DNA of 52,742 nucleotides from Bacillus sp. FJAT-27245 (lineage in GTDB: Bacteria; Bacillota; Bacilli; Bacillales; Cytobacillaceae). Shown here in pieces: positions 1-52,742 of this stretch. Each line of letters begins with the position of its first letter. Positions within the stretch are counted from its first letter, which is position 1. The position numbers were made by a program, and so were the translations under genes. The notes beneath the pieces were generated by a model that saw only the letters and a list, made by a program, of their open reading frames with translations, ran no database searches and was not told the DNA's origin. Where the stretch lies: NCBI RefSeq assembly GCF_001273955.1, contig NZ_LIGI01000001.1, positions 3,252,845 through 3,305,586 on the forward strand. The letters are read 5' to 3'.

Positions 1-66
1 CTGCACACTGCTGTTGGGTCGAATGCGGATGGTGCGGGCGCAGCCCATTCGTTGGTGAAGACTCTC

Positions 67-864
67 TTATTTTTCATATTTGTGGCGGTCCTGGAGGCCG
101 TCATCGGGGTCGTCATCGACATACGGGTCATGCTCGAACGCGGGCAGGTCGCCGAAAGCGGTCATGAGGCCTTCCGCGTCAAGTTCATCCTCGTATTTGC
201 GGTGTTGGCCGTTCGGATAAATCGTTACATTTTTACCATACATATCGACTCCGACGAAGTTTTCATAATCCTCGACGTAGCCGACCGGGTCTTCACTTTC
301 AATATAATCGTCATTGTAGTGGTCCTTTTGGTCCGTGAAGGCAAAGTCGGATGGCGTTTCCGATGTCCCGTAGGAAGCTACTTCCTGCCACGTATCCTCG
401 GCATCATAAGATACACTTTCATCTTCTTCATCCTTATCGAATTTCCCGAATGGCGGCATGAGGACGCCTTCCTCGACCGGGCGGGTGTGCGATGTCACCT
501 GGTCCGGGCTGTGTTCCTTGCAATACGTCGTATCGGGAAGCGCCTCCAGGCGTTCAAACGGGATCTCTTTGCCGCACACCTGGCACTTGCCATATGTGCC
601 GTGCGCAATTGCTTCAAGCGCCCTGTTTATATTATCAAGCTGGTTGTTGGTATGTTCATTCAAGGCAATGTCCTTTTCGCGTTCGTACAGCTCGGTCGCC
701 TCGTCGGCGGGATGGTTGTCGTAGCTCGAGAGCTCGCCCATCGATTCATGTGAATGCCCCCTCTGCAGCCCGTATTCATCATTTTGCTCCAAATGGCCTT
801 CAAGGTTAGCCTTTTCCTTAAGCAGCCGTGACTGCAGCTCCTCCAATTGTGCTGAAGATAACAT
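67..864 (-). CDS. yteA: YteA-type DksA/TraR zinc-finger protein
   Basis: A 265-residue acidic protein. The N-terminal 120 residues are a helical hairpin followed by a DksA/TraR-type zinc finger. CxxC lies at C94/C97, with a third Cys near 116 and a His in place of the fourth Cys, as is usual in the YteA subfamily. The C-terminal half is very rich in Asp, Glu and Tyr and looks disordered. In Bacillus this family is linked to sporulation; DksA relatives act on RNA polymerase, but no such role is shown here. A TTG two codons upstream (870) is the longest start, but the GGAAAGGGG site is correctly spaced only for the ATG at 864. Confidence 0.8.
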   Translation of the reverse strand: MLSSAQLEELQSRLLKEKANLEGHLEQNDEYGLQRGHSHESMGELSSYDNHPADEATELYEREKDIALNEHTNNQLDNINRALEAIAHGTYGKCQVCGKEIPFERLEALPDTTYCKEHSPDQVTSHTRPVEEGVLMPPFGKFDKDEEDESVSYDAEDTWQEVASYGTSETPSDFAFTDQKDHYNDDYIESEDPVGYVEDYENFVGVDMYGKNVTIYPNGQHRKYEDELDAEGLMTAFGDLPAFEHDPYVDDDPDDGLQDRHKYEK

Positions 865-1040
865 GTGCAAGCCCCTTTCCTAAAAAATCCGCGCATCATG
901 GCCCGGGTCCTCTTTTTAGTTTCAATTAAATTCCCGTTTATTATTCAGCTGTTTCAGCAGCTTTATATGCCAGGTTAAATGCCGGGCAAGGATAAAAAAG
1001 AGCTTGGGGCGCAACCTAACCTGAAAGGAGTGTGGGTAGT

Positions 1041-1202
1041 ATGCCAAACTTGGATAAGAAGAAGTTTCATGAAATACAGGAGAAGCATCAGGGCGAGTAT
1101 GTGGGCACCGACCGGGACCAGGTGCGTGGCGCCGGCAGGACGGATTATAATGGCCAGGGAAATACGGATAAGTCGCCCGGTGCGACTGGCCGCAAGGTTT
1201 GA
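1041..1202 (+). CDS. Small hydrophilic protein, 53 aa
   Basis: An unrecognised short gene below usual ORF cut-offs. It has a strong AAAGGAG ribosome binding site 11 bases before the ATG and a perfect terminator about 45 bases after the TGA. The product starts MPNLDKKKFHEIQEKHQGE and is very hydrophilic, with no Cys or Trp and a Gly/Asp/Arg-rich second half ending GATGRKV. This composition resembles small spore or stress proteins of bacilli, but that is inference from composition only. An overlapping 85-codon frame (979-1236) has no good start signal and is treated as a shadow. Confidence 0.6.
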   Translation: MPNLDKKKFHEIQEKHQGEYVGTDRDQVRGAGRTDYNGQGNTDKSPGATGRKV

Positions 1203-1248
1203 GGGTGTGCCGGCCGAGGTTTTGATTGAGGTTTGATGGCGTGGGCCT

Positions 1249-1271
1249 GCCCGGCGGAAGCCGGGCTTTTT
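1249..1271 (+). terminator. Rho-independent terminator
   Basis: A 7-bp GC stem (GCCCGGC/GCCGGGC) with a GGAA tetraloop is followed by TTTTT. It closes the 53-aa gene upstream. Confidence 0.85.
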
Positions 1272-1290
1272 CCAAAAAGAGGGGTTGGCC

Positions 1291-1920
1291 TTACCAGGAT
1301 AGTAGGGCGGCGATTCCCTGCCAGCCGAAATAGAGTCCGAAGCCGATGAGCGAGAGGCCGGAGATGACGGATATGGCTGTCAGGAAGGCCGATGTGAGGT
1401 AGCGTTTGGCGCCTGTTGCGAGGATGGCCATCGAGATGTCCCAGATGAGGAGGCCTGAGAAGATGGCGGCGCTGTACAGGATGAGTTGTCCGTGTCCGGA
1501 TGTGGCGGCGGTTTTGGCGAGGACGGAGCCGTAGATGCCGAGCCAGAACAGGATGGTGAGCGGGTTGGACAGTGACATGAAGAAGCCGGACATAAAGGAT
1601 TTGAAGAGCGGTTCTTTTTTCTTGTCGCCGCTTATTGTGAGCCCTTTGATGTTGATGAGGCTTTCTACTCCTGTGTAGAGCAGGACGAATGCGCCGAATA
1701 GCCATAGGAAGGTCTGGACAATTGGGGCATCGATGAAGGTGACGGTTCCGGCGTAGACGATGATCATGTAGATGCCGTCAGCCGCGGCCGCTCCGACTCC
1801 GGTGAGCCAGGAGTGCCAGAATCCATAGCGGATGCCCCGGTCGAGCTGGGCGGCGTTGATTGGCCCGATTGGCGCGGCTAGCGATAGGCCAAGCAATACA
1901 TAGCTTAAATAGACGGTCAT
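1291..1920 (-). CDS. LysE/RhtB-family amino-acid exporter
   Basis: A 209-residue polytopic membrane protein with about six hydrophobic segments. It carries the LysE-family N-terminal signature LSLAAPIGPINAAQ near residues 10-25 and a conserved NPLTILFWLG segment in the middle. Family members export amino acids or small solutes across the cytoplasmic membrane; the substrate cannot be read from sequence. The ATG at 1920 follows a GGGGAGTGG site. A longer frame from 1962 adds 14 residues without a good site. It is transcribed alone, with a 200-base gap to gtrA. Confidence 0.85.
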   Translation of the reverse strand: MTVYLSYVLLGLSLAAPIGPINAAQLDRGIRYGFWHSWLTGVGAAAADGIYMIIVYAGTVTFIDAPIVQTFLWLFGAFVLLYTGVESLINIKGLTISGDKKKEPLFKSFMSGFFMSLSNPLTILFWLGIYGSVLAKTAATSGHGQLILYSAAIFSGLLIWDISMAILATGAKRYLTSAFLTAISVISGLSLIGFGLYFGWQGIAALLSW

Positions 1921-2126
1921 GACGTTCCACTCCCCTGCCTGAAAAAAAGCTTGTCTACACAATGTATTCAGGGAAGCGGGCTTGTACGACTGTTTTTTGT
2001 CATGTTTTTGGATGGGGGCCTATGCCTGAGGCGGGCTTGTTTTTTGAAAAAGTTCACTGCCGTTTTTTGCTTTTTAATATCGCTGGGGATGTTGTCCGCT
2101 GCTTTTAAAAAAGCCGTGCCACGCAT

Positions 2127-2558
2127 CTATCGCATGGCAGGCCCTTCGCGGAAGACATATTTTTTTTGCCCGAAATAGTTGGTGAGTGTGTAAAGGCAGC
2201 TCCCGACGAGGACGGCTGCATCATCACGGTAAGCGGCGGGCAGGAAATCAGCTGCGCCGGCGCCGATTACCTGCCCGCTTACCCAGTAGCAGGCAAAGTA
2301 GCAGATGAGGATAACGGCAATGAACCTCGGCGCCCCATCCGAGAAACGGACGGAGCTTCTGAAGGTGAACGACCGGTTTAAAAAATAGCTGAGTGCCGCG
2401 CCGGCAGTGTTGCCAATGAATGTCGAGAGCCAGTAGGAGGCGCCGGCAATGTTCAATAGCGTTAGCATGATGATCAGGCCTGCCGCGGTGTTGGCCACGC
2501 CAACAAGCGCAAAGCGGAAGAATGAGTTAGTTTGTTTCAGGGAGTTTGCCGCTATCAA
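2127..2558 (-). CDS. GtrA-family flippase-like membrane protein
   Basis: A 143-residue protein with four hydrophobic segments and the GtrA-family pattern: FFRFALVGVANTAAG at the start, FLNRSFTFRS in the middle, and FGQKKYVF near the end. GtrA proteins are thought to flip undecaprenyl-phosphate-linked sugars across the membrane. The gene starts with TTG and overlaps the 3' end of the upstream glycosyltransferase by 32 bases, so the two are cotranscribed and probably coupled. This matches the gtrA-gtrB pairing seen in many bacteria. Confidence 0.85.
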   Translation of the reverse strand: MIAANSLKQTNSFFRFALVGVANTAAGLIIMLTLLNIAGASYWLSTFIGNTAGAALSYFLNRSFTFRSSVRFSDGAPRFIAVILICYFACYWVSGQVIGAGAADFLPAAYRDDAAVLVGSCLYTLTNYFGQKKYVFREGPAMR

Positions 2559-3558
2559 GGCGATATCGCTCCGTTCCCGGTTCGGATTGGTTCTTTAGGC
2601 CAAAAGGCAGATTGAACATGTCGATGTCGATAATGAATTTTGGGCGTTGCTTCGATTCTGTGTAGATTTTTCCGATATACTCGCCGATTAGTCCGATAGC
2701 GACAAGCTGAAGGCCGCCGATCAGCCAGATTGAAATTATCAGCGTCGTCCACCCCGAATCGGGCTCGCCGTAATATTTCAGGAAGTAGTAATACGCTCCC
2801 GAAAGGATGCTGAGCATGCAGGCCGCAATTCCAAGTGTAAGAATAAGGCGGATTGGCGTTACCGAGAAGGATGTAATCCCGTCAAAGGCAAAGGCGATCA
2901 TTTTGCGGAAAGGATATTTCGATTCCCCCGCCTGGCGTTCCTTCCTGTCGTAAAAAACTTCGGCTGATTTAAAGCCGATTAGCGGGATGACGCCCCTCAG
3001 GAACAAATTGATTTCCCGGAAGCGCTCGAGTTCGGTGACGGCACGTTTGCCGAGCAGGCGGAAATCGGCATGGTTGTAAACGAGGTTGACACCCATCTTA
3101 GCCATCATTCTATAAAAGCCCTGGGCGGTGCACCGCTTGAACCATGTATCCTTTTTCCGGCTCTTTCTAACTCCGTACACGACTTCGCAGCCATCCTTGT
3201 ATTTTTTGATAAATTCGGGGATGGCCGCAATGTCATCCTGGAGGTCGGCGTCGATTGTGACAATGCAGTCGGAAGCATCCTTCGCGGTAAAGATTCCCGC
3301 CAGAAGCGCGTTCTGGTGGCCGGCATTCCTGGCAAGCTTCAGGCCCTTTACGAGTGGGTTCGCCAAGCTTGTTTTATAAATAAGCTCCCATGTCCTGTCC
3401 CTGCTTCCATCGTCGACAAATAGAAGCCGGCTTAGAGGCGAAACTTGTCCATCGCCAACCATCGCTGATAACAAGCCCGAAAGCTCCGGTATCGTAATCG
3501 GCAGCACTTCCTCCTCATTGTAGCAAGGGACGACAATTGTAAGGACTGGTTCACTCAT
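2527..3558 (-). CDS. GT2 glycosyltransferase, GtrB/DPM1-like
   Basis: A 343-residue protein. The first 230 residues are a GT-A glycosyltransferase domain with IVVPCYNEEEVLP at the N-terminus, DDGSRDRT and the DADLQDD metal/nucleotide motif. Two C-terminal transmembrane helices follow, as in polyisoprenyl-phosphate glycosyltransferases (GtrB, CsbB, YkcC type). The expected reaction is sugar transfer from a nucleotide sugar to undecaprenyl phosphate on the cytoplasmic face, feeding the GtrA flippase encoded just downstream. The specific sugar is unknown. Confidence 0.9.
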   Translation of the reverse strand: MSEPVLTIVVPCYNEEEVLPITIPELSGLLSAMVGDGQVSPLSRLLFVDDGSRDRTWELIYKTSLANPLVKGLKLARNAGHQNALLAGIFTAKDASDCIVTIDADLQDDIAAIPEFIKKYKDGCEVVYGVRKSRKKDTWFKRCTAQGFYRMMAKMGVNLVYNHADFRLLGKRAVTELERFREINLFLRGVIPLIGFKSAEVFYDRKERQAGESKYPFRKMIAFAFDGITSFSVTPIRLILTLGIAACMLSILSGAYYYFLKYYGEPDSGWTTLIISIWLIGGLQLVAIGLIGEYIGKIYTESKQRPKFIIDIDMFNLPFGLKNQSEPGTERYRLDSGKLPETN

Positions 3559-3594
3559 GGTTCGATCCTCCTGATGTGGTTAAAGCTTTTTAGT

Positions 3595-3700
3595 TAAAAA
3601 TGAATGTGCCCTGGTGCCTAAAATACTTTTTAAAAATGGATGTACCTTAGCGCTGAAATACCTTTTAAAAATGGATCCGCCTTGGCGGCTAAAATACTTT
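3595..3700. repeat. Three tandem ~36-bp repeats after the YkoS-like gene
   Basis: Three imperfect 35-36 bp units. Each has AAAAATGGAT and TAAAATACTTT flanking a 12-base core. The core is a perfect palindrome in the unit at about 3677-3688 (CCGCCTTGGCGG) and decays in the other two. The unit nearest the gene contains the last codons and stop of the minus-strand membrane-protein gene (stop at 3689), so the repeats look like an amplification of its 3' end. Confidence 0.7.
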
Positions 3701-5359
3701 GTAAAGGTAAATCTTCCAGGCGGACTCCTTTGACGTAAAGGTACGCTCCAGTTGAAGCCTGTTTTCCTCAGCATTCATAATCGGGACCGCAGAGAAAATG
3801 TATGTGCCGCCCATTTTTTTGAACTGGCTCGTATTCAGCTCAAGGTTTTTTAAGGATGCTTTCGAGTTCTTTTTAAACATGTACCGCTTGCCGAGCTCTG
3901 CTGTGAAAAGATAGCAGCGCCCTCCCCATTCGTCAAAGTACTCACGGATAGTTTTGTTCTTCTCGAGCTCTTTGGCGATGATCTTCCGGAATTCATGCTT
4001 ATAGGATAGCGGGTAGAAGTTGTTGTATGTATCGAGCGTGTAAAATCCGTTGTACTGGGCGATTGCCGGATGGATTCCGATGCTCGCGACCCGGTATTCC
4101 TCTTTTGGATGGCCAATATAGCGTCCGATTTCCGCAAATTGCTTTTCGGCGTAAAATTGCCTGAATGTCGGCTTGTCACGGTAAATGATTTCATCGTTAA
4201 AAAGGAACAGGAGCACGATTTGCCCTGCCGCAAGGACCACAGCCGTTTTCCTCCAGGCCATGCCTGAGTCAGCGATAATTTTCAAGGCAAGCGCGAATCC
4301 GGTGTAAATGACAAGCGGCCTCAAAAAATGGAACCGCGCGAAATTAAACGTATCCAGGAAATGGAACCGTTCCGTCAGCGGCAGCCAGCCCCTGTAAAAC
4401 CAGAACGCATACCAGATGGAAAGGGCGATGTTCAATAGCAGCAGCTGCAGGAACAGCTTTTCCTGGCGCCAGCTTTTTTTTGTAAAAACAACCCCTAATG
4501 CCATAACAGTGGCGGCAATAATGAACAGCCCGTGGACCGTCATGACATGTGTATGGCCAAGCAAGAAATTTTTCATAGCCAGCCTTACCGCTTGCCAAAA
4601 CGAAAGCCGCGCATGGAAATACTCATCCCGGCTGTTCGGCTCATCATCAAATAGAAATGAATAAACGAGCCTGTACTCTACCAGCAAAAACGACGCTGTC
4701 ATCGCTGCTATCGCCAGGAAAAAACGGAGGTTCCACTTCTTTGTTTTGATGACATCAACCAGCCAGAATAGCCCCGCCGCCACGATGAAGAAAAAGAACC
4801 CGAGCACAAAGCTTGAGTATAGCGGCAATAGCATGAGAACAATCCAATTGATTGGGCGGTTTTCCCCGGCCCGGATATTGAGAAGCGCCCAAAGCGCGAG
4901 AGGCATGCCGAGCGTACTGAGCATCCCAGATGGCCAAAATGGCGTCAGCGCGAACGCCAGCGCGGCAGCTGTGGCAACCCATTGATGGCGCGGCTCATGG
5001 GCCGTATGTTTTTTTAGCAAAAGATACATGCCGATAAAAGCCAAAATCCGTGTAATCGCCTGGCTCACAGCGTAGGCGGCCATCTGTGGGAGCAGCGCGT
5101 GCAGCCAGACTATCCCGCTCAGCTCTGGTCCAAACGCATTCCTCGACAGCTCCCCATTGATGATTTGCGGAATGGAGGCGTCCACTGGCCCGAAGATTTC
5201 CCCGCTGTCCGCAAGCACCTTGTACCAGGCAATATTTGAATCGAGGTTGTCATGCACCCGGATATGGGCATCCTCCCCGAGCAGGAACAGCGGCGCCAAG
5301 TAAACAGCGAGCGCTATGGAAGCAAAGGCAATATGCCGCCACTCTTTTCTTGCAACCAT
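3689..5359 (-). CDS. Large polytopic membrane protein, YkoS/DUF6044-like
   Basis: A 556-residue protein. An N-terminal signal anchor is followed by roughly ten hydrophobic segments up to about residue 390, then a soluble C-terminal domain of about 170 residues with aromatic-rich YNGFYTLDTYNNFYPLSYKHEFRK-type sequence. The architecture resembles membrane glycosyltransferases of the GT-C type or YfhO-like proteins. The best guess is the B. subtilis YkoS family, which also neighbours a GT2 gene. The 130-base gap to the glycosyltransferase holds tandem repeats. It probably works with the GtrA/GT2 pair in cell-surface glycosylation; this is inferred from context. Confidence 0.7.
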   Translation of the reverse strand: MVARKEWRHIAFASIALAVYLAPLFLLGEDAHIRVHDNLDSNIAWYKVLADSGEIFGPVDASIPQIINGELSRNAFGPELSGIVWLHALLPQMAAYAVSQAITRILAFIGMYLLLKKHTAHEPRHQWVATAAALAFALTPFWPSGMLSTLGMPLALWALLNIRAGENRPINWIVLMLLPLYSSFVLGFFFFIVAAGLFWLVDVIKTKKWNLRFFLAIAAMTASFLLVEYRLVYSFLFDDEPNSRDEYFHARLSFWQAVRLAMKNFLLGHTHVMTVHGLFIIAATVMALGVVFTKKSWRQEKLFLQLLLLNIALSIWYAFWFYRGWLPLTERFHFLDTFNFARFHFLRPLVIYTGFALALKIIADSGMAWRKTAVVLAAGQIVLLFLFNDEIIYRDKPTFRQFYAEKQFAEIGRYIGHPKEEYRVASIGIHPAIAQYNGFYTLDTYNNFYPLSYKHEFRKIIAKELEKNKTIREYFDEWGGRCYLFTAELGKRYMFKKNSKASLKNLELNTSQFKKMGGTYIFSAVPIMNAEENRLQLERTFTSKESAWKIYLYKVF

Positions 5360-5640
5360 CCCTTCCCCTCACTTCGATGCTATTTCATCTTTTTTTAACC
5401 CTTCAGACCCGTTTTAGTATTTGTCCAGATTTAGTGGATTATTCCTTACTTTCCACGGGAGGTTTTCTTTTGAAAAAAGCTTTGCTGTTATCTCTGAATA
5501 ATTGTTGTTTTTCATATATCGGGCGTTTTTGTCAAAAAAACTGAATGTTCGAGTTTTTTACTCTTTACAAAAGGAGGGGTTTTTTACTATATTTACAATA
5601 AATATTATATTTATATTTCTTTTGCAAGGAGAGGAGCTTC

Positions 5641-6297
5641 GTGAAAAAGTTTGTTCTAATTGTGTTTTTCGGTTTCCTCGCCATCGTTGTGGCCCAGCCC
5701 GGCCTTCCGTTTGCGCTGGCAACCAGCCTGTCAAAAGACCTCGCATACGAAGCCAGCTCCCTCCGCACCAAAGATCACGGTCTTTTAACCACCCTTTCCT
5801 TTCATGTCACGAGGACAATGGAAGGAAATCCATTCCTGCTTCCAAGCTCAGTCGTCGAAAGCGGCGACGCCGAAATTGTTCGGATTGCTGAAGAAGTTAC
5901 ATATGGAAAGAAAACGCCGAAAGAAAAGTCTATCGCAATCTATAAATGGGTAACTGAAAATCTTGAATATGATGCGGCGACTTACTTTGACGCGATCGCA
6001 GGCAGGCCATTTGAGTTCAAATCAGCGCTTGAGGCGCTCGGGTCAGGGAAAGCAATGTGCATGGGATTTTCCCATTTGAATGCAGCGCTTCACAGGGCTG
6101 CCGGAATTGAAGCAAAGGTTGTCTATGGCCGTGACCATGCCTGGAATGAAATCAGGATCGACGGCAAATGGGTGCCACAGGACACGACACGCGGCGCCGG
6201 CTACATCGACAACCGCGCCCGCGAGTTTATCCATAAGGCAAATGTTGAATATCTATTCCATACGGATGAAATGAAGGAAGGCGAATATCTTTGGTAG
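5641..6297 (+). CDS. Secreted transglutaminase-like protein
   Basis: 218 residues with a GTG start preceded by an AAGGAGAGG site. Residues 1-26 form a signal peptide (basic MKK, hydrophobic core, small residues before ATS). The mature part is a transglutaminase-like/cysteine-protease fold with a complete triad: Cys in GKAMCMGFSHL near residue 140, His in GRDHAWNEI near 167 and Asp in WVPQDTT near 180. Bacterial members of this family act on exported proteins or the cell wall; the substrate is unknown. The gene is monocistronic, diverges from the YkoS-like gene and is closed by a terminator at 6331. Confidence 0.85.
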   Translation: MKKFVLIVFFGFLAIVVAQPGLPFALATSLSKDLAYEASSLRTKDHGLLTTLSFHVTRTMEGNPFLLPSSVVESGDAEIVRIAEEVTYGKKTPKEKSIAIYKWVTENLEYDAATYFDAIAGRPFEFKSALEALGSGKAMCMGFSHLNAALHRAAGIEAKVVYGRDHAWNEIRIDGKWVPQDTTRGAGYIDNRAREFIHKANVEYLFHTDEMKEGEYLW

Positions 6298-6330
6298 ATG
6301 GCGTACGATGATACGTTCGTTAGGAAATTT

Positions 6331-6361
6331 ACACTTCCTCCCGTGTGGGGAAGTGTTTTTC
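6331..6361 (+). terminator. Rho-independent terminator
   Basis: An 8-bp stem ACACTTCC/GGAAGTGT is followed by TTTTT, just after the transglutaminase-like gene. Confidence 0.8.
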
Positions 6362-6524
6362 TGTTTTACGGGAATTTTAACAGTGACCGCATATCCCGTT
6401 TTGGGAAAGATTGATTTTGTCCATACTTGTAAAAAAAAGACCGGGTCATAAAACCCTTTTTCCATTTGTGGAATCCAGCCACTGCTATTCCAAAGAGGCC
6501 CTGCCCGCCGTTAAGGAGATTGCC

Positions 6525-7511
6525 ATGCCAAACCGCTTGTATATCCAATTTTTGCGACTGCCCGTCCAGGTTCGGATTTTGTTCATTACGCTTTTCTTTT
6601 TTCTAACATTTGGGGTGGGAATCCGTTTCCTTGAACCCGATACGTTTGTGACTGTATACGATGGGATCTGGTGGGCGATTATTACAGCCACGACCGTAGG
6701 CTATGGCGATTTTGTCCCCCATTCTCTTTTAGGCAGGCTCGCCGCGGTTCTCCTAATCTTGTTTGGCGCAGGGCTCGTTTCCTATTATTTTGTATCTCTA
6801 GCCACCGCCGCAGTAACAAAGCAGAACGCGTTGTCGGAAGGCAAGCTTGCGTATAAAGGCACCGGGCATATGGTGATTGTGGGCTGGAATGAGCGGTCCC
6901 GGGAAATCATCAGCAAGCTGAACAATTCCGGCAGCCCTATCGAAATTGTTCTAATTGATGAGACGCTTGATGAAAACCCGACCCAGTCACGCTATGTCCA
7001 CTTCGTTCAGGGCAAGCCCCACGTTGACGAAACCATTTTAAAAGGAAATGTCCCAAAGGCCGAAATGGTGCTCATTACGTCAGACCACAGCCACGAGGAG
7101 CTGCTCGCGGACATGAACTCGATTTTGACCTTGCTGACCATAAAGGGGATTTGCCCGGAAGTAAAATGTATCGTCGAAATTCTCACACCCGAGCAGGTTG
7201 TGAATGCGAAACGGGCCGGTGCCGACCAGGTGCTGCAATCAAATAAACTGGCCAGCATTTTCATGCTCAGCAGTATTCACTCGCGGGGAACAGGGCTGCT
7301 GCTGGATATCATCGGCGGGCTTCAGGAAAACCGCCTTGCATCCGAGCAGGTTGCGGAACATATGGTGGGGCGGACCTTCGCAGAGGCAAAAGTGGTTTGG
7401 GCGGGCCGTGAAAAGCTGTTGATTGGCATTAAAAGAGGAGAAGAATTGGTCATCAACCCACCGCTTGCGTTTACAATAGAGCCTGGCGATGAATTTATTG
7501 CGATTAGGTAA
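6525..7511 (+). CDS. yugO: Potassium channel with RCK domain, YugO
   Basis: A 328-residue two-TM potassium channel. Hydrophobic helix 1 is followed by the pore helix and the selectivity filter TTVGYGD near residue 58, then helix 2. A cytosolic RCK/TrkA-N domain begins at about residue 110 with HMVIVGWNERS in place of the GxGxxG Rossmann motif, and a C-terminal TrkA-C-like part ends the protein. The length equals B. subtilis YugO, the channel tied to biofilm formation and electrical signalling. The ATG at 6525 follows AAGGAG; the frame is open from 6411 without signals. Its order before yugN and pgi matches B. subtilis. Confidence 0.92.
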   Translation: MPNRLYIQFLRLPVQVRILFITLFFFLTFGVGIRFLEPDTFVTVYDGIWWAIITATTVGYGDFVPHSLLGRLAAVLLILFGAGLVSYYFVSLATAAVTKQNALSEGKLAYKGTGHMVIVGWNERSREIISKLNNSGSPIEIVLIDETLDENPTQSRYVHFVQGKPHVDETILKGNVPKAEMVLITSDHSHEELLADMNSILTLLTIKGICPEVKCIVEILTPEQVVNAKRAGADQVLQSNKLASIFMLSSIHSRGTGLLLDIIGGLQENRLASEQVAEHMVGRTFAEAKVVWAGREKLLIGIKRGEELVINPPLAFTIEPGDEFIAIR

Positions 7512-7587
7512 TTGGGGATATTTAAACTGCGGCGTTGCTGCGTTTAAAAATATCGACTCTATTTAAAAAGAAAATGGATGGGGACTT

Positions 7588-7786
7588 CTTTGGACCCAGA
7601 ACGCCTAAACTCCGGGTTGCTGTCCAAATTTGGGGCATCTTTGGACTAGAAACCACCGAAACTCATGGTTGTTGTCCAAACATGGAGCATCTTTGGACTT
7701 GAAACCCACGAAACTCCGGCTTTCTGTCCAAACTTGGGGCATCTTTTGACTCGAAACCACAAAATTGCCTAGTTGCTGTCCGAAGC
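7588..7786. repeat. Four tandem 51-52 bp repeats
   Basis: Four units begin at 7588, 7639, 7691 and 7743. Each starts CTTTGGAC and contains a near GTTGCTGTCCAAA end. TTTGGAC and GTCCAAA of neighbouring units form an inverted repeat about 11 bases apart. The block lies in the convergent gap between yugO and yugN, before their shared terminator. Confidence 0.8.
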
Positions 7787-7795
7787 AATAAAAGA

Positions 7796-7826
7796 AAAGC
7801 GCGGGAGCTCGAAGCTCCCGCGCTTT
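7796..7826. terminator. Bidirectional terminator yugO/yugN
   Basis: A perfect 14-bp palindrome AAAGCGCGGGAGCT with a 3-base loop lies between the convergent yugO and yugN genes. The A/T ends provide short U tracts on both strands. Confidence 0.85.
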
Positions 7827-7842
7827 CAGGATGAATAAGGTT

Positions 7843-8244
7843 TTACAGAAGGGCCGCCTCAAGCTTTGCGATGAGATCGTCCGCGATTTTCAGATACTCG
7901 GAGTCAATTGGGGCGTCCTTGTCTTCGGGTGACTGGAATTGGTTGACCGAGGCGGACACGTTGCCGATGTTGCCTTCCTTATCGACTCCATCCTCGTACT
8001 CATGGGCGAGCAGGAACGGCGTGCCGATCCGGACTCTTGGATTTCCGCCGTCGAGCTGGCCATCCACTGCCTGGAATGGCACCCTGAAAAAGTGGTACGC
8101 GCCGTCATCATTGATCTTGTAGTCAAAGAAGCCCTTGTCGTAATCCCAGTTGCCGCCGACGCTATAGCCGAGCGGCTTCAGGGTATCCTCAAGAACCTTA
8201 AAGGAAAAATCTTTCCCTTCAATATTGCTTTTTACAGGAATCAT
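7843..8244 (-). CDS. yugN: YugN-like family protein
   Basis: A 133-residue soluble acidic protein of the YugN-like family. It starts MIPVKSNIEGKDFSF and has the conserved GNWDYDKGFFDYKI and RIGTPFLLAHEYEDG segments. The function is unknown. The ATG follows GAGGGGG. Its place between yugO and pgi matches B. subtilis, although yugM is not present. Confidence 0.88.
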   Translation of the reverse strand: MIPVKSNIEGKDFSFKVLEDTLKPLGYSVGGNWDYDKGFFDYKINDDGAYHFFRVPFQAVDGQLDGGNPRVRIGTPFLLAHEYEDGVDKEGNIGNVSASVNQFQSPEDKDAPIDSEYLKIADDLIAKLEAALL

Positions 8245-8383
8245 AGCAGCCCCCTCTTTCCTTTTTCATTTTGTTGTAAAAAAGGCACCTAAAAGCCTAT
8301 TTTCAGGAATTTAAAAGAGATTAGAAATATAAGCTTCTTCAAATCGGCTTTCTTTCCTTCTTAAAGACGTTTAGAAATCAAGG

Positions 8384-9733
8384 TTATTTCAGTCGTTTTT
8401 CCAGTTCGGCTTTCTTTTCTTCGTAGCCCGGCTTGCCGAGGAGCGCGAACATATTGACCTTGTATGCTTCAACGCCCGGCTGGTCGAATGGGTTGACGCC
8501 GAGCAGGTAGCCGCTCATTGCGCATGCCTTTTCAAAGAAGTAAACCAGGTAGCCGAATGTATACTCGTCCATTTGCGGGATGGAGACAATCAGGTTCGGT
8601 ACGCCGCCATCGGTGTGGGCGAGCATTGTTCCCTCAAAGGCTTTGTTGTTAACAAAATCGACTGTTTGCCCGGCGAGGTAGTTCAGGCCGTCGAGGTCGT
8701 TCGCTTCTTCCTCGATTGTGAGCTCATATCGTGGTTTTTCCACTTTAATGATTGTTTCAAACATATCGCGGCGGCCTTCCTGGATATATTGCCCAAGCGA
8801 GTGCAAATCAGTCGAGAAGTTGGCCGAGGAAGGGAAAATCCCTTTCTGGTCTTTTCCTTCGCTTTCCCCGAAGAGCTGTTTCCACCATTCAGAGAAATAT
8901 TGAAGGCCAGGCTCGTAGTTGATCAACATTTCTATTGTCTTGCCTTTGTTGTAGAGCGCATTCCGGACCGCTGCGTATTGGTAGGCAGGATTGTCCTCAA
9001 GCTCGGAATGGCTGTAATCTTCCATTGCCTGCGCCGCGCCTTTCATCATCGCCTCGATGTCAGCTCCGCAAACCGCGATTGGCAGCAAGCCGACTGCTGT
9101 TAAAACGGAGTAGCGGCCGCCGACGTCGTCCGGAATGACGAAGGTTTCGTAGCCCTCCTCGTTTGCGAGCGTCTTCAGGGCTCCGCGCGACTTGTCCGTG
9201 GTGGCGTAGACCCGCTTCCGCGCTTCTTCTTCCCCGTATTTTTCCACGAGAAGCTTCCGGAACAGGCGGAAGGCTAGGGCGGGTTCGGTTGTTGTGCCGG
9301 ACTTCGAGATGACGTTGATGGAGAAGTCCTTGCCTTCGAGGAGGCCGATGATGTCGTGCATGTAGGTGGACGAGATGTTGTTACCGGCAAAGATGATTTG
9401 CGGTGTGCCGCGCTTCTCTGCCTGCATCGAGTTGTAGAAGCTGTTGCCAAGGAATTCGATTGCGGCGCGGGCGCCCAGGTAGGAGCCGCCGATGCCGATT
9501 ACGACGAGGACATCGGAGTCTGATTTGATTTTTTCCGCGGCTTTCTGGATTCGGGAAAATTCTTCTTTATCGTAGTTTTCAGGCAGGTCGATCCAGCCGA
9601 GGTAGTCGCTGCCCGCTCCGGTTTTTTCGTGGAGGGAGTGATGGGCTACTTTTACCGCGTCACGCAGGTAGGTGAGTTCGTGCTCGCCGAAAAAGCCGAG
9701 TGCTTTTGTGTAGTCAAAACGGATATGTGTCAT
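8384..9733 (-). CDS. pgi: Glucose-6-phosphate isomerase
   Basis: A 449-residue Pgi, the normal length in Bacillaceae. It interconverts glucose 6-phosphate and fructose 6-phosphate in glycolysis and gluconeogenesis. Visible landmarks are the sugar-phosphate SIS motifs [15 protein letters not shown] near residue 75 and [13 protein letters not shown] near 140, [16 protein letters not shown] near 205 and the catalytic Glu/His region around GLQYFSEWW. The ATG at 9733 follows GGAGG; an upstream extension to 9796 lacks a site. I see no clear terminator in the 140 bases downstream. Confidence 0.96.
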
Positions 9734-9894
9734 TTGGAAACCTCCGTATTTTAGTGTTATCATACCCACTTTACCCAATGGAAATAGGATAAGCAAGGAA
9801 CAGGCTGCCGTGAAAGCGCGACCAATTCCGTCAAATTTCGCACAACTGTTTTTTCATTGATTGCACCATAATTGGAAATCCTTTGCAGAGTTAA

Positions 9895-9923
9895 AACGGC
9901 TGCCCTTTGGAAGGACAGCCGTT
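9895..9923 (-). terminator. Terminator of the alcohol dehydrogenase gene
   Basis: An 11-bp stem (AACGGCTGTCC/GGGCAGCCGTT with one mismatch) is followed on the minus strand by TTAAC. It lies just past the stop of the iron alcohol dehydrogenase gene. Confidence 0.75.
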
Positions 9924-9927
9924 CAAA

Positions 9928-11094
9928 TTATAGTGATGCGCGGAGGATGGCAAGTACATCTTCCTTGTTGAGGGTAACGTAGCCGCCGAATTCGCCGTTG
10001 GCCATTGCTTTGTCGGCCATGAGTTCGACTTTGCTGTCATCGATGCCGTAGTCGGCGAGTCGTGCCGGGGCGCCGATGCTTGACCAGAACTCGCGGAGCT
10101 TTTCAATTCCTTCAAGGCCGGCCTCTTCATCGGTTTTTCCGGAAGGGTCGACGCCGAAGACCCTGACTGCCAGTTGCCTGAACCTGGCCGGATCTGTTTT
10201 GAGGTTGTGTTTCATCCAGTTCGGAAACAGGATCGCGAGGCCGCCGCCGTGCGGAATATCGTAGACAGCCGAGACGGCGTGCTCGATATTGTGGGTCGCC
10301 CAGTCGCCGCGGAAGCCCATGTTGATAATGCCATTCAATGCCATTGTACCGCAGTAAAGCAGAGTTTCGCGGTACTCATAGTTTTCAAGGTCTTCCACCG
10401 CTTTCGGAGCTATTTCCATTACCGTTTGCAGGAGGGATTCACACATGCGATCCTGGTATGGCGTATTCCCGGCCTTGTGGAAATAGTGTTCGAATGTGTG
10501 GGACATCATGTCGACAATCCCGTAAATCGTCTGGTCTTTTGGAACGGTGAACGTATGGACCGGGTCAAGGATGGAGAATTTCGGCATGGAGTAAGGCGGG
10601 GCGCCCCATCCATATTTCTCATTCGTTTCCCAGTTTGTGATGACGGAACCGGCGTTCATTTCCGAGCCGGTCGCAGCGAGTGTCAATACGGTGCCGAATG
10701 GGAGGGCATCGTTCACCTCGGCTTTTTTCACGACAATATCCCATGCATCGCCCTCATACATTGCCCCAGCTGCGATTAACTTCGTGCAGTCAATGACTGA
10801 ACCGCCGCCGACAGCGAGCAGAAGCTCGATTCCTTCCGTCTTGCAGATTTCGATTCCTTTCCTGGCAGTGGAGACACGCGGGTTCGGTTCGACTCCGGCC
10901 AGTTCAAACACTTCGGCTCCGGCTTCATTCAAAAGCATGATAACCTGGTCGTATAGGCCATTTCGTTTAATGCTTCCTCCGCCGTAAACGAGAAGCACTT
11001 TTTTCCCGTATTTCGGGACTTCATTTTTTAATTCCGCCAGCTGGCCTTTTCCAAAAATCAATCGCACTGGATTGTAAAAAGTAAAATTATCCAT
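9928..11094 (-). CDS. Iron-containing NADH-dependent alcohol (butanol) dehydrogenase
   Basis: A 388-residue group III metal alcohol dehydrogenase of the BdhA/YugJ/YugK type. The nucleotide-binding [12 protein letters not shown] is near residue 40 and [10 protein letters not shown] near 97. Metal ligands lie in [12 protein letters not shown], and the [16 protein letters not shown] segment is near residue 270. It should reduce aldehydes such as butyraldehyde with NAD(P)H. B. subtilis has two paralogues (yugJ, yugK) between pgi and yuzA; only one is here, so no symbol is assigned. The ATG follows AAAGGAGGAG. Confidence 0.9.
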
Positions 11095-11233
11095 GGAATC
11101 TCCTCCTTTACACACACTATTATTTATTATCGTACATTGGATTGCAAAAAGTTCGCATGGTTTGGTGCCAGGCATGTATAAAATTCCTAATCGTGTCCAC
11201 ATTAGTAGTGATAACGATTAAAGGAGGATCTAG

Positions 11234-11467
11234 ATGAGCACGATTCAAAGGATTGCACTTGTCCTAACAATTATTGGCGCTATTAACTGGGGCCTTGTCG
11301 GTTTTTTCCAATTTGATTTGGTTGCTTCCCTTTTTGGCGGACAGGATTCCGGAGTTTCAAGGATTATCTACGGCCTTGTCGGCATTGCCGGCCTGATTAA
11401 CCTTGGCCTGCTGTTTGCCCCAAGCCACGAGAGGGAAGAATCGGCCCAAACGAATCCGTCAAGGTAA
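11234..11467 (+). CDS. yuzA: DUF378 small membrane protein YuzA
   Basis: A 77-residue protein with two transmembrane helices joined by a short loop: IGAINWGLVGFFQFDLVASLFGG and then a second helix in IIYGLVGIAGLINLGLLF. This is the DUF378 signature, and the C-terminal tail is charged. The function is unknown. The ATG follows AAAGGAGGATCTAG. It diverges from the alcohol dehydrogenase gene across 140 bases and ends at a strong terminator shared with the glutamate dehydrogenase gene. Confidence 0.9.
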   Translation: MSTIQRIALVLTIIGAINWGLVGFFQFDLVASLFGGQDSGVSRIIYGLVGIAGLINLGLLFAPSHEREESAQTNPSR

Positions 11468-11520
11468 GGAAGCGTATTTGTACCACCTTCAAAAAGTATG
11501 GTTATGCGTTTTTCACAATG

Positions 11521-11552
11521 AAATCCCCGCTGGATGAGCGGGGATTTTCTTT
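11521..11552. terminator. Bidirectional terminator yuzA/glutamate dehydrogenase
   Basis: A perfect 10-bp stem AAATCCCCGC/GCGGGGATTT with a 7-base loop is followed by TCTTTTT on the plus strand and an A-rich tract upstream. Confidence 0.88.
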
Positions 11553-11557
11553 TTCCT

Positions 11558-12784
11558 TTAAACCCAGCCCCGTTTGATGGAGGCTTCGGCCATTTTTTGC
11601 ACGCCGGCCATATAAGCGGCCATGCGCATGTTGATTCGCCTTGCTTTGGCGGATTCGTAAATAGTATTGAATGCTACGGTCATTTTCAACCGGAGCTTTT
11701 CTTCAATTTCCTTAAGTGGCCAATAAAGCCCCTGCTTGTTCTGGACCCATTCGAAATAGGAAACGACAATCCCGCCTAAGCCCGCGAGGACATCCGGGAC
11801 AACCAGGATACCCATGCTGTCGAGGATTTTCCCGGCTTCAAGCGTCGTCGGGCCCCCCGCCGCCTCGACAATGATCGAAGCTTTGATATTATGGGCGTTT
11901 TCTTCGGTAATCTGTCCGGAAACAGCCGCGGGCACAAGGATGTCACACTCCTGCTCAAGCAGCTCTGCATTCGTGATTGTTCCCTCGAAAAGGGACGTAA
12001 CCGTTCCAAAGCTGTCCCGGCGGTTCAGCAAATACTCAATCGGCAGGCCATCCGGGTCATAGAGCGCTCCGTATGCGTCCGAAATACCTGTGACAATGGC
12101 CCCGGCGTCATGGAGGTACTTGGCAAGGTAGCTTCCGGCATTGCCGAACCCCTGGATGATCACCCTGGACCCTTTTATCGTTAGCCGCTTCTTTTTGGCG
12201 GCCTCCTCGACGCAAATGGCAATCCCGAGCGAGCTCGCCTTTTCCCTGCCTTCGGAACCGCCAAGCGAAAGGGGCTTCCCTGAGATAATACCGGGAGAAT
12301 CGTATTTTTTCAGCCAGTTGTATTCATCCATCATCCAGGCCATGATTTGCGAGTTGGTGAATACGTCGGGACCGAGGATATCCTTTGCAGGGCCAACAAT
12401 TTGGGAGACAGCGCGCACATATCCCCTGCTTAGGCGTTCGAGTTCCCCAAGGCTCAGCCGTCTCGGGTCGCAGGCGATTCCACCTTTTCCGCCGCCAAAA
12501 GGGAGATCGGCAATCCCGCATTTCAGCGCTGTCCACAAGGAAAGGGCCTTGATTGTTTCGGCATCCACATCGGGGTGGAACCGGACGCCGCCTTTTATAG
12601 GTCCCGCTGCATCATTGTGTTGCGCCCGATAGCCCGTGAATACTTTAACGGATCGATCGTCCATGTGGACCGGGATGCGGACTTCAAGCAGCCTGGACGG
12701 TTCTTTCAACAGTTCATACACGTCCTCTTTGTAGCCCAGTTTCCTAAGCGCTTCCTTCATGACACTTTGCGTCGCTTGTAGCAT
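11558..12784 (-). CDS. Glu/Leu/Phe/Val dehydrogenase, divergent GudB/RocG type
   Basis: A 408-residue protein colinear with NAD-dependent glutamate dehydrogenase (RocG/GudB), about 15 residues shorter at the N-terminus. Catalytic landmarks are kept: GPIKGGVRFHP, the catalytic-Lys loop LPFGGGKGGI, GPAKDILGPDV and NAD-binding GFGNAGSYLAK. Several normally invariant spots differ: AAGGPTT where RocG has AANGPTT, SGQIT for SNQIT, and LAGLGG for LASAGG. It should interconvert glutamate and 2-oxoglutarate, linking to the neighbouring rocD, but its specificity may have shifted. The ATG follows GAGGAG. Expression alone or with rocD is possible across the 112-base gap. Confidence 0.85.
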   Translation of the reverse strand: MLQATQSVMKEALRKLGYKEDVYELLKEPSRLLEVRIPVHMDDRSVKVFTGYRAQHNDAAGPIKGGVRFHPDVDAETIKALSLWTALKCGIADLPFGGGKGGIACDPRRLSLGELERLSRGYVRAVSQIVGPAKDILGPDVFTNSQIMAWMMDEYNWLKKYDSPGIISGKPLSLGGSEGREKASSLGIAICVEEAAKKKRLTIKGSRVIIQGFGNAGSYLAKYLHDAGAIVTGISDAYGALYDPDGLPIEYLLNRRDSFGTVTSLFEGTITNAELLEQECDILVPAAVSGQITEENAHNIKASIIVEAAGGPTTLEAGKILDSMGILVVPDVLAGLGGIVVSYFEWVQNKQGLYWPLKEIEEKLRLKMTVAFNTIYESAKARRINMRMAAYMAGVQKMAEASIKRGWV

Positions 12785-12836
12785 ATGGGATTCTCCTCAA
12801 AGGCGAATGCCTGAATATCAGGCTTTTGTTTCGGGT

Positions 12837-12893
12837 AAAATTGGACTAATTCGCTGTCCCAAAGAATATCTCCGTGAAAATTGGGGCTAATTC
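12837..12893. repeat. Two-copy 17-bp direct repeat between rocD and glutamate dehydrogenase
   Basis: AAAATTGGACTAATTC (12837) recurs 40 bases on as AAAATTGGGGCTAATTC (12877). It may be operator sites or a decayed tandem repeat; no regulator is assigned. Confidence 0.45.
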
Positions 12894-12896
12894 AAG

Positions 12897-14102
12897 TTAC
12901 TCCTGTTCTAGTACCTTTTTGATCCGCTCAATCGCCCAGTCCAGTTCATCCTTTTTGATGACGAGCGGCGGTGCGAAACGGATAACCGTGTCGTGTGTTT
13001 CCTTGCAAAGAAGGCCTTCTTCCTTCAGCTGTTCGCAATATTTCCTGGCGGGTTCCGTCAGTTCAACCCCGATGAACAGGCCACGCCCGCGTACTTCTTT
13101 AATTCTAGGATTCGAGATTTCCTTTAATTTTTCCATAAAGTATTCTCCAAGCTCAAGAGACCTGTCCGCGAGTTTTTCATCAATCAGGACATCGAGGGCG
13201 GCGATGGATACCGCGCATGCCATTGGGTTCCCCCCGAATGTTGACCCGTGGGAGCCCGGATTGAACACGCCAAGGATGCCTTTGTCTGCGACGACGCAGG
13301 AAATCGGGAATACGCCGCCTCCCAGCGCTTTTCCGAGGATATACATATCCGGTTCGAAGCCTTCCCATTCACAGGCGAACATTTTACCGGAACGCGCCAG
13401 CCCCGCCTGGATTTCGTCCGCGATGAACAGGACATTGTTTTCCTTGCACAGTTCGTATGCCTTTTTCAAATACCCTTCCGGCGGGATGATGATGCCGGCC
13501 TCACCCTGGATTGGCTCGATAATGAAAGCGGCCGTATTTGGTGTAATCGCCTCTTTCAACGCATCCAGGTCACCATATGGGACAAGCTTGATGCCAGGAA
13601 GCATTGGGCCGAATCCTTTTTTATACTCCTCTTCGGAAGAAAGTGAAACCGCTGTCATTGTGCGGCCATGGAAATTTCCGATACAGCCGATGATCTCCGC
13701 CTTGTTTTCTTCGACGCCTTTTTCAAAATAAGCCCATCGCCTCGCAGCCTTGACCGCGGTTTCAACAGCCTCGGCGCCCGTATTCATTGGAAGGGCCATG
13801 TCCTTATTTGTAAGCTTGCAAATTTTTTCATACCATGGTCCAAGCTGGTCGTTATGGAATGCGCGGGATGTAAGGGTCACCCTGTCCGCCTGGTCCTTCA
13901 GCGCTTGAATGATTTTGGGATGGCGGTGCCCTTGGTTGACAGCCGAATAGGCGCTCAGCATATCCATGTATTTGGTGCCTTCTGGATCCTCAACCCAAAC
14001 GCCTTCCGCTTTTGAGATGACAATTGGCAGCGGATGATAGTTGCGCGCGCCGTATTTTTCCGTTTGTTCAATTACATCCTTGGTTTTTGCCATATGTACC
14101 AT
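12897..14102 (-). CDS. rocD: Ornithine aminotransferase
   Basis: A 401-residue class-III PLP aminotransferase, the normal RocD length. It converts ornithine and 2-oxoglutarate to glutamate-5-semialdehyde and glutamate in arginine catabolism. It starts [20 protein letters not shown], with PLP-phosphate contact MNTGAEAVE near residue 105, FHGRTM near 145, the [11 protein letters not shown] motif with PLP-pyridine Asp near 227, and Schiff-base Lys at about 258 in ILGKALGGG. Start 14102 is chosen for the GGAGG seven bases upstream; an ATG three codons later is the alternative. It pairs functionally with the adjacent glutamate dehydrogenase. Confidence 0.93.
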
Positions 14103-14299
14103 TGAAATCCCTCCATTTTTTAAAAAGAAACCGTCCCCACACATAAAGACCGCTGATAGACAGTTATCTTTATTGTACATAACAACCGGCTATTATTGAA
14201 ACAATTATATGGCGCAACAGTCTGATAATTCTTTATTTCCGCATGGACAACCACTATCGACACGCCGGGGGGTGGCCATAAATCGAATGCTCCCCCAAT

Positions 14300-14332
14300 A
14301 AAAAAAAAGCCCGTTCCGAAATGGGAACAGGC
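14300..14332 (-). terminator. yugI terminator
   Basis: Stem GCCTGTTCC/GGAACGGGC with a CATTTC loop is followed by eight T on the minus strand. Confidence 0.85.
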
Positions 14333-14341
14333 CTTCTACGC

Positions 14342-14740
14342 TTACTTGTTGATTTCTTCCTGCTGGGATTGGTCAATCCATTCCTGCAGCTTTTCCTTTA
14401 ATGTGTTAAAGCCCTGCTGTTGTTCAGCTTCGGGCATGATGACCGCTGGCTGGCGTTTTTGGCGCGGCTTCCTTGGCTTCGCCTGCTGGACCGGTGCTTC
14501 TTCGGTTGCGCGGATGGAAAGGCTAACTTTACCCGCCTCTTCGTCCACGGACAGGACCTTCACCTTAACCTCGTCCCCAACCTTTAAAAATTCATTGATA
14601 TCCTTAACGTAGCCGTGTGTGATTTCCGAAATATGGACAAGTCCCTGGGTATTCCCGTCAAGGGCGACAAATGCTCCATAAGGCTGGATTCCCGTCACCT
14701 TTCCGGTCAGGACGCTGCCTGCTTCAATTTTCTCCGACAT
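14342..14740 (-). CDS. yugI: S1-domain RNA-binding protein YugI (general stress protein 13)
   Basis: 132 residues. Residues 5-75 form a single S1 RNA-binding domain (GSVLTGKVTGIQPYGAFVAL, QGLVHISEI, VGDEVKVKVLSVD). It is followed by a basic, Pro/Arg/Lys/Gln-rich linker and a short C-terminal helix. B. subtilis YugI is the same size and is associated with ribosomes under stress. The ATG follows AGGAG. It is monocistronic with a strong terminator. Confidence 0.92.
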   Translation of the reverse strand: MSEKIEAGSVLTGKVTGIQPYGAFVALDGNTQGLVHISEITHGYVKDINEFLKVGDEVKVKVLSVDEEAGKVSLSIRATEEAPVQQAKPRKPRQKRQPAVIMPEAEQQQGFNTLKEKLQEWIDQSQQEEINK

Positions 14741-14750
14741 AAAAACACTC

Positions 14751-15034
14751 CTAAGTTTTGTAAATTTTTAATCCCATTTATACGCAATAAAAAATTATAA
14801 CACAACTGGCCAATTAAATCAAAAAGGCCCTAAAGCCTCTTCCATTACTCGTATTCCACTGAACCTTTACGTGTAAACGCTTTATAGGGCATGTCGAAGG
14901 GAAACGGATTTTGCAAGCTGCCACAATAAATGATTGTAAACAAAGTGTGCAGGATTAACTGAAAGTAATGGATTTTCTCAATGAAACTAAAATGCACAAA
15001 GGCAAATAACTGCTTTTATTATTTTTCGCGATGC
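14751..15034. other. Intergenic stretch with no recognised gene
   Basis: The divergent gap between yugI and yugF. I see only very short open frames (for example 12 codons at 14891) and a weak GGC-GCC hairpin near 14825, and no RNA gene I can name. Confidence 0.5.
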
Positions 15035-15063
15035 TTGAGCCATGATAGTGGGTATGGTATTAC
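15035..15063 (+). promoter_or_regulatory. Probable SigA promoter of yugF
   Basis: TTGAGC and TATTAC are 17 bases apart, with an extended -10 TGG just before the -10. They lie 40 bases upstream of the yugF start. Confidence 0.55.
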
Positions 15064-15103
15064 ATATACACAGAAAGATAATTTTCGACAAAGGGAGGGC
15101 CAC

Positions 15104-15940
15104 ATGAGCCACACAGCAGAAGCAACAATAAAAGAGATAAATGGAATCAACGTTTACTATGAATGGCACCCGTACAATCCAAAGGCCGATACAGTCGTCC
15201 TCCTGCATGGCTTTCTATCATCTTCCTTCAGTTTCAGGAAGCTTGTTCCGCTTCTAAAGAGGGATTATAACGTGCTGAACATCGATGTGCCCCCTTTTGG
15301 GAAAAGTGGCAAGACAACAAAGTTTTTATATTCCTACAAAAATATTGCCACAACCATGATTGCCCTTCTCGATGAGCTTGGAATAAAAAAACCGATACTG
15401 GCTGGGCACTCGATGGGAGGGCAATATGTCCTTAATATGATTGCACTCAAGCCTGATTTGGCGAACAAGGCGGTGCTATTCTGCAGTTCGAGTTATCTGG
15501 AGCCTCCTGGAAAGCTTCTGTCCTTTGGAAGCCGGCTGCCTTTTTTCCATCTGGCCGTCAAGCGCTGGCTTGTCCGGTCGGGCGGAGTCAAAAAGAATTT
15601 AAAGCTTGTCGTTCACGACCAGTCGCTCATTGATGAGGATATGCTGAGAGGGTATATGCAGCCTTTTTTGGACAAGCAAATGTTCCGTGGCCTCGGCCGC
15701 CTTATCCATGATCGTGAAGGTGAGCTGCCGCCGGAAGCGCTCCGAAAAATCAGGACACCCTGCCTCCTCATTTGGGGAGTGCATGACCGGGTTGTCCCTC
15801 TTGCAGTCGGAAAAAGGCTGAATAACGATTTGGTAAATTCCGAGCTTGTCGTTCTGGACAATACTGGGCATCTCGTCCCGGAAGAACGTCCCGAGGAAGT
15901 GTATCAGTATATGAAGGAGTTTATTGAGAGCCAGGAGTGA
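15104..15940 (+). CDS. yugF: Alpha/beta-fold hydrolase YugF
   Basis: A 278-residue alpha/beta hydrolase. It has the oxyanion motif VVLLHGFLSSSFSF near residue 30, nucleophile elbow AGHSMGGQY near 105, acid in WGVHDRVVPL near 228 and catalytic His in NTGHLVPEE near 255, so the triad is complete. B. subtilis YugF has the same place beside yugE; the substrate is unknown. The ATG follows AAGGGAGGG. The reading frame is open 41 codons further upstream, but without signals. Confidence 0.9.
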   Translation: MSHTAEATIKEINGINVYYEWHPYNPKADTVVLLHGFLSSSFSFRKLVPLLKRDYNVLNIDVPPFGKSGKTTKFLYSYKNIATTMIALLDELGIKKPILAGHSMGGQYVLNMIALKPDLANKAVLFCSSSYLEPPGKLLSFGSRLPFFHLAVKRWLVRSGGVKKNLKLVVHDQSLIDEDMLRGYMQPFLDKQMFRGLGRLIHDREGELPPEALRKIRTPCLLIWGVHDRVVPLAVGKRLNNDLVNSELVVLDNTGHLVPEERPEEVYQYMKEFIESQE

Positions 15941-15957
15941 GGAACGCTATGGGCTTA

Positions 15958-16090
15958 CTTTTTCACATGGTGGGCACTGGAACCCGGTTGGATTGCCTTT
16001 CACTTGGATTAGGCTTGGAACGCCGTTGGATTGCATTTTCGTGAAGGACCCGGTCGGAAAGCCTATTGGCGTGGTGGAGGATCTGAATTT
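15958..16090. repeat. Imperfect 38-bp tandem repeats after yugF
   Basis: Roughly three units of 37-38 bp with the shared block GGTTGGATTGC (15987, 16025, decayed near 16062) and TTTCACTTGGA-like starts. It lies directly downstream of yugF. The overlapping 81-codon frame is a by-product of the repeat. Confidence 0.55.
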
Positions 16091-16120
16091 TGGAGGCTGC
16101 GGCTGTGGAATTGCGGCCTT

Positions 16121-16167
16121 ACAAAAACAGCGGCTATCGCTCATAAGAGTTAGCCGCTGTACTTATT
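16121..16167. terminator. Bidirectional terminator yugF/yugE
   Basis: A perfect 10-bp stem ACAGCGGCTA/TAGCCGCTGT with a 14-base loop; the minus-strand read is followed by TTTTTG. Confidence 0.75.
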
Positions 16168-16219
16168 AAACTGCTACATGCCGCTTCTCACGGACGGCAG
16201 GAGCGCCACTCTTCTTTTT

Positions 16220-16480
16220 CTAAAGAGCGCACGAGCTATTGTTTTTAATGGAAAGAAGCTTTTTCGCGACGATCAGACAATTTTCGAAAGGAATAATCTG
16301 CTCGAAGGAGAATTCATATATAGACTGAAGCCGTTCTGCAAGCTCTTTTTCATCATTTAGCGTGTAAACGGCCTGGATGGCATCGGCTATTTCTGTGTCA
16401 TAGGAGCCGCCTCCAATCTGAAACGGGTCCCATTCATTCAACTCATCCGCCAGAAGAAGGTTCATTATCGCTGTTTCCAT
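16220..16480 (-). CDS. yugE: DUF1871 family protein YugE
   Basis: 86 residues, the same length as B. subtilis YugE, and helical. It has the conserved WDPFQIGGGSYDTEIADAIQ near residue 17 and FENCLIV near the end. The function is unknown. The ATG at 16480 is chosen because AGGTGAT lies 5-8 bases before it; an ATG five codons upstream would contain that site. It lies between yugF and patB as in B. subtilis. Confidence 0.88.
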   Translation of the reverse strand: METAIMNLLLADELNEWDPFQIGGGSYDTEIADAIQAVYTLNDEKELAERLQSIYEFSFEQIIPFENCLIVAKKLLSIKNNSSCAL

Positions 16481-16562
16481 CCAATCACCTGCCATTCGAT
16501 TAAGTCATTGTATTTTACCATACTTTAAAACCGAAATAAATTTTTCCATACGGGGGTTGCTC

Positions 16563-17720
16563 ATGAATTTCAATGAAAAAATCAATAGGATGAACACAGG
16601 GTCCATCAAGTGGGAGATGACTAAAGAAATATACGGAACCGACGATGTATTGCCTATGTGGATTGCGGACATGGATTTCCGCCCGCCCCAGGAGTTGATT
16701 GATGCGGTACAAAAAAGGGTGGAGCACGGAATCTTTGGCTATACGTTTGTCCAGCCGTCCGTACATGAGGCAATCAGCAGCTGGCTATCGACGCGGCACG
16801 GTTGGACTATCGGCCAAAATTGGCTCGTATACGCGAGTGGGGTCGTACCGGCGATTGCCGCCGCAATACAGGCATATACAGAGCCGGGAGATAGAGTGCT
16901 TGTCCAGCCGCCCGTCTACAATCCGTTTTTTGAAATGATTGAAGCAAATGGCAGGCTGGTTGAAACATCTCCTCTCGTTTTAAAAGATGGACGCTATGAA
17001 ATTGACTTCGCTGATTTTGAAGAAGCATTGAAGAAAGGCTGCAAACTGTTTTTGCTTTGCAACCCGCATAACCCGGGCGGCCGTGTTTGGTCACAAGATG
17101 AGCTCAAACGGCTCGCCGAACTTTGCGCCAAGCATAATTGCCTGATCGTTTCCGATGAGATTCATTCCGATATTATTTTCAAAGGGCGCCATGTGCCAAT
17201 CGCAAGCCTCGGTGAGGACATCGCGGACAGAACCGTCACCTTCATCGCACCGAGCAAAACGTTTAACCTTGGCGGCATCCAGGCCGCGGTTGCGATTATT
17301 TCGAATGAAAAGCTTCGTGATAAGTTCAAGGATGCCCAGAAAAGGCAGGGGTTCAAAACATTGAACACGTTTGCGGCCGTCACGACCGAAGCCGCGTACA
17401 TGCATGGCGCCGCCTGGCTGGATGCATTATTGGAATACATAGAGGGAAATGTTTCGGTTGTAAGGGACTTTTTGAAAAACAATCTTCAAACTGTCAAACT
17501 GATCGAACCGGACGGGACATTCCTTTTATGGCTTGACTGCAGGGAATTGTCGCTTTCGGATGAAGAAATTCAGCGAAGGCTTCTTGAAAAAGGCAAGCTT
17601 GCCCTTGAACCCGGGATCAAGTACGGCCAGGGCGGGGAAGGATTTGTCAGGATGAACATCGCTTGTCCAAGGGACGTCCTCGAAGACGGGCTTGGCCGAC
17701 TTAAAAAGGCGTTTAGCTAA
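16563..17720 (+). CDS. patB: Cystathionine beta-lyase/aminotransferase PatB
   Basis: 385 residues of the MalY/PatB fold-type I PLP family. It starts MNFNEKINRMNTGSIKWEM, with MWIADMDFRPP near residue 36, CNPHNPGGRVW near 163, DEIHSDI near 197 and Schiff-base Lys at about 232 in APSKTFNLGG. PatB cleaves cystathionine to homocysteine and can release thiols from cysteine conjugates. The ATG at 16563 follows GGGGG; a TTG two codons upstream is less likely. It is closed by a terminator shared with ppaC. Confidence 0.92.
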   Translation: MNFNEKINRMNTGSIKWEMTKEIYGTDDVLPMWIADMDFRPPQELIDAVQKRVEHGIFGYTFVQPSVHEAISSWLSTRHGWTIGQNWLVYASGVVPAIAAAIQAYTEPGDRVLVQPPVYNPFFEMIEANGRLVETSPLVLKDGRYEIDFADFEEALKKGCKLFLLCNPHNPGGRVWSQDELKRLAELCAKHNCLIVSDEIHSDIIFKGRHVPIASLGEDIADRTVTFIAPSKTFNLGGIQAAVAIISNEKLRDKFKDAQKRQGFKTLNTFAAVTTEAAYMHGAAWLDALLEYIEGNVSVVRDFLKNNLQTVKLIEPDGTFLLWLDCRELSLSDEEIQRRLLEKGKLALEPGIKYGQGGEGFVRMNIACPRDVLEDGLGRLKKAFS

Positions 17721-17795
17721 AGCCCCTTAGAAGGAGATAGCTATATAAAGGATAGCTGGCATGCGTATTAACTTAGCACGATATTTTTAAAACCA

Positions 17796-17828
17796 AAAAG
17801 GCCACCCCGATTGCCGGGATGGCCTTTT
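17796..17828. terminator. Bidirectional terminator patB/ppaC
   Basis: AAAAGGCCA and TGGCCTTTT arms extended by CCCG/GGGA pairing form a long hairpin between the convergent patB and ppaC genes. Confidence 0.85.
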
Positions 17829-17837
17829 GATGGTTTG

Positions 17838-18776
17838 TTATTGATTCCGTTTCTGGAATGTTTCCGTAAGGACAGGGACAATTTGCTTTTTCCTTGAAAC
17901 AACGCCCTTCAGTACGGCGGTGTTATTTTCAAGTGCAACATTATAGGCCTGCTCGACTGCGGAAGCCTCGCGCCCAACAGCAAGCCCAATTGAATCGTTT
18001 GTCAGGATGTCGGTTACAACGAAAAGGAATAAATCGAGCCCTTTTTCATCGACAACTGCCTGGATCGCTTGTTCCAGTTCTTCTTTCTTGGCAAGGACGT
18101 CGTTTGTATCAACTGCATTTACCTGCGCGATTTCAACTTTTGCCGAACCCATCTGGAATTCTTTCGCATCGAGCGAAATCAGCTGGGCAATTGTTTTGTC
18201 ACTCAAGTCAGCGCCAGCCTTCAGCATCGCAAGGCCGTAGCTCTGGGCATCAACGCCAGCTATTTCGGCAAGCTCTGCCGCCGCATCGATATCCTCCTGC
18301 GTGCAAGTCGGGGACTTGAATAGCAGCGAATCCGAAATGATTGCCGAAAGCATCAGACCAGCTGTCGCCTTGTCAATTGCAATCCCTTTTTCCTTGTAGA
18401 TTTTGTTCAGGATTGTAGCCGTGCAGCCAACTGGCTCCGCGCGGTAATAAAGCGGGTCGCTCGTTTCAAAGTTTGCTATCCTGTGGTGGTCGATAACCTC
18501 GAGTATGCCCACTTCGCCAATATCATCGGCACTTTGCTGGCGTTCATTATGGTCGACTAGAATGACGCCGGCAGCTTCTCCGGATACCTTGCCAACGAGG
18601 CGGGGCGCTTCAACGCCGAACGTTTCCAGCGCATGCGCAGTCTCGCCGTTAATTTCACCAAGGCGTACAGCCTCCGCATCCACGCCGAGTTTTTTCTTTA
18701 GTTCCGCATATGCAATAGCCGAACAAATCGAATCTGTATCGGGATTTTTATGTCCAAAAACAAGAACCTTATTCAT
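17838..18776 (-). CDS. ppaC: Manganese-dependent inorganic pyrophosphatase
   Basis: A 312-residue family II pyrophosphatase, three residues longer than B. subtilis PpaC. It hydrolyses pyrophosphate to drive biosynthesis. The DHH-domain motifs are visible: [14 protein letters not shown] at residues 7-20 (metal ligands), ILVDHNE near 74, EVIDHHR near 96 and [13 protein letters not shown] near 147. The C-terminal DHHA2 domain has RKK near 296-298. The AAGGAG site is about 12 bases from the ATG, which is long. It sits where kinB would be expected between patB and kapB. Confidence 0.95.
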
Positions 18777-18779
18777 CTG

Positions 18780-19033
18780 AACACTCGCTCCTTATGTGTG
18801 TAAAAAAATTTTTCGCCTCATCTATTTTATCAGTTCTTAATCAACTTTTCTAATCTGCTTGGGAAGTTTTTTTGCCCAGGCGAAAATCTGTTAGAAATGC
18901 ACGCTTTGTTGCATCAGTGCAAGGGATTTCGCACAAAGTAGGAATATCGGTGGAAAAGGATTCATAGGGGCGAACTTAAAAGGCTATAGGTAACTGATGG
19001 GGTTTTTTTAAAAAGAAGGGGGGCCAGCTTAAA
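18780..19033. other. Intergenic stretch upstream of ppaC
   Basis: About 250 bases containing the ppaC promoter region. I see no gene, repeat or structured RNA I can support. Confidence 0.5.
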
Positions 19034-19186
19034 ATGGTCTATAGGAATTTATCCCAGTATCGGGTGCGGAAAGGGAAGAAAGCGAAGTACTCGGGGGTCG
19101 AGGCATCGTATGAGTACACAACCGGAAATGAAATCGGGACTGAAGAAAAATCCACAAAGCATGAGCAGGTTTCCAAAGGCGAGTAG
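19034..19186 (+). CDS. Possible small protein, 50 aa
   Basis: A short frame beginning MVYRNLSQYRVRKGKKAKY and ending VSKGE, with balanced charges, Tyr-rich, no Cys and no membrane segment. A G-run (AGAAGGGGGG) lies 11 bases upstream, somewhat far. It is followed by the terminator at 19278. Amino-acid composition is protein-like, but I do not recognise a family. Confidence 0.4.
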   Translation: MVYRNLSQYRVRKGKKAKYSGVEASYEYTTGNEIGTEEKSTKHEQVSKGE

Positions 19187-19277
19187 CCAGCTTGATTTTC
19201 GAGCTGATGGCAGTCCCGAAATCCGGGTTACGCAACAAGCAACCCTGATTTTAAGAATTAAAGATTCTGCTTTAAAA

Positions 19278-19305
19278 GGAAACAGCCACTCAGCTGTTTC
19301 CTTCT
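19278..19305. terminator. Bidirectional terminator
   Basis: A 9-bp stem GGAAACAGC/GCTGTTTCC is followed by TTCTT on plus and TTTTAAA on minus. It overlaps the end of the minus-strand 69-aa gene. Confidence 0.8.
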
Positions 19306-19499
19306 TGTCCGCCTTTCTTTGCTAGCTTTTCTTCAAGTTCCTTTGCTTTCCTCGCCTCTTTTTTAGAGACACGGAATATTAGCCACATCATTGCAATGGC
19401 GCCAAGTAAGAACAAGAGAAACCAGATTACGGCGGGAATGTATTCGGTTTTATCCTCTGGAAAATAGAGGTTCAGTAGTGCCAATACCAAGGAGTCCAT
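19290..19499 (-). CDS. Small single-pass membrane protein, 69 aa
   Basis: One strong transmembrane helix (residues about 20-43, VIWFLLFLLGAIAMMWLIF) is followed by a highly charged Lys/Glu helix (SKKEARKAKELEEKLAKKGG). I do not recognise a family. The ATG at 19499 has an AAAGGGGAAG site at a slightly long distance. The gene is followed directly by a terminator and lies downstream of the cyclophilin lipoprotein gene with a 92-base gap. Confidence 0.65.
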   Translation of the reverse strand: MDSLVLALLNLYFPEDKTEYIPAVIWFLLFLLGAIAMMWLIFRVSKKEARKAKELEEKLAKKGGQEGNS

Positions 19500-19591
19500 C
19501 TCAATTCTTCCCCTTTAAGCCTGAGTTCATCGTAAAGTATACCATATCAGCAGCACTGAGGCTCAGAAAATCGCTTGGCTGGAATGGTTCG

Positions 19592-20338
19592 TTATTTCAG
19601 GATTTTGATATCCTTAATGATTACGTCTTCTTCAGGCTTGTTCTCCTCGCCTACCTTTACCTCTGCGATTTTATCCACGACATCCATACCCTCGATGACC
19701 TGGCCAAAGACCGTGTGCTTAAAATCGAGCCATGGTGTTCCGCCTTTTTCATATCCGACTATTGCTTCATGCGGATAGCCTGCTTCTTCCATCTTGCTTT
19801 TCAGGTCAGGATCGAGGTTTTTGTTCTGGACGATGAAAAATTGGCTCCCGTTCGTATTCGGGCCCGAATTCGCCATGGACAGGGCACCGCGGAAATTGAG
19901 GAGCTGTTCCGAAAATTCATCCTCGAATGGCTTGCCGTAGATGCTTTCACCGCCGCGGCCAGTACCTTCTGGGTCTCCGCCCTGAATCATGAAGTCATTG
20001 ATAACCCTGTGGAAAGTCACTCCGTCATAGTAATCTTTTTCGCTAAGCTTGATGAAGTTTTCGACCGTTTTTGGCGCGAGTTCGGGGAACAGTTTGATTT
20101 TAATCGTCCCCATCGACGTCACCATTTCAACGAGCCTTTCATTTTCCGCTACCTCGTTCGATAGCTGTGGGTAAGTTTTTACTTCCGGTCCCTGCTTGTT
20201 ATCGTTTTTTGCCGTTTGTTCGGCCGTGTTTTTCCCCGATCCGGTCGTCTTGTTATCGTCCGCTTTTTCCCCAGAGGACCCGCAGGCCGATAGAACCAGC
20301 ATTGCGCTGGCTAGTAAAGCCACTATTTTCATTTTCAC
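19592..20338 (-). CDS. Cyclophilin-type peptidyl-prolyl isomerase lipoprotein
   Basis: 248 residues with a GTG start after GGAGG. A lipoprotein signal ends in lipobox LSAC at residue 19, followed by a low-complexity Lys/Asp/Asn linker to about residue 65 and then a full cyclophilin domain ([56 protein letters not shown]). It should be anchored on the outer face of the membrane and assist folding of exported proteins by proline isomerisation. It is not PrsA (parvulin) but a separate extracytoplasmic foldase. Confidence 0.93.
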
Positions 20339-20457
20339 AAATCATCCCTCCATTTTACTAATGTAACCGATTTCGCGAGCTTTTGCACTTTGTTTTTCCT
20401 GCAGGTTCATCCATAATGAAGACAACTATGAACTTTATTTTGGAAGGAGAGATCCGT

Positions 20458-20841
20458 ATGTCTGAGCTTCAAAAGGGCGACATCGTAACCGCCATTTATA
20501 AAACAGGAAAATACATTGCCGAATATACCGAGGAGCGCCCGAATGGCGTCCTGGTCCGAATTCTCGCAGTACTAAAGCACCCGATGCAGGGTGACCTTCA
20601 CCATCCAAAAGATGCGGAGGTTGGCTTTTTTCATGAACGCCGGGCGCTATCGTATCGGGAAGGAGCAATGATTCCGAAACAGATGGTGAAAAAATATGGC
20701 GGAGACGTCCCGGATTATAAAGACTCACTCAAGGAATCGCTGGAAAAAATGAAAGCTGAACTCCAAAATGATTCGGGAACGTGGGCGGAAATGAGTCTCC
20801 GCAATCTGGAAGTTCTTGAGAAAGAATACTTCCAGCCATAA
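20458..20841 (+). CDS. kapB: Kinase-associated protein KapB
   Basis: 127 residues, matching KapB. It starts MSELQKGDIVTAIYKTGKYI, with the conserved VLKHPMQGDLHHPKDAEVGFFHERRAL near residue 43. In B. subtilis KapB supports the KinB branch of the sporulation phosphorelay and is encoded next to kinB. Here kinB is not adjacent; ppaC and a cyclophilin gene occupy that position. The ATG at 20458 follows GAAGGAGAG; the frame extends upstream without a site. It is convergent with kapD. Confidence 0.92.
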   Translation: MSELQKGDIVTAIYKTGKYIAEYTEERPNGVLVRILAVLKHPMQGDLHHPKDAEVGFFHERRALSYREGAMIPKQMVKKYGGDVPDYKDSLKESLEKMKAELQNDSGTWAEMSLRNLEVLEKEYFQP

Positions 20842-20846
20842 AACAC

Positions 20847-20882
20847 AAAGGCCAAATCACGTAAATGGTGATTTGGCCTTTT
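20847..20882. terminator. Bidirectional terminator kapB/kapD
   Basis: A perfect 14-bp stem from AAAGGCCAAATCAC with a 7-base loop. It overlaps the kapD stop codon. Confidence 0.9.
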
Positions 20883-21501
20883 ATACAAATTCATTGAGAA
20901 GCTTTGAAAAATCAATCCTGTCACCAATTGTCGTCGGTTTCGGCTTTTCAAGATATCGTTTGTCCTTCTCGACAAGCTTGAAAATATTGTATGTTGTCAA
21001 TGCATCGTCAAGGGCGCGGTGATGCTTCCCTGTCCCTTCCTTACCGTATTCCTGGACGGCCTTCCACAGCCCCGTCTGATTCTGGTCTCCGAAAAACCGC
21101 TTATATTCCATCGATAGGTCGATTTCTTTGCCCCTCAGCGGAAAAGCCAGCTCCGCAGCCTCGCAATTATGGCGAAGCACTTTCATATCCATGTTCCCCC
21201 AGGTAACAATCGTGTTATCCTGATTCCGTCCAAGTTCCTCAATGTACTTGGCCAAATCTGCAAATGGTATCCCCGTATCAATCATCTCCTGGGAAATATG
21301 TAGGAATGATTTGCAACGGTCGGAAAGAATCGGAAACCTTAGTGGCCTTACATATGCCGAGAACTGGGATTGAATCTTGTTGTCGATTACGGAAACGATG
21401 CCCGCCTCAATGATTTCCGGAAAAAACTCTCTTGTCCTGACGTTTTTTTCCGGCATCGTAAATTCAAAGTCAATAAACAAATATTGTTTTTTCGCAGACA
21501 A
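20881..21501 (-). CDS. kapD: 3'-5' exonuclease-fold sporulation inhibitor KapD
   Basis: 206 residues forming a DnaQ/DEDDh exonuclease domain: FIDFEFTMPE near residue 8 (first Asp/Glu pair), TWGNMDMKVL in the middle and GKHHRALDDALTTYNIFKL near 170 (His-Asp of the DEDDh set). KapD inhibits the KinA route to sporulation in B. subtilis. I favour the TTG start at 21501, which has GGGGGAG eight bases upstream and gives the expected length; the open frame reaches 21555. Confidence 0.92.
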   Translation of the reverse strand: MSAKKQYLFIDFEFTMPEKNVRTREFFPEIIEAGIVSVIDNKIQSQFSAYVRPLRFPILSDRCKSFLHISQEMIDTGIPFADLAKYIEELGRNQDNTIVTWGNMDMKVLRHNCEAAELAFPLRGKEIDLSMEYKRFFGDQNQTGLWKAVQEYGKEGTGKHHRALDDALTTYNIFKLVEKDKRYLEKPKPTTIGDRIDFSKLLNEFV

Positions 21502-21728
21502 TCCATTCACTCCTCCCCCTGCGCCTGTACTATAGTATATTTGGAACATGTACAATTACTTGTGCGCGTGCTCTATTTTTAAATATTTCTTTATTTTTAA
21601 GTAATGGAACTAGCCTTCAGCGAGAAAGCACCGCTGATGGCAGTTTCACTTTATTATAGCATGGAAGTGGGCAAATTTTTTAAATTTTTTAACAACATTT
21701 TAAGTGAATTGCAACGGTGGGAATGAGT

Positions 21729-21757
21729 AAAGGCAGCGAAATCGCTGCCTTATTTTT
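21729..21757. terminator. Terminator at the yuxO 3' end
   Basis: A 9-bp stem AAGGCAGCG/CGCTGCCTT with an AAAT loop and TATTTTTT on the plus side. It overlaps the yuxO stop region. Confidence 0.75.
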
Positions 21758-22136
21758 TCAATTTGAGCACGGCCATTGTGCATCTGGAAATGCAAACGAG
21801 TTTTCCTTGTTCATCTGAGATCTTTATGTCCCATACCTGGGTTGTTTTTCCCTGGTGAAGCACTGTGGCGATTGCCTTGACCTTTCCCTCCTTGACGCCC
21901 CTTACATGGTTCGCGTTAATTTCAAGCCCTGCCACCGACTCGGTTTCATGGTCCACAAGCTGATACGCTCCCACACTTGCAACCGTTTCGGCAAGTGCGA
22001 CGGATGCTCCACCATGCAAAACGCCAAACGGCTGCCTCGTTCGTTCATCGACAGGCATCGTCGCCTCCACCCTGCCCTTTTCCAGCAATGTTAATTCGAT
22101 ACCCAGTGCTTCAATCATTGTATTCTTTGTTTCCAT
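21750..22136 (-). CDS. yuxO: Hotdog-fold thioesterase YuxO (ComA2/MenI-like)
   Basis: A 128-residue 4HBT thioesterase. It has FGVLHGGASVALAETVAS near residue 43 with catalytic Glu and GLEINANHVRGVKEGKVKAIA following, as in YdiI/MenI-type hotdog enzymes. These hydrolyse acyl-CoA, including DHNA-CoA in menaquinone synthesis. In B. subtilis yuxO follows comA; here no comQXPA genes are near. The ATG at 22136 has GGGAG upstream. Confidence 0.88.
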   Translation of the reverse strand: METKNTMIEALGIELTLLEKGRVEATMPVDERTRQPFGVLHGGASVALAETVASVGAYQLVDHETESVAGLEINANHVRGVKEGKVKAIATVLHQGKTTQVWDIKISDEQGKLVCISRCTMAVLKLKK

Positions 22137-22248
22137 CGTCTCCCAACTTTCTTTGAAAAATGTTCTATCTATACAAATCCATTTTCTACTTATACTATGT
22201 ATGTCCAGCAATGGACCAACGGAAATTATTCGAATGAGGTGAGCGCGG

Positions 22249-22431
22249 ATGAATAGATTCAGGGAAGGGCTAATCCCGACAATCCTCGGATCGGCTGTTA
22301 CTGCTGCTGGCTATGCAATGTCACGGAACAACGGAGTCAACAAAATGGTTGCCAACACTGTGCTTGGCTTTGGCCTGGCACACGTTGTTCTTGGAACAAT
22401 CGACCTATTCGAACACCGAAGGGAAATGTAA
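22249..22431 (+). CDS. Small membrane protein, 60 aa
   Basis: A 60-residue protein with a hydrophobic Gly/Ala-rich first helix (IPTILGSAVTAAGYAMS) and a second helix (VLGFGLAHVVLGTIDLF) ending in a charged EHRREM tail. The ATG follows GAGGTGAG. It has its own terminator. I do not know the family; the packing pattern suggests a two-helix hairpin in the membrane. Confidence 0.7.
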   Translation: MNRFREGLIPTILGSAVTAAGYAMSRNNGVNKMVANTVLGFGLAHVVLGTIDLFEHRREM

Positions 22432-22448
22432 CTGGACAGTTGGATTGG

Positions 22449-22474
22449 CAGGCCGGATTTAATCCGGGCTGCCT
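22449..22474 (+). terminator. Rho-independent terminator
   Basis: GGCAG-CCGGAT pairs with ATCCGG-CTGCC around a TTA loop with one mismatch, then TTTCTG. It overlaps the 3' end of the convergent DedA gene. Confidence 0.65.
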
Positions 22475-23106
22475 TTCTGTATGGCGGACAGGCAGCCCGG
22501 ATGAATCGGCTCCTCATCTTTGCCTTCTATTCCCCGTTTTTTGCGGTGCATTTTAACAAAACCATAAATGATGGCAGCCACAACGATCACCCCCAGGAAA
22601 AACTCCCCCATATATCCCCTCGCATGCTCACCAAACAAATAACCCGCAAAAAACATAATTAAAAGCCAGGCCGTAGCTCCGCTGTATGCGAAGAGCATGA
22701 ATGTTCTAAAAGAAAGCCGGCTGAACCCATAGAGGAAAGGAACAACCGCCCTTGCCCCCGGTACAAAATAGCTAAGCGAAAGGGAAAAAGCATGGTATTT
22801 GTCCATAAGCTTGAGCGAAACGCCAATCTTCTTGGCAAACCGCTCCTTTTTGGCCAAAAAATTCAGCAATGGCCAGCCGATGAATCTACCTAAAAAATAG
22901 CTGGCCGTCAAAGCGGTCAGCACTCCTCCGAGCGTAGTAAGAAATATTGGAAGTGTTTCCGCAGCACTCCTGGATGCTGCGGCCCCGATCGTCATCATAA
23001 TGATTTCATTGGGTACCGGAAGGGTCGAGGAACCAAGCAGAATCCATAAAAACAAACCGGCATAGCCGCTTTCTTCAAGGATATTCAAGAGAAAATCGAG
23101 ATCCAT
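22459..23106 (-). CDS. DedA-family membrane protein
   Basis: A 215-residue DedA/SNARE-associated family protein with about five hydrophobic segments. Family landmarks are the reentrant-loop Glu/Pro region (SSTLPVPNEIIMMTIGA near residue 24), GRFIGWPL near 75 and the FVPGARAVVPFLYG motif near 115. DedA proteins move phospholipids or undecaprenyl phosphate and support membrane homeostasis. The ATG at 23106 follows GGGAGGGAGG; the longer frame to 23238 is unsupported. Confidence 0.9.
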   Translation of the reverse strand: MDLDFLLNILEESGYAGLFLWILLGSSTLPVPNEIIMMTIGAAASRSAAETLPIFLTTLGGVLTALTASYFLGRFIGWPLLNFLAKKERFAKKIGVSLKLMDKYHAFSLSLSYFVPGARAVVPFLYGFSRLSFRTFMLFAYSGATAWLLIMFFAGYLFGEHARGYMGEFFLGVIVVAAIIYGFVKMHRKKRGIEGKDEEPIHPGCLSAIQKGSPD

Positions 23107-23304
23107 CCATTGTTCCTCCCTCCCAGTAAATTTTCCTTTCTTACCCATTCCCCTTTTTGTTAAAGGCAATCCTTTTCCAAGCCGTATAGGCCAGCTGTGA
23201 ATTTCATATACATTAATGAATTGAAGCGTCCAAGGCAACGCACATCAAGCCACAACCCGTTTTATAAAAAATCTTTATCACTTTTTCAAAAGGAAGTGTT
23301 GCAT

Positions 23305-23640
23305 GTGCACTATTACGGCTATCCCTATTCCATATATAACGGGCATTTCGGGAGGGTATACCCCCCGGCTGTTCCCGACATGTTGATGGCCTCGGCGCGG
23401 AAAGTAAGGCCCGCCCTTACGGAAGCTGGCATTTTAGCGGATAAAATAGCTGGCTCCCGCGATTTTTCCAAACGGATTATGGAAGCGGCGCAGGCATCAA
23501 AAACAGAAATTGTCAAAAGCCTGATTGCCTCTGCCGGGATCAGGAAAGATGTCAGGATTATCTACGACCCAGATGGAATTACAATTGTTTTAGCCGATCC
23601 CGGCTGTTGCGGTGTTTCAATTACGCTCAGGTGGAAATAG
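23305..23640 (+). CDS. Unrecognised hydrophilic protein, ~111 aa
   Basis: The start is uncertain. A GTG at 23305 has AGGAAG eight bases upstream; TTG 23299 is an alternative. The product begins VHYYGYPYSIYNGHF, continues with a helical basic middle (RKVRPALTEAGILADKIAG) and ends in a compact domain with VRIIYDPDGITIVLADPGCCGVSITLRWK-type strands including a Cys pair. It is possibly related to YuzC of B. subtilis, but I cannot confirm this. Confidence 0.6.
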   Translation: MHYYGYPYSIYNGHFGRVYPPAVPDMLMASARKVRPALTEAGILADKIAGSRDFSKRIMEAAQASKTEIVKSLIASAGIRKDVRIIYDPDGITIVLADPGCCGVSITLRWK

Positions 23641-23716
23641 CCACGCGTCCGTTTTCGGAATTTCCTTACTACAATTCTATCACAGAAGGAAGGGATTTCC
23701 TAAGGCTGCTATAAGG

Positions 23717-23750
23717 AAAAAAGGGCTGATCCCTTTATGGGCAGCCCCTT
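23717..23750 (-). terminator. Terminator of the Gly/Tyr-rich gene
   Basis: GGGGCTG and CAGCCC arms with a 14-base loop are followed by TTTTTT on the minus strand. Confidence 0.7.
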
Positions 23751-23814
23751 CTCTTTATTCCTTCCATCCCTAATAAGAGCGAAAGGGCTCAGTCTGGATG
23801 GCCTACGGATTTTT

Positions 23815-24012
23815 TTAATAATATGGAAATCCGAAGCCATATCCGTACCCGTATCCTGGAAAACCGAACCCTGGATAGCCACCGAATGGGACGAACGGAC
23901 GCGGAAAGAACAATGCGCTGCCCAACACTCCACCAAGCAGGCCGCCAAGAAATGGCCCCGCGAAAAACCGCTGATCCCCTCCGTAGTGATACTGATTTCT
24001 CATGTCGTACAT
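23815..24012 (-). CDS. Gly/Tyr/Phe-rich small protein, 65 aa
   Basis: It starts MYDMRNQYHYGGDQRFF, has one glycine-rich hydrophobic segment (GPFLGGLLGGVLGSALFF) and ends in a low-complexity tail of about 25 residues of Gly, Tyr, Phe and Pro. The AGGAGG site is ideally placed before the ATG. Such compositions are typical of small spore-coat or surface-associated Bacillus proteins, but no function is known. Larger overlapping frames on both strands are shadows. Confidence 0.75.
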   Translation of the reverse strand: MYDMRNQYHYGGDQRFFAGPFLGGLLGGVLGSALFFPRPFVPFGGYPGFGFPGYGYGYGFGFPYY

Positions 24013-24110
24013 ATTGGGAACCTCCTTTTCTGTGCACTCGCCTTCCCTATTTCATATGCGAGAGAAGAGAAGTTTGAGTGGGCGGGCTCTTGCTTTCAGG
24101 GATTTGCGAA

Positions 24111-24140
24111 AAAAAACCCGCCAGTACAGACACCGGCGGG
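24111..24140 (-). terminator. pepA terminator
   Basis: CCCGCC/GGCGGG arms with an extended loop are followed by eight T on the minus strand, 27 bases after the pepA stop. Confidence 0.85.
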
Positions 24141-24166
24141 CAATTGCGTTTTAAACACTATTAGTT

Positions 24167-25675
24167 TTATTTTGCAAAAGGCTCGAAGCGCTCAACAAAC
24201 AGCGCAAGCGTCCTTGACATGACACCCGTTGCCCCAGATGGGCCAAGGTCAGTGTCCTGCCTTGAGGTAGCCGTCCCGGCAATGTCGAGGTGAACCCATG
24301 GAGTCCCTTCGGCAAACTCCCCGACAAACGCCCCGCCCATTACGGCATGGCCTTCAGAGCCCGGCGAATTGTTCAAATCAGCAATTTTGCTGCCGCGGAC
24401 CCGCTCCAGGTCTTTTTCAAATATCGGAAGGCGCCACATTTGCTCACCCGCTTCATGGGATGCTTCAAGGACCTGTTCAAACAGTTCTTCATTGTTCGTC
24501 ATCGCACCGGTTGTATGCAGGCCGAGCGCAGTGATGACCCCGCCAGTCAAGGTTGCCACATCAACGAGGTATTTTGCGCCGTGGTGCTTCGCATAAGTCA
24601 TTGCATCCGCAAGTACTAAACGGCCCTCCGCATCCGTATTCAATACTTCAATCGTCTTGCCGCTCATTGATGTGATGACATCGTCCGGCTTGAAGGCGCC
24701 GCCGCCGATCATATTGTCGGTCGATGGGATAACGGCAACGACATTTTGTTCAGGCTTCAATTGGCCGATGATTTCCATCGCGCCAAGAACCGCCGCAGCA
24801 CCGCCCATGTCCGTCTTCATGCCAACGATGCCTGTTTTCGTCTTGATGGAATAACCGCCTGTATCAAACGTGATGCCTTTGCCGACAAGGCCAATCGCAT
24901 CCTCCCAAGATTCCTTTCCCTGGTATTTCAGGACAATCATCCTCGGTTCTTCGAGGGATCCTTGGTTAACAGCAAGAAGCGCTCCCATGCCAAGCTTCCT
25001 GATTTCCTCAAGGCCAAGGATTTCTGTTTCAAAGCCGTACTTTTCCCCAAGTTTGCGGGCATACTCCGCCAAATCCGTTGCCTTGAGCATATTGCCTGGC
25101 GTGTTGACTAGTGTTCTTGCTGAATTTGTTCCCTGCCCATATGCGTACCCAACCGTAAGCGATGCGTTAATTGCTTGTTCGTCGGTTGCTTCCGTATAGA
25201 CAGTAATTGTTTCAAGCTTTTTCTCCGGCTCGTTCGGCTTTTGTTTATACCCTTCAAAGACATAGGTGGAAAGGGCGAATGCTTCGCTTACCGCGTAAGC
25301 CGCCTCCTCCGTGTCGATATCGCCGGATACGAACGAATCAAGCAAGAGCGCCGCTTCTTCCTGTTTCGCGTTTTTGAGCGCCTTGAACGCTCGGCCCAAA
25401 GCTTCACGCAATTTTCCGAAGGTAAACTCTTTTTCCCTGCCAAGGCCGACAAACCAGATTTTTTTCGCTCCTGCCTTCCCCAGTGTATGTAATTTGCCAA
25501 CTTCCTTAAGCTTTCCTGAAATGTCACCATTTTTGGCAAGGTCATTCAGCTGTCCGCCAAACATTTCATCAAGAGCAGCGAGTCCGCCTTCAAATTTGAC
25601 CGGCTTGTCAAAAAGGCCAACAACCAGGTTTTCATGGCTTGCCGAAAAATCCACTTCCGTTTTAACCGTAAACAT
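24167..25675 (-). CDS. pepA: Leucyl aminopeptidase (M17)
   Basis: 502 residues, the standard M17 length (YuiE in B. subtilis). The N-terminal third is the accessory domain. The catalytic domain carries [16 protein letters not shown] near residue 262, [15 protein letters not shown] near 285 and the family signature [13 protein letters not shown] near 345, supplying the two-zinc ligands and the Lys/Arg catalytic pair. It removes N-terminal residues from peptides in the cytosol. The ATG follows GGGAGG, and a TATAAT box lies about 35 bases upstream. Confidence 0.96.
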
Positions 25676-25747
25676 CTCAAAACCTCCCTTTTTATACCTT
25701 TCAATTATATCGAAAAGTATGAAAAATTCATATATAGCCGTTTCGCC

Positions 25748-26134
25748 CTAATCCTCAAGATATAAATAGAGCAAAGGGAGTGGCGGAAGGATATGAATTT
25801 GTTCAAAAGGGACCTTGTCAATACCATCCGGAATGAGCAGCTGGCACTCCTCAATATAAGCAATCACCTTCTCAAGATCCAATCCCCAATGCCTCGGCCT
25901 GTACCCCTGCAAGTAGATATGAGCCGCTTTCATCATCGCCCGGGCTCCTTTCACATTGCCATAGCCGTAATGGTAAAGGGCGACACTCATTTGCAAAAGG
26001 CCTTTGAAAAACAAGTTACCTTTCTCTTCCATCCACATTTCCTCTAGAAGGTCATGGCATGTATAATAGTCGCCTTCATTAAAGTGGATAAAGAATTCAT
26101 AGTACTGGTCCGGATAAAGTTCCAGTTTAGCCAC
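25748..26134 (-). CDS. DUF309 family protein
   Basis: A 128-residue helical protein of the DUF309 family: FFIHFNEGDYYTCHDLLEEMWMEE near residue 15 and FFKGLLQMSVALYHYGYGNVKGARAM near 42. The conserved HxxxE/W pattern is typical. The function is unknown. The GTG start is preceded directly by AGAGGGGAGG, so spacing is short and the start is not certain. It lies upstream of pepA with a 72-base gap that holds a separate pepA promoter-like box. Confidence 0.85.
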   Translation of the reverse strand: MAKLELYPDQYYEFFIHFNEGDYYTCHDLLEEMWMEEKGNLFFKGLLQMSVALYHYGYGNVKGARAMMKAAHIYLQGYRPRHWGLDLEKVIAYIEECQLLIPDGIDKVPFEQIHILPPLPLLYLYLED

Positions 26135-26245
26135 CCTCCCCTCTTTGCCTGATGCCTTTTATCCATCATACTGCCGGTTCTTGTTTTCCTCAAAGAATCA
26201 AGCCTCTCCAGCCGAGGTTCATGAGTTGGGTGAATGGTTTGGCTC

Positions 26246-26410
26246 TTCACCGCGAAAGTGTTTTTCGAAGGGCATATTAGTGGTATTGGGGCGTTAAGTT
26301 GGCTTTGAGTGCCCGAAGGAGGGGCATATTAGTGCTGTTCGGGCCTTAAGTTGGCTTTTAATGCCCAAAGGATCGATTGCCAACTGCTGTTCTAGCACTA
26401 AGTTAGCCTT
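26246..26410. repeat. Three tandem 52-bp repeats
   Basis: GGGCATATTAGT recurs at 26270 and 26322, and TTAAGTTGGCTTT-like blocks at 26294, 26346 and 26398, giving an exact 52-base period. The TTCGGGC/GCCCGAA segments of the middle units can pair. It lies between the DUF309 gene and the yuiC terminator. Confidence 0.8.
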
Positions 26411-26449
26411 AACTCAATTTTTCTAGTGAATAACCAACTTAGACAATGA

Positions 26450-26479
26450 AAAAAAAGCCGGCAATCGCATTGCCAGCTC
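26450..26479 (-). terminator. yuiC terminator
   Basis: AGCTGGCAAT/ATTGCCGGCT with a 3-base loop and one mismatch, then seven T on the minus strand. Confidence 0.85.
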
Positions 26480-26489
26480 AACGCTCCAT

Positions 26490-27209
26490 TTATTTTTTTT
26501 CTGAATTTATGTATTGTTGCCGGAAAACCTGAAGCGATTCCGTTTCATTCATGACAGTCAGTTCCTTTTCGGTCAGCTTTCCATTACCCATTTTAATAAT
26601 GAAAACATCAACGGTCCTTTTGCCCCATTCCCTGAAAACGTCTTCTACCGTTTCGAAATAAAGGTCGAGCTTATGTCCTTTGATGGCGCTACCGGTGTCG
26701 GCTACGACTCCGTACCCATAGTCCGGGATGAAAAGCACGGTCCCGATTGGGAATATGGCCGGGTCAGCGGCGACCGTTGAAAAAAGATCCCGTTTAACCT
26801 TGACCCCTGAGTATGTAATTCCGTATGCCGGGTGGCTTTTGTCCTTTCCAGTCGATTCAACCCCAGCCGTGTAGCCGGTTGCCATGACCTTCTTTTTCCT
26901 GTACTTGCTCCAGTCAATCGCTTCCTCGAGCTTTGGCGGTGCCGCTGCAACTGCTTCACTTGATGATATCAAGCTTTGCGGCCTGATGGCGTGCCTGATT
27001 TTTTTTAGCTTCAAACCAACCGATTTCAATTTATGGGCAAATATTGTGTGAACGCTTTTCTCATGTTGTGGGCCTTCCTGTCCAAGTCCAGAGTAGGAGA
27101 TTAACATTTTCGCCTCGACTCCGGAAATTGATTGAAAGGTGGTCGTAAGTGCCAAAACAAACAAGAGTACCATGGCAAATCGCCTAGCCCATGCCTTTTT
27201 ATGGTTCAT
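26490..27209 (-). CDS. yuiC: 3D-domain exported protein YuiC
   Basis: 239 residues. Residues 10-33 are a signal/anchor sequence, followed by a basic linker and a C-terminal 3D (MltA-like double-psi barrel) domain from about residue 110: [15 protein letters not shown], then [18 protein letters not shown] near 168-185 with the three conserved Asp. Such domains occur in peptidoglycan-cleaving enzymes and stationary-phase survival proteins. Start 27209 has GGGAGGAG upstream. It heads toward a strong terminator and is followed upstream by yuiB, as in B. subtilis. Confidence 0.9.
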
Positions 27210-27316
27210 ATTTTCACTCCTCCCATGACAATCTTCCCCAAGTTTCAGGAGAATATTCATAAAAGGAGCAAAAAAATGATTTTTAACAGGTAAATTTGCC
27301 TATACGGACATAAAAA

Positions 27317-27343
27317 TAGCCGTTTCCACGAAGGAAAAGGCTA
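27317..27343 (-). terminator. yuiB terminator
   Basis: TAGCC-TTTCC pairs with GGAAA-GGCTA, then ATTTTTA on minus. The stem contains the yuiB stop codon. Confidence 0.7.
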
Positions 27344-27658
27344 GAACATTTGGTACCCATTTTTCCGTAAAAGCTTTATGGCAGCCCCCGCGGCAATTGC
27401 CCCGGCAAAACCGCTGGATAGAATAATCACATCGGCTGAGCCTAATGAACCAATCTTGTTCCCCAGTTCGCCAAAAGCCGTTTTTGTATTGGTGATATAC
27501 TCGATAAACCTGACCTTGTCGACAATCAGCAGTACAATGATTGGGTAAAGGACAGCCATGATCCACGACATCCTCAAAAGCATATTCAAAAGGAAACCAA
27601 TTCCGAAAAAAAGTACAAAGAATAAAAGCATCGATAAGACCAGTTCAACAATACTCAT
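27341..27658 (-). CDS. yuiB: Membrane protein YuiB
   Basis: A 105-residue protein with two or three hydrophobic segments (VLSMLLFFVLFFGIGFLL, MAVLYPIIVLLIVDKVRFIEY, and a Gly/Ala-rich C-terminal stretch), matching YuiB. The function is unknown. Two adjacent ATGs exist; the second (27658) is better spaced to GAGGGGG. It is conserved in order with yuiA and yuiC. Confidence 0.88.
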   Translation of the reverse strand: MSIVELVLSMLLFFVLFFGIGFLLNMLLRMSWIMAVLYPIIVLLIVDKVRFIEYITNTKTAFGELGNKIGSLGSADVIILSSGFAGAIAAGAAIKLLRKNGYQMF

Positions 27659-27756
27659 CATTCATCCCCCTCAGGCACTCAAGTTATAGTTTACTCAAGC
27701 CCGTTGGGACAGTCAACAGCCCTGCCTGAATTCCCGGCTGCTGATTCTTTTTTTGG

Positions 27757-27882
27757 CTACTCCTTCTTTTTGCCGGAACCACCGCAGCATGTGCACGTTT
27801 CCGAACCGCCAAGAAGCAGCTGGAAATAACCAAACCCTCCGCAATACATACACTTTTTTGCATCTGTCTTTGTTGTTTTCAT
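27757..27882 (-). CDS. yuiA: DnaJ-type zinc-finger micro-protein YuiA
   Basis: 41 residues, below usual ORF cut-offs. It has two CxxC-type zinc knuckles of the CxxCxGxG class: CMYCGGFGYFQLLLGGSE near residues 11-28 and CTCCGGSG near 30-37, closely matching B. subtilis YuiA. It probably binds one zinc. The AAAGGAGAG site lies before the ATG at 27882. It is the first gene of the yuiA-yuiB pair. Confidence 0.9.
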   Translation of the reverse strand: MKTTKTDAKKCMYCGGFGYFQLLLGGSETCTCCGGSGKKKE

Positions 27883-28106
27883 ATCGTATCTCTCCTTTGA
27901 AATATTAACTTAATTTTCTGATAATATAACAGGAATATATGAAAACGAAAAGCAGAATATTCGCCTGTTTTCGCCCAATGAAAACGTATACATGCACTTC
28001 AAGCTTTCATTTTCTCGCTCTTTCTCAAAATTACTGAAAATTTAAATAATTTTGTTTGCAGCGACATACGTTTGCCACATATCAGCGATTTTCAGAGACA
28101 ATTTTT

Positions 28107-28595
28107 TCAAAAAAAGAGCTTATAGGATGTATAGCCGAAATCGTTTCCAGGGTTAAGTCCGTCTTTGCCGGGAAGATGGACAAGATTTCCGAGGCCAATT
28201 AGATAGTGGATAAGAATGGATGCTTCCTTATCGAGCATCAAATCCTCCGGTGAAATGTAAGCTACCTCAACGATTTCATTTTCCTGGGGATGAATGGCTC
28301 CACCTTCCTTCGCTTCTAGTAAAAACAACAGGAGATTGTCGCTGAAATCGGATTGAATGACCCCGGTACGGAGGCCAATGAGTCCTTTTACCGTGCATTC
28401 AACGCCTGTTTCTTCCTTTACTTCCCTGACAGCCGCTTCATCCGCAGTTTCCCCCTCGTCCACAAATCCTGCCGGAATCGACCATTTTCCTTTTAGGCCC
28501 CCGTAGCTTTTTTTAACAACGAGCCATTTTCCTTGCTCAGATATTACAAGGCCAGCCGCAGCGAGCCAAACCTTCCCACGCTTATTCGCCGCCAT
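28107..28595 (-). CDS. Nudix hydrolase
   Basis: 162 residues with a complete Nudix box near residues 42-65 (GFVDEGETADEAAVREVKEE, then TGVE). It should hydrolyse a nucleoside-diphosphate-linked substrate; which one cannot be told. ATG 28595 is preferred to the GTG at 28604 because AAAGGG lies eight bases upstream. The C-terminal 30 residues are Gly/Asn/Tyr-rich and may be strain specific. Confidence 0.9.
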   Translation of the reverse strand: MAANKRGKVWLAAAGLVISEQGKWLVVKKSYGGLKGKWSIPAGFVDEGETADEAAVREVKEETGVECTVKGLIGLRTGVIQSDFSDNLLLFLLEAKEGGAIHPQENEIVEVAYISPEDLMLDKEASILIHYLIGLGNLVHLPGKDGLNPGNDFGYTSYKLFF

Positions 28596-28776
28596 TTTCC
28601 CCACCCTTTCAAAAATAACTTTCTTTCATATGTATTTTTTGTTAAAAAAATGACTACAATCTTTGAAAAAGACCTATCTGGCTGACCGGAACAAACCGTT
28701 TTTCTTTTACCGGAAAAAGCTTTAGCAACACTCGGTTGCAAATGCAAAAAGGAGCAGATTGCTCTGCCCCTTCAGA

Positions 28777-29991
28777 TTATAGCACGTTGAATTTTCCCTT
28801 TTTCAAAACAAGCCCTGCGCCGCCAACGAGGTAAAGCGCACGGTTGTCGATGACTTTTTTCATGATCGATGCTTTGCCGCCGGTCAGCTTTTTGCCGTAC
28901 ACAACGCCGATTGCATCATCCTCGCCAAGAGAGCAGACAGTTCCTTTAATATCAGGGACAAATGTCTCAAGATCTTCTTTGCCTCGTACAAGCGCGGCAA
29001 TATTCTTCGCGGCAACTTCGCCCTGCTGCATGGCGATTTGCGCTGTCGGAGGATATGGGCGGTTGATTTCTTCATTGATGATCAATGAACAATCGCCAAT
29101 GATGAAAATATCATTATAGCCTGGGACGCGAAGATCAGGCTGGACCTTCACACGGCCTCTCATCGCTTCAAAACCGGATTTCTCGATGATGGAGTTTCCA
29201 CGTACCCCCGCTGCCCAAACTACCGTCTCAGCTTTGATTTCCATTACTTCGTCTTCACCTTTGGCAACGATGATGCCGTCAGGAGTACATTCCTTAATGG
29301 CTGTTCCAATCATGAATTCCACGCCTTTGCGCTCAAGCGTCGCAACAGCATAATCCACGAGTTCAGGATCGAAACCTGGAAGTACGGTTGGTGCTGCTTC
29401 TACACAGACAACGCGCACTTTGTGGAAATCAACATCGTATTCCTGGCAAAGCTTAGGAATGCGGTTCGCTAATTCACCAAGGAATTCAATTCCGGTAAAG
29501 CCTGCGCCGCCAACAACGATTGTCAGGCGCTCGTCTTTCTTTTCTTCTTCAAAATTGTAAGTTGCAAACTGGTACTCGATATGTTCACGAAGCTGGCGGG
29601 CAGAATTAACATTCGTAATCCCGAACGCATATTCCTTCAGGCCTTTGATCCCAAATGTTTCAGGCTCGGCGCCCAAGGCAATCACAAGATAATCGTAGTT
29701 AATTTCTCCTTTATCAAGGACGACCTTCTTTTCTTCCTTATTAATTTCGTTGACCGTACCTTGGACGAATTCAACCTTGTGCCGGTCGATGACGGTATCA
29801 ATGTCATAACGGACACGGTCGTGGTGCAGGGTGCCAGCGGAGGCTTCGTGCAGCCACGTTGTTTCGTAGTGGTAATCATTTTTGTTTACCAGGACGATTT
29901 CCGCTTCATTTACCCCTATCAGTTTCTGAAGTCGGACTGTGGTAATGAGCCCGCCATAGCCGGCCCCAAGAATGACGATTTTAGGGATTCT
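28777..29991 (-). CDS. yumB: Type II NADH dehydrogenase YumB
   Basis: About 404 residues of a two-dinucleotide-fold flavoprotein. FAD binding is at the N-terminus ([18 protein letters not shown]) and NADH binding near residue 160 ([17 protein letters not shown]). The second FAD contact is [10 protein letters not shown] near 305, followed by [11 protein letters not shown] with a C-terminal membrane-association helix. It passes electrons from NADH to menaquinone without proton pumping. TTG 29991 gives the homologous [11 protein letters not shown] start; GTG 30009 is an alternative nearer the AAAGGTGG site. A Rex-like operator lies upstream. Confidence 0.92.
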
Positions 29992-30124
29992 CAACGCAAT
30001 CACTTCCACCTTTACATTATATTTTATACGAGTGCTTTTAGCTTCTGCCCCAGTTCTCCAATTTAATTAACCAATAATTTTTCGGTTACCCTTAATTTGG
30101 AAGAAACATAGACAATAACAGAGA

Positions 30125-30142
30125 TTGTGATTTTCTTCACTT
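30125..30142. promoter_or_regulatory. Candidate Rex operator
   Basis: TTGTGA-6-TCACTT has exact Rex spacing (18 bases, consensus TTGTGA-6-TCACAA), with a perfect left half and two mismatches in the right half. It lies about 120 bases upstream of yumB, the NADH dehydrogenase gene. Rex senses the NADH/NAD ratio and controls such genes in bacilli. Confidence 0.4.
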
Positions 30143-30318
30143 TGATGTTCAAAAAAATGTGCTTGTTTTGTCACAATTTAGTAACAATATTTCCATATCC
30201 CATCTTATTCTTTTTCTTACGCATTTTCAAGCGAATTCTTCAACCAAAATGCCTCTTTTAAAATGTTCAACAATTCAGTTTATTTATTTTTCCCTTTACT
30301 GGCAAGGGTTTTACTTAA

Positions 30319-30362
30319 AAAGGAAGGGGTTGTGTTGGAAATCAATACAAGCCCCTTCCTTA
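30319..30362. promoter_or_regulatory. Strong hairpin in the yumB-yumC gap
   Basis: AAGGAAGGGG and CCCCTTCCTT pair perfectly and the stem extends for about eight more pairs with one bulge, closing on a 5-base loop. On the minus strand it is followed by TTTTTAAG, so it may terminate antisense transcripts entering yumB. Confidence 0.55.
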
Positions 30363-30399
30363 AACTAGCACCATATGGCTTGTATTGGCACAGTTGTGG

Positions 30400-30405
30400 T
30401 ATGAT
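30400..30405 (+). promoter_or_regulatory. Probable yumC extended -10 box
   Basis: TGG-TATGAT forms a good extended -10, 43 bases upstream of the yumC start. The -35 region is weak, which suits an extended -10 promoter. Confidence 0.45.
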
Positions 30406-30448
30406 TATCTCTGGACTACCTTTACTACTTTGTTGGGGGGATACACAC

Positions 30449-31441
30449 GTGCAAGAAGAGCAAAAGGTTTATGATATTACCATTATTGGAGGAGGGCCAA
30501 CTGGCCTGTTTACCGCCTTTTACGGGGGTATGAGACAGGCTTCGGTTAAAATCATCGAGAGCCTTCCACAACTAGGCGGCCAGCTGTCAGCCCTTTATCC
30601 TGAAAAATATATATATGATGTTGCTGGTTTCCCGAAGGTCCGTGCCCAGGAACTCGTCAACAACCTAAAGGAGCAAATGGCCAAATTCGAGCCGGCCATC
30701 GCACTAGAGCAGTCGGTTGAGAAGGTCGAAAAGCAAGCGGATGGCGTTTTCAAACTGACAACGGATAAGGAGACGCATTTTTCAAAAACGGTTATCATCA
30801 CCGCTGGGAACGGCGCATTCCAGCCTCGCAGATTAGAATTAGAAAGCGCTTCCCAATACGAAGGAAAGAACCTTCATTACTTCATTGATGACCTGAACCA
30901 ATTTGCCGGCAAGAAGGTTGTCGTGTTTGGCGGAGGAGATTCAGCAGTCGACTGGGCGCTTATGCTTGAGCCAATCGCTGAAAAAGTGACGATCATCCAT
31001 CGCCGCGACAAATTCCGCGCCCATGAGCACAGCGTCGAGAACCTTCACAATTCGAAGGTCGAAATCAAGACTCCTTTTGTTCCGGAAGAATTGATTGGCG
31101 GAGACGAAATCAAACAGGTCGTCATCGCCAGCGTCGACGGCTCTACAAGGGAGGCAATCGATGTTGATGCGGTTATCGTCAACTATGGTTTTGTTTCCTC
31201 GCTCGGCCCAATCAAGGAATGGGGCCTGCAAATTGAAAAGAACTCCATTTTAGTTAATTCGAAAATGGAGACAAATGTGCCTGGGATTTATGCCGCCGGG
31301 GATATTTGCACCTATGACGGAAAAGTAAAGCTGATTGCGTGCGGATTTGGCGAAGCACCGACGGCGGTCAACAACGCCAAGGCGTATATCGATCCAAAAG
31401 CAAAAATCCAGCCGCTCCACAGCTCGTCAATGTTTGGTTGA
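30449..31441 (+). CDS. yumC: Ferredoxin/flavodoxin-NADP+ reductase YumC
   Basis: 330 residues, almost colinear with B. subtilis YumC. FAD binding is [30 protein letters not shown], then [20 protein letters not shown], with NADPH binding [15 protein letters not shown] near 160 and C-terminal [29 protein letters not shown]-type FAD contact. It transfers electrons between NADPH and ferredoxin or flavodoxin. The GTG start at 30449 has GGGGGG eight bases upstream. It is monocistronic with a terminator at 31451. Confidence 0.95.
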
Positions 31442-31450
31442 TTTATTTAA

Positions 31451-31480
31451 GGCTTCCCGGTTTTTCCGGGAGGCTTTTTC
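31451..31480 (+). terminator. yumC terminator
   Basis: A 10-bp stem GGCTTCCCGG/CCGGGAGGCT with two wobble pairs and a T5 loop, followed by TTTTTC. Confidence 0.85.
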
Positions 31481-31670
31481 GTTATTTGGAGCGCTTATTG
31501 TAATTAGTGGGAGATCCGATTATTGTCTCTTGACGTAGGCCAGCTTCTGCTTGGACCCGAGAGGTTTCGGTACAGTTTCTGGTTATCAGGACTCACCTGG
31601 ATCCTGAAACCGAATCTGTGTCTCTGTTACTCGGCAGCGTTTATTTTTTCCGCTTCCCAGTTTTATTTTT
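31481..31670. other. Intergenic stretch outside the putative island
   Basis: No gene seen. An imperfect inverted pair TTCGGT-CAG / CTG-ACCGAA (about 31568-31614) could form a loose hairpin. Confidence 0.35.
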
Positions 31671-31722
31671 AAAAAGAAAAAACCTTCCCATTCGCTAAGG
31701 TTTCCCAAAATGGTTAGGAAGG
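31671..31722 (-). terminator. Terminator behind the yutM remnant
   Basis: On the minus strand CCTTCC-CCATT pairs with AATGG-GAAGG (one short bulge) and runs into TTTTTTCTTTTT. It sits 30 bases past the stop of the yutM 3' fragment, so it may be the original yutM terminator. Confidence 0.65.
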
Positions 31723-31749
31723 CACTGCTTTATTTTTCAAAAAAGCGCT

Positions 31750-31848
31750 CTAGCATTCTTTCGGGGTGCCGGTGACTGTTGCTGTGCGGAACGATGAGCC
31801 ACATCGGCATGAAGCGATGGCGTTCTGGTTCTCGATTGTAAAGCCACC
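31750..31848 (-). pseudogene. yutM 3'-end fragment
   Basis: This encodes GGFTIENQNAIASCRCGSSF and then RTATVTGTPKEC-stop, the last 32 residues of YutM with several substitutions. It matches the 3' end of the intact gene at 33800-33897 over 98 bases with 13 differences (about 87% identity), and similarity stops abruptly at both sides. There is no start or upstream coding sequence. The orientation is the same as intact yutM. It is best explained as the native 3' end displaced by an insertion, or as a segmental duplication. Confidence 0.85.
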
Positions 31849-31954
31849 AGTAGTTTAAATACGAACATATCAACGTTTTAGCACTCATTGAACAGTTATT
31901 TTTATTTGTCAGGATGTTAATCGCGCCTATAATGGACGACGAATTTAGTTAACT

Positions 31955-32245
31955 CTAATTTCCCCAAACGTTCGACATAATGAAAGTAAACCTAATCCTC
32001 AACCACGTCCGTGGAAAACCACTGTCACCCTGCTCAATGAGCATTTGCCAAGTTAGCTCATTGACGTAATGGACGCGCCCAATTAAATCGTATGAATATT
32101 CGTCATTTGAAGCTACCTCTTTAAATGTAGTGTAAATTGAATATCACAACAGATTCGCTCACTTAATTCCACTAACTACTGCTCATCAATTTCCCCCTGC
32201 TACTGCCGGCATTCATTTTAGTTTTCCGCGGTCTTTTAACCTCAT
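31955..32245 (-). pseudogene. Decayed YolD-like gene
   Basis: The minus-strand frame from ATG 32245 reads MRLKDRGKLK, a stop, then MPAVAGG, resembling the DRGxIKWxP start of YolD-like proteins with the Trp codon now TGA. The middle is shifted into another frame (DEQ-stop-LVELSERI). The end, DEYSYDLIGRVHYVNELTW, matches the YolD C-terminal GxVHYxDELT pattern. Multiple stops and a frameshift make it nonfunctional. YolD-like genes often accompany Y-family polymerases on mobile DNA; none is seen here. Confidence 0.55.
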
Positions 32246-32310
32246 ACTTGGTCAGTCCTTCCGCGTTGTTTAAAGGCATTTAAACACAAACCTACGTTCC
32301 CTAAACTAAT

Positions 32311-32342
32311 AAAAAAATAAAAGCTACCATAAGGTGGCAGCT
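32311..32342 (-). terminator. Terminator of the two-gene cassette
   Basis: AGCTGCCA and TGGTAGCT arms around a short loop are followed by TTTATTTTTTT on the minus strand, 17 bases after the second gene. Confidence 0.8.
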
Positions 32343-32358
32343 CGATAATCATTACCAA

Positions 32359-32700
32359 TTATGCATAGTTATTGGCCAATGCTTTTTTTTTCGTGTCATC
32401 TACAATGATATCCATCATATGGTTATATACTTCTTCCCCAAACTCATAAATAGTTAAAAACTCAAGCTTATCTGTTTTTAATTGTGCCAAAAGCCTTAAT
32501 TCATTAGATTGAATAAGAAAGACGTCTTCATTGTCAATATTTATTCTTTCTAAATAGGGCGAATCCAGAAAATCTTCACCCAGTTGATCAATTTCCCTTA
32601 TCATGCTCCATACTTTAAATATAGATTCACTTTTCCCTTTATAATCGATAATCTCATTAAACCTATCTACAAAATATTTTGTAAAAACTAAATAACTCAT
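32359..32700 (-). CDS. Unrecognised 113-aa protein, second gene of island cassette
   Basis: The start overlaps the stop of the upstream gene by four bases (ATGA type), implying translational coupling. The product is acidic and soluble. An N-terminal helical half (SYLVFTKYFVDRFNEII) is followed by a strand-rich stretch, DNEDVFLIQSNELRLLAQL then EFLTIYEFGEEVYNHM. The alternation of basic/aliphatic strands faintly recalls RelE/HigB-type toxins, but no catalytic residues can be assigned. The DNA is clearly AT-richer than the flanking genes. I do not recognise a family. Confidence 0.8.
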   Translation of the reverse strand: MSYLVFTKYFVDRFNEIIDYKGKSESIFKVWSMIREIDQLGEDFLDSPYLERINIDNEDVFLIQSNELRLLAQLKTDKLEFLTIYEFGEEVYNHMMDIIVDDTKKKALANNYA

Positions 32701-33341
32701 TTTATCCCCTCCGGCACAGGTATTTGTTTGTGCTGAGTTCCTATTTCCGTAATAATTCTTGTAAATTCCTCTATGGTAAATTTCGGCTCTGATTGAACAT
32801 GCGTAATACTCTGTTGATATTGTTGTGCACCAATAATTTTTTCGATTTCAGATTTCTTATCATCAAACCTAGCCATTTTTTCCTCAATAAGTTCAATAAA
32901 GTGTTTCTTTTCTCGGTCTATTTCATGTCTGAATTCATCACGAAGTTCCTTAATTACTATTTCTTTTATTTCTTTTTTGAAGTGTGGCTTTTCTTCTTTT
33001 AAAGTACTAATTACTTTCTGTTCCGCTTCATTTTTCAAAGTGCTTTTTGCACTACTTAAACTTGTTCTGTAGTCCTTCTTAATCTTATTTTGCACTTCTT
33101 TAGTTAATTCATCAATTAATTGGCTTTTTTGGTCCTTATAAATCTTACCTACCCAAAATTTAACCGAAAAAAACAGTGTGCCGATTATAATATATGCCAC
33201 TAAAATCCAGAATGAGATAAGCATATGGAATTGATACCAATTTGCAATATCCCCTAATTTGGCATTTGCTTCATTGCCAAGTATAGTCATTAAAATTGTA
33301 AATATGATGGCCCAAGCCCAGTTTAGCCAAGATTTTACCAT
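32697..33341 (-). CDS. Membrane-anchored coiled-coil protein, first gene of island cassette
   Basis: A 214-residue protein with two transmembrane helices near the N-terminus (residues about 6-22 and 40-64). A long, strongly charged coiled coil of roughly 110 residues follows (Lys/Glu heptads from KDQKSQLIDEL to EKIIGAQ). A short C-terminal tail contains FTIEEFTRIITEIG and ends PVPEGIK. Both termini and the coil should face the cytoplasm. The ATG has GAGGT eight bases upstream. No known family is recognised. The coupled downstream gene suggests that the two proteins act together, perhaps with the partner bound to the tail. Confidence 0.82.
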   Translation of the reverse strand: MVKSWLNWAWAIIFTILMTILGNEANAKLGDIANWYQFHMLISFWILVAYIIIGTLFFSVKFWVGKIYKDQKSQLIDELTKEVQNKIKKDYRTSLSSAKSTLKNEAEQKVISTLKEEKPHFKKEIKEIVIKELRDEFRHEIDREKKHFIELIEEKMARFDDKKSEIEKIIGAQQYQQSITHVQSEPKFTIEEFTRIITEIGTQHKQIPVPEGIK

Positions 33342-33343
33342 TC

Positions 33344-33413
33344 TTATACCTCAGGAGTTTTATTTTACCTTATTTTACCTTAGGTATAATCAAAAAACTA
33401 CAAGTTTTTGCAA
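33344..33413 (-). promoter_or_regulatory. Promoter and inverted repeats of the island cassette
   Basis: On the minus strand, TTGCAA (33413-33408) and an extended -10 TGA-TTATAC (33389-33384) are 18 bases apart. A perfect 8-bp inverted repeat, TTATACCT (33344-33351) and AGGTATAA (33382-33389), spans the -10 and the ribosome binding site. Two tandem AAGGTAAAAT copies lie between. This layout suits an autoregulatory operator. Confidence 0.5.
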
Positions 33414-33636
33414 TTTTAATAGATAGAATATCCCATCAAAGCATTAACGTAACCAAGAACATTACTAAATTTTACGAACAATTGACTCGGATATGCGGTG
33501 GCTCCGCCCGGCCAAACATTCTGGGAGTCGATAACGGCTTGTTTCTGCAAGCTACATTAAGCAATATTACTTCACATACTGGCCTATATCCCCTTACATA
33601 TACATTCGCAGGTTCCAGGGTAAAGTAATGTCGCAT
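33414..33636. other. Island noncoding stretch
   Basis: No supported gene. The minus strand is open for about 50 codons ending at 33472, without a start or site. It may be a remnant coding fragment. Confidence 0.35.
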
Positions 33637-33658
33637 AAAAAAACCACCGCGAGGGTGG
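33637..33658 (-). terminator. Terminator downstream of yutM
   Basis: CCACC/GGTGG arms with a 5-base loop are followed by seven T on the minus strand. It separates yutM from the island cassette. Confidence 0.75.
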
Positions 33659-33798
33659 CCGTTTACTACTGCTTATTGCTATATTTATTAATCGAAGAAT
33701 ATTCGTCGCGGAATCGCAGCCCTTAGCCACTGTTGCCGTTTAGCTTATCGGACATCTATCCCTGACTTAAAAACTTTGTAATGACGCGGTTTTCCGCC

Positions 33799-34164
33799 TT
33801 AGCAATCTTCCGGAGTACCGGCGGCTGTTGCTGTACGGAACGATGAGCCGCATCCGCATGAAGCGATGGCGTTCGGGTTTTCGATTGTGAAGCCCCCGCC
33901 CATCAAGGATTCTTTATAATCAATCTTTGTTCCGTTCAGGATCGGGCCGCTTTCCTTGTCGACCAAAATGTGAATCCCGAACTGTTCAAGTTGGATATCG
34001 CTTTCACCAATTTCGTGGTCAATCCCCAAGCCATATGAAAGTCCGCTGCAACCGCCGCCCTTTACGCTGACGCGAAGGAACGCACCTTCCTCTTCATTTT
34101 GCTTCATCATATCCTTTATTTGCAGGGCTGCCGCTTCTGTAAGGTTTACAATCTGGTTTTCCAT
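33799..34164 (-). CDS. yutM: HesB/IscA-family Fe-S protein YutM
   Basis: 121 residues of the A-type Fe-S carrier family. It has VSVKGGGCSGLSYGLG (Cys39) and C-terminal SCGCGSSF (Cys103, Cys105), the three ligands expected for cluster or iron binding. It should deliver or store Fe-S clusters together with SUF and the NifU-like YutI encoded nearby. The ATG follows AAGGAGGG. The last 98 bases are duplicated at 31751-31848, so this 3' end may have been supplied by an inserted element. Confidence 0.93.
   Translation of the reverse strand: MENQIVNLTEAAALQIKDMMKQNEEEGAFLRVSVKGGGCSGLSYGLGIDHEIGESDIQLEQFGIHILVDKESGPILNGTKIDYKESLMGGGFTIENPNAIASCGCGSSFRTATAAGTPEDC
33800..33897. repeat. Direct repeat copy within yutM 3' end
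   Basis: 98 bases matching 31751-31848 with 13 differences. The longest identical run is 19 bases (GCATGAAGCGATGGCGTTC). With its partner it brackets about 2 kb of foreign-looking DNA, as attL/attR core duplications do. Confidence 0.75.
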
Positions 34165-34249
34165 CCAAATCCCTCCTTTTCCTTGCCTTAGTTATAGTAT
34201 ATTTCAGTTGAGTATCGGTTCTCAACATGTCTGCCCATTTTTGCGAAAA

Positions 34250-34489
34250 TTAGAACATTGGGTTTTCATCCAGGTACTGATAAATATTTTCCACAAGCTC
34301 GTCCGGCGTGCTGCCGGTGACAGGTTCCCCATTGACGAGGGCATACATGGTGGAAGCACATTTTCCGCAATAGCCAAGGCACCCATATTCTACGATATCA
34401 AGGTTCGGGTCCCGTTCGAGCTTTTCTCGGGCAGCCTGGGCGCCGCTCGCAAGGTTGCTGATGCAGAACTCTATTATCGGGTTAATCAT
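34250..34489 (-). CDS. yuzB: DUF1450 thiol/Fe-S protein YuzB
   Basis: 79 residues matching Yuz[17 protein letters not shown] leads to the conserved [20 protein letters not shown] with a Cys cluster near residues 37-44, in a thioredoxin-like fold that could hold a [2Fe-2S] cluster. The function is unknown; its position among yutM, yutJ, yuzD and yutI suggests a redox or Fe-S role. The ATG follows GAGGTGAG. Confidence 0.92.
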
Positions 34490-34590
34490 TCACTCACCTC
34501 ATTTTATGCACCCTATTATCCTACTCCTTTTGCCCATCCCAGTCAATTACCATATGCTCCTGGCCATTGTCAACACGGCGTTTGAAATTG

Positions 34591-34619
34591 TTGAGATATT
34601 GACACAATTTAGCTATACT
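34591..34619 (+). promoter_or_regulatory. Probable SigA promoter of yutJ
   Basis: TTGAGA and TATACT are separated by 17 bases, 95 bases upstream of the yutJ start. Confidence 0.6.
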
Positions 34620-34713
34620 CAAACTGAGTAACAGTGCGTGTTTTAAAATTATGCCGCGAAAATTTTACCCGCTCTACGAAAATCATTTGCGCAAACAAAA
34701 GGGGATTATTTTT

Positions 34714-35781
34714 ATGACGAATTTAGTTATCCTTGGGGGAGGATATGGCGGTATGAGGCTTTTGAACAAGCTTCTGCCGGAGCACTTGCCAGCGGGGGTA
34801 TCGGCAACGCTTGTGGACAAAAATCCTTACCATTGTCTTAAAACAGAATATTATGCGCTCGCCGCCGGAACGGTTTCAGACAAGGAACTCCGTGTTGATT
34901 TTCCCGAACATCCGCGCCTTTCCATTAAATACGGCGATGTGACTGGAATCAACCTTTACGAACAATCAATTGAGTTGAACGGCTCTGACAAAATGGCTTA
35001 TGACATTCTCGTGATTGGCCTTGGCTGCGAGGATAAGTATCATAACGTTCCAGGCGCAGACCTGTACACTCTCAGCATCCAAAGCATCGAAAAGTCCCGC
35101 CAGACGTATCAAACGTTAAGCAACCTTGCTCCCGGCGCGACTGTTGGCATTGTCGGCGCGGGACTGAGCGGCGTTGAACTGGCGAGTGAGCTGAGCGAAA
35201 GCCGTCCGGACCTTCAAGTCAAGCTTTTCGACAGGGGCAATCATATCCTTTCCGATTTCCCCGACCGCCTCAGCGAGTACGTGGAAAATTGGTTTGTCCG
35301 CCATCGTGTGGAGATTATCAATAATTCCAATATTACGAAGGTGGAAAAGAACATACTTTATAACCATGACGAACCGGTCCATTGCGATGCGATTGTCTGG
35401 ACCGCCGGCATCCAGGCGAACAGGATTGTTCGTGAACTCAATGTGGAGAAGGATTCATCCGGAAGGTTAGCCGTGACTCCACACCATCATCTTCCCGGTT
35501 ATGAGAATGTATTTGTTGTCGGGGATTGCGCAAGCCTCCCGCATGCGCCAAGCGCGCAGCTTGCCGAGGGGCAAGCCGAACAAATCGCGGAGGTTCTCAA
35601 AAAAAGATGGAGCGGCGAGAAACTTCCCGATACATTGCCGCCGATTAAATTGAAGGGCGTCCTCGGATCGCTTGGGAAAAAACAAGGATTTGGCATGATG
35701 GCTGAACACGCAATTACTGGCCGTGTCGCAAGGCTGCTTAAATCCGGCGTACTGTGGTTATACAAATATCATAAGGGCTGA
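34714..35781 (+). CDS. yutJ: NDH-2-like FAD oxidoreductase YutJ
   Basis: A 355-residue flavoprotein of the pyridine nucleotide-disulphide oxidoreductase class, related to type II NADH dehydrogenase but shorter. FAD binding is LVILGGGYGGMRLLNKL, the second dinucleotide site is VGIVGAGLSGVELASEL near residue 148, and VVGDCASLPHAPSAQLAEGQAEQ lies near 270. It is probably membrane-associated and redox active; the electron acceptor is unknown. ATG 34714 follows AAGGGG. Two tandem terminators follow. Confidence 0.9.
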   Translation: MTNLVILGGGYGGMRLLNKLLPEHLPAGVSATLVDKNPYHCLKTEYYALAAGTVSDKELRVDFPEHPRLSIKYGDVTGINLYEQSIELNGSDKMAYDILVIGLGCEDKYHNVPGADLYTLSIQSIEKSRQTYQTLSNLAPGATVGIVGAGLSGVELASELSESRPDLQVKLFDRGNHILSDFPDRLSEYVENWFVRHRVEIINNSNITKVEKNILYNHDEPVHCDAIVWTAGIQANRIVRELNVEKDSSGRLAVTPHHHLPGYENVFVVGDCASLPHAPSAQLAEGQAEQIAEVLKKRWSGEKLPDTLPPIKLKGVLGSLGKKQGFGMMAEHAITGRVARLLKSGVLWLYKYHKG

Positions 35782-35787
35782 TGGAGA

Positions 35788-35814
35788 AACCAGGTGGTGT
35801 GCCTGGTTTTTTTT
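35788..35814 (+). terminator. yutJ terminator 1
   Basis: A 7-bp stem AACCAGG/CCTGGTT, then eight T. Confidence 0.88.
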
Positions 35815-35823
35815 ATGGCTGTG

Positions 35824-35846
35824 AACCGCCGAATTGGCGGTTTTTT
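35824..35846 (+). terminator. yutJ terminator 2
   Basis: A second hairpin, AACCGCC/GGCGGTT with a GAATT loop and TTTT, lies ten bases after the first. It is a back-up terminator. Confidence 0.8.
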
Positions 35847-35857
35847 GGCTGCCTATA

Positions 35858-35897
35858 AAAAAACAAAAGGCATCCCCCTTGGTAATTCGGGAATGCC
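35858..35897 (-). terminator. yuzD terminator
   Basis: GGCATTCCC and GGGATGCC arms are followed by TTTTGTTTTTTT on the minus strand. Confidence 0.75.
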
Positions 35898-35997
35898 CCT
35901 CGTGCCTGGCACTGGCTATTAATCTACAAAACTGGTTCCTTCATTCATTTTAAAAGCAGTGGCTGGCTACATGAGCCCAATCCGCCCGCCATTCATC

Positions 35998-36324
35998 CTA
36001 CTCGGCGCGGTAACCGTGGTTTTCGAGTTCGGCAAAAATTGTTTTGAGCCGCGGGTTGCCTTCGCCGACAATCTTGTCACCTATGAGGACAACAGGATAA
36101 AACATGTCCTCTTCGATGACGCGCTCGGCAAATGACTTTTTTTCTTCCATTTCCGGCGGGTTGTAAATGTCCACATAGGTTATATCAAACGGCTGGTCCG
36201 GAAATTTCCGGCTTACCGCCGCTTCAAGCCACTCATAAGTTTCTTTGGACGAAGGCAGATTCACACAACTTGGACAAAGCTGGTCCGCTCCGTATACGAT
36301 TATTTCAACTTTCCTTTCTCCCAT
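35998..36324 (-). CDS. yuzD: DUF1462 thioredoxin-like protein YuzD
   Basis: A 108-residue protein with a redox-active CPSC motif near residue 17 (YGADQLCPSCVNLPSSKET). The conserved DITYVDIYNPPE and FYPVVLIGDKIVGEGNPRL segments follow, the latter containing the thioredoxin-like cis-Pro position. It is likely a thiol-disulphide or Fe-S-related protein. ATG 36324 (third codon of the longest frame) is best spaced to AAGGGGG. It diverges from yutI. Confidence 0.9.
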   Translation of the reverse strand: MGERKVEIIVYGADQLCPSCVNLPSSKETYEWLEAAVSRKFPDQPFDITYVDIYNPPEMEEKKSFAERVIEEDMFYPVVLIGDKIVGEGNPRLKTIFAELENHGYRAE

Positions 36325-36467
36325 AACCATTCCCCCTTGAACAAATTTTACAACATTTTGACTGCAATTATATAAATAAGCTCTTTATTCAAAGTTTTCC
36401 TATTCCGAAGAATGGATTTTTACCCTCTATCAGATTATAATAGATAGTATGAAAGGAGTCGATTTTC

Positions 36468-36704
36468 ATGACAGAACAGGAAATGATTGCACAGGTTCAG
36501 GAAGTTCTCGATAAATTGCGCCCGTTTCTCCTTCGCGATGGCGGCGATTGTGAATTAGTCGATATCGAGGATGGGATTGTTAAACTCCGTTTGCTTGGTG
36601 CATGTGGCAGCTGCCCGAGCTCGACAATCACACTGAAAGCCGGGATTGAACGCGCGCTTCTTGAAGAAGTACCTGGCGTTGTCGAAGTTGAACAGGTATT
36701 CTAA
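36468..36704 (+). CDS. yutI: NifU-like Fe-S scaffold YutI
   Basis: 78 residues forming the C-terminal NifU domain alone. It starts [24 protein letters not shown] and has [20 protein letters not shown], in which the CxxC near residues 47-50 bridges a cluster between two subunits. It assembles or transfers Fe-S clusters. It has a strong GAAAGGAG site, a TATAAT box about 30 bases upstream and a shared terminator. Confidence 0.94.
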
Positions 36705-36716
36705 TTATGCATAGCA

Positions 36717-36750
36717 AAGCGATTGCCTAAAGCAGGCAATCGCTTTTTTA
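36717..36750. terminator. Bidirectional terminator yutI/dehydrogenase
   Basis: A perfect 11-bp stem AAGCGATTGCC/GGCAATCGCTT with a 7-base loop and TTTTTTA. Confidence 0.9.
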
Positions 36751-36758
36751 TGCGCTGA

Positions 36759-37739
36759 TCAAGAAGTTTTCCAATCCTTGTTCACCAGTGTTTTTGGGGC
36801 CTTTCCGGACAGGACGAGGCTGATATTGTACGCGCACAAATTCATCATGGTCATTCTCGTTTCGATGCTGGCGCTGCCGATATGCGGGATCGCGGTGACG
36901 TTGTCCAGCTTCAGAAGCGGATGGCTGGCACTGATTGGTTCTTTGTCGAATACGTCAAGCCCCGCTCCGGCAATATCCCCTTCAACAAGAGCGTCATAAA
37001 GGGCTTCTTCGTCTACGACCGGGCCGCGGGCGGCATTGACAAATATGGCAGTTTTCTTCATTTTCCTGAATACATCACGGGTAAACATCCCTCTAGTTTG
37101 CTCTGTTAACGGCGTCATGCACACGACAAAATCTGATTCGGCTACAAGTTCATCAAAGGATACATACTGGGCGCCGATTGCCTCCTCGACCTCCATATTC
37201 CGCGAACGGTTATGGTAAAGGATCGTCATGTCAAAACCAGTTGCGCGCTTTGCCACAGCGGCACCGATATTGCCCATGCCGACAATCCCGATTGTCTTGT
37301 GGTGGATATCCCGCCCAGCCAAAAGGAGCGGACTCCAGCTTTTCCATTTGTCTTCCTTGATAAATTCTGCCGCTTCGACGATTCTCCTGGCTGCCGCCAT
37401 CAGGAGCGCAAACGTCAGGTCAGCAGTCGTATCCGTTAAGACATCGGGCGTGTTGCAAACTGCAATTCCCCTTTTCGTAGCAGCGGGCACATCAATGTTG
37501 TCAAAACCGACCGCGAGATTCGCGACTACTTTCAGGTTTTTCCCCACGTTAAAGACTTCTTCGTCAATCCGGTCGGAAAGCATCGTTAAAAGGGCGTCCG
37601 CTTTGGCTGCCTCTTCAAGGAGCCTATCCCTCGAGACCGGCATCTCCTCCTTGTCCCACATGGAAACCTCATAGCTTCCGCGCAATCCTTCCACTGCTTC
37701 CTCAGGTAATTTTCGTGTTATAAATATGTATGGCTTCAC
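36759..37739 (-). CDS. D-2-hydroxyacid dehydrogenase (glyoxylate/hydroxypyruvate reductase type)
   Basis: A 326-residue member of the D-isomer specific 2-hydroxyacid dehydrogenases. It has VANLAVGFDNIDV near residue 75, NAD-binding TIGIVGMGNIGAAVAKRA near 148, catalytic Arg in NAARGPVVDEEAL near 232, Glu in DVFDKEP near 258 and His in IPHIGSAS near 282. It probably reduces glyoxylate or hydroxypyruvate, or acts on D-glycerate. GTG 37739 has AAGGGG seven bases upstream. Its position between yutI and yutH differs from B. subtilis, which has other genes there. Confidence 0.9.
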   Translation of the reverse strand: MKPYIFITRKLPEEAVEGLRGSYEVSMWDKEEMPVSRDRLLEEAAKADALLTMLSDRIDEEVFNVGKNLKVVANLAVGFDNIDVPAATKRGIAVCNTPDVLTDTTADLTFALLMAAARRIVEAAEFIKEDKWKSWSPLLLAGRDIHHKTIGIVGMGNIGAAVAKRATGFDMTILYHNRSRNMEVEEAIGAQYVSFDELVAESDFVVCMTPLTEQTRGMFTRDVFRKMKKTAIFVNAARGPVVDEEALYDALVEGDIAGAGLDVFDKEPISASHPLLKLDNVTAIPHIGSASIETRMTMMNLCAYNISLVLSGKAPKTLVNKDWKTS

Positions 37740-37795
37740 TTTTTTACCCCTTCCATAGAGCCCAAGCACCGTTCAGGGCCAGAGCCTGTCCTTTT

Positions 37796-37840
37796 TTTAA
37801 AAAACCCGTCATACCTTTATAGTATCACACTATGACGGGT
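37796..37840 (-). terminator. yutH terminator
   Basis: A perfect 10-bp inverted repeat ACCCGTCATA/TATGACGGGT with a 17-base loop is followed by TTTTTTAAAAAAA on minus. It lies past the repeats downstream of yutH. Confidence 0.75.
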
Positions 37841-37905
37841 AAAAATGACTAATCGGTTTGCCTGAGGCGAAACAGCAATGGCTAACCAAGAGGAGGGAAA
37901 GCGGT

Positions 37906-38012
37906 GGCCCTTGCCACCAGGAAGCCATTATACCTCTGCAGCCACCCTGCCTGGTTTAGCGGCTGCCTGCCATCAGGAAGCCATTATACCTCTGCAGCGG
38001 TTAGCGGATGGC
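37906..38012. repeat. 56-bp repeat, two copies, at the yutH 3' end
   Basis: CAGGAAGCCATTATACCTCTGCAGC occurs at 37918 and 37974 with a 56-base period, flanked by similar TTAGCGG-CTGCC/GATGGCCTGCCA blocks. The last unit runs into the end of yutH. Confidence 0.75.
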
Positions 38013-39008
38013 CTGCCACTCCGGCTTTGGGAGCGCTGCTATAAACGGCGAACCGGCTGTTGTGAAAAATGATGCGGTGAATTGCTCGTAGTCGGACGTT
38101 TGCTTCAGGATGGCAACGAGGCGGTCTTCAAGCGCCTTTTGAATTGACTCCCGGTTTGAGCTGTAGTACGTTTCAATCGTTTCCAGATAATGAAGAGGAA
38201 ACAGGAGCCTTGCATACAGGAGTCTCCATGAAAACTTCGACAGCGGTGCAATGCTGCGGTAATCCGAAAAGAACTGCGTGATTTCCGGGCCGCATGTCCT
38301 GCTGTTATGAAAAAACCTGCTTCTCGCCCATTCCGCTAAATCACGGCTTCGGTGATCAAAAACCCAATCAATTGGGTTTTTAAAAATATATTGCCTACCC
38401 CAGGTTCCTTCCGAAAACCGTTCATGGCAGACCGTCCCGCCATCAACGATTTCCGCCTCCTCATCAAGCTCAGTATCCACGAGATATTGAATTGCGTTTT
38501 CAGCTAGCCCCACAAAGTATGGGAAGGATTCAATGAACATCCGTTCAAACTCATCAGAGGCAGGCTGGAAAATCCGTTCCGACCATACCCGTTCCATTTG
38601 GTCAAGCCTTGTTTCCCACATATTTTTCCACTGGCCAATCCGCGCCGTTTTTTCGACCTGGAAAGGAACCATCCTGCCCCGCTCGTGAAATTTCGCGAGT
38701 TTCCGCCCAAGCCGCATTTGCCCTTTTCGCATCGGTTGGGCAGAAGCGAGCAGGCAATACCTCCCTCCTTCCCATTCGGCTACGATGCTCCCGCTTTTTG
38801 TCGGAAGGACCGCCGGAACATTCCTGTCCCCGTACGCCATTAAATGGGCGGCTATTTTTTGCAGCTCGGCCGCTTCTTCTTCGTCTTTCCCTCGGGGGTT
38901 GGCGACAAAGTAGTAAAAGCCATTCCCCCTGAATGCATCATAGGATTCAATCCTCGTATATTCACCGGCTGAAATCCCGTACACTTTTTCAAGCATTTGC
39001 CCGAGCAT
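38001..39008 (-). CDS. yutH: Spore coat-associated kinase-like protein YutH
   Basis: 335 residues of the CotS/YutH family, a branch of the aminoglycoside phosphotransferase/choline kinase fold. It has RYCLLASAQPM and LGRKLAKFHERGR in the N-lobe, TVCHERFSEGTWGRQYIFKNPIDWVFDHRSRDLAEW (HxxxxxxN and D catalytic-loop equivalents) near residue 200, and a helical C-terminal lobe. The protein is located in the spore coat in B. subtilis. ATG 39008 follows AGGTGG; the frame is open to 39134. Confidence 0.88.
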   Translation of the reverse strand: MLGQMLEKVYGISAGEYTRIESYDAFRGNGFYYFVANPRGKDEEEAAELQKIAAHLMAYGDRNVPAVLPTKSGSIVAEWEGGRYCLLASAQPMRKGQMRLGRKLAKFHERGRMVPFQVEKTARIGQWKNMWETRLDQMERVWSERIFQPASDEFERMFIESFPYFVGLAENAIQYLVDTELDEEAEIVDGGTVCHERFSEGTWGRQYIFKNPIDWVFDHRSRDLAEWARSRFFHNSRTCGPEITQFFSDYRSIAPLSKFSWRLLYARLLFPLHYLETIETYYSSNRESIQKALEDRLVAILKQTSDYEQFTASFFTTAGSPFIAALPKPEWQAIR

Positions 39009-39220
39009 GAAACCACCTGCCTTCCCGGATTCCCTACTATGTATATGCCTAAGCGAGGCAAACTTATTTCGCCCTTTTTTTAGAAAAAACGGATGAACCG
39101 GCAGCACTTGCAAACAATATGAAAGAATCCCCAAATTTGTTCCTTTTGGAGAGGTCAGGCATAATGTAAAGAAATAGGGTTATATATATAGTGAAACTTA
39201 CGGGGAAAGGTGACTACCAC

Positions 39221-39721
39221 ATGTCTGAGAAGAAGAACGTAAACTTAACGGAAACTACCGCCCGCAGATGGCTGAAGGAGCGGGGGGTCGAGGTGCAGGA
39301 TATCGCTGACCTCGTCTATTTCTTGCAGCAAAAATACCACGAAGACTTGAAAATTGAAGACTGCCTCCACAATGTGGAACGCGTTCTTTCAAAAAGGGAA
39401 GTCCAAAATGCAATCATTACCGGCATCCAGCTCGACATGCTTGCCGAGAAAGGCCTTCTGGAGGAGCCGCTCCAGTCTATTATAAAAACGGATGAAAGCT
39501 TGTACGGTGTGGATGAAATTCTTGCTTTTTCAATCGTGAACGTGTATGGCTCGATCGGATTCACGAATTATGGGTACATTGATAAGCAAAAACCGGGGAT
39601 CTTAAGGCGATTGAACGATAAATCGACCGGAGAGGTGCACACCTTCCTGGACGATATTGTCGGAGCTGTTGCCGCGGCCGCATCGAGCCGCCTCGCTCAC
39701 CGTGCTGAAAATGCGGAGTAA
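39221..39721 (+). CDS. yutG: Phosphatidylglycerophosphatase A-like protein YutG
   Basis: 166 residues matching YutG, a PgpA-family protein. It starts MSEKKNVNLTETTARRWLKERGV; the core YGVDEILAFSIVNVYGSIGFTNYGYIDK is near residue 95 and HTFLDDIVGAVAAA is near 140. PgpA removes phosphate from phosphatidylglycerophosphate, but these soluble Bacillus forms lack clear membrane helices, so the actual substrate is uncertain. ATG 39221 has AAAGGTGA upstream. Confidence 0.9.
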   Translation: MSEKKNVNLTETTARRWLKERGVEVQDIADLVYFLQQKYHEDLKIEDCLHNVERVLSKREVQNAIITGIQLDMLAEKGLLEEPLQSIIKTDESLYGVDEILAFSIVNVYGSIGFTNYGYIDKQKPGILRRLNDKSTGEVHTFLDDIVGAVAAAASSRLAHRAENAE

Positions 39722-39743
39722 CAAGATTATTTGTTTCAAAAAT

Positions 39744-39773
39744 AGTCCAGCCATGAAGCGGCTGGACTTTTTG
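39744..39773. terminator. Bidirectional terminator yutG/yutF
   Basis: A 9-bp stem AGTCCAGCC/GGCTGGACT with an ATGAAGC loop, then TTTTGC. Confidence 0.85.
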
Positions 39774-39776
39774 CAT

Positions 39777-40541
39777 TCATACGTCCCATTCATCAAGGGA
39801 ATCAACTGAGTATGTTGGCTTTCTATCGTAATTAGCCAATCGTTCGCGGCTCGTCACGCCGGTATGGACAAGCAGAGTGTCAAGGCCGGCATTCATTCCC
39901 GCCAGTATATCGGTATCATAATAGTCGCCGACCATAATGGTTTCTTCCTTGTTTGTTCCGAGAACTTTCAACGCCTGCTCCATGATGATTGATTCAGGCT
40001 TACCTATGAATGTCGGCTGCACCCCGGTAGATGCGGTTATCGCAGCGGTTATCGCCCCGTTTGCCGGCAGCATTCCCCGCTCGGTCGGGACGGCCAAATC
40101 GCTGTTCGTTGACAGAAAGCGCGCCCCGTTGCGGACAGCGAGGCAGGCGACAGCGAGCTTTTCATACGTCAAAGCCGTATCTAGCCCTACGACGACATAA
40201 TCGGCATGCTCCGCTCCCGGAACAAGCCCTTTTTCGCGAAGGGCATGGCGGAGCCCCTCTTCCCCAATCATATACACGGATGCACCTTGCTTCTCCCCCG
40301 CAATGAAGCTGGCTGTAGCCAGGCTTGATGTGAACACCTGCTCCGTGGTGGCAGGGATGTCAAAGCGGCTGAGCTTTTCCGCGACCTGGGCTGGGGTACG
40401 GGTCGAGTTGTTCGTAACAAACAAATACGGAATCCCATTGGTTTGCAGCCTTTTTATAAAATCGGAAGCAGCCTCTATCCGTTCCGTCCCCCTGTACATA
40501 GTCCCATCAAGGTCAATCATGTAGCCTTTATATGTTTTCAA
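39777..40541 (-). CDS. yutF: HAD-family phosphatase YutF
   Basis: 254 residues of the NagD/PNPase-like HAD subfamily IIA. Motif I is IDLDGTMYRG (residues 8-17), motif II VTNNSTRTP near 43, the Lys of motif III is in GKPESIIMEQ near 180, and motif IV is MVGDYYDTDI near 203. It dephosphorylates small phosphomonoesters such as p-nitrophenyl phosphate in vitro. It starts with TTG, with GGGAG eight bases upstream. Confidence 0.92.
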   Translation of the reverse strand: MKTYKGYMIDLDGTMYRGTERIEAASDFIKRLQTNGIPYLFVTNNSTRTPAQVAEKLSRFDIPATTEQVFTSSLATASFIAGEKQGASVYMIGEEGLRHALREKGLVPGAEHADYVVVGLDTALTYEKLAVACLAVRNGARFLSTNSDLAVPTERGMLPANGAITAAITASTGVQPTFIGKPESIIMEQALKVLGTNKEETIMVGDYYDTDILAGMNAGLDTLLVHTGVTSRERLANYDRKPTYSVDSLDEWDV

Positions 40542-40627
40542 CTAAATCACTCCCGGTAAAGTGTCCATTCATTTAGTATAGCCCTGGCGAATTGCTTAAT
40601 ATGTTCAGGTGTTCATGAGTTGGCAGA

Positions 40628-40662
40628 AAACAAAAAAAATAAAAAAGCCGCTATTTTGCGGC
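40628..40662 (-). terminator. yutE terminator
   Basis: GCCGC/GCGGC stem with an AAAATA loop, then TTTTTTATTTTTTTT on the minus strand. Confidence 0.8.
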
Positions 40663-40673
40663 CGGGTTGGTTG

Positions 40674-41111
40674 TTATTTTTTAAAAGCCGAAACGGGCCC
40701 CAGTTCGTTGGCAAGGTATGTCCTGACCAGGCCAGGGAAAGCCTCGACCCCATCCACTATTGCCGCCAATTCAGCCGCGAGCTGTACGTGGTCGATAGCT
40801 GTATAATACTGGACAAGCTGTTTCCGGTGGGAAACGAGCAACTTCAGGCTAGCGGATATTGGCTCATCAATTACTTTTTCATCAAGGAGAATGTCAATTA
40901 TGTCTTCATAACTGCCCGGGTCGCGCATGATGAAGCCGTCAATCATTGCATTGCCTACATCGAGTACGGCTTCGGCCAGCATATGCGTGATCCTTTCCAG
41001 GGCGGCTTTTTCAAGCGGGGAGTCCCACTTTTCTTGCGCCTTGTACAGCCCGGTCAGCTGCTCTATGTAGAGGAGCCTCTGTTCCATTTGATCCCGATCG
41101 ACAAAGTACAT
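40674..41111 (-). CDS. yutE: DUF86/HepT-like HEPN protein YutE
   Basis: A 145-residue all-helical protein of the DUF86 (HepT-like) family. It has VLDVGNAMIDGF near residue 52 and the signature loop SHRKQLVQYYTAID near 95. HepT toxins use RxxxxHxY for RNase activity; here the His is Gln, so RNase activity is doubtful. No MntA-type nucleotidyltransferase gene is adjacent. It is a solitary, conserved Bacillus gene. The ribosome binding site is weak (AGGGA about 13 bases away). Confidence 0.88.
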   Translation of the reverse strand: MYFVDRDQMEQRLLYIEQLTGLYKAQEKWDSPLEKAALERITHMLAEAVLDVGNAMIDGFIMRDPGSYEDIIDILLDEKVIDEPISASLKLLVSHRKQLVQYYTAIDHVQLAAELAAIVDGVEAFPGLVRTYLANELGPVSAFKK

Positions 41112-41125
41112 TTATGTCCACATCC

Positions 41126-42427
41126 CTAAGTAGCAATTTTTTTTGCGAGCATTCTAGGTCTTGCATAGAAGTACCCCTGGGCAAGGTCAACCTTATTGCG
41201 GGTTAGGACGGAAGCTTCTTCTTCATTTTCAATGCCTTCCGCGACAACAAGCGATCCTGCCTCCCTGGCGACAAGCAAAAGCCCCTTTAGCATTGACTCC
41301 TTCACGGAGTTTTTGTCGATGTTTTCAATGACGGAGCGGTCGATTTTAATGATGTCCGGCATCACCTCGTTGATCGTGTTCAGGCTTGCATAGCCGGAAC
41401 CCGTATCGTCAACCGCAATCCGGAACCCCATGAGGCGAAGAACTTTAATGTTATAGATGAAGTCCCGCATCTCTTCAATTGAATCCCGTTCCGTGATTTC
41501 GAATGTAATTCGCTTCGGGGAAATATTCTTATATTTATGCATCAGCCTTTTCACGTCGCGGATGAACCGCGGGTTACCAAGCGTCAGCGGAGTGAAATTG
41601 ATAAAGAAATTCTGCTTGCATTCAAGCTGGCCGATTTCCTCAAGTGCCTTTTCGAGCACGATGAGTTCCAATTCATATAGCTTGCCCGTCTGCCTTGCGA
41701 CGGAAAAAAGCGTGAACGGACTTTCAAGCATTGTGCCTGCCGGGCCCCGTGTCAGCATTTCCCATGCGTGGACTTCATTCGTTGCCACGTCGAAAATTGG
41801 CTGGGCGAGCAGGAAAATTTCCTTTTGGGAAATGATTTTGCCCATGATGAAGAGCATTTCGTTAAATTCGGATTCAATTCGTTTTTCAGCCATTGCCACA
41901 GCCTGCTGATGGGCTTTCAGAATGGCTTCCTGGATTGAATAATGCTTTTTTTCAACGAACATATAGCCTGTTTCTAGGACCATTTGCGCCGTTGGGAACT
42001 CTTCGTGCAGCTCCCTTCGTCCTTTGCCCGCCACTTTCCTCATGATTGAATCAATCGCGGACAGCCCGTTCCGGTCATGCCCGACACGGACGAAAAGCGA
42101 CAGTCCGTCCCCATAAAAATCATGGAGTGAAATGATGTCCTCTTCTTCCACCTCGGTTTCAACCGCCTCGCGGAATATCTTCCTGAACTGCTCCATGAAT
42201 TTCGGAAATTCGGCCGGACCAAGGAAATCGGCAAGCTCCTTTAAATTTTTCAGGTTAAACACGATAACGGCAGCCTCATAGCCTTCCCGGAAAGCATTTT
42301 TTACTCCCTGTGCAACCGGGTTCCTGAGGACGAATTGCGGAGGGAAAAACTTTATGGATGACAGGGGAAGAACAATCTTGCCCCATTGCATAAGTTGTGT
42401 TGCCTTTGCCACATACTGACGGACCAT
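41126..42427 (-). CDS. EAL-domain c-di-GMP phosphodiesterase with degenerate GGDEF
   Basis: 433 residues. The N-terminal part (about 40-200) is a degenerate GGDEF domain with FYGDGLSLFV at the active-site position, so no cyclase is expected. The C-terminal EAL domain keeps the catalytic set: AWEMLTR (E of E-x-L), FFINFTP, FEITERDS, IAVDDTGSGYASL, PDIIKIDRS, VVAEGIENEEE and LAQGYFYARP. It should degrade c-di-GMP in the cytoplasm; no transmembrane segment is seen. ATG 42427 or 42436 both lie near GGAGAGG. There is a 14-base gap to yutE. Confidence 0.9.
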   Translation of the reverse strand: MVRQYVAKATQLMQWGKIVLPLSSIKFFPPQFVLRNPVAQGVKNAFREGYEAAVIVFNLKNLKELADFLGPAEFPKFMEQFRKIFREAVETEVEEEDIISLHDFYGDGLSLFVRVGHDRNGLSAIDSIMRKVAGKGRRELHEEFPTAQMVLETGYMFVEKKHYSIQEAILKAHQQAVAMAEKRIESEFNEMLFIMGKIISQKEIFLLAQPIFDVATNEVHAWEMLTRGPAGTMLESPFTLFSVARQTGKLYELELIVLEKALEEIGQLECKQNFFINFTPLTLGNPRFIRDVKRLMHKYKNISPKRITFEITERDSIEEMRDFIYNIKVLRLMGFRIAVDDTGSGYASLNTINEVMPDIIKIDRSVIENIDKNSVKESMLKGLLLVAREAGSLVVAEGIENEEEASVLTRNKVDLAQGYFYARPRMLAKKIAT

Positions 42428-42511
42428 TCGTTTCATTCCTCTCCGATGTGCCTGTAATCGTATTGTAACACAATTTGGCATTTTTCGTCGTTTTTATCTT
42501 TACTTTTCCTT

Positions 42512-42583
42512 GAAAGTTGTCGACATGCATTTTCTTCAGTTTCATCTGCGCTCTTTATTTGAAGTTATCAACATGCATTTTCA
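42512..42583. repeat. 48-bp spaced direct repeat
   Basis: GAAAGTTGTCGACATGCATTTTC and GAAGTTATCAACATGCATTTTC are separated by a 48-base period in the divergent gap between the EAL gene and the DUF3055 gene. They may be paired regulatory sites. Confidence 0.5.
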
Positions 42584-42688
42584 ATAAGTATTTTGGTAAG
42601 ATGGGAAATGAAGAATTGAAAAAATGTAAATGGCCCGGTAATCACTTGGGGGCTGAAACTAATTATATTTTTTAAAAGGAGCAGGATT

Positions 42689-42955
42689 ATGGCAGAGCGG
42701 TTTTTTCTTTATGATGATACGGAGGCTTCGAAAACAAGGTTCGTGAGCTTCGTTGGTGAAAGCAATAGGTTTGATTTGGCCCTCATCCAGACCGGCAGGC
42801 ACTTTGGCAAAACGCTTGTCCTCGATATGCAGGGCAGCAGGTTCGCGATTATTGGTGAGGATGACTTGAAGGAGGAAGGGTATCTTGAGTACGCCTTCCA
42901 GCTTTCTGAGGAGGATGCGGAGGAGCTCCGGTCGTTTTTGGCAGAGATTGTGTAA
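42689..42955 (+). CDS. DUF3055 (SAV0927) family protein
   Basis: An 88-residue conserved Firmicute protein. It starts FFLYDDTEASKTRFVSFVGE, with FGKTLVLDMQGSRFAIIGEDDL in the middle and YLEYAFQLSEEDAEELRSFL at the end. It is soluble and acidic, of unknown function. The ATG follows AAAAGGAG. It is convergent with yutD across a strong terminator. Confidence 0.9.
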   Translation: MAERFFLYDDTEASKTRFVSFVGESNRFDLALIQTGRHFGKTLVLDMQGSRFAIIGEDDLKEEGYLEYAFQLSEEDAEELRSFLAEIV

Positions 42956-43005
42956 CGGTTTGTGTGCGGCTGCTCGGTTGGGCCGCGGGTGGATGGCATG
43001 GGCAA

Positions 43006-43036
43006 GGGGCAGCCGGTTTATGGCTGCCCCTTTTTT
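43006..43036. terminator. Bidirectional terminator DUF3055/yutD
   Basis: A perfect 9-bp stem GGGGCAGCC/GGCTGCCCC with a 7-base loop and TTTTTT. Confidence 0.9.
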
Positions 43037-43048
43037 CCAAAAAAAGCA

Positions 43049-43324
43049 TTATTTCTTGATTTTCTTAACGACGAAGTAGGCGCACCCGAAGTTACAGAAT
43101 TCGTAAAGGTATTCGGTCAGTGTGCTGATTTTCGTGTCGAAGGTGGCTTTTTGGTTCTGGTCGTCAAAGAAGCCGCGGAGGCGGAGCTGGCCGTACCCCC
43201 AGTCGCCGACTATATAATCATACCTTGCCAGGATTTCGCTGTATCTGTCCTTGAAGGCATCTTCATTGAAACCGTTCCTGAAGTCTTCAATGACTTCGTA
43301 GGCGGTGTTGTTGACAACTATCAT
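43049..43324 (-). CDS. yutD: YutD-like protein (DUF1027)
   Basis: 91 residues with the characteristic block DYIVGDWGYGQLRLRGFFDD near residue 35 and YLYEFCNFGCAYFVVKKIKK at the C-terminus (Cys pair). It is widely conserved in Firmicutes; the function is unknown. ATG 43324 has GAGGTGAG upstream and gives the usual start MIVVNNTAYEVIED; the frame continues to 43378. Confidence 0.9.
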   Translation of the reverse strand: MIVVNNTAYEVIEDFRNGFNEDAFKDRYSEILARYDYIVGDWGYGQLRLRGFFDDQNQKATFDTKISTLTEYLYEFCNFGCAYFVVKKIKK

Positions 43325-43437
43325 TCCTCTCACCTCATTTGCAGGCAAATCTCTTTTTCCATTATAACCGATTCCCATCTAATTACTAACAGAAAATAAC
43401 TTCGGGTTGGCAATACTTTGGGTAGGAGGTGTTGCGA

Positions 43438-44079
43438 ATGAGGAAGGCGTTTTTGGCTGCTGGGCTGTGTGGGCTGCTGCTTGCGGGTTGCCAGGATAAT
43501 CCCAAGGGGGATAATTATGGCGGCGTAAGCCATTTGCATCCGGATAACCGCCGGTCGGAGGTATATGGGGGCCTGGGCGATAAAAAGCGGCCAGATGAGT
43601 CTCAGAGGTTCGGTTTTTACCGTCATCAAAAGAGCCCGGTTATGGGGGACAGGTCGACGGCGGAGGAGATGGCCCGAATTGATAGGGGGCAAATTGCGAA
43701 GGACATCAGCCGGATCAGTACGACGTTGCCGAATGTGAATGATGCGGCAGTGCTTGTTACGGATGAAGAGGTGCTTGTCGCTTATGATACGGATTCGAAT
43801 AATCGGGAGTTGACGGCAGACCAGGTGAAGAAAACGGCAATGTCATGCGTTCCGCGGTTTTTCCATGTGTATGTGTCGGACAATAAGAACTTGATGCGCG
43901 ATGTGGAAACACTTTCGAGCCTGACGACGCATAATGAGAATGCGGAGGAGTCCATCGCGGCTGTGATCAGGGAGATGAAAAAGTCGCCGCAGGGAGCGAG
44001 GATGAATGCTTCGGAAAATGAAAATGGCGAAACTTCCGATGATATGAAGCGCGGAATGAATGGGAATATGGGGCGGTGA
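43438..44079 (+). CDS. yutC: YhcN/YlaJ-family sporulation lipoprotein YutC
   Basis: 213 residues. The signal peptide ends in lipobox LLAGC (Cys near residue 18). A Gly/Asp/Arg-rich linker is followed by the YhcN/YlaJ domain: IAKDISRISTTLPNVNDAAVLVTDEEVLVAY near residue 80 and TAMSCVPRFFHVYVSDN near 135. The tail is Asn/Met/Gly-rich. Such lipoproteins sit in the forespore membrane or cortex region. ATG 43438 follows TAGGAGG. Confidence 0.88.
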   Translation: MRKAFLAAGLCGLLLAGCQDNPKGDNYGGVSHLHPDNRRSEVYGGLGDKKRPDESQRFGFYRHQKSPVMGDRSTAEEMARIDRGQIAKDISRISTTLPNVNDAAVLVTDEEVLVAYDTDSNNRELTADQVKKTAMSCVPRFFHVYVSDNKNLMRDVETLSSLTTHNENAEESIAAVIREMKKSPQGARMNASENENGETSDDMKRGMNGNMGR

Positions 44080-44137
44080 TCGGGCATGGGGAGGTGCATG
44101 TGTAAAGGCAGCCTAACATGGGTCGAAGGAACGCAGT

Positions 44138-44167
44138 AAAGGCATCCGCCGAGGACGGATGCCTTTG
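44138..44167. terminator. Terminator yutC/lipA
   Basis: A perfect 11-bp stem AAAGGCATCCG/CGGATGCCTTT with a 7-base loop between the convergent genes; U tracts are short. Confidence 0.8.
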
Positions 44168-44230
44168 TTGGTTTTTGGACTGGACTAAGCGGAAGTTCCG
44201 CATCAATCGGATTTTCCCGCAAAGCTTGGA

Positions 44231-45157
44231 TTACGCCTCTACGGCTTCATTCCCTGCCGCTTCTGCCATCGCAGCCCGTGCTTTGGCAGCTGCATTTACC
44301 TGCTCGTCGGCATGGTAGGATGAGCGGACGAGCGGGCCTGCTTCGCAATGGCTGAATCCTTTGGAAATGGCAATTTGCTTCAGTTCATTGAATTCGTCAG
44401 GCGTGTAATATTTTTCGACCACGAGGTGCTTTTTTGTCGGCTGCAGATATTGGCCGATTGTCATGATGTCGACGTTATTGGCGCGAAGGTCGTCCATAAC
44501 CTCGAGGATTTCTTCCCAAGTTTCGCCAACACCAATCATAAGACTTGATTTTGTCGGGATGTCAGGCTGCATTTCTTTTGCCCTGCGCAAAAATTCGAGC
44601 GAACGATCGTATGTTGCGCGCGCGCGGACTCTCGGCGTGAGCCTCCTGACCGTTTCGATGTTGTGGTTCAGGATATCCGGGCGGGCATCCATCAGCGTAC
44701 GTAGGTTTTCTTCAACGCCGCCCATATCGGATGGGAGCACCTCGATGCTTGTGAATGGATTTTTTCGGCGGATGGCGCGGACTGTTTCCGCGAAAACGGC
44801 CGCTCCCCCGTCACGAAGGTCATCACGTGCGACCGCAGTTATGACAGCATGCTTCAAGTTCATTTGTGCTACGGAGTCGGCTACGCGTTCCGGTTCCTGA
44901 AGGTCGAGCTCGGTAGGCAATCCAGTTTTCACGGCGCAGAAACGGCAGGCGCGGGTACAGATATCGCCAAGGATCATGAACGTCGCCGTCCGCCTGACCG
45001 CCCAGCACTCATGGATGTTCGGGCAGCGCGCTTCCTCACACACCGTGTGGAGGTTTTTGTTGCGCATCATTTTTTTCAGCCCTGTGTAGTTTTCGTTCGT
45101 ATTCAATTTTATTTTCAGCCATTCAGGCTTGCGCAATGGGGTCTTTTTTGTTGTCAT
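44231..45157 (-). CDS. lipA: Lipoyl synthase
   Basis: A 308-residue radical SAM enzyme that inserts two sulphurs into octanoyl-protein to form lipoate. It shows both cluster motifs: [12 protein letters not shown] (auxiliary 4Fe-4S) near residue 40 and CTRACRFC (radical SAM CxxxCxxC) near 68, plus the C-terminal [10 protein letters not shown] Ser ligand. It depends on Fe-S supply, for which yutM and yutI are nearby candidates. ATG 45157 has GGAG eight bases upstream; GTG 45166 is the longer option. Confidence 0.96.
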
Positions 45158-45328
45158 GTCATCCACTCCAATGAATTATGTACGGAATGCTATCTCTTTT
45201 GAACTGTAACACACTCAGGAATACCCTTTCAAGAATAAGTCTCTCACTGGCAATTATTGTGGCTTATGAAGCGGGGTCCAATGAGGCAAAATACAGAAAA
45301 AGCCGGGCTGAAAGGAGGGTACCCTGAT

Positions 45329-46315
45329 TTGAAGATACTGTTATCGTTGCTGGCGCTTTTGGTGCTGCTGTCCATTCCTGGTCTTGAAGGTGCTTACGCG
45401 GAGGAACTGGACTTGGACAAGGCAAGGCTTCAGCTTTATAGAAAAACGGAGGCGGCAACCGGCATTCCGTGGTATTATATTGCTGCAGTCGACAGATATG
45501 AGCGGAATGTCCGCCTTTCCCGCAAGGATTTGCCTGATCCGGAGGGTGCCATTTCAATTTATTTTTCCCCGGAAACATGGGCGGGCGCTGCGAACCCTAA
45601 CCCGGAAGATAAAAATCCTGTATCCATTGCCTTTTTTGATGGGGCGGGGATTGACGGGAACGGGAACAGAAAGGCGAGCCGTTTTGAGGATGAGGACGTC
45701 CTCCATGCTTTTGCCAACCATGTACTTAAGTATGGCTCGGATAATGAGAACTTTCGGATTGCGCTATGGGAGTATTACCATCGTGACAAAGCTGTCGGCA
45801 TTATTATGGGCTTTGCAAAGGTTTTCAGCCAGTTTGGCCGGATTGACCTCGAAGGGAACGCCTTCCCTGTGCCATACCGGAGCAACCATAGCTATAAAAA
45901 CACATGGGGTGATGCGCGTGGCTGGGGTGGCCGCCGCATGCACGAAGGAACAGACATCTTTGCCGGCTACGGGGTTCCGGTGCGGGCGACAAGCTATGGG
46001 ACCGTCGAAATGAAGGGCTGGAACCGGTTTGGCGGCTGGCGGATTGGCATAAGGGATTTGAATAATAATTATCACTATTACGCGCATATGAGCGGGTTTG
46101 CCAAGGATATTAATGTTGGGGATGTTGTTGAACCGGGCAAGCTGATTGGCGGAGTCGGCAGCTCAGGATACGGGCCGCCTGGAACGTCCGGGAAATTCCC
46201 CCCCCACCTCCACTACGGGATGTACAAGGACAATGGTTTTACAGAATGGGCGTTTGATCCTTATCCGCATTTGCGCAAGTGGGAACGCATGGACAAGAAG
46301 GCCAAACGAAGATAA
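45329..46315 (+). CDS. lytH: M23 L-Ala-D-Glu endopeptidase LytH/YunA
   Basis: 328 residues. TTG 45329 (AAGGAGG about ten bases upstream) gives a clean signal peptide MKILLSLLALLVLLSIPG ending AYAEE. After an N-terminal helical domain, the M23 domain from about residue 195 has HEGTDIFAGYG (HxxxD zinc ligands), YYAHMSGF and FPPHLHYGMY (HxH). LytH trims cortex peptide side chains to single L-Ala late in sporulation. It is divergent from lipA as in B. subtilis. Confidence 0.92.
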   Translation: MKILLSLLALLVLLSIPGLEGAYAEELDLDKARLQLYRKTEAATGIPWYYIAAVDRYERNVRLSRKDLPDPEGAISIYFSPETWAGAANPNPEDKNPVSIAFFDGAGIDGNGNRKASRFEDEDVLHAFANHVLKYGSDNENFRIALWEYYHRDKAVGIIMGFAKVFSQFGRIDLEGNAFPVPYRSNHSYKNTWGDARGWGGRRMHEGTDIFAGYGVPVRATSYGTVEMKGWNRFGGWRIGIRDLNNNYHYYAHMSGFAKDINVGDVVEPGKLIGGVGSSGYGPPGTSGKFPPHLHYGMYKDNGFTEWAFDPYPHLRKWERMDKKAKRR

Positions 46316-46391
46316 CGGGCGGCTTTTTTGTCTCTTTTCTTGTTTTGGGTTTTAGAGTTTGGTTTTCAGTAGCCGCTCTTGAAGGATTCAA

Positions 46392-46424
46392 AAAAGCCAT
46401 TCCGGGCTGTCCGGAATGGCTTTT
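46392..46424. terminator. Bidirectional terminator lytH/NSS transporter operon
   Basis: A perfect 14-bp stem AAAAGCCATTCCGG/CCGGAATGGCTTTT with a GCTGT loop. Confidence 0.9.
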
Positions 46425-46433
46425 CCAATTCAT

Positions 46434-46541
46434 TTAGTTAGCTTTTTTTGATTTGATCGCCGCGTTCGCGATGCTTGCGACGAGGCCTCCCCATATGATG
46501 ACGATCCCGACGACCATCATTGCGATTGCATCTCCAGCCAT
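46434..46541 (-). CDS. MetS-like small subunit of an NSS transporter
   Basis: A 35-residue micro-protein, below usual ORF cut-offs. It has a single transmembrane helix (AIAMMVVGIVIIWGGLVASI) and a basic KSKKAN tail, matching the methionine/alanine importer small-subunit family. It starts four bases after the NSS transporter stop with a strong GGGAGG site, so it is cotranscribed. In MetPS of corynebacteria the small subunit is needed for uptake. Confidence 0.88.
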   Translation of the reverse strand: MAGDAIAMMVVGIVIIWGGLVASIANAAIKSKKAN

Positions 46542-46545
46542 AGTA

Positions 46546-48051
46546 TTAAACCTCCCTTTCATCAGGCACGTTCAGGCTGTTTTTGCCCCAGCGGAGGGAC
46601 ATGAAGACGAATCCTACCACAACAGCCGCGATGGCAACGCCCCAGCCCGCGTAAAGCAGGAAGGATGTTGGATAGCCTTCGTAATTTTCCTTCAAATTGT
46701 TAATGAAGTTCTGGACAGTCATATACCCTAGGACAAGCGGTGTGATGGTGGACAGGGAAACCTTCCACCAGCTGCCGATTCTTATGTCGGAAATGGCGTT
46801 TGCGTGATCCTGCAGGTTCGTAAGCTTTTTGGCGATCCAGGCGACAAGGACGACTTCAAAGAGGCCGGCAATGACGATACCGAACTGGTTGATAAAGTTG
46901 TCGACCGCATCAAGCAGATACAGGCCGCCCTGTGTTGCATAAAGGATAGAAACAAGAGCGGAAAGTCCTCCGCCAATCATAACCGACTTTGTCCTTGAGA
47001 CATTGAATTTGTCCTGGACTCCAGCTACGAATGTCTCGACAATAGAAATGAGTGATGTTAATCCCGCCAGGAACAGGCAGGCAAAGAACAGAAGCCCGAA
47101 AAATTGGTTAAATGCAGGAAACTCGTTGATGATTTGCGGGAATACCACAAATGCCAGCCCGATTCCCGATTTAACGACTTCGTTAACCGGCACGCCCTGC
47201 TGCTGGGCCATGAAGCCAAGCGCAGCGAATACGCCGATACCTGCGAGCAGTTCAAAGCCGGAGTTCGCAAAGCCTGTAATAAAGGCGTTGTTTGTCAGGT
47301 CCGTTTTCTTTGGCAGATAGCTTGAATACGTGACCATGATGGCGAATCCTACCGACAAGCTGAAGAAAATTTGGCCGTATGCGGCAACCCAAACCTTAGG
47401 GCTCGCGATTTGATGCCAGTCCGGCTTGAAGAACGCATTAAGGCCTTCGACAGCACCGTCAAGCGTAAGGGCGCGGACAACAATAATCAAAAACAGGACA
47501 ATAAGGGTTGGAAGCATGAATTTATTCGCTGCCTCGATCCCTTTTTTAACACCCTTAAACAGGACTCCCAGCGTAATTCCCCAAACGAGAAGCAATGGAA
47601 TGAAAACGCCGGGGACAAGCCCGATAAATTCACCCGGATTTGGTGCTACCTTCAGGTAGTTTTCAAACAGGAATGTGCCCGGGTCTTTCCCCCATGAAAG
47701 GTTAACAGAGAACCATGCGTAGGAAAGCGCCCATGCAATGATAATCGGATAATAAGTTGAAATGACAAACGAAATGGCGACTTGCCACCAGCCAAGCCAT
47801 TCGAACTTTTTATTCAGCCGCGCAAATGTGAGCGGCGACGACCCTTTATACTTATGGCCCAGCGTAAATTCAAGAATGAGCAAAGGAATCCCTGCTGTCA
47901 AAAGTGCGAACAGGTAAGGGAAAAAGAATGCTCCTCCTCCATTTTCGTACGCTACCGCCGGGAATCTCCAGATGTTCCCCAAGCCAACTGCAGAACCGAT
48001 TGCAGCCAGGACAAAGCCTGCGCGTGTTCCCCATTGCGGTCTATTTTCCAT
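46546..48051 (-). CDS. NSS-family sodium-dependent amino-acid transporter (MetP-like)
   Basis: A 501-residue neurotransmitter:sodium symporter with 12 hydrophobic segments. TM1 carries AAIGSAVGLGNIWRFPAVAYENGGGAF with the unwound sodium/substrate site, and TM6 the SLSVGFAIMVTYSSYL region. With its micro-subunit it probably imports methionine and/or alanine. ATG 48051 is nine bases from GGGGG. About 500 AT-rich bases separate it from yunC; I do not see an S-box or T-box leader. Confidence 0.92.
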   Translation of the reverse strand: MENRPQWGTRAGFVLAAIGSAVGLGNIWRFPAVAYENGGGAFFFPYLFALLTAGIPLLILEFTLGHKYKGSSPLTFARLNKKFEWLGWWQVAISFVISTYYPIIIAWALSYAWFSVNLSWGKDPGTFLFENYLKVAPNPGEFIGLVPGVFIPLLLVWGITLGVLFKGVKKGIEAANKFMLPTLIVLFLIIVVRALTLDGAVEGLNAFFKPDWHQIASPKVWVAAYGQIFFSLSVGFAIMVTYSSYLPKKTDLTNNAFITGFANSGFELLAGIGVFAALGFMAQQQGVPVNEVVKSGIGLAFVVFPQIINEFPAFNQFFGLLFFACLFLAGLTSLISIVETFVAGVQDKFNVSRTKSVMIGGGLSALVSILYATQGGLYLLDAVDNFINQFGIVIAGLFEVVLVAWIAKKLTNLQDHANAISDIRIGSWWKVSLSTITPLVLGYMTVQNFINNLKENYEGYPTSFLLYAGWGVAIAAVVVGFVFMSLRWGKNSLNVPDEREV

Positions 48052-48057
48052 AAACAA

Positions 48058-48513
48058 ATACCCCCATGAATCTTTCGATTAAAAATTTGTATTTTTCAGA
48101 TTTTTGAAATCATAACGTTAGTATATGGATTCTCGGGTAGCCTGTCAACTAAAAAATCGTTATTCTAATATATTTTTTCTAATTATTTTATTTACATTTA
48201 AATACTTTGCCGAAATATTACTAAAATTTAAATAATATATAGCATAAAAGGAAAATATAGGATTATTGGTGATTCTTCTCAGTAAATTTATAACTTTCTT
48301 TTTTGCCTTTAAAAAATATCACGTTTGGAAAATAATTGAAAGGTTCATTGAAATTATTTGTTGAAAAGTATTTCTTTATACAAATGCTTTTTTAAAAGTG
48401 AAAGTGATGGCGGGAACGGGGGCTGAAGCAGGACCGGGATCATAGTTTCCCTACGTGTGAGCAGGAGTGGCTGGGGGTAGCGGAACCGGGTTCATGGGCC
48501 AATTTTTAAAAGA
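48058..48513. other. AT-rich intergenic region upstream of the NSS transporter
   Basis: About 450 bases. 48060-48400 is strongly AT-rich with no gene, and 48400-48510 is GC-richer. No known riboswitch or T-box pattern was recognised, and no repeat. Confidence 0.5.
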
Positions 48514-48546
48514 AAAGGCATTCACCGTGTACGGGTGGATGCCTTG
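48514..48546 (-). terminator. yunC terminator
   Basis: A 12-bp stem AAGGCATTCACC/GGTGGATGCCTT with one mismatch and a GTGTACG loop, then TTTCTTTT on minus. Confidence 0.8.
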
Positions 48547-48551
48547 TGTGT

Positions 48552-48854
48552 TTAAATCATTCGTGGCAGGGCGTTCCGGCCGGTCATGCCTGCGTGGATT
48601 CCGCGCTTTTCGGCTTCCTGGGTGACGGATTCGAGCGGGGCATCGAGGAGTTCGTCGATTGTTTTTACGCCTACCGCCCGTCCGGCAACGATTTTCCTGT
48701 CCCTTAGTTTGCGGTTTAGCAGGCCGATGTCGAGCGCGCCGCACATAATGTAGCCGGAGCCGCCTGTGATGATGAGGAGGGTCGTCCTGGGGAGTTTCAC
48801 TGTGATTCCGAGGAACGTGTTCCCGCCTACTTCCAGTGGTGTTACGTCAATCAT
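48552..48854 (-). CDS. yunC: DUF1805 protein YunC
   Basis: 100 residues, the YunC length. It starts MIDVTPLEVGGNTFLGITVKLPRTTLLIITGGSGYIMCGALDI, with the conserved LLIITGGSGYIMCG core and GxKTIDELLDAPL segment. Structures of the family show a small alpha/beta fold; the function is unknown. ATG 48854 follows AAAGGAGTGGG. Confidence 0.92.
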   Translation of the reverse strand: MIDVTPLEVGGNTFLGITVKLPRTTLLIITGGSGYIMCGALDIGLLNRKLRDRKIVAGRAVGVKTIDELLDAPLESVTQEAEKRGIHAGMTGRNALPRMI

Positions 48855-48961
48855 CCGCCCACTCCTTTCCCCTGTCCCTATTACTACTGTATGCGGGTGC
48901 GGAGGGAGAGTGAACTTGTCCCCCCGCCCTGGCAACAATCTCCGGCGGTGGAAAATGCGAA

Positions 48962-48992
48962 AAGCGCCTTTCGCTTCGTGCAAAAGGCGCTT
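48962..48992 (-). terminator. yunD terminator
   Basis: A perfect 10-bp stem AAGCGCCTTT/AAAGGCGCTT with an 11-base loop, then TTCG on minus, directly after yunD. Confidence 0.75.
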
Positions 48993-48998
48993 GTGTGC

Positions 48999-50348
48999 CT
49001 AGATTCGGTTCAGTTTCCATTCGAGGACGTCGCGCAGGAATTCCGGCATGTAGTAGTATTTGGTTTCGGACCTGACGATTTGCGGAAAGAAGCGGCCGAA
49101 TGTGAACATGTCGGGGATGGCGACGATGTACTTCGCGTCCGGGTCAATCCGTTTTCCATTAATGAGGAAGTCCTTTTCCCTCTCGAGGACCTGAATTCGG
49201 TCGTACACAAATTTCCCCATGACCGTCCCGCGGAATCCCAGCCCCTTTACTTCGATGTGCGGCAGGCTTTCCTCACGGGTCATGCGAAGGATTTCCTTCA
49301 GTTCATCCCCATCGAGCGTTACCGTGCAAGGATTGATTGGGTGCGGGCAAACGGACAGCAAGTCGAACTTTGACACGGCTCCTTCAAGCGGGCCAAGGAT
49401 CAGGCCGGCGTTTAAAAAGGCGCAGTCGGCATCGCACCACTCCCTCAACGCTTCGCATAAAAGCTGGGGCAAATCCGAGTCGATGAAGAAATCGGCGGTC
49501 AGAGGCTCAACTTCGGCGACCTTTTTTTCAAGGAGGCTCCGGCCCATTTCGAATAGTGCTTCTGTTTCATTTAGTTCCGATCGTGCACGGGCAACGCCTT
49601 CTATTGGGTAAAGATGGGCAGATTTGCTGCTGATCTGGCTGTTTTCAATTTCCAATGTGACGTGGCCGGCAAAGTTTCCATATTTCCCGGCCGCGGCAAG
49701 GAGAGTGCCGTTTACGAGTTTGCCTTCCTGAAGGACGTGATGGGTATGCCCGCCCAGAATGACATCGATTTCGGGAAACTCTTCCGCAATCCGTTCATCT
49801 TCATAGATCCCAAGGTGGGAAAGAAGAATGATGACGTCGGACTGCTCTTTAAGGGCAGGAAGCTGGCGCTTAAGTTCCTCGAACGGGTCTGCCAGACGCC
49901 AGCCGAGCAGCTTGTAAAAAAGCGCGAAATAGGCGGTCAGTCCAATCGCGCCAACTTTTGTCCCGGCCGCTGTCGTATAAATGCTAAACGGTTTTGCCCA
50001 ATCGGGGCGCTGCCCATATTTGTTGTAAACATTTGCAACAAGAATGTCGAAGCTTCTTTTCTGAAAAAGGGTGTTAAGCCCTTCATACGGGAGGGTAATT
50101 CCTTCGTTGTTGCCAATGGTGACGGCGGTGTAGCTGGCCTCTTCCAAAAGCGCGGCATTCCCCTTCCCCATCGTCCCCTCGGTGTACGGATGCCAGCGGT
50201 CGACATGGTCGCCGATGTCAAAAACAAAAACTTCCTCCCCTGCTTCCCGATGCTTTTTCACACGATCGCGGATGAGGCGGCTGATTTTCGGCCAGTTCTC
50301 AAAATGGCTGTGTAGGTCGTTTGTGTGGTAAATATGTATCTTTTCCAT
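48999..50348 (-). CDS. yunD: Metallophosphatase/5'-nucleotidase-like protein YunD
   Basis: 449 residues. The N-terminal calcineurin-like phosphoesterase carries IYHTNDLHSHFENW (D, H ligands), VFDIGDHVDRW, TIGNNEG, LLSHLGIYED and ILGGHTHH, the full two-metal set. The C-terminal 5'-nucleotidase domain begins at about residue 270 and has FLNAGLILGPL. No signal peptide is present, so unlike UshA it should be cytosolic. The ATG follows AAAGGAAG. Confidence 0.92.
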   Translation of the reverse strand: MEKIHIYHTNDLHSHFENWPKISRLIRDRVKKHREAGEEVFVFDIGDHVDRWHPYTEGTMGKGNAALLEEASYTAVTIGNNEGITLPYEGLNTLFQKRSFDILVANVYNKYGQRPDWAKPFSIYTTAAGTKVGAIGLTAYFALFYKLLGWRLADPFEELKRQLPALKEQSDVIILLSHLGIYEDERIAEEFPEIDVILGGHTHHVLQEGKLVNGTLLAAAGKYGNFAGHVTLEIENSQISSKSAHLYPIEGVARARSELNETEALFEMGRSLLEKKVAEVEPLTADFFIDSDLPQLLCEALREWCDADCAFLNAGLILGPLEGAVSKFDLLSVCPHPINPCTVTLDGDELKEILRMTREESLPHIEVKGLGFRGTVMGKFVYDRIQVLEREKDFLINGKRIDPDAKYIVAIPDMFTFGRFFPQIVRSETKYYYMPEFLRDVLEWKLNRI

Positions 50349-50454
50349 CTGTTCGCTTCCTTTGCTTTAGAAGAAGGTACAAGCAATCTGTTCATGCAAT
50401 ATCGGACTCTTTGGAGTATCCCGATTATGGTATACCTGTAGTGGGTGTTCTGCG

Positions 50455-51276
50455 TTACCCGAAGACGCCCTCATAGATGAGGCGAAAGCCGATAATGACA
50501 AGAATGATGCGCAATATCAGGACAATCGTTTTGCTTTGCAGCCGCCTGTTCAGGTATACGCCGATTTGCGCGCCGATCCATGCTCCTGGGACGAGCGCTG
50601 CGGCATAGAGCCAGTTGATGTTTCCGAGCGCGATATGGGCGGCCGAGCTGATGATCGAGGACAAAAATATCATGAACATCGATGTCGCGACGGCCACATG
50701 CGGCGGGAAAAAGAAGAGCAAAATCATTGCCGGCACCATGAGCGATCCACCCCCGACGCCGAATATGCCGGATATGAAGCCGATCGCAAGGGAAATCATT
50801 ATGCCAAGCAACGGGTTAAATCCGTACTCGAACGTTTTCCCTGTCTGATCCGTATACGCCATCGCATAGCCTGAATCCTTTTTATACGGAAGCGGCTTGA
50901 TCCGGTTGCGGAGGACCATGACGGCGGAAACAAACAGGACGAACATACCAAAGTAAAGATTAAAGGTGTGCACATCAAGATGCTTGACCATCCATGCGCC
51001 GAAAATCCCGCCCGGAGCGCTGCCAATCAGGAAAATGAGGCCGCTCTTGTAGTCTACTGTCTTATGTTTGATATAGCCAACAGTTGAGGAGGCGCCGGTA
51101 AAAATCATTGTAAAAAGCGAGGTTCCGACGATTTGCTGGGGCGTGATGTCCGGAAAGACGCCGAGCGAGCCAAGGTAGAGAAGCGCCGGGACGATGATAA
51201 TTCCGCCGCCGAGTCCGATGAGTGAACCAAGGGCGCTTGCCGCCACTCCAAGCAATATAATGAATATCCATTCCAT
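50455..51276 (-). CDS. yunE: TauE/SafE-family membrane transporter YunE
   Basis: A 273-residue membrane protein with about eight hydrophobic segments. The internally repeated TauE motif is present twice: GSLIGLGGGIIIVPALL near residue 16 and GFISGIFGVGGGSLMVPAMI near 165. The family exports or imports sulphite, sulphonates or other organic anions. The ATG at 51276 has AGGAG 12 bases upstream, rather long. The order yunC-yunD-yunE-yunF matches B. subtilis. Confidence 0.92.
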   Translation of the reverse strand: MEWIFIILLGVAASALGSLIGLGGGIIIVPALLYLGSLGVFPDITPQQIVGTSLFTMIFTGASSTVGYIKHKTVDYKSGLIFLIGSAPGGIFGAWMVKHLDVHTFNLYFGMFVLFVSAVMVLRNRIKPLPYKKDSGYAMAYTDQTGKTFEYGFNPLLGIMISLAIGFISGIFGVGGGSLMVPAMILLFFFPPHVAVATSMFMIFLSSIISSAAHIALGNINWLYAAALVPGAWIGAQIGVYLNRRLQSKTIVLILRIILVIIGFRLIYEGVFG

Positions 51277-51414
51277 TTGTATGTTAGTCTCCTATTGTTG
51301 CGCGCACCAGCGTGCTGTTTGCGTGGTGTTTGCTGATTCTATATGAGTATAGTAATGGGTGGCATGGGCCAGTTTTTCAAAAAAAATTTGTCTTACGGCG
51401 TAAGTCTGGTGTTT

Positions 51415-52260
51415 TTAAAAAAGGTCCAGCTGCCGCGGTGCGAGGATGTCGTATTCAATGCCGAGGATTTCAATCATTTCCTTGGCATTTCCCGCTGCGT
51501 CCCCGCCCGAGTTATTGTTGAACAAAACGTAAAGGTCCTTGCTTTGTTGCTGGAGCTGTTTCAGATAGTTTGCCCATTCTTCCAGCTCCTCGCGGTTGTA
51601 TTTATATAAATAGCGCACCTCGCGCCAATTTTTTGCGTTTTTCTTTTGCCAGCCGTGCACGTTCCTGCCGTGAAAGCGGACGAGCGTTTTGTCGGGGTGG
51701 GTTGCTTCAAGGACAATCGGGATGGAACCCGAGCCTGCCTGCGGCTCGTCGCAAACGGAGTGTATCCAGTTTTCATGCCTGAGGAAGGTTAGTGTTTGCT
51801 CGCGGAACGCCGGTGAGTACCAGGATTGGTGCCTGAATTCGATGGCGCACGGAATATCGCCCATCTCGGCTTTACAGAAGCGTAGGTAGTCGACATTTTC
51901 CTTTTTGCATTCAAACCATGGCGGGAACTGGAACAGTGCCATGGCAAGCTTGCCATGCTCCAAATAGGGCGTAAGCGACTCCTTAAACGCCGCAAACATG
52001 TCCGCTTCCGTCGCGAACGGGCTGTCGCCTCGCTGGTGGCCGGTCATTCCCTGATAGGCTTTGACGATGAACTGAAAGTTGGCGGGGACCTGCTCAACCC
52101 ATCTCACAGAGTTCTTTATGGGCTGAATGGCATAAAAGGCCGCGTCTACCTCAACAACCGGAAAATGGCCCGCATATTCGCTTAACTTCTCACGGGCGGG
52201 CATTCCCTGCCGATACAGGCTGTCATGGTCCCCCCACCCCGTCACTCCAATATAAATCAT
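51415..52260 (-). CDS. yunF: DUF72 TIM-barrel protein YunF
   Basis: 281 residues of the DUF72 family. It has MIYIGVTGWGDHDSLY at the N-terminus, the FPVVEVDAAFYAIQP and FQFIVKAYQGMTGH segments, and conserved AIEFRHQSWY and VRFHGRNVHGW near residues 140 and 195. DUF72 proteins adopt a TIM barrel of unknown activity. The ATG follows GGAGGG. Confidence 0.93.
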   Translation of the reverse strand: MIYIGVTGWGDHDSLYRQGMPAREKLSEYAGHFPVVEVDAAFYAIQPIKNSVRWVEQVPANFQFIVKAYQGMTGHQRGDSPFATEADMFAAFKESLTPYLEHGKLAMALFQFPPWFECKKENVDYLRFCKAEMGDIPCAIEFRHQSWYSPAFREQTLTFLRHENWIHSVCDEPQAGSGSIPIVLEATHPDKTLVRFHGRNVHGWQKKNAKNWREVRYLYKYNREELEEWANYLKQLQQQSKDLYVLFNNNSGGDAAGNAKEMIEILGIEYDILAPRQLDLF

Positions 52261-52420
52261 ACAATCCCTCCAGTCCCATCATAGCACAATAGACCCAAAA
52301 ACCACCTTTTTCACGTCTTTTTCCCGAGGGAGAGGAAACTAAACACTGATTTGGGTTGGGTGGGGGCAGTACGAGATAATAAGGGGCCGTGCTTTTGGTA
52401 GTGGTGACGGGATAAGCTGG

Positions 52421-52706
52421 ATTCGTGTCAAAAGTTCGGGAGATTTCTGACAGCCCTGGCATTGAAATCGGGGTTCGTGTTGAAGTTGGCGGGACTTCTG
52501 ACAGCTTTGGCGGTGAAATAAGGATTCGTGTCAGAAGATAAGGGGACTTCTGACAGCTTGGGCCGTGAAATAAGGATTCGTGTCAGAAGATGAGGCGACT
52601 TCCGACAGCTTTGGGCCGAAAACTTGGATTCGTGTCAGAAGATGAAGGGACTTCTGACAGCTTTGGCCCGAAAACTTGGATTCCTGTCAGAAGCTGAGGG
52701 GAAAGT
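52421..52706. repeat. Six tandem 51-53 bp hairpin repeats
   Basis: TTCGTGTCAGAAG-type starts recur at 52422, 52474, 52525, 52576, 52629 and 52681. Each unit carries TGTCAGAAG then CTTCTGACA about ten bases later, a 9-bp inverted repeat perfect in the central units, and a variable GCTTTGGCCGTGAAATAAGGA-like spacer. The block lies upstream of yunF and runs to near the window end. Confidence 0.85.
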
Positions 52707-52742
52707 CTCTCTCCCACAAACACATCTTGGCCAAAACAAAAA

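Follow-up and report, generated by a model that had tools for sequence, protein, structure and literature searches.

The DNA at positions 31849-33798 of the analysed window (the whole stretch of 52,742 nucleotides from Bacillus sp. FJAT-27245) is very probably what deletions have left of a mobile element that had entered the chromosome by site-specific integration at the yutM 3′ end; this element was probably a temperate prophage. The remnant now lacks an integrase while keeping an orphan operon of two genes. A sequence-only reading had proposed the integration of an element into this gene end, and that interpretation is supported. The direct repeat it described (31746-31848 and 33795-33897, spacing 2,049 bases) aligns the final 98 bases of yutM with the distal copy at 31751-31848 with 13 mismatches and 87% identity, six of the mismatches falling in the first 62 of the 98 positions. 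A repeat search of the entire 4.6-Mb genome returned only these two places (E 6.8e-28), with no third copy elsewhere in the host genome. In both copies homology runs from about codon 90 to the neighbourhood of the yutM stop and breaks off at either limit as abruptly as had been stated, and the enclosed DNA is indeed AT-richer, with a GC content of 35.0% vs 48.2% for the window. The features discussed below are collected in Table 1.

Table 1. Features of the yutM 3′-end island and its borders, in window positions.
Feature	Position	Strand	Evidence
Probable native yutM terminator, stranded with the displaced end	31682..31723	-	Hairpin and T-run; alignment to two relatives
Original yutM 3′ end, now displaced (from codon 90 to the stop); distal hybrid site (named attR here)	31751..31848	-	Repeat and relatives alignment
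attR arm of the element, immediately ahead of the displaced gene end	31849..31929	-	Best window match of the profile, E 2.9e-7
Probable YolD-like gene relic: three pieces in colinear order, interrupted by stops and frame changes	32033..32245	-	tblastn pieces; YolD profile
Terminator-like hairpin downstream of ORF113	32321..32343	-	Terminator scan; -12.3 kcal/mol, z -5.1
ORF113, cargo operon gene 2	32359..32700	-	Open frame; 4-base overlap with ORF214; GGAGGGG ribosome-binding-like sequence by eye
ORF214, cargo operon gene 1	32697..33341	-	Open frame; CTGAGG ahead of it resembles a ribosome-binding sequence, judged by eye
Island-internal terminator-like hairpin that could stop yutM transcription	33642..33660	-	Terminator scan; -9.4 kcal/mol, z -1.6
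attL arm of the element, shortly past the yutM stop	33712..33774	-	Best window match of the profile, E 1.3e-7
yutM, complete gene for an IscA/HesB-type Fe-S protein (121 aa)	33799..34164	-	Pfam PF01521 Fe-S_biosyn, E 9.6e-20; matched in 7/7 other species of the genus
Proximal copy of the repeat; hybrid attachment site on the yutM side (named attL here)	33800..33897	-	Repeat alignment; boundary position common to other pairs

In regard to the origin of the two copies, comparison with relatives suggests that the distal one is the original gene end. In two congeneric species, the native yutM end and its 3′ flank align colinearly with this copy, over 31662-31848 in the first (78%) and over 31677-31848 in the second (80%), which agrees with the proposed displacement of the original end; the last ~98 bases of the present yutM would then have been supplied by the element. 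The displaced end now lies outside any gene and carries missense changes, one of them within the CGCG motif. Behind it, the "good terminator" of the sequence-only reading exists as a hairpin followed by a T-run (31723-31682 on the minus strand, -15.8 kcal/mol), but it should be regarded as fair and not strong, because its z relative to shuffles is only -1.5 and it is absent from the list of a consensus terminator scan. The empty sites that had been predicted were found in all seven other species of the genus examined, where the matches to yumC and yutM are 89-323 bp apart vs 2,364 here. Neither outcome that would have spoken against the reading was observed: the arrangement is not common to these relatives, and none of them has two yutM copies in tandem.

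The same gene end is used in many other genomes. Among the 574 genomes searched (193 of the family and 397 of an order sample, 16 being common to both), 29, the window's included, match the yutM C-terminus in two or more places, and at 25 loci, again including the window, a full yutM is paired with a displaced end. In 22 of the 24 other pairs the displaced end starts at codons 83-95, while in G524 and G466 it aligns from codons 76-77. As had also been predicted, the DNA between the repeats is varied in other genomes, from 0.8 to 41 kb, and at least one such element (G085) carries prophage terminase and tail genes recognised with Pfam. The yutM 3′ end is thus an attachment site. A chance or unrelated insertion, such as that of a transposon which duplicates a long target or an event of illegitimate recombination, would fit the absence of an integrase from the window island; however, the site recurs in the 24 other pairs, 21 of which contain an integrase or a piece of one, and we know of no transposon target duplications of 98 bp, so that this origin is extremely improbable. 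The mapped site lets gain, decay and cargo retention be traced across genera, and the pairs of integrase and site could find use in genome engineering. For annotation, it explains the stray yutM ends that about 5% of the genomes searched may carry.

As an amendment to the earlier reading, the site has its own tyrosine-integrase family. At 25 of the 28 loci in genome_contigs, the yutM sequence is followed after 155-287 bp by the start of a match to a tyrosine integrase, about 341 aa long; of the three misses, two have just 204 and 165 bp of contig before the integrase and the third match is only 26% identical. The site with this integrase family was seen in Bacillus, Cytobacillus, Niallia, Priestia, Ureibacillus, Sporosarcina, Paenibacillus and others. 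The G085 integrase belongs to PF00589 and has four relatives among phages at E 1e-30, all with 33-38% identity, while in viral_contigs a single contig was matched, with the integrase at the contig edge. Seven phage records match the yutM end, five of them below 60% identity and two at 80-84%, the latter two being unannotated records of 209 kb and 3.6 kb labelled Staphylococcus phage. Against PDB sequences, the best match of the yutM integrases is XerD (1a0p, E 2e-24, from residue 98), and they have the catalytic domain family in common with XerD and other solved tyrosine recombinases; Xer proteins, however, resolve chromosomes and are not phage integrases targeting gene ends.

In the window island, no integrase was seen by the sequence-only reading, and none was found here: seven integrases used as queries gave no piece at E 1e-3, only pieces at chance level, and no integrase of the site's own family stands beside yutM. 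Since integrase fragments are absent, membership in the family rests on the site, the ends and the YolD relic, and the island is filed as a relic of the yutM-site element family, not as an intact member. Like the other elements, it sits at the yutM 3′ end together with a displaced copy of that end, and its attL and attR arms resemble theirs. The arms were recognised with profiles built without the window, from six other elements for attL and eight for attR, with G085 and G040 in training. Neither profile matched any of the seven empty-site loci better than E 0.085, and the attL profile had no match there at E<=0.5. Their sensitivity is partial, with 11 of 16 paired order elements detected at each end, and the yutM-side profile matches 7 of 24 loci outside the training set. 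A different origin for the window fragment would be a tandem yutM duplicate which lost its 5′ part by deletion and left its end behind, with no mobile element involved. Such a fragment would be colinear with the gene sequence and have a terminator-like hairpin behind it, as observed; however, none of the seven other species of the genus has a tandem yutM pair, the flanks of the fragment match element ends, and at the 25 loci the displaced ends begin in one short stretch with very different DNA in between. Given boundaries and arms common to other elements, this explanation was rejected, and we allow it next to no chance.

The parent of the remnant looks phage-like, judging from the YolD relic and the prophage that G085 carries at this site. 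The two six-frame chunks of the window that score best with a YolD profile of three sequences both fall in the island (E 0.0018 and 0.0069), a modest signal for a putative decayed gene. YolD (PF08863) is present in the elements G085, G099 and G040; its intact frames in G085 and G099 end 153 and 161 bp from the displaced yutM end, and the final recognisable piece in the window is 185 bp short of it. YolD is not a marker of the family, because it was detected in none of 335 listed frames from 17 order genomes at E 1e-3, and because in G040 it is located near the opposite end of the element. The structural and lysis genes of a temperate prophage were not recovered from the window island: tblastn with the frames of eight other elements gave only the YolD pieces below E 0.01.

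The absence of an integrase had been explained either by decay or by mobilisation in trans. The latter would make the island a minimal integrase-less cassette with both ends, cis-mobilizable or satellite-like, moved by a yutM-family integrase of a resident or incoming element. Both arms are recognisable, the yutM-side arm scoring 26.6 bits, at the low end of, and not below, the 22.8-59.8 bits of untrained integrase-bearing loci, and six more islands of 0.8-3.0 kb are found at the yutM site in other genera. On the other hand, the host genome has no full integrase of the yutM family, its best two matches (E 3.6e-25 and 2.2e-17) missing the first 100 residues; the repeat copies have diverged as described above, no further copy is present in the genome, and fragments of a broken integrase occur in three of the six other small islands, which is what relics should show. 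Decay is preferred because of the missing host integrase and the diverged repeats, trans mobilisation having gained no positive support, and a trans-mobile cassette appears very unlikely. All seven islands below 4 kb, the window's included, lack a full-length integrase, and the two repeat copies differ more in them than in 16 larger elements (p 0.0055, one-sided, with the window included and kinship ignored). Repeat divergence is not a clean clock, since some of the larger elements whose integrase match is long (G210, G085 and G310) have diverged copies as well. A broader form of the idea takes the seven integrase-less islands of 0.8-3 kb for minimal passenger cassettes, each carrying one or two genes of adaptive value to the host between two recombination arms and depending for movement on the integrases of transient full-size yutM elements, the yutM end being an exchange site across Bacillales; we consider it highly doubtful.

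According to the preferred reading, that of a decayed element, the element would have brought an attP that duplicated yutM from about codon 90 to its stop, and its tyrosine integrase would have recombined this site with the end of the chromosomal gene, the crossover probably lying near codons 90-95. The copy of the element would have become the new end of yutM, leaving the Fe-S protein intact, while the original end with its terminator would have been pushed to the far side of the element. Later, the integrase and most other genes could have been lost and the YolD-like gene could have decayed, with one two-gene operon staying open. As it remained open, this operon was probably kept by the host.

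The identity of this cargo was sought in Pfam, PHROGs, PADLOC, PDB (ORF214 only) and genome and phage sequences, and no convincing relative emerged. Neither ORF214 nor ORF113 matches any Pfam family above the cut-off, and in PHROGs their matches are weak, the best one (E 1.8e-4) being to a family of unknown function. The ORF214 protein has, by eye, a hydrophobic N-terminal part and a charged, coiled-coil-like remainder. Among the 193 family genomes it has only two weak matches outside its own genome (E 4e-4 and 5e-4), no relative was confirmed in genome_contigs (close relatives only) or in phages, and the best PDB match has an E of only 0.012. In PADLOC, it matches LeoBC at E 4.1e-5 over 102 residues of the coiled-coil-like stretch, with three weaker matches. 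ORF113 has no match in phages or PADLOC, and among 397 order genomes its three weak matches (E 1.6e-4 to 9.8e-4) are inside longer frames. Nothing in the related elements at the yutM site matched the cargo proteins convincingly. In 1,500 runs of simulated neutral substitution at 8% divergence, ORF214 stayed stop-free in 10% and ORF113 in 43%, and at 2.7% divergence in 43% and 74%, respectively; the simulation used substitutions only, no indels, and a divergence estimated from a handful of changes. This leans towards retention of the cargo without proving it, and the cargo could also postdate the insertion. Perhaps the operon is an accessory module from a prophage, for exclusion or defence, which is the weakest step of our interpretation.

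Among known systems, Fe-S gene 3′ ends had been described as not commonly named integration sites. This holds in so far as no paper among the matches listed names yutM or an IscA/HesB gene; for Fe-S genes in general it does not, as sufB has already been published. Integration into protein-coding genes is known: sufB, GMP synthase and glucose-6-phosphate isomerase are prophage sites in Latilactobacillus sakei (PMC9641780). In Staphylococcus aureus, prophages lie right behind sufB (PMC9641780 and PMC11769447). Many islands reconstitute the gene they enter, according to PMC12884075, and the TIGER/Islander catalogue behind it may include yutM-site loci. The L. sakei type of tyrosine-integrase prophage resembles the window in its protein-coding target, terminal direct repeat, intact gene and integrase at one end (here, in the relatives). 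It differs in sites of about 20 bp in the table vs a 98-bp repeat and in its target, here the IscA/HesB-type yutM, while the window copy has lost the integrase and nearly all element genes. A CIME (cis-mobilizable element), as defined in PMC5704250, is an element without integration and transfer genes that retains attL and attR. The window island agrees with this outline in having no integrase, in that its two remaining frames have only weak family matches, and in keeping both hybrid ends with cargo between them; on the other side, its parent looks prophage-like and is not a demonstrated ICE or IME, its ends are diverged, and its locus shows neither accretion with an active element nor, genome-wide, a third repeat copy. 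Close counterparts are G085 (36.7 kb) and G040 (40.7 kb), which occupy the same yutM site with homologous arms and, unlike the window, are long and carry a long integrase frame; in G085, the YolD gene lies near the same end as the window relic.

The island enclosed by the two copies of the yutM 3′ end is best read as the remnant of a mobile element that inserted specifically at yutM long ago. A repeat search of the window recovered the two copies in the same orientation at a spacing of 2,049 bases, with 13 mismatches over a 98-base core (87% identity), and a genome-wide search found copies in these two places only, which confirms the direct duplication claimed in the sequence-only reading. At positions where the copies differ and relatives concur, the yutM copy agrees with the relatives; over the 98 bases it matches the congeneric genome G002 at 88 positions, and the distal copy at 79. 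The features of the locus are collected in the table.

Features of the island and its borders in window positions, in their order from yutM
Feature	Position	Strand	Remarks
yutM	33799-34164	-	Fe-S_biosyn protein
Repeat copy at yutM	33795-33897		
yutM-side arm, best profile match	33774-33712; 33774-33710		E 1.3e-7 (six elements); E 5.6e-6 (eight)
Terminator-like hairpin on the yutM side	33660-33642		
ORF214 and ORF113			pair overlapping by 4 bases, ribosome-binding-like sequences
Strong terminator-like hairpin after the ORF pair			z -5.1
Probable broken YolD-like gene	32245-32033		
Displaced-end-side arm, best profile match	31929-31849; 31927-31848		E 2.9e-7 (eight elements); E 2.1e-6 (six)
Distal repeat copy (displaced yutM end)	31746-31848		yutM codon 90 to stop; amino-acid changes, one within CGCG motif

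An empty site, which comparison with related genomes had been expected to reveal, is present in all seven other species of the genus that were compared (G001-G007), where 89-323 bp separate the protein matches of yumC and yutM; by the same measure the distance in the window is 2,364 bp. When window positions 31300-34200 were aligned by blastn to these intervals, all seven gave one piece ending at 31848 and another starting at 33796-33827, both aligning to the same native yutM end in each genome. Native yutM 3′ flank is also part of the left piece: in G002 it reaches back to 31662 (78%), in G006 to 31677 (80%), and G007 has some of it as well (70%). The distal copy and its flank are thus the old yutM end, displaced as had been proposed. 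Together, the empty sites and the alignments indicate that the locus gained 2,049 bases (1,950 plus one repeat).

The yutM 3′ end is an attachment site. A search of 193 family genomes and 397 sampled order genomes (574 distinct genomes) with the 42-residue yutM C-terminus at E 1e-6 gave more than one match in nine family genomes, including that of the window, and in 20 order genomes. DNA was examined for pairing in all nine of the former and in 17 of the latter (G284, G322 and G348 were left out), and a full yutM was paired with a same-strand displaced end in 25 genomes (nine plus 16). The 24 further pairs represent the other cargo between the same repeats that had also been anticipated, and yutM and the displaced end lie 0.8 to 40.7 kb apart, or across a contig break in G039 and G137. 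Alignment of the displaced end starts at codons 83-95 in 23 of the 25, and at codons 76-77 in G524 and G466. G516 is unpaired, its full yutM being on another contig; at its locus L148, one contig carries two fragments of the yutM end, separated by about 8 kb, together with an integrase match listed for residues 1-133 only, which may represent two elements in a stack or a form resembling attP.

The site forms a dedicated, well-defined pair with an integrase. A tyrosine recombinase of ~341 aa adjoins yutM in most paired elements (PF00589 at E 1.6e-36 in G085), and at E 1e-80 it was found in 7 of the 193 family genomes, none in the window's genus. A profile scan of genome_contigs with an alignment of six of these recombinases (A1) returned 28 loci, which overlap partly with the searched genomes and therefore do not provide an independent count. 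In 25 of them, the integrase match begins 155-287 bp beyond the end of yutM sequence, which is nearly complete in 23 and partial in two (L114, L119). Among the remaining three, the contigs of L100 and L112 have just 204 and 165 bp ahead of the integrase, and L118 is only distantly related (26%). In at least four of the 28 (L113, L116, L117, L119), the integrase match is incomplete or has an internal deletion. The MAG contig L119 begins with 84 bases without a yutM match, followed by yutM codons 83-121 and the integrase start, the layout that an unintegrated attP or a tandem would show. The integrase also occurs at three loci in Paenibacillus (L108, L109, L111), which standard taxonomy places in another family.

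In regard to novelty, the sequence-only reading had considered Fe-S gene 3′ ends not a commonly named site, a view that needs amending: prophages of Latilactobacillus sakei are reported to use the Fe-S gene sufB as a site (PMC9641780), and Staphylococcus aureus prophages sit immediately downstream of it (PMC11769447), so an Fe-S gene as integration target is not new. The kind of element is likewise already known, and PMC5704250 gives a definition of the CIME (cis-mobilizable element). The yutM integrase-site pair may be new, yutM being named as an integration site in no paper among the matches listed from open-licence literature.

By the sequence of its ends, the window island belongs to this element family. 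Arm profiles were built from the 160 bases that begin at the yutM stop and from about 110 bases before the displaced end, using other family elements without that of the window (eight, or six closer ones). Both best matches in the 52.7-kb window fall exactly on the two island ends, the next best being at E 0.005 and at E 2.2 or weaker. The former, a yutM-side match at 11888-11930 in GC-rich DNA with no repeat copy, is probably due to chance. Across the 119 kb of seven empty-site loci, no score was better than E 0.085. The six-element profile of the yutM side was run on 29 integrase loci as a positive control and hit where expected in 12: five loci that had served for training, at 120-161 bits, and 7 of the 24 others, at 22.8-59.8 bits, a range that includes the 26.6 bits of the window. 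Each end was detected in 11 and both in 10 of the 16 paired order elements, including the small islands G361, G538 and G472, with neither end in G484, G492 and G546 and a weak one only in G524. The profiles are therefore specific, yet miss many distant elements. The yutM-side profile also matches Paenibacillus locus L108 at E 1.1e-12.

The enclosed DNA is AT-richer, as had been noted, with 32% and 29% GC in the cargo ORFs against 48% in the window. Genes of the YolD-like family (PF08863) are present in three other yutM-site elements; they end 153 bp (G085) and 161 bp (G099) before the displaced end, the last recognisable piece in the window lying at 185 bp, while in G040 the gene is near the yutM side instead. 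The two top-ranking chunks of the entire window with the YolD profile lie in the broken gene (E 0.0018 and 0.0069), and none of 335 listed frames of the 17 order genomes examined matched at E 1e-3. Judged by these matches, the relic is likely real, if not beyond doubt. G085 has terminase and tail genes, and hence at least one family element is a prophage. Because the ORF214/ORF113 pair adjoins the YolD relic near the element end, it could tentatively be regarded as an accessory (moron-type) module, perhaps of exclusion or defence, a rather doubtful assignment.

Integrase insertion, end replacement and subsequent decay is the best-supported account, and the proposal of a decayed element inserted at the yutM 3′ end was right in essence. 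Integrase-mediated recombination at this end would have introduced an element supplying a functional yutM end, displacing the native end together with its terminator; the integrase and most other genes would have been deleted later, and the two-gene operon retained. The crossover point may be placed from homology boundaries, the latest upstream boundary in little-changed pairs being codon 92. The G085 copies show no differences for some 65 bases starting at about codon 89 and diverge beyond, as they should if that yutM end was contributed by the element itself. Many other pairs have ends that agree completely or almost completely along their whole length, which leaves element and host copies indistinguishable.

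Decay is a recurrent fate of yutM-site elements. A full-length integrase is found in none of the seven islands below 4 kb, window included: three retain pieces of it (one of 216 residues that contains a stop, the others of 64 and 35 residues) and four retain none. Larger elements whose two ends share a contig number 16; in 15 of them the integrase match covers 338 query residues or more, with one or two stops inside the alignment in G210, G310 and G458, and in the remaining one, G099, a piece of 50 residues containing a stop is left. Repeat copies agree at 63-89 of 90 positions in small islands versus 64-90 in larger elements (one-sided Mann-Whitney p 0.0055, kinship ignored even for G361 and G492, whose cargo also looks alike by eye, with the window in and G039 and G137 out for their contig breaks). 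Exceptions to the trend are the large G210 (64), G085 (77) and G310 (80) and the small G538 (89).

Loci L132 (G492, 2221-3009) and L133 (G361), from different genera, carry a lipoprotein-like gene similar by eye, with a CAP domain (PF00188) in G492, where the domain test was made; the common gene points to an old insertion that both inherited or to acquisition on more than one occasion. At L131 (G397, 1934-2386 and 2555-3466), a small island bounded by two yutM end copies has an Rrf2-type regulator (PF02082) beside a gene that by eye is presumably NmrA-like.
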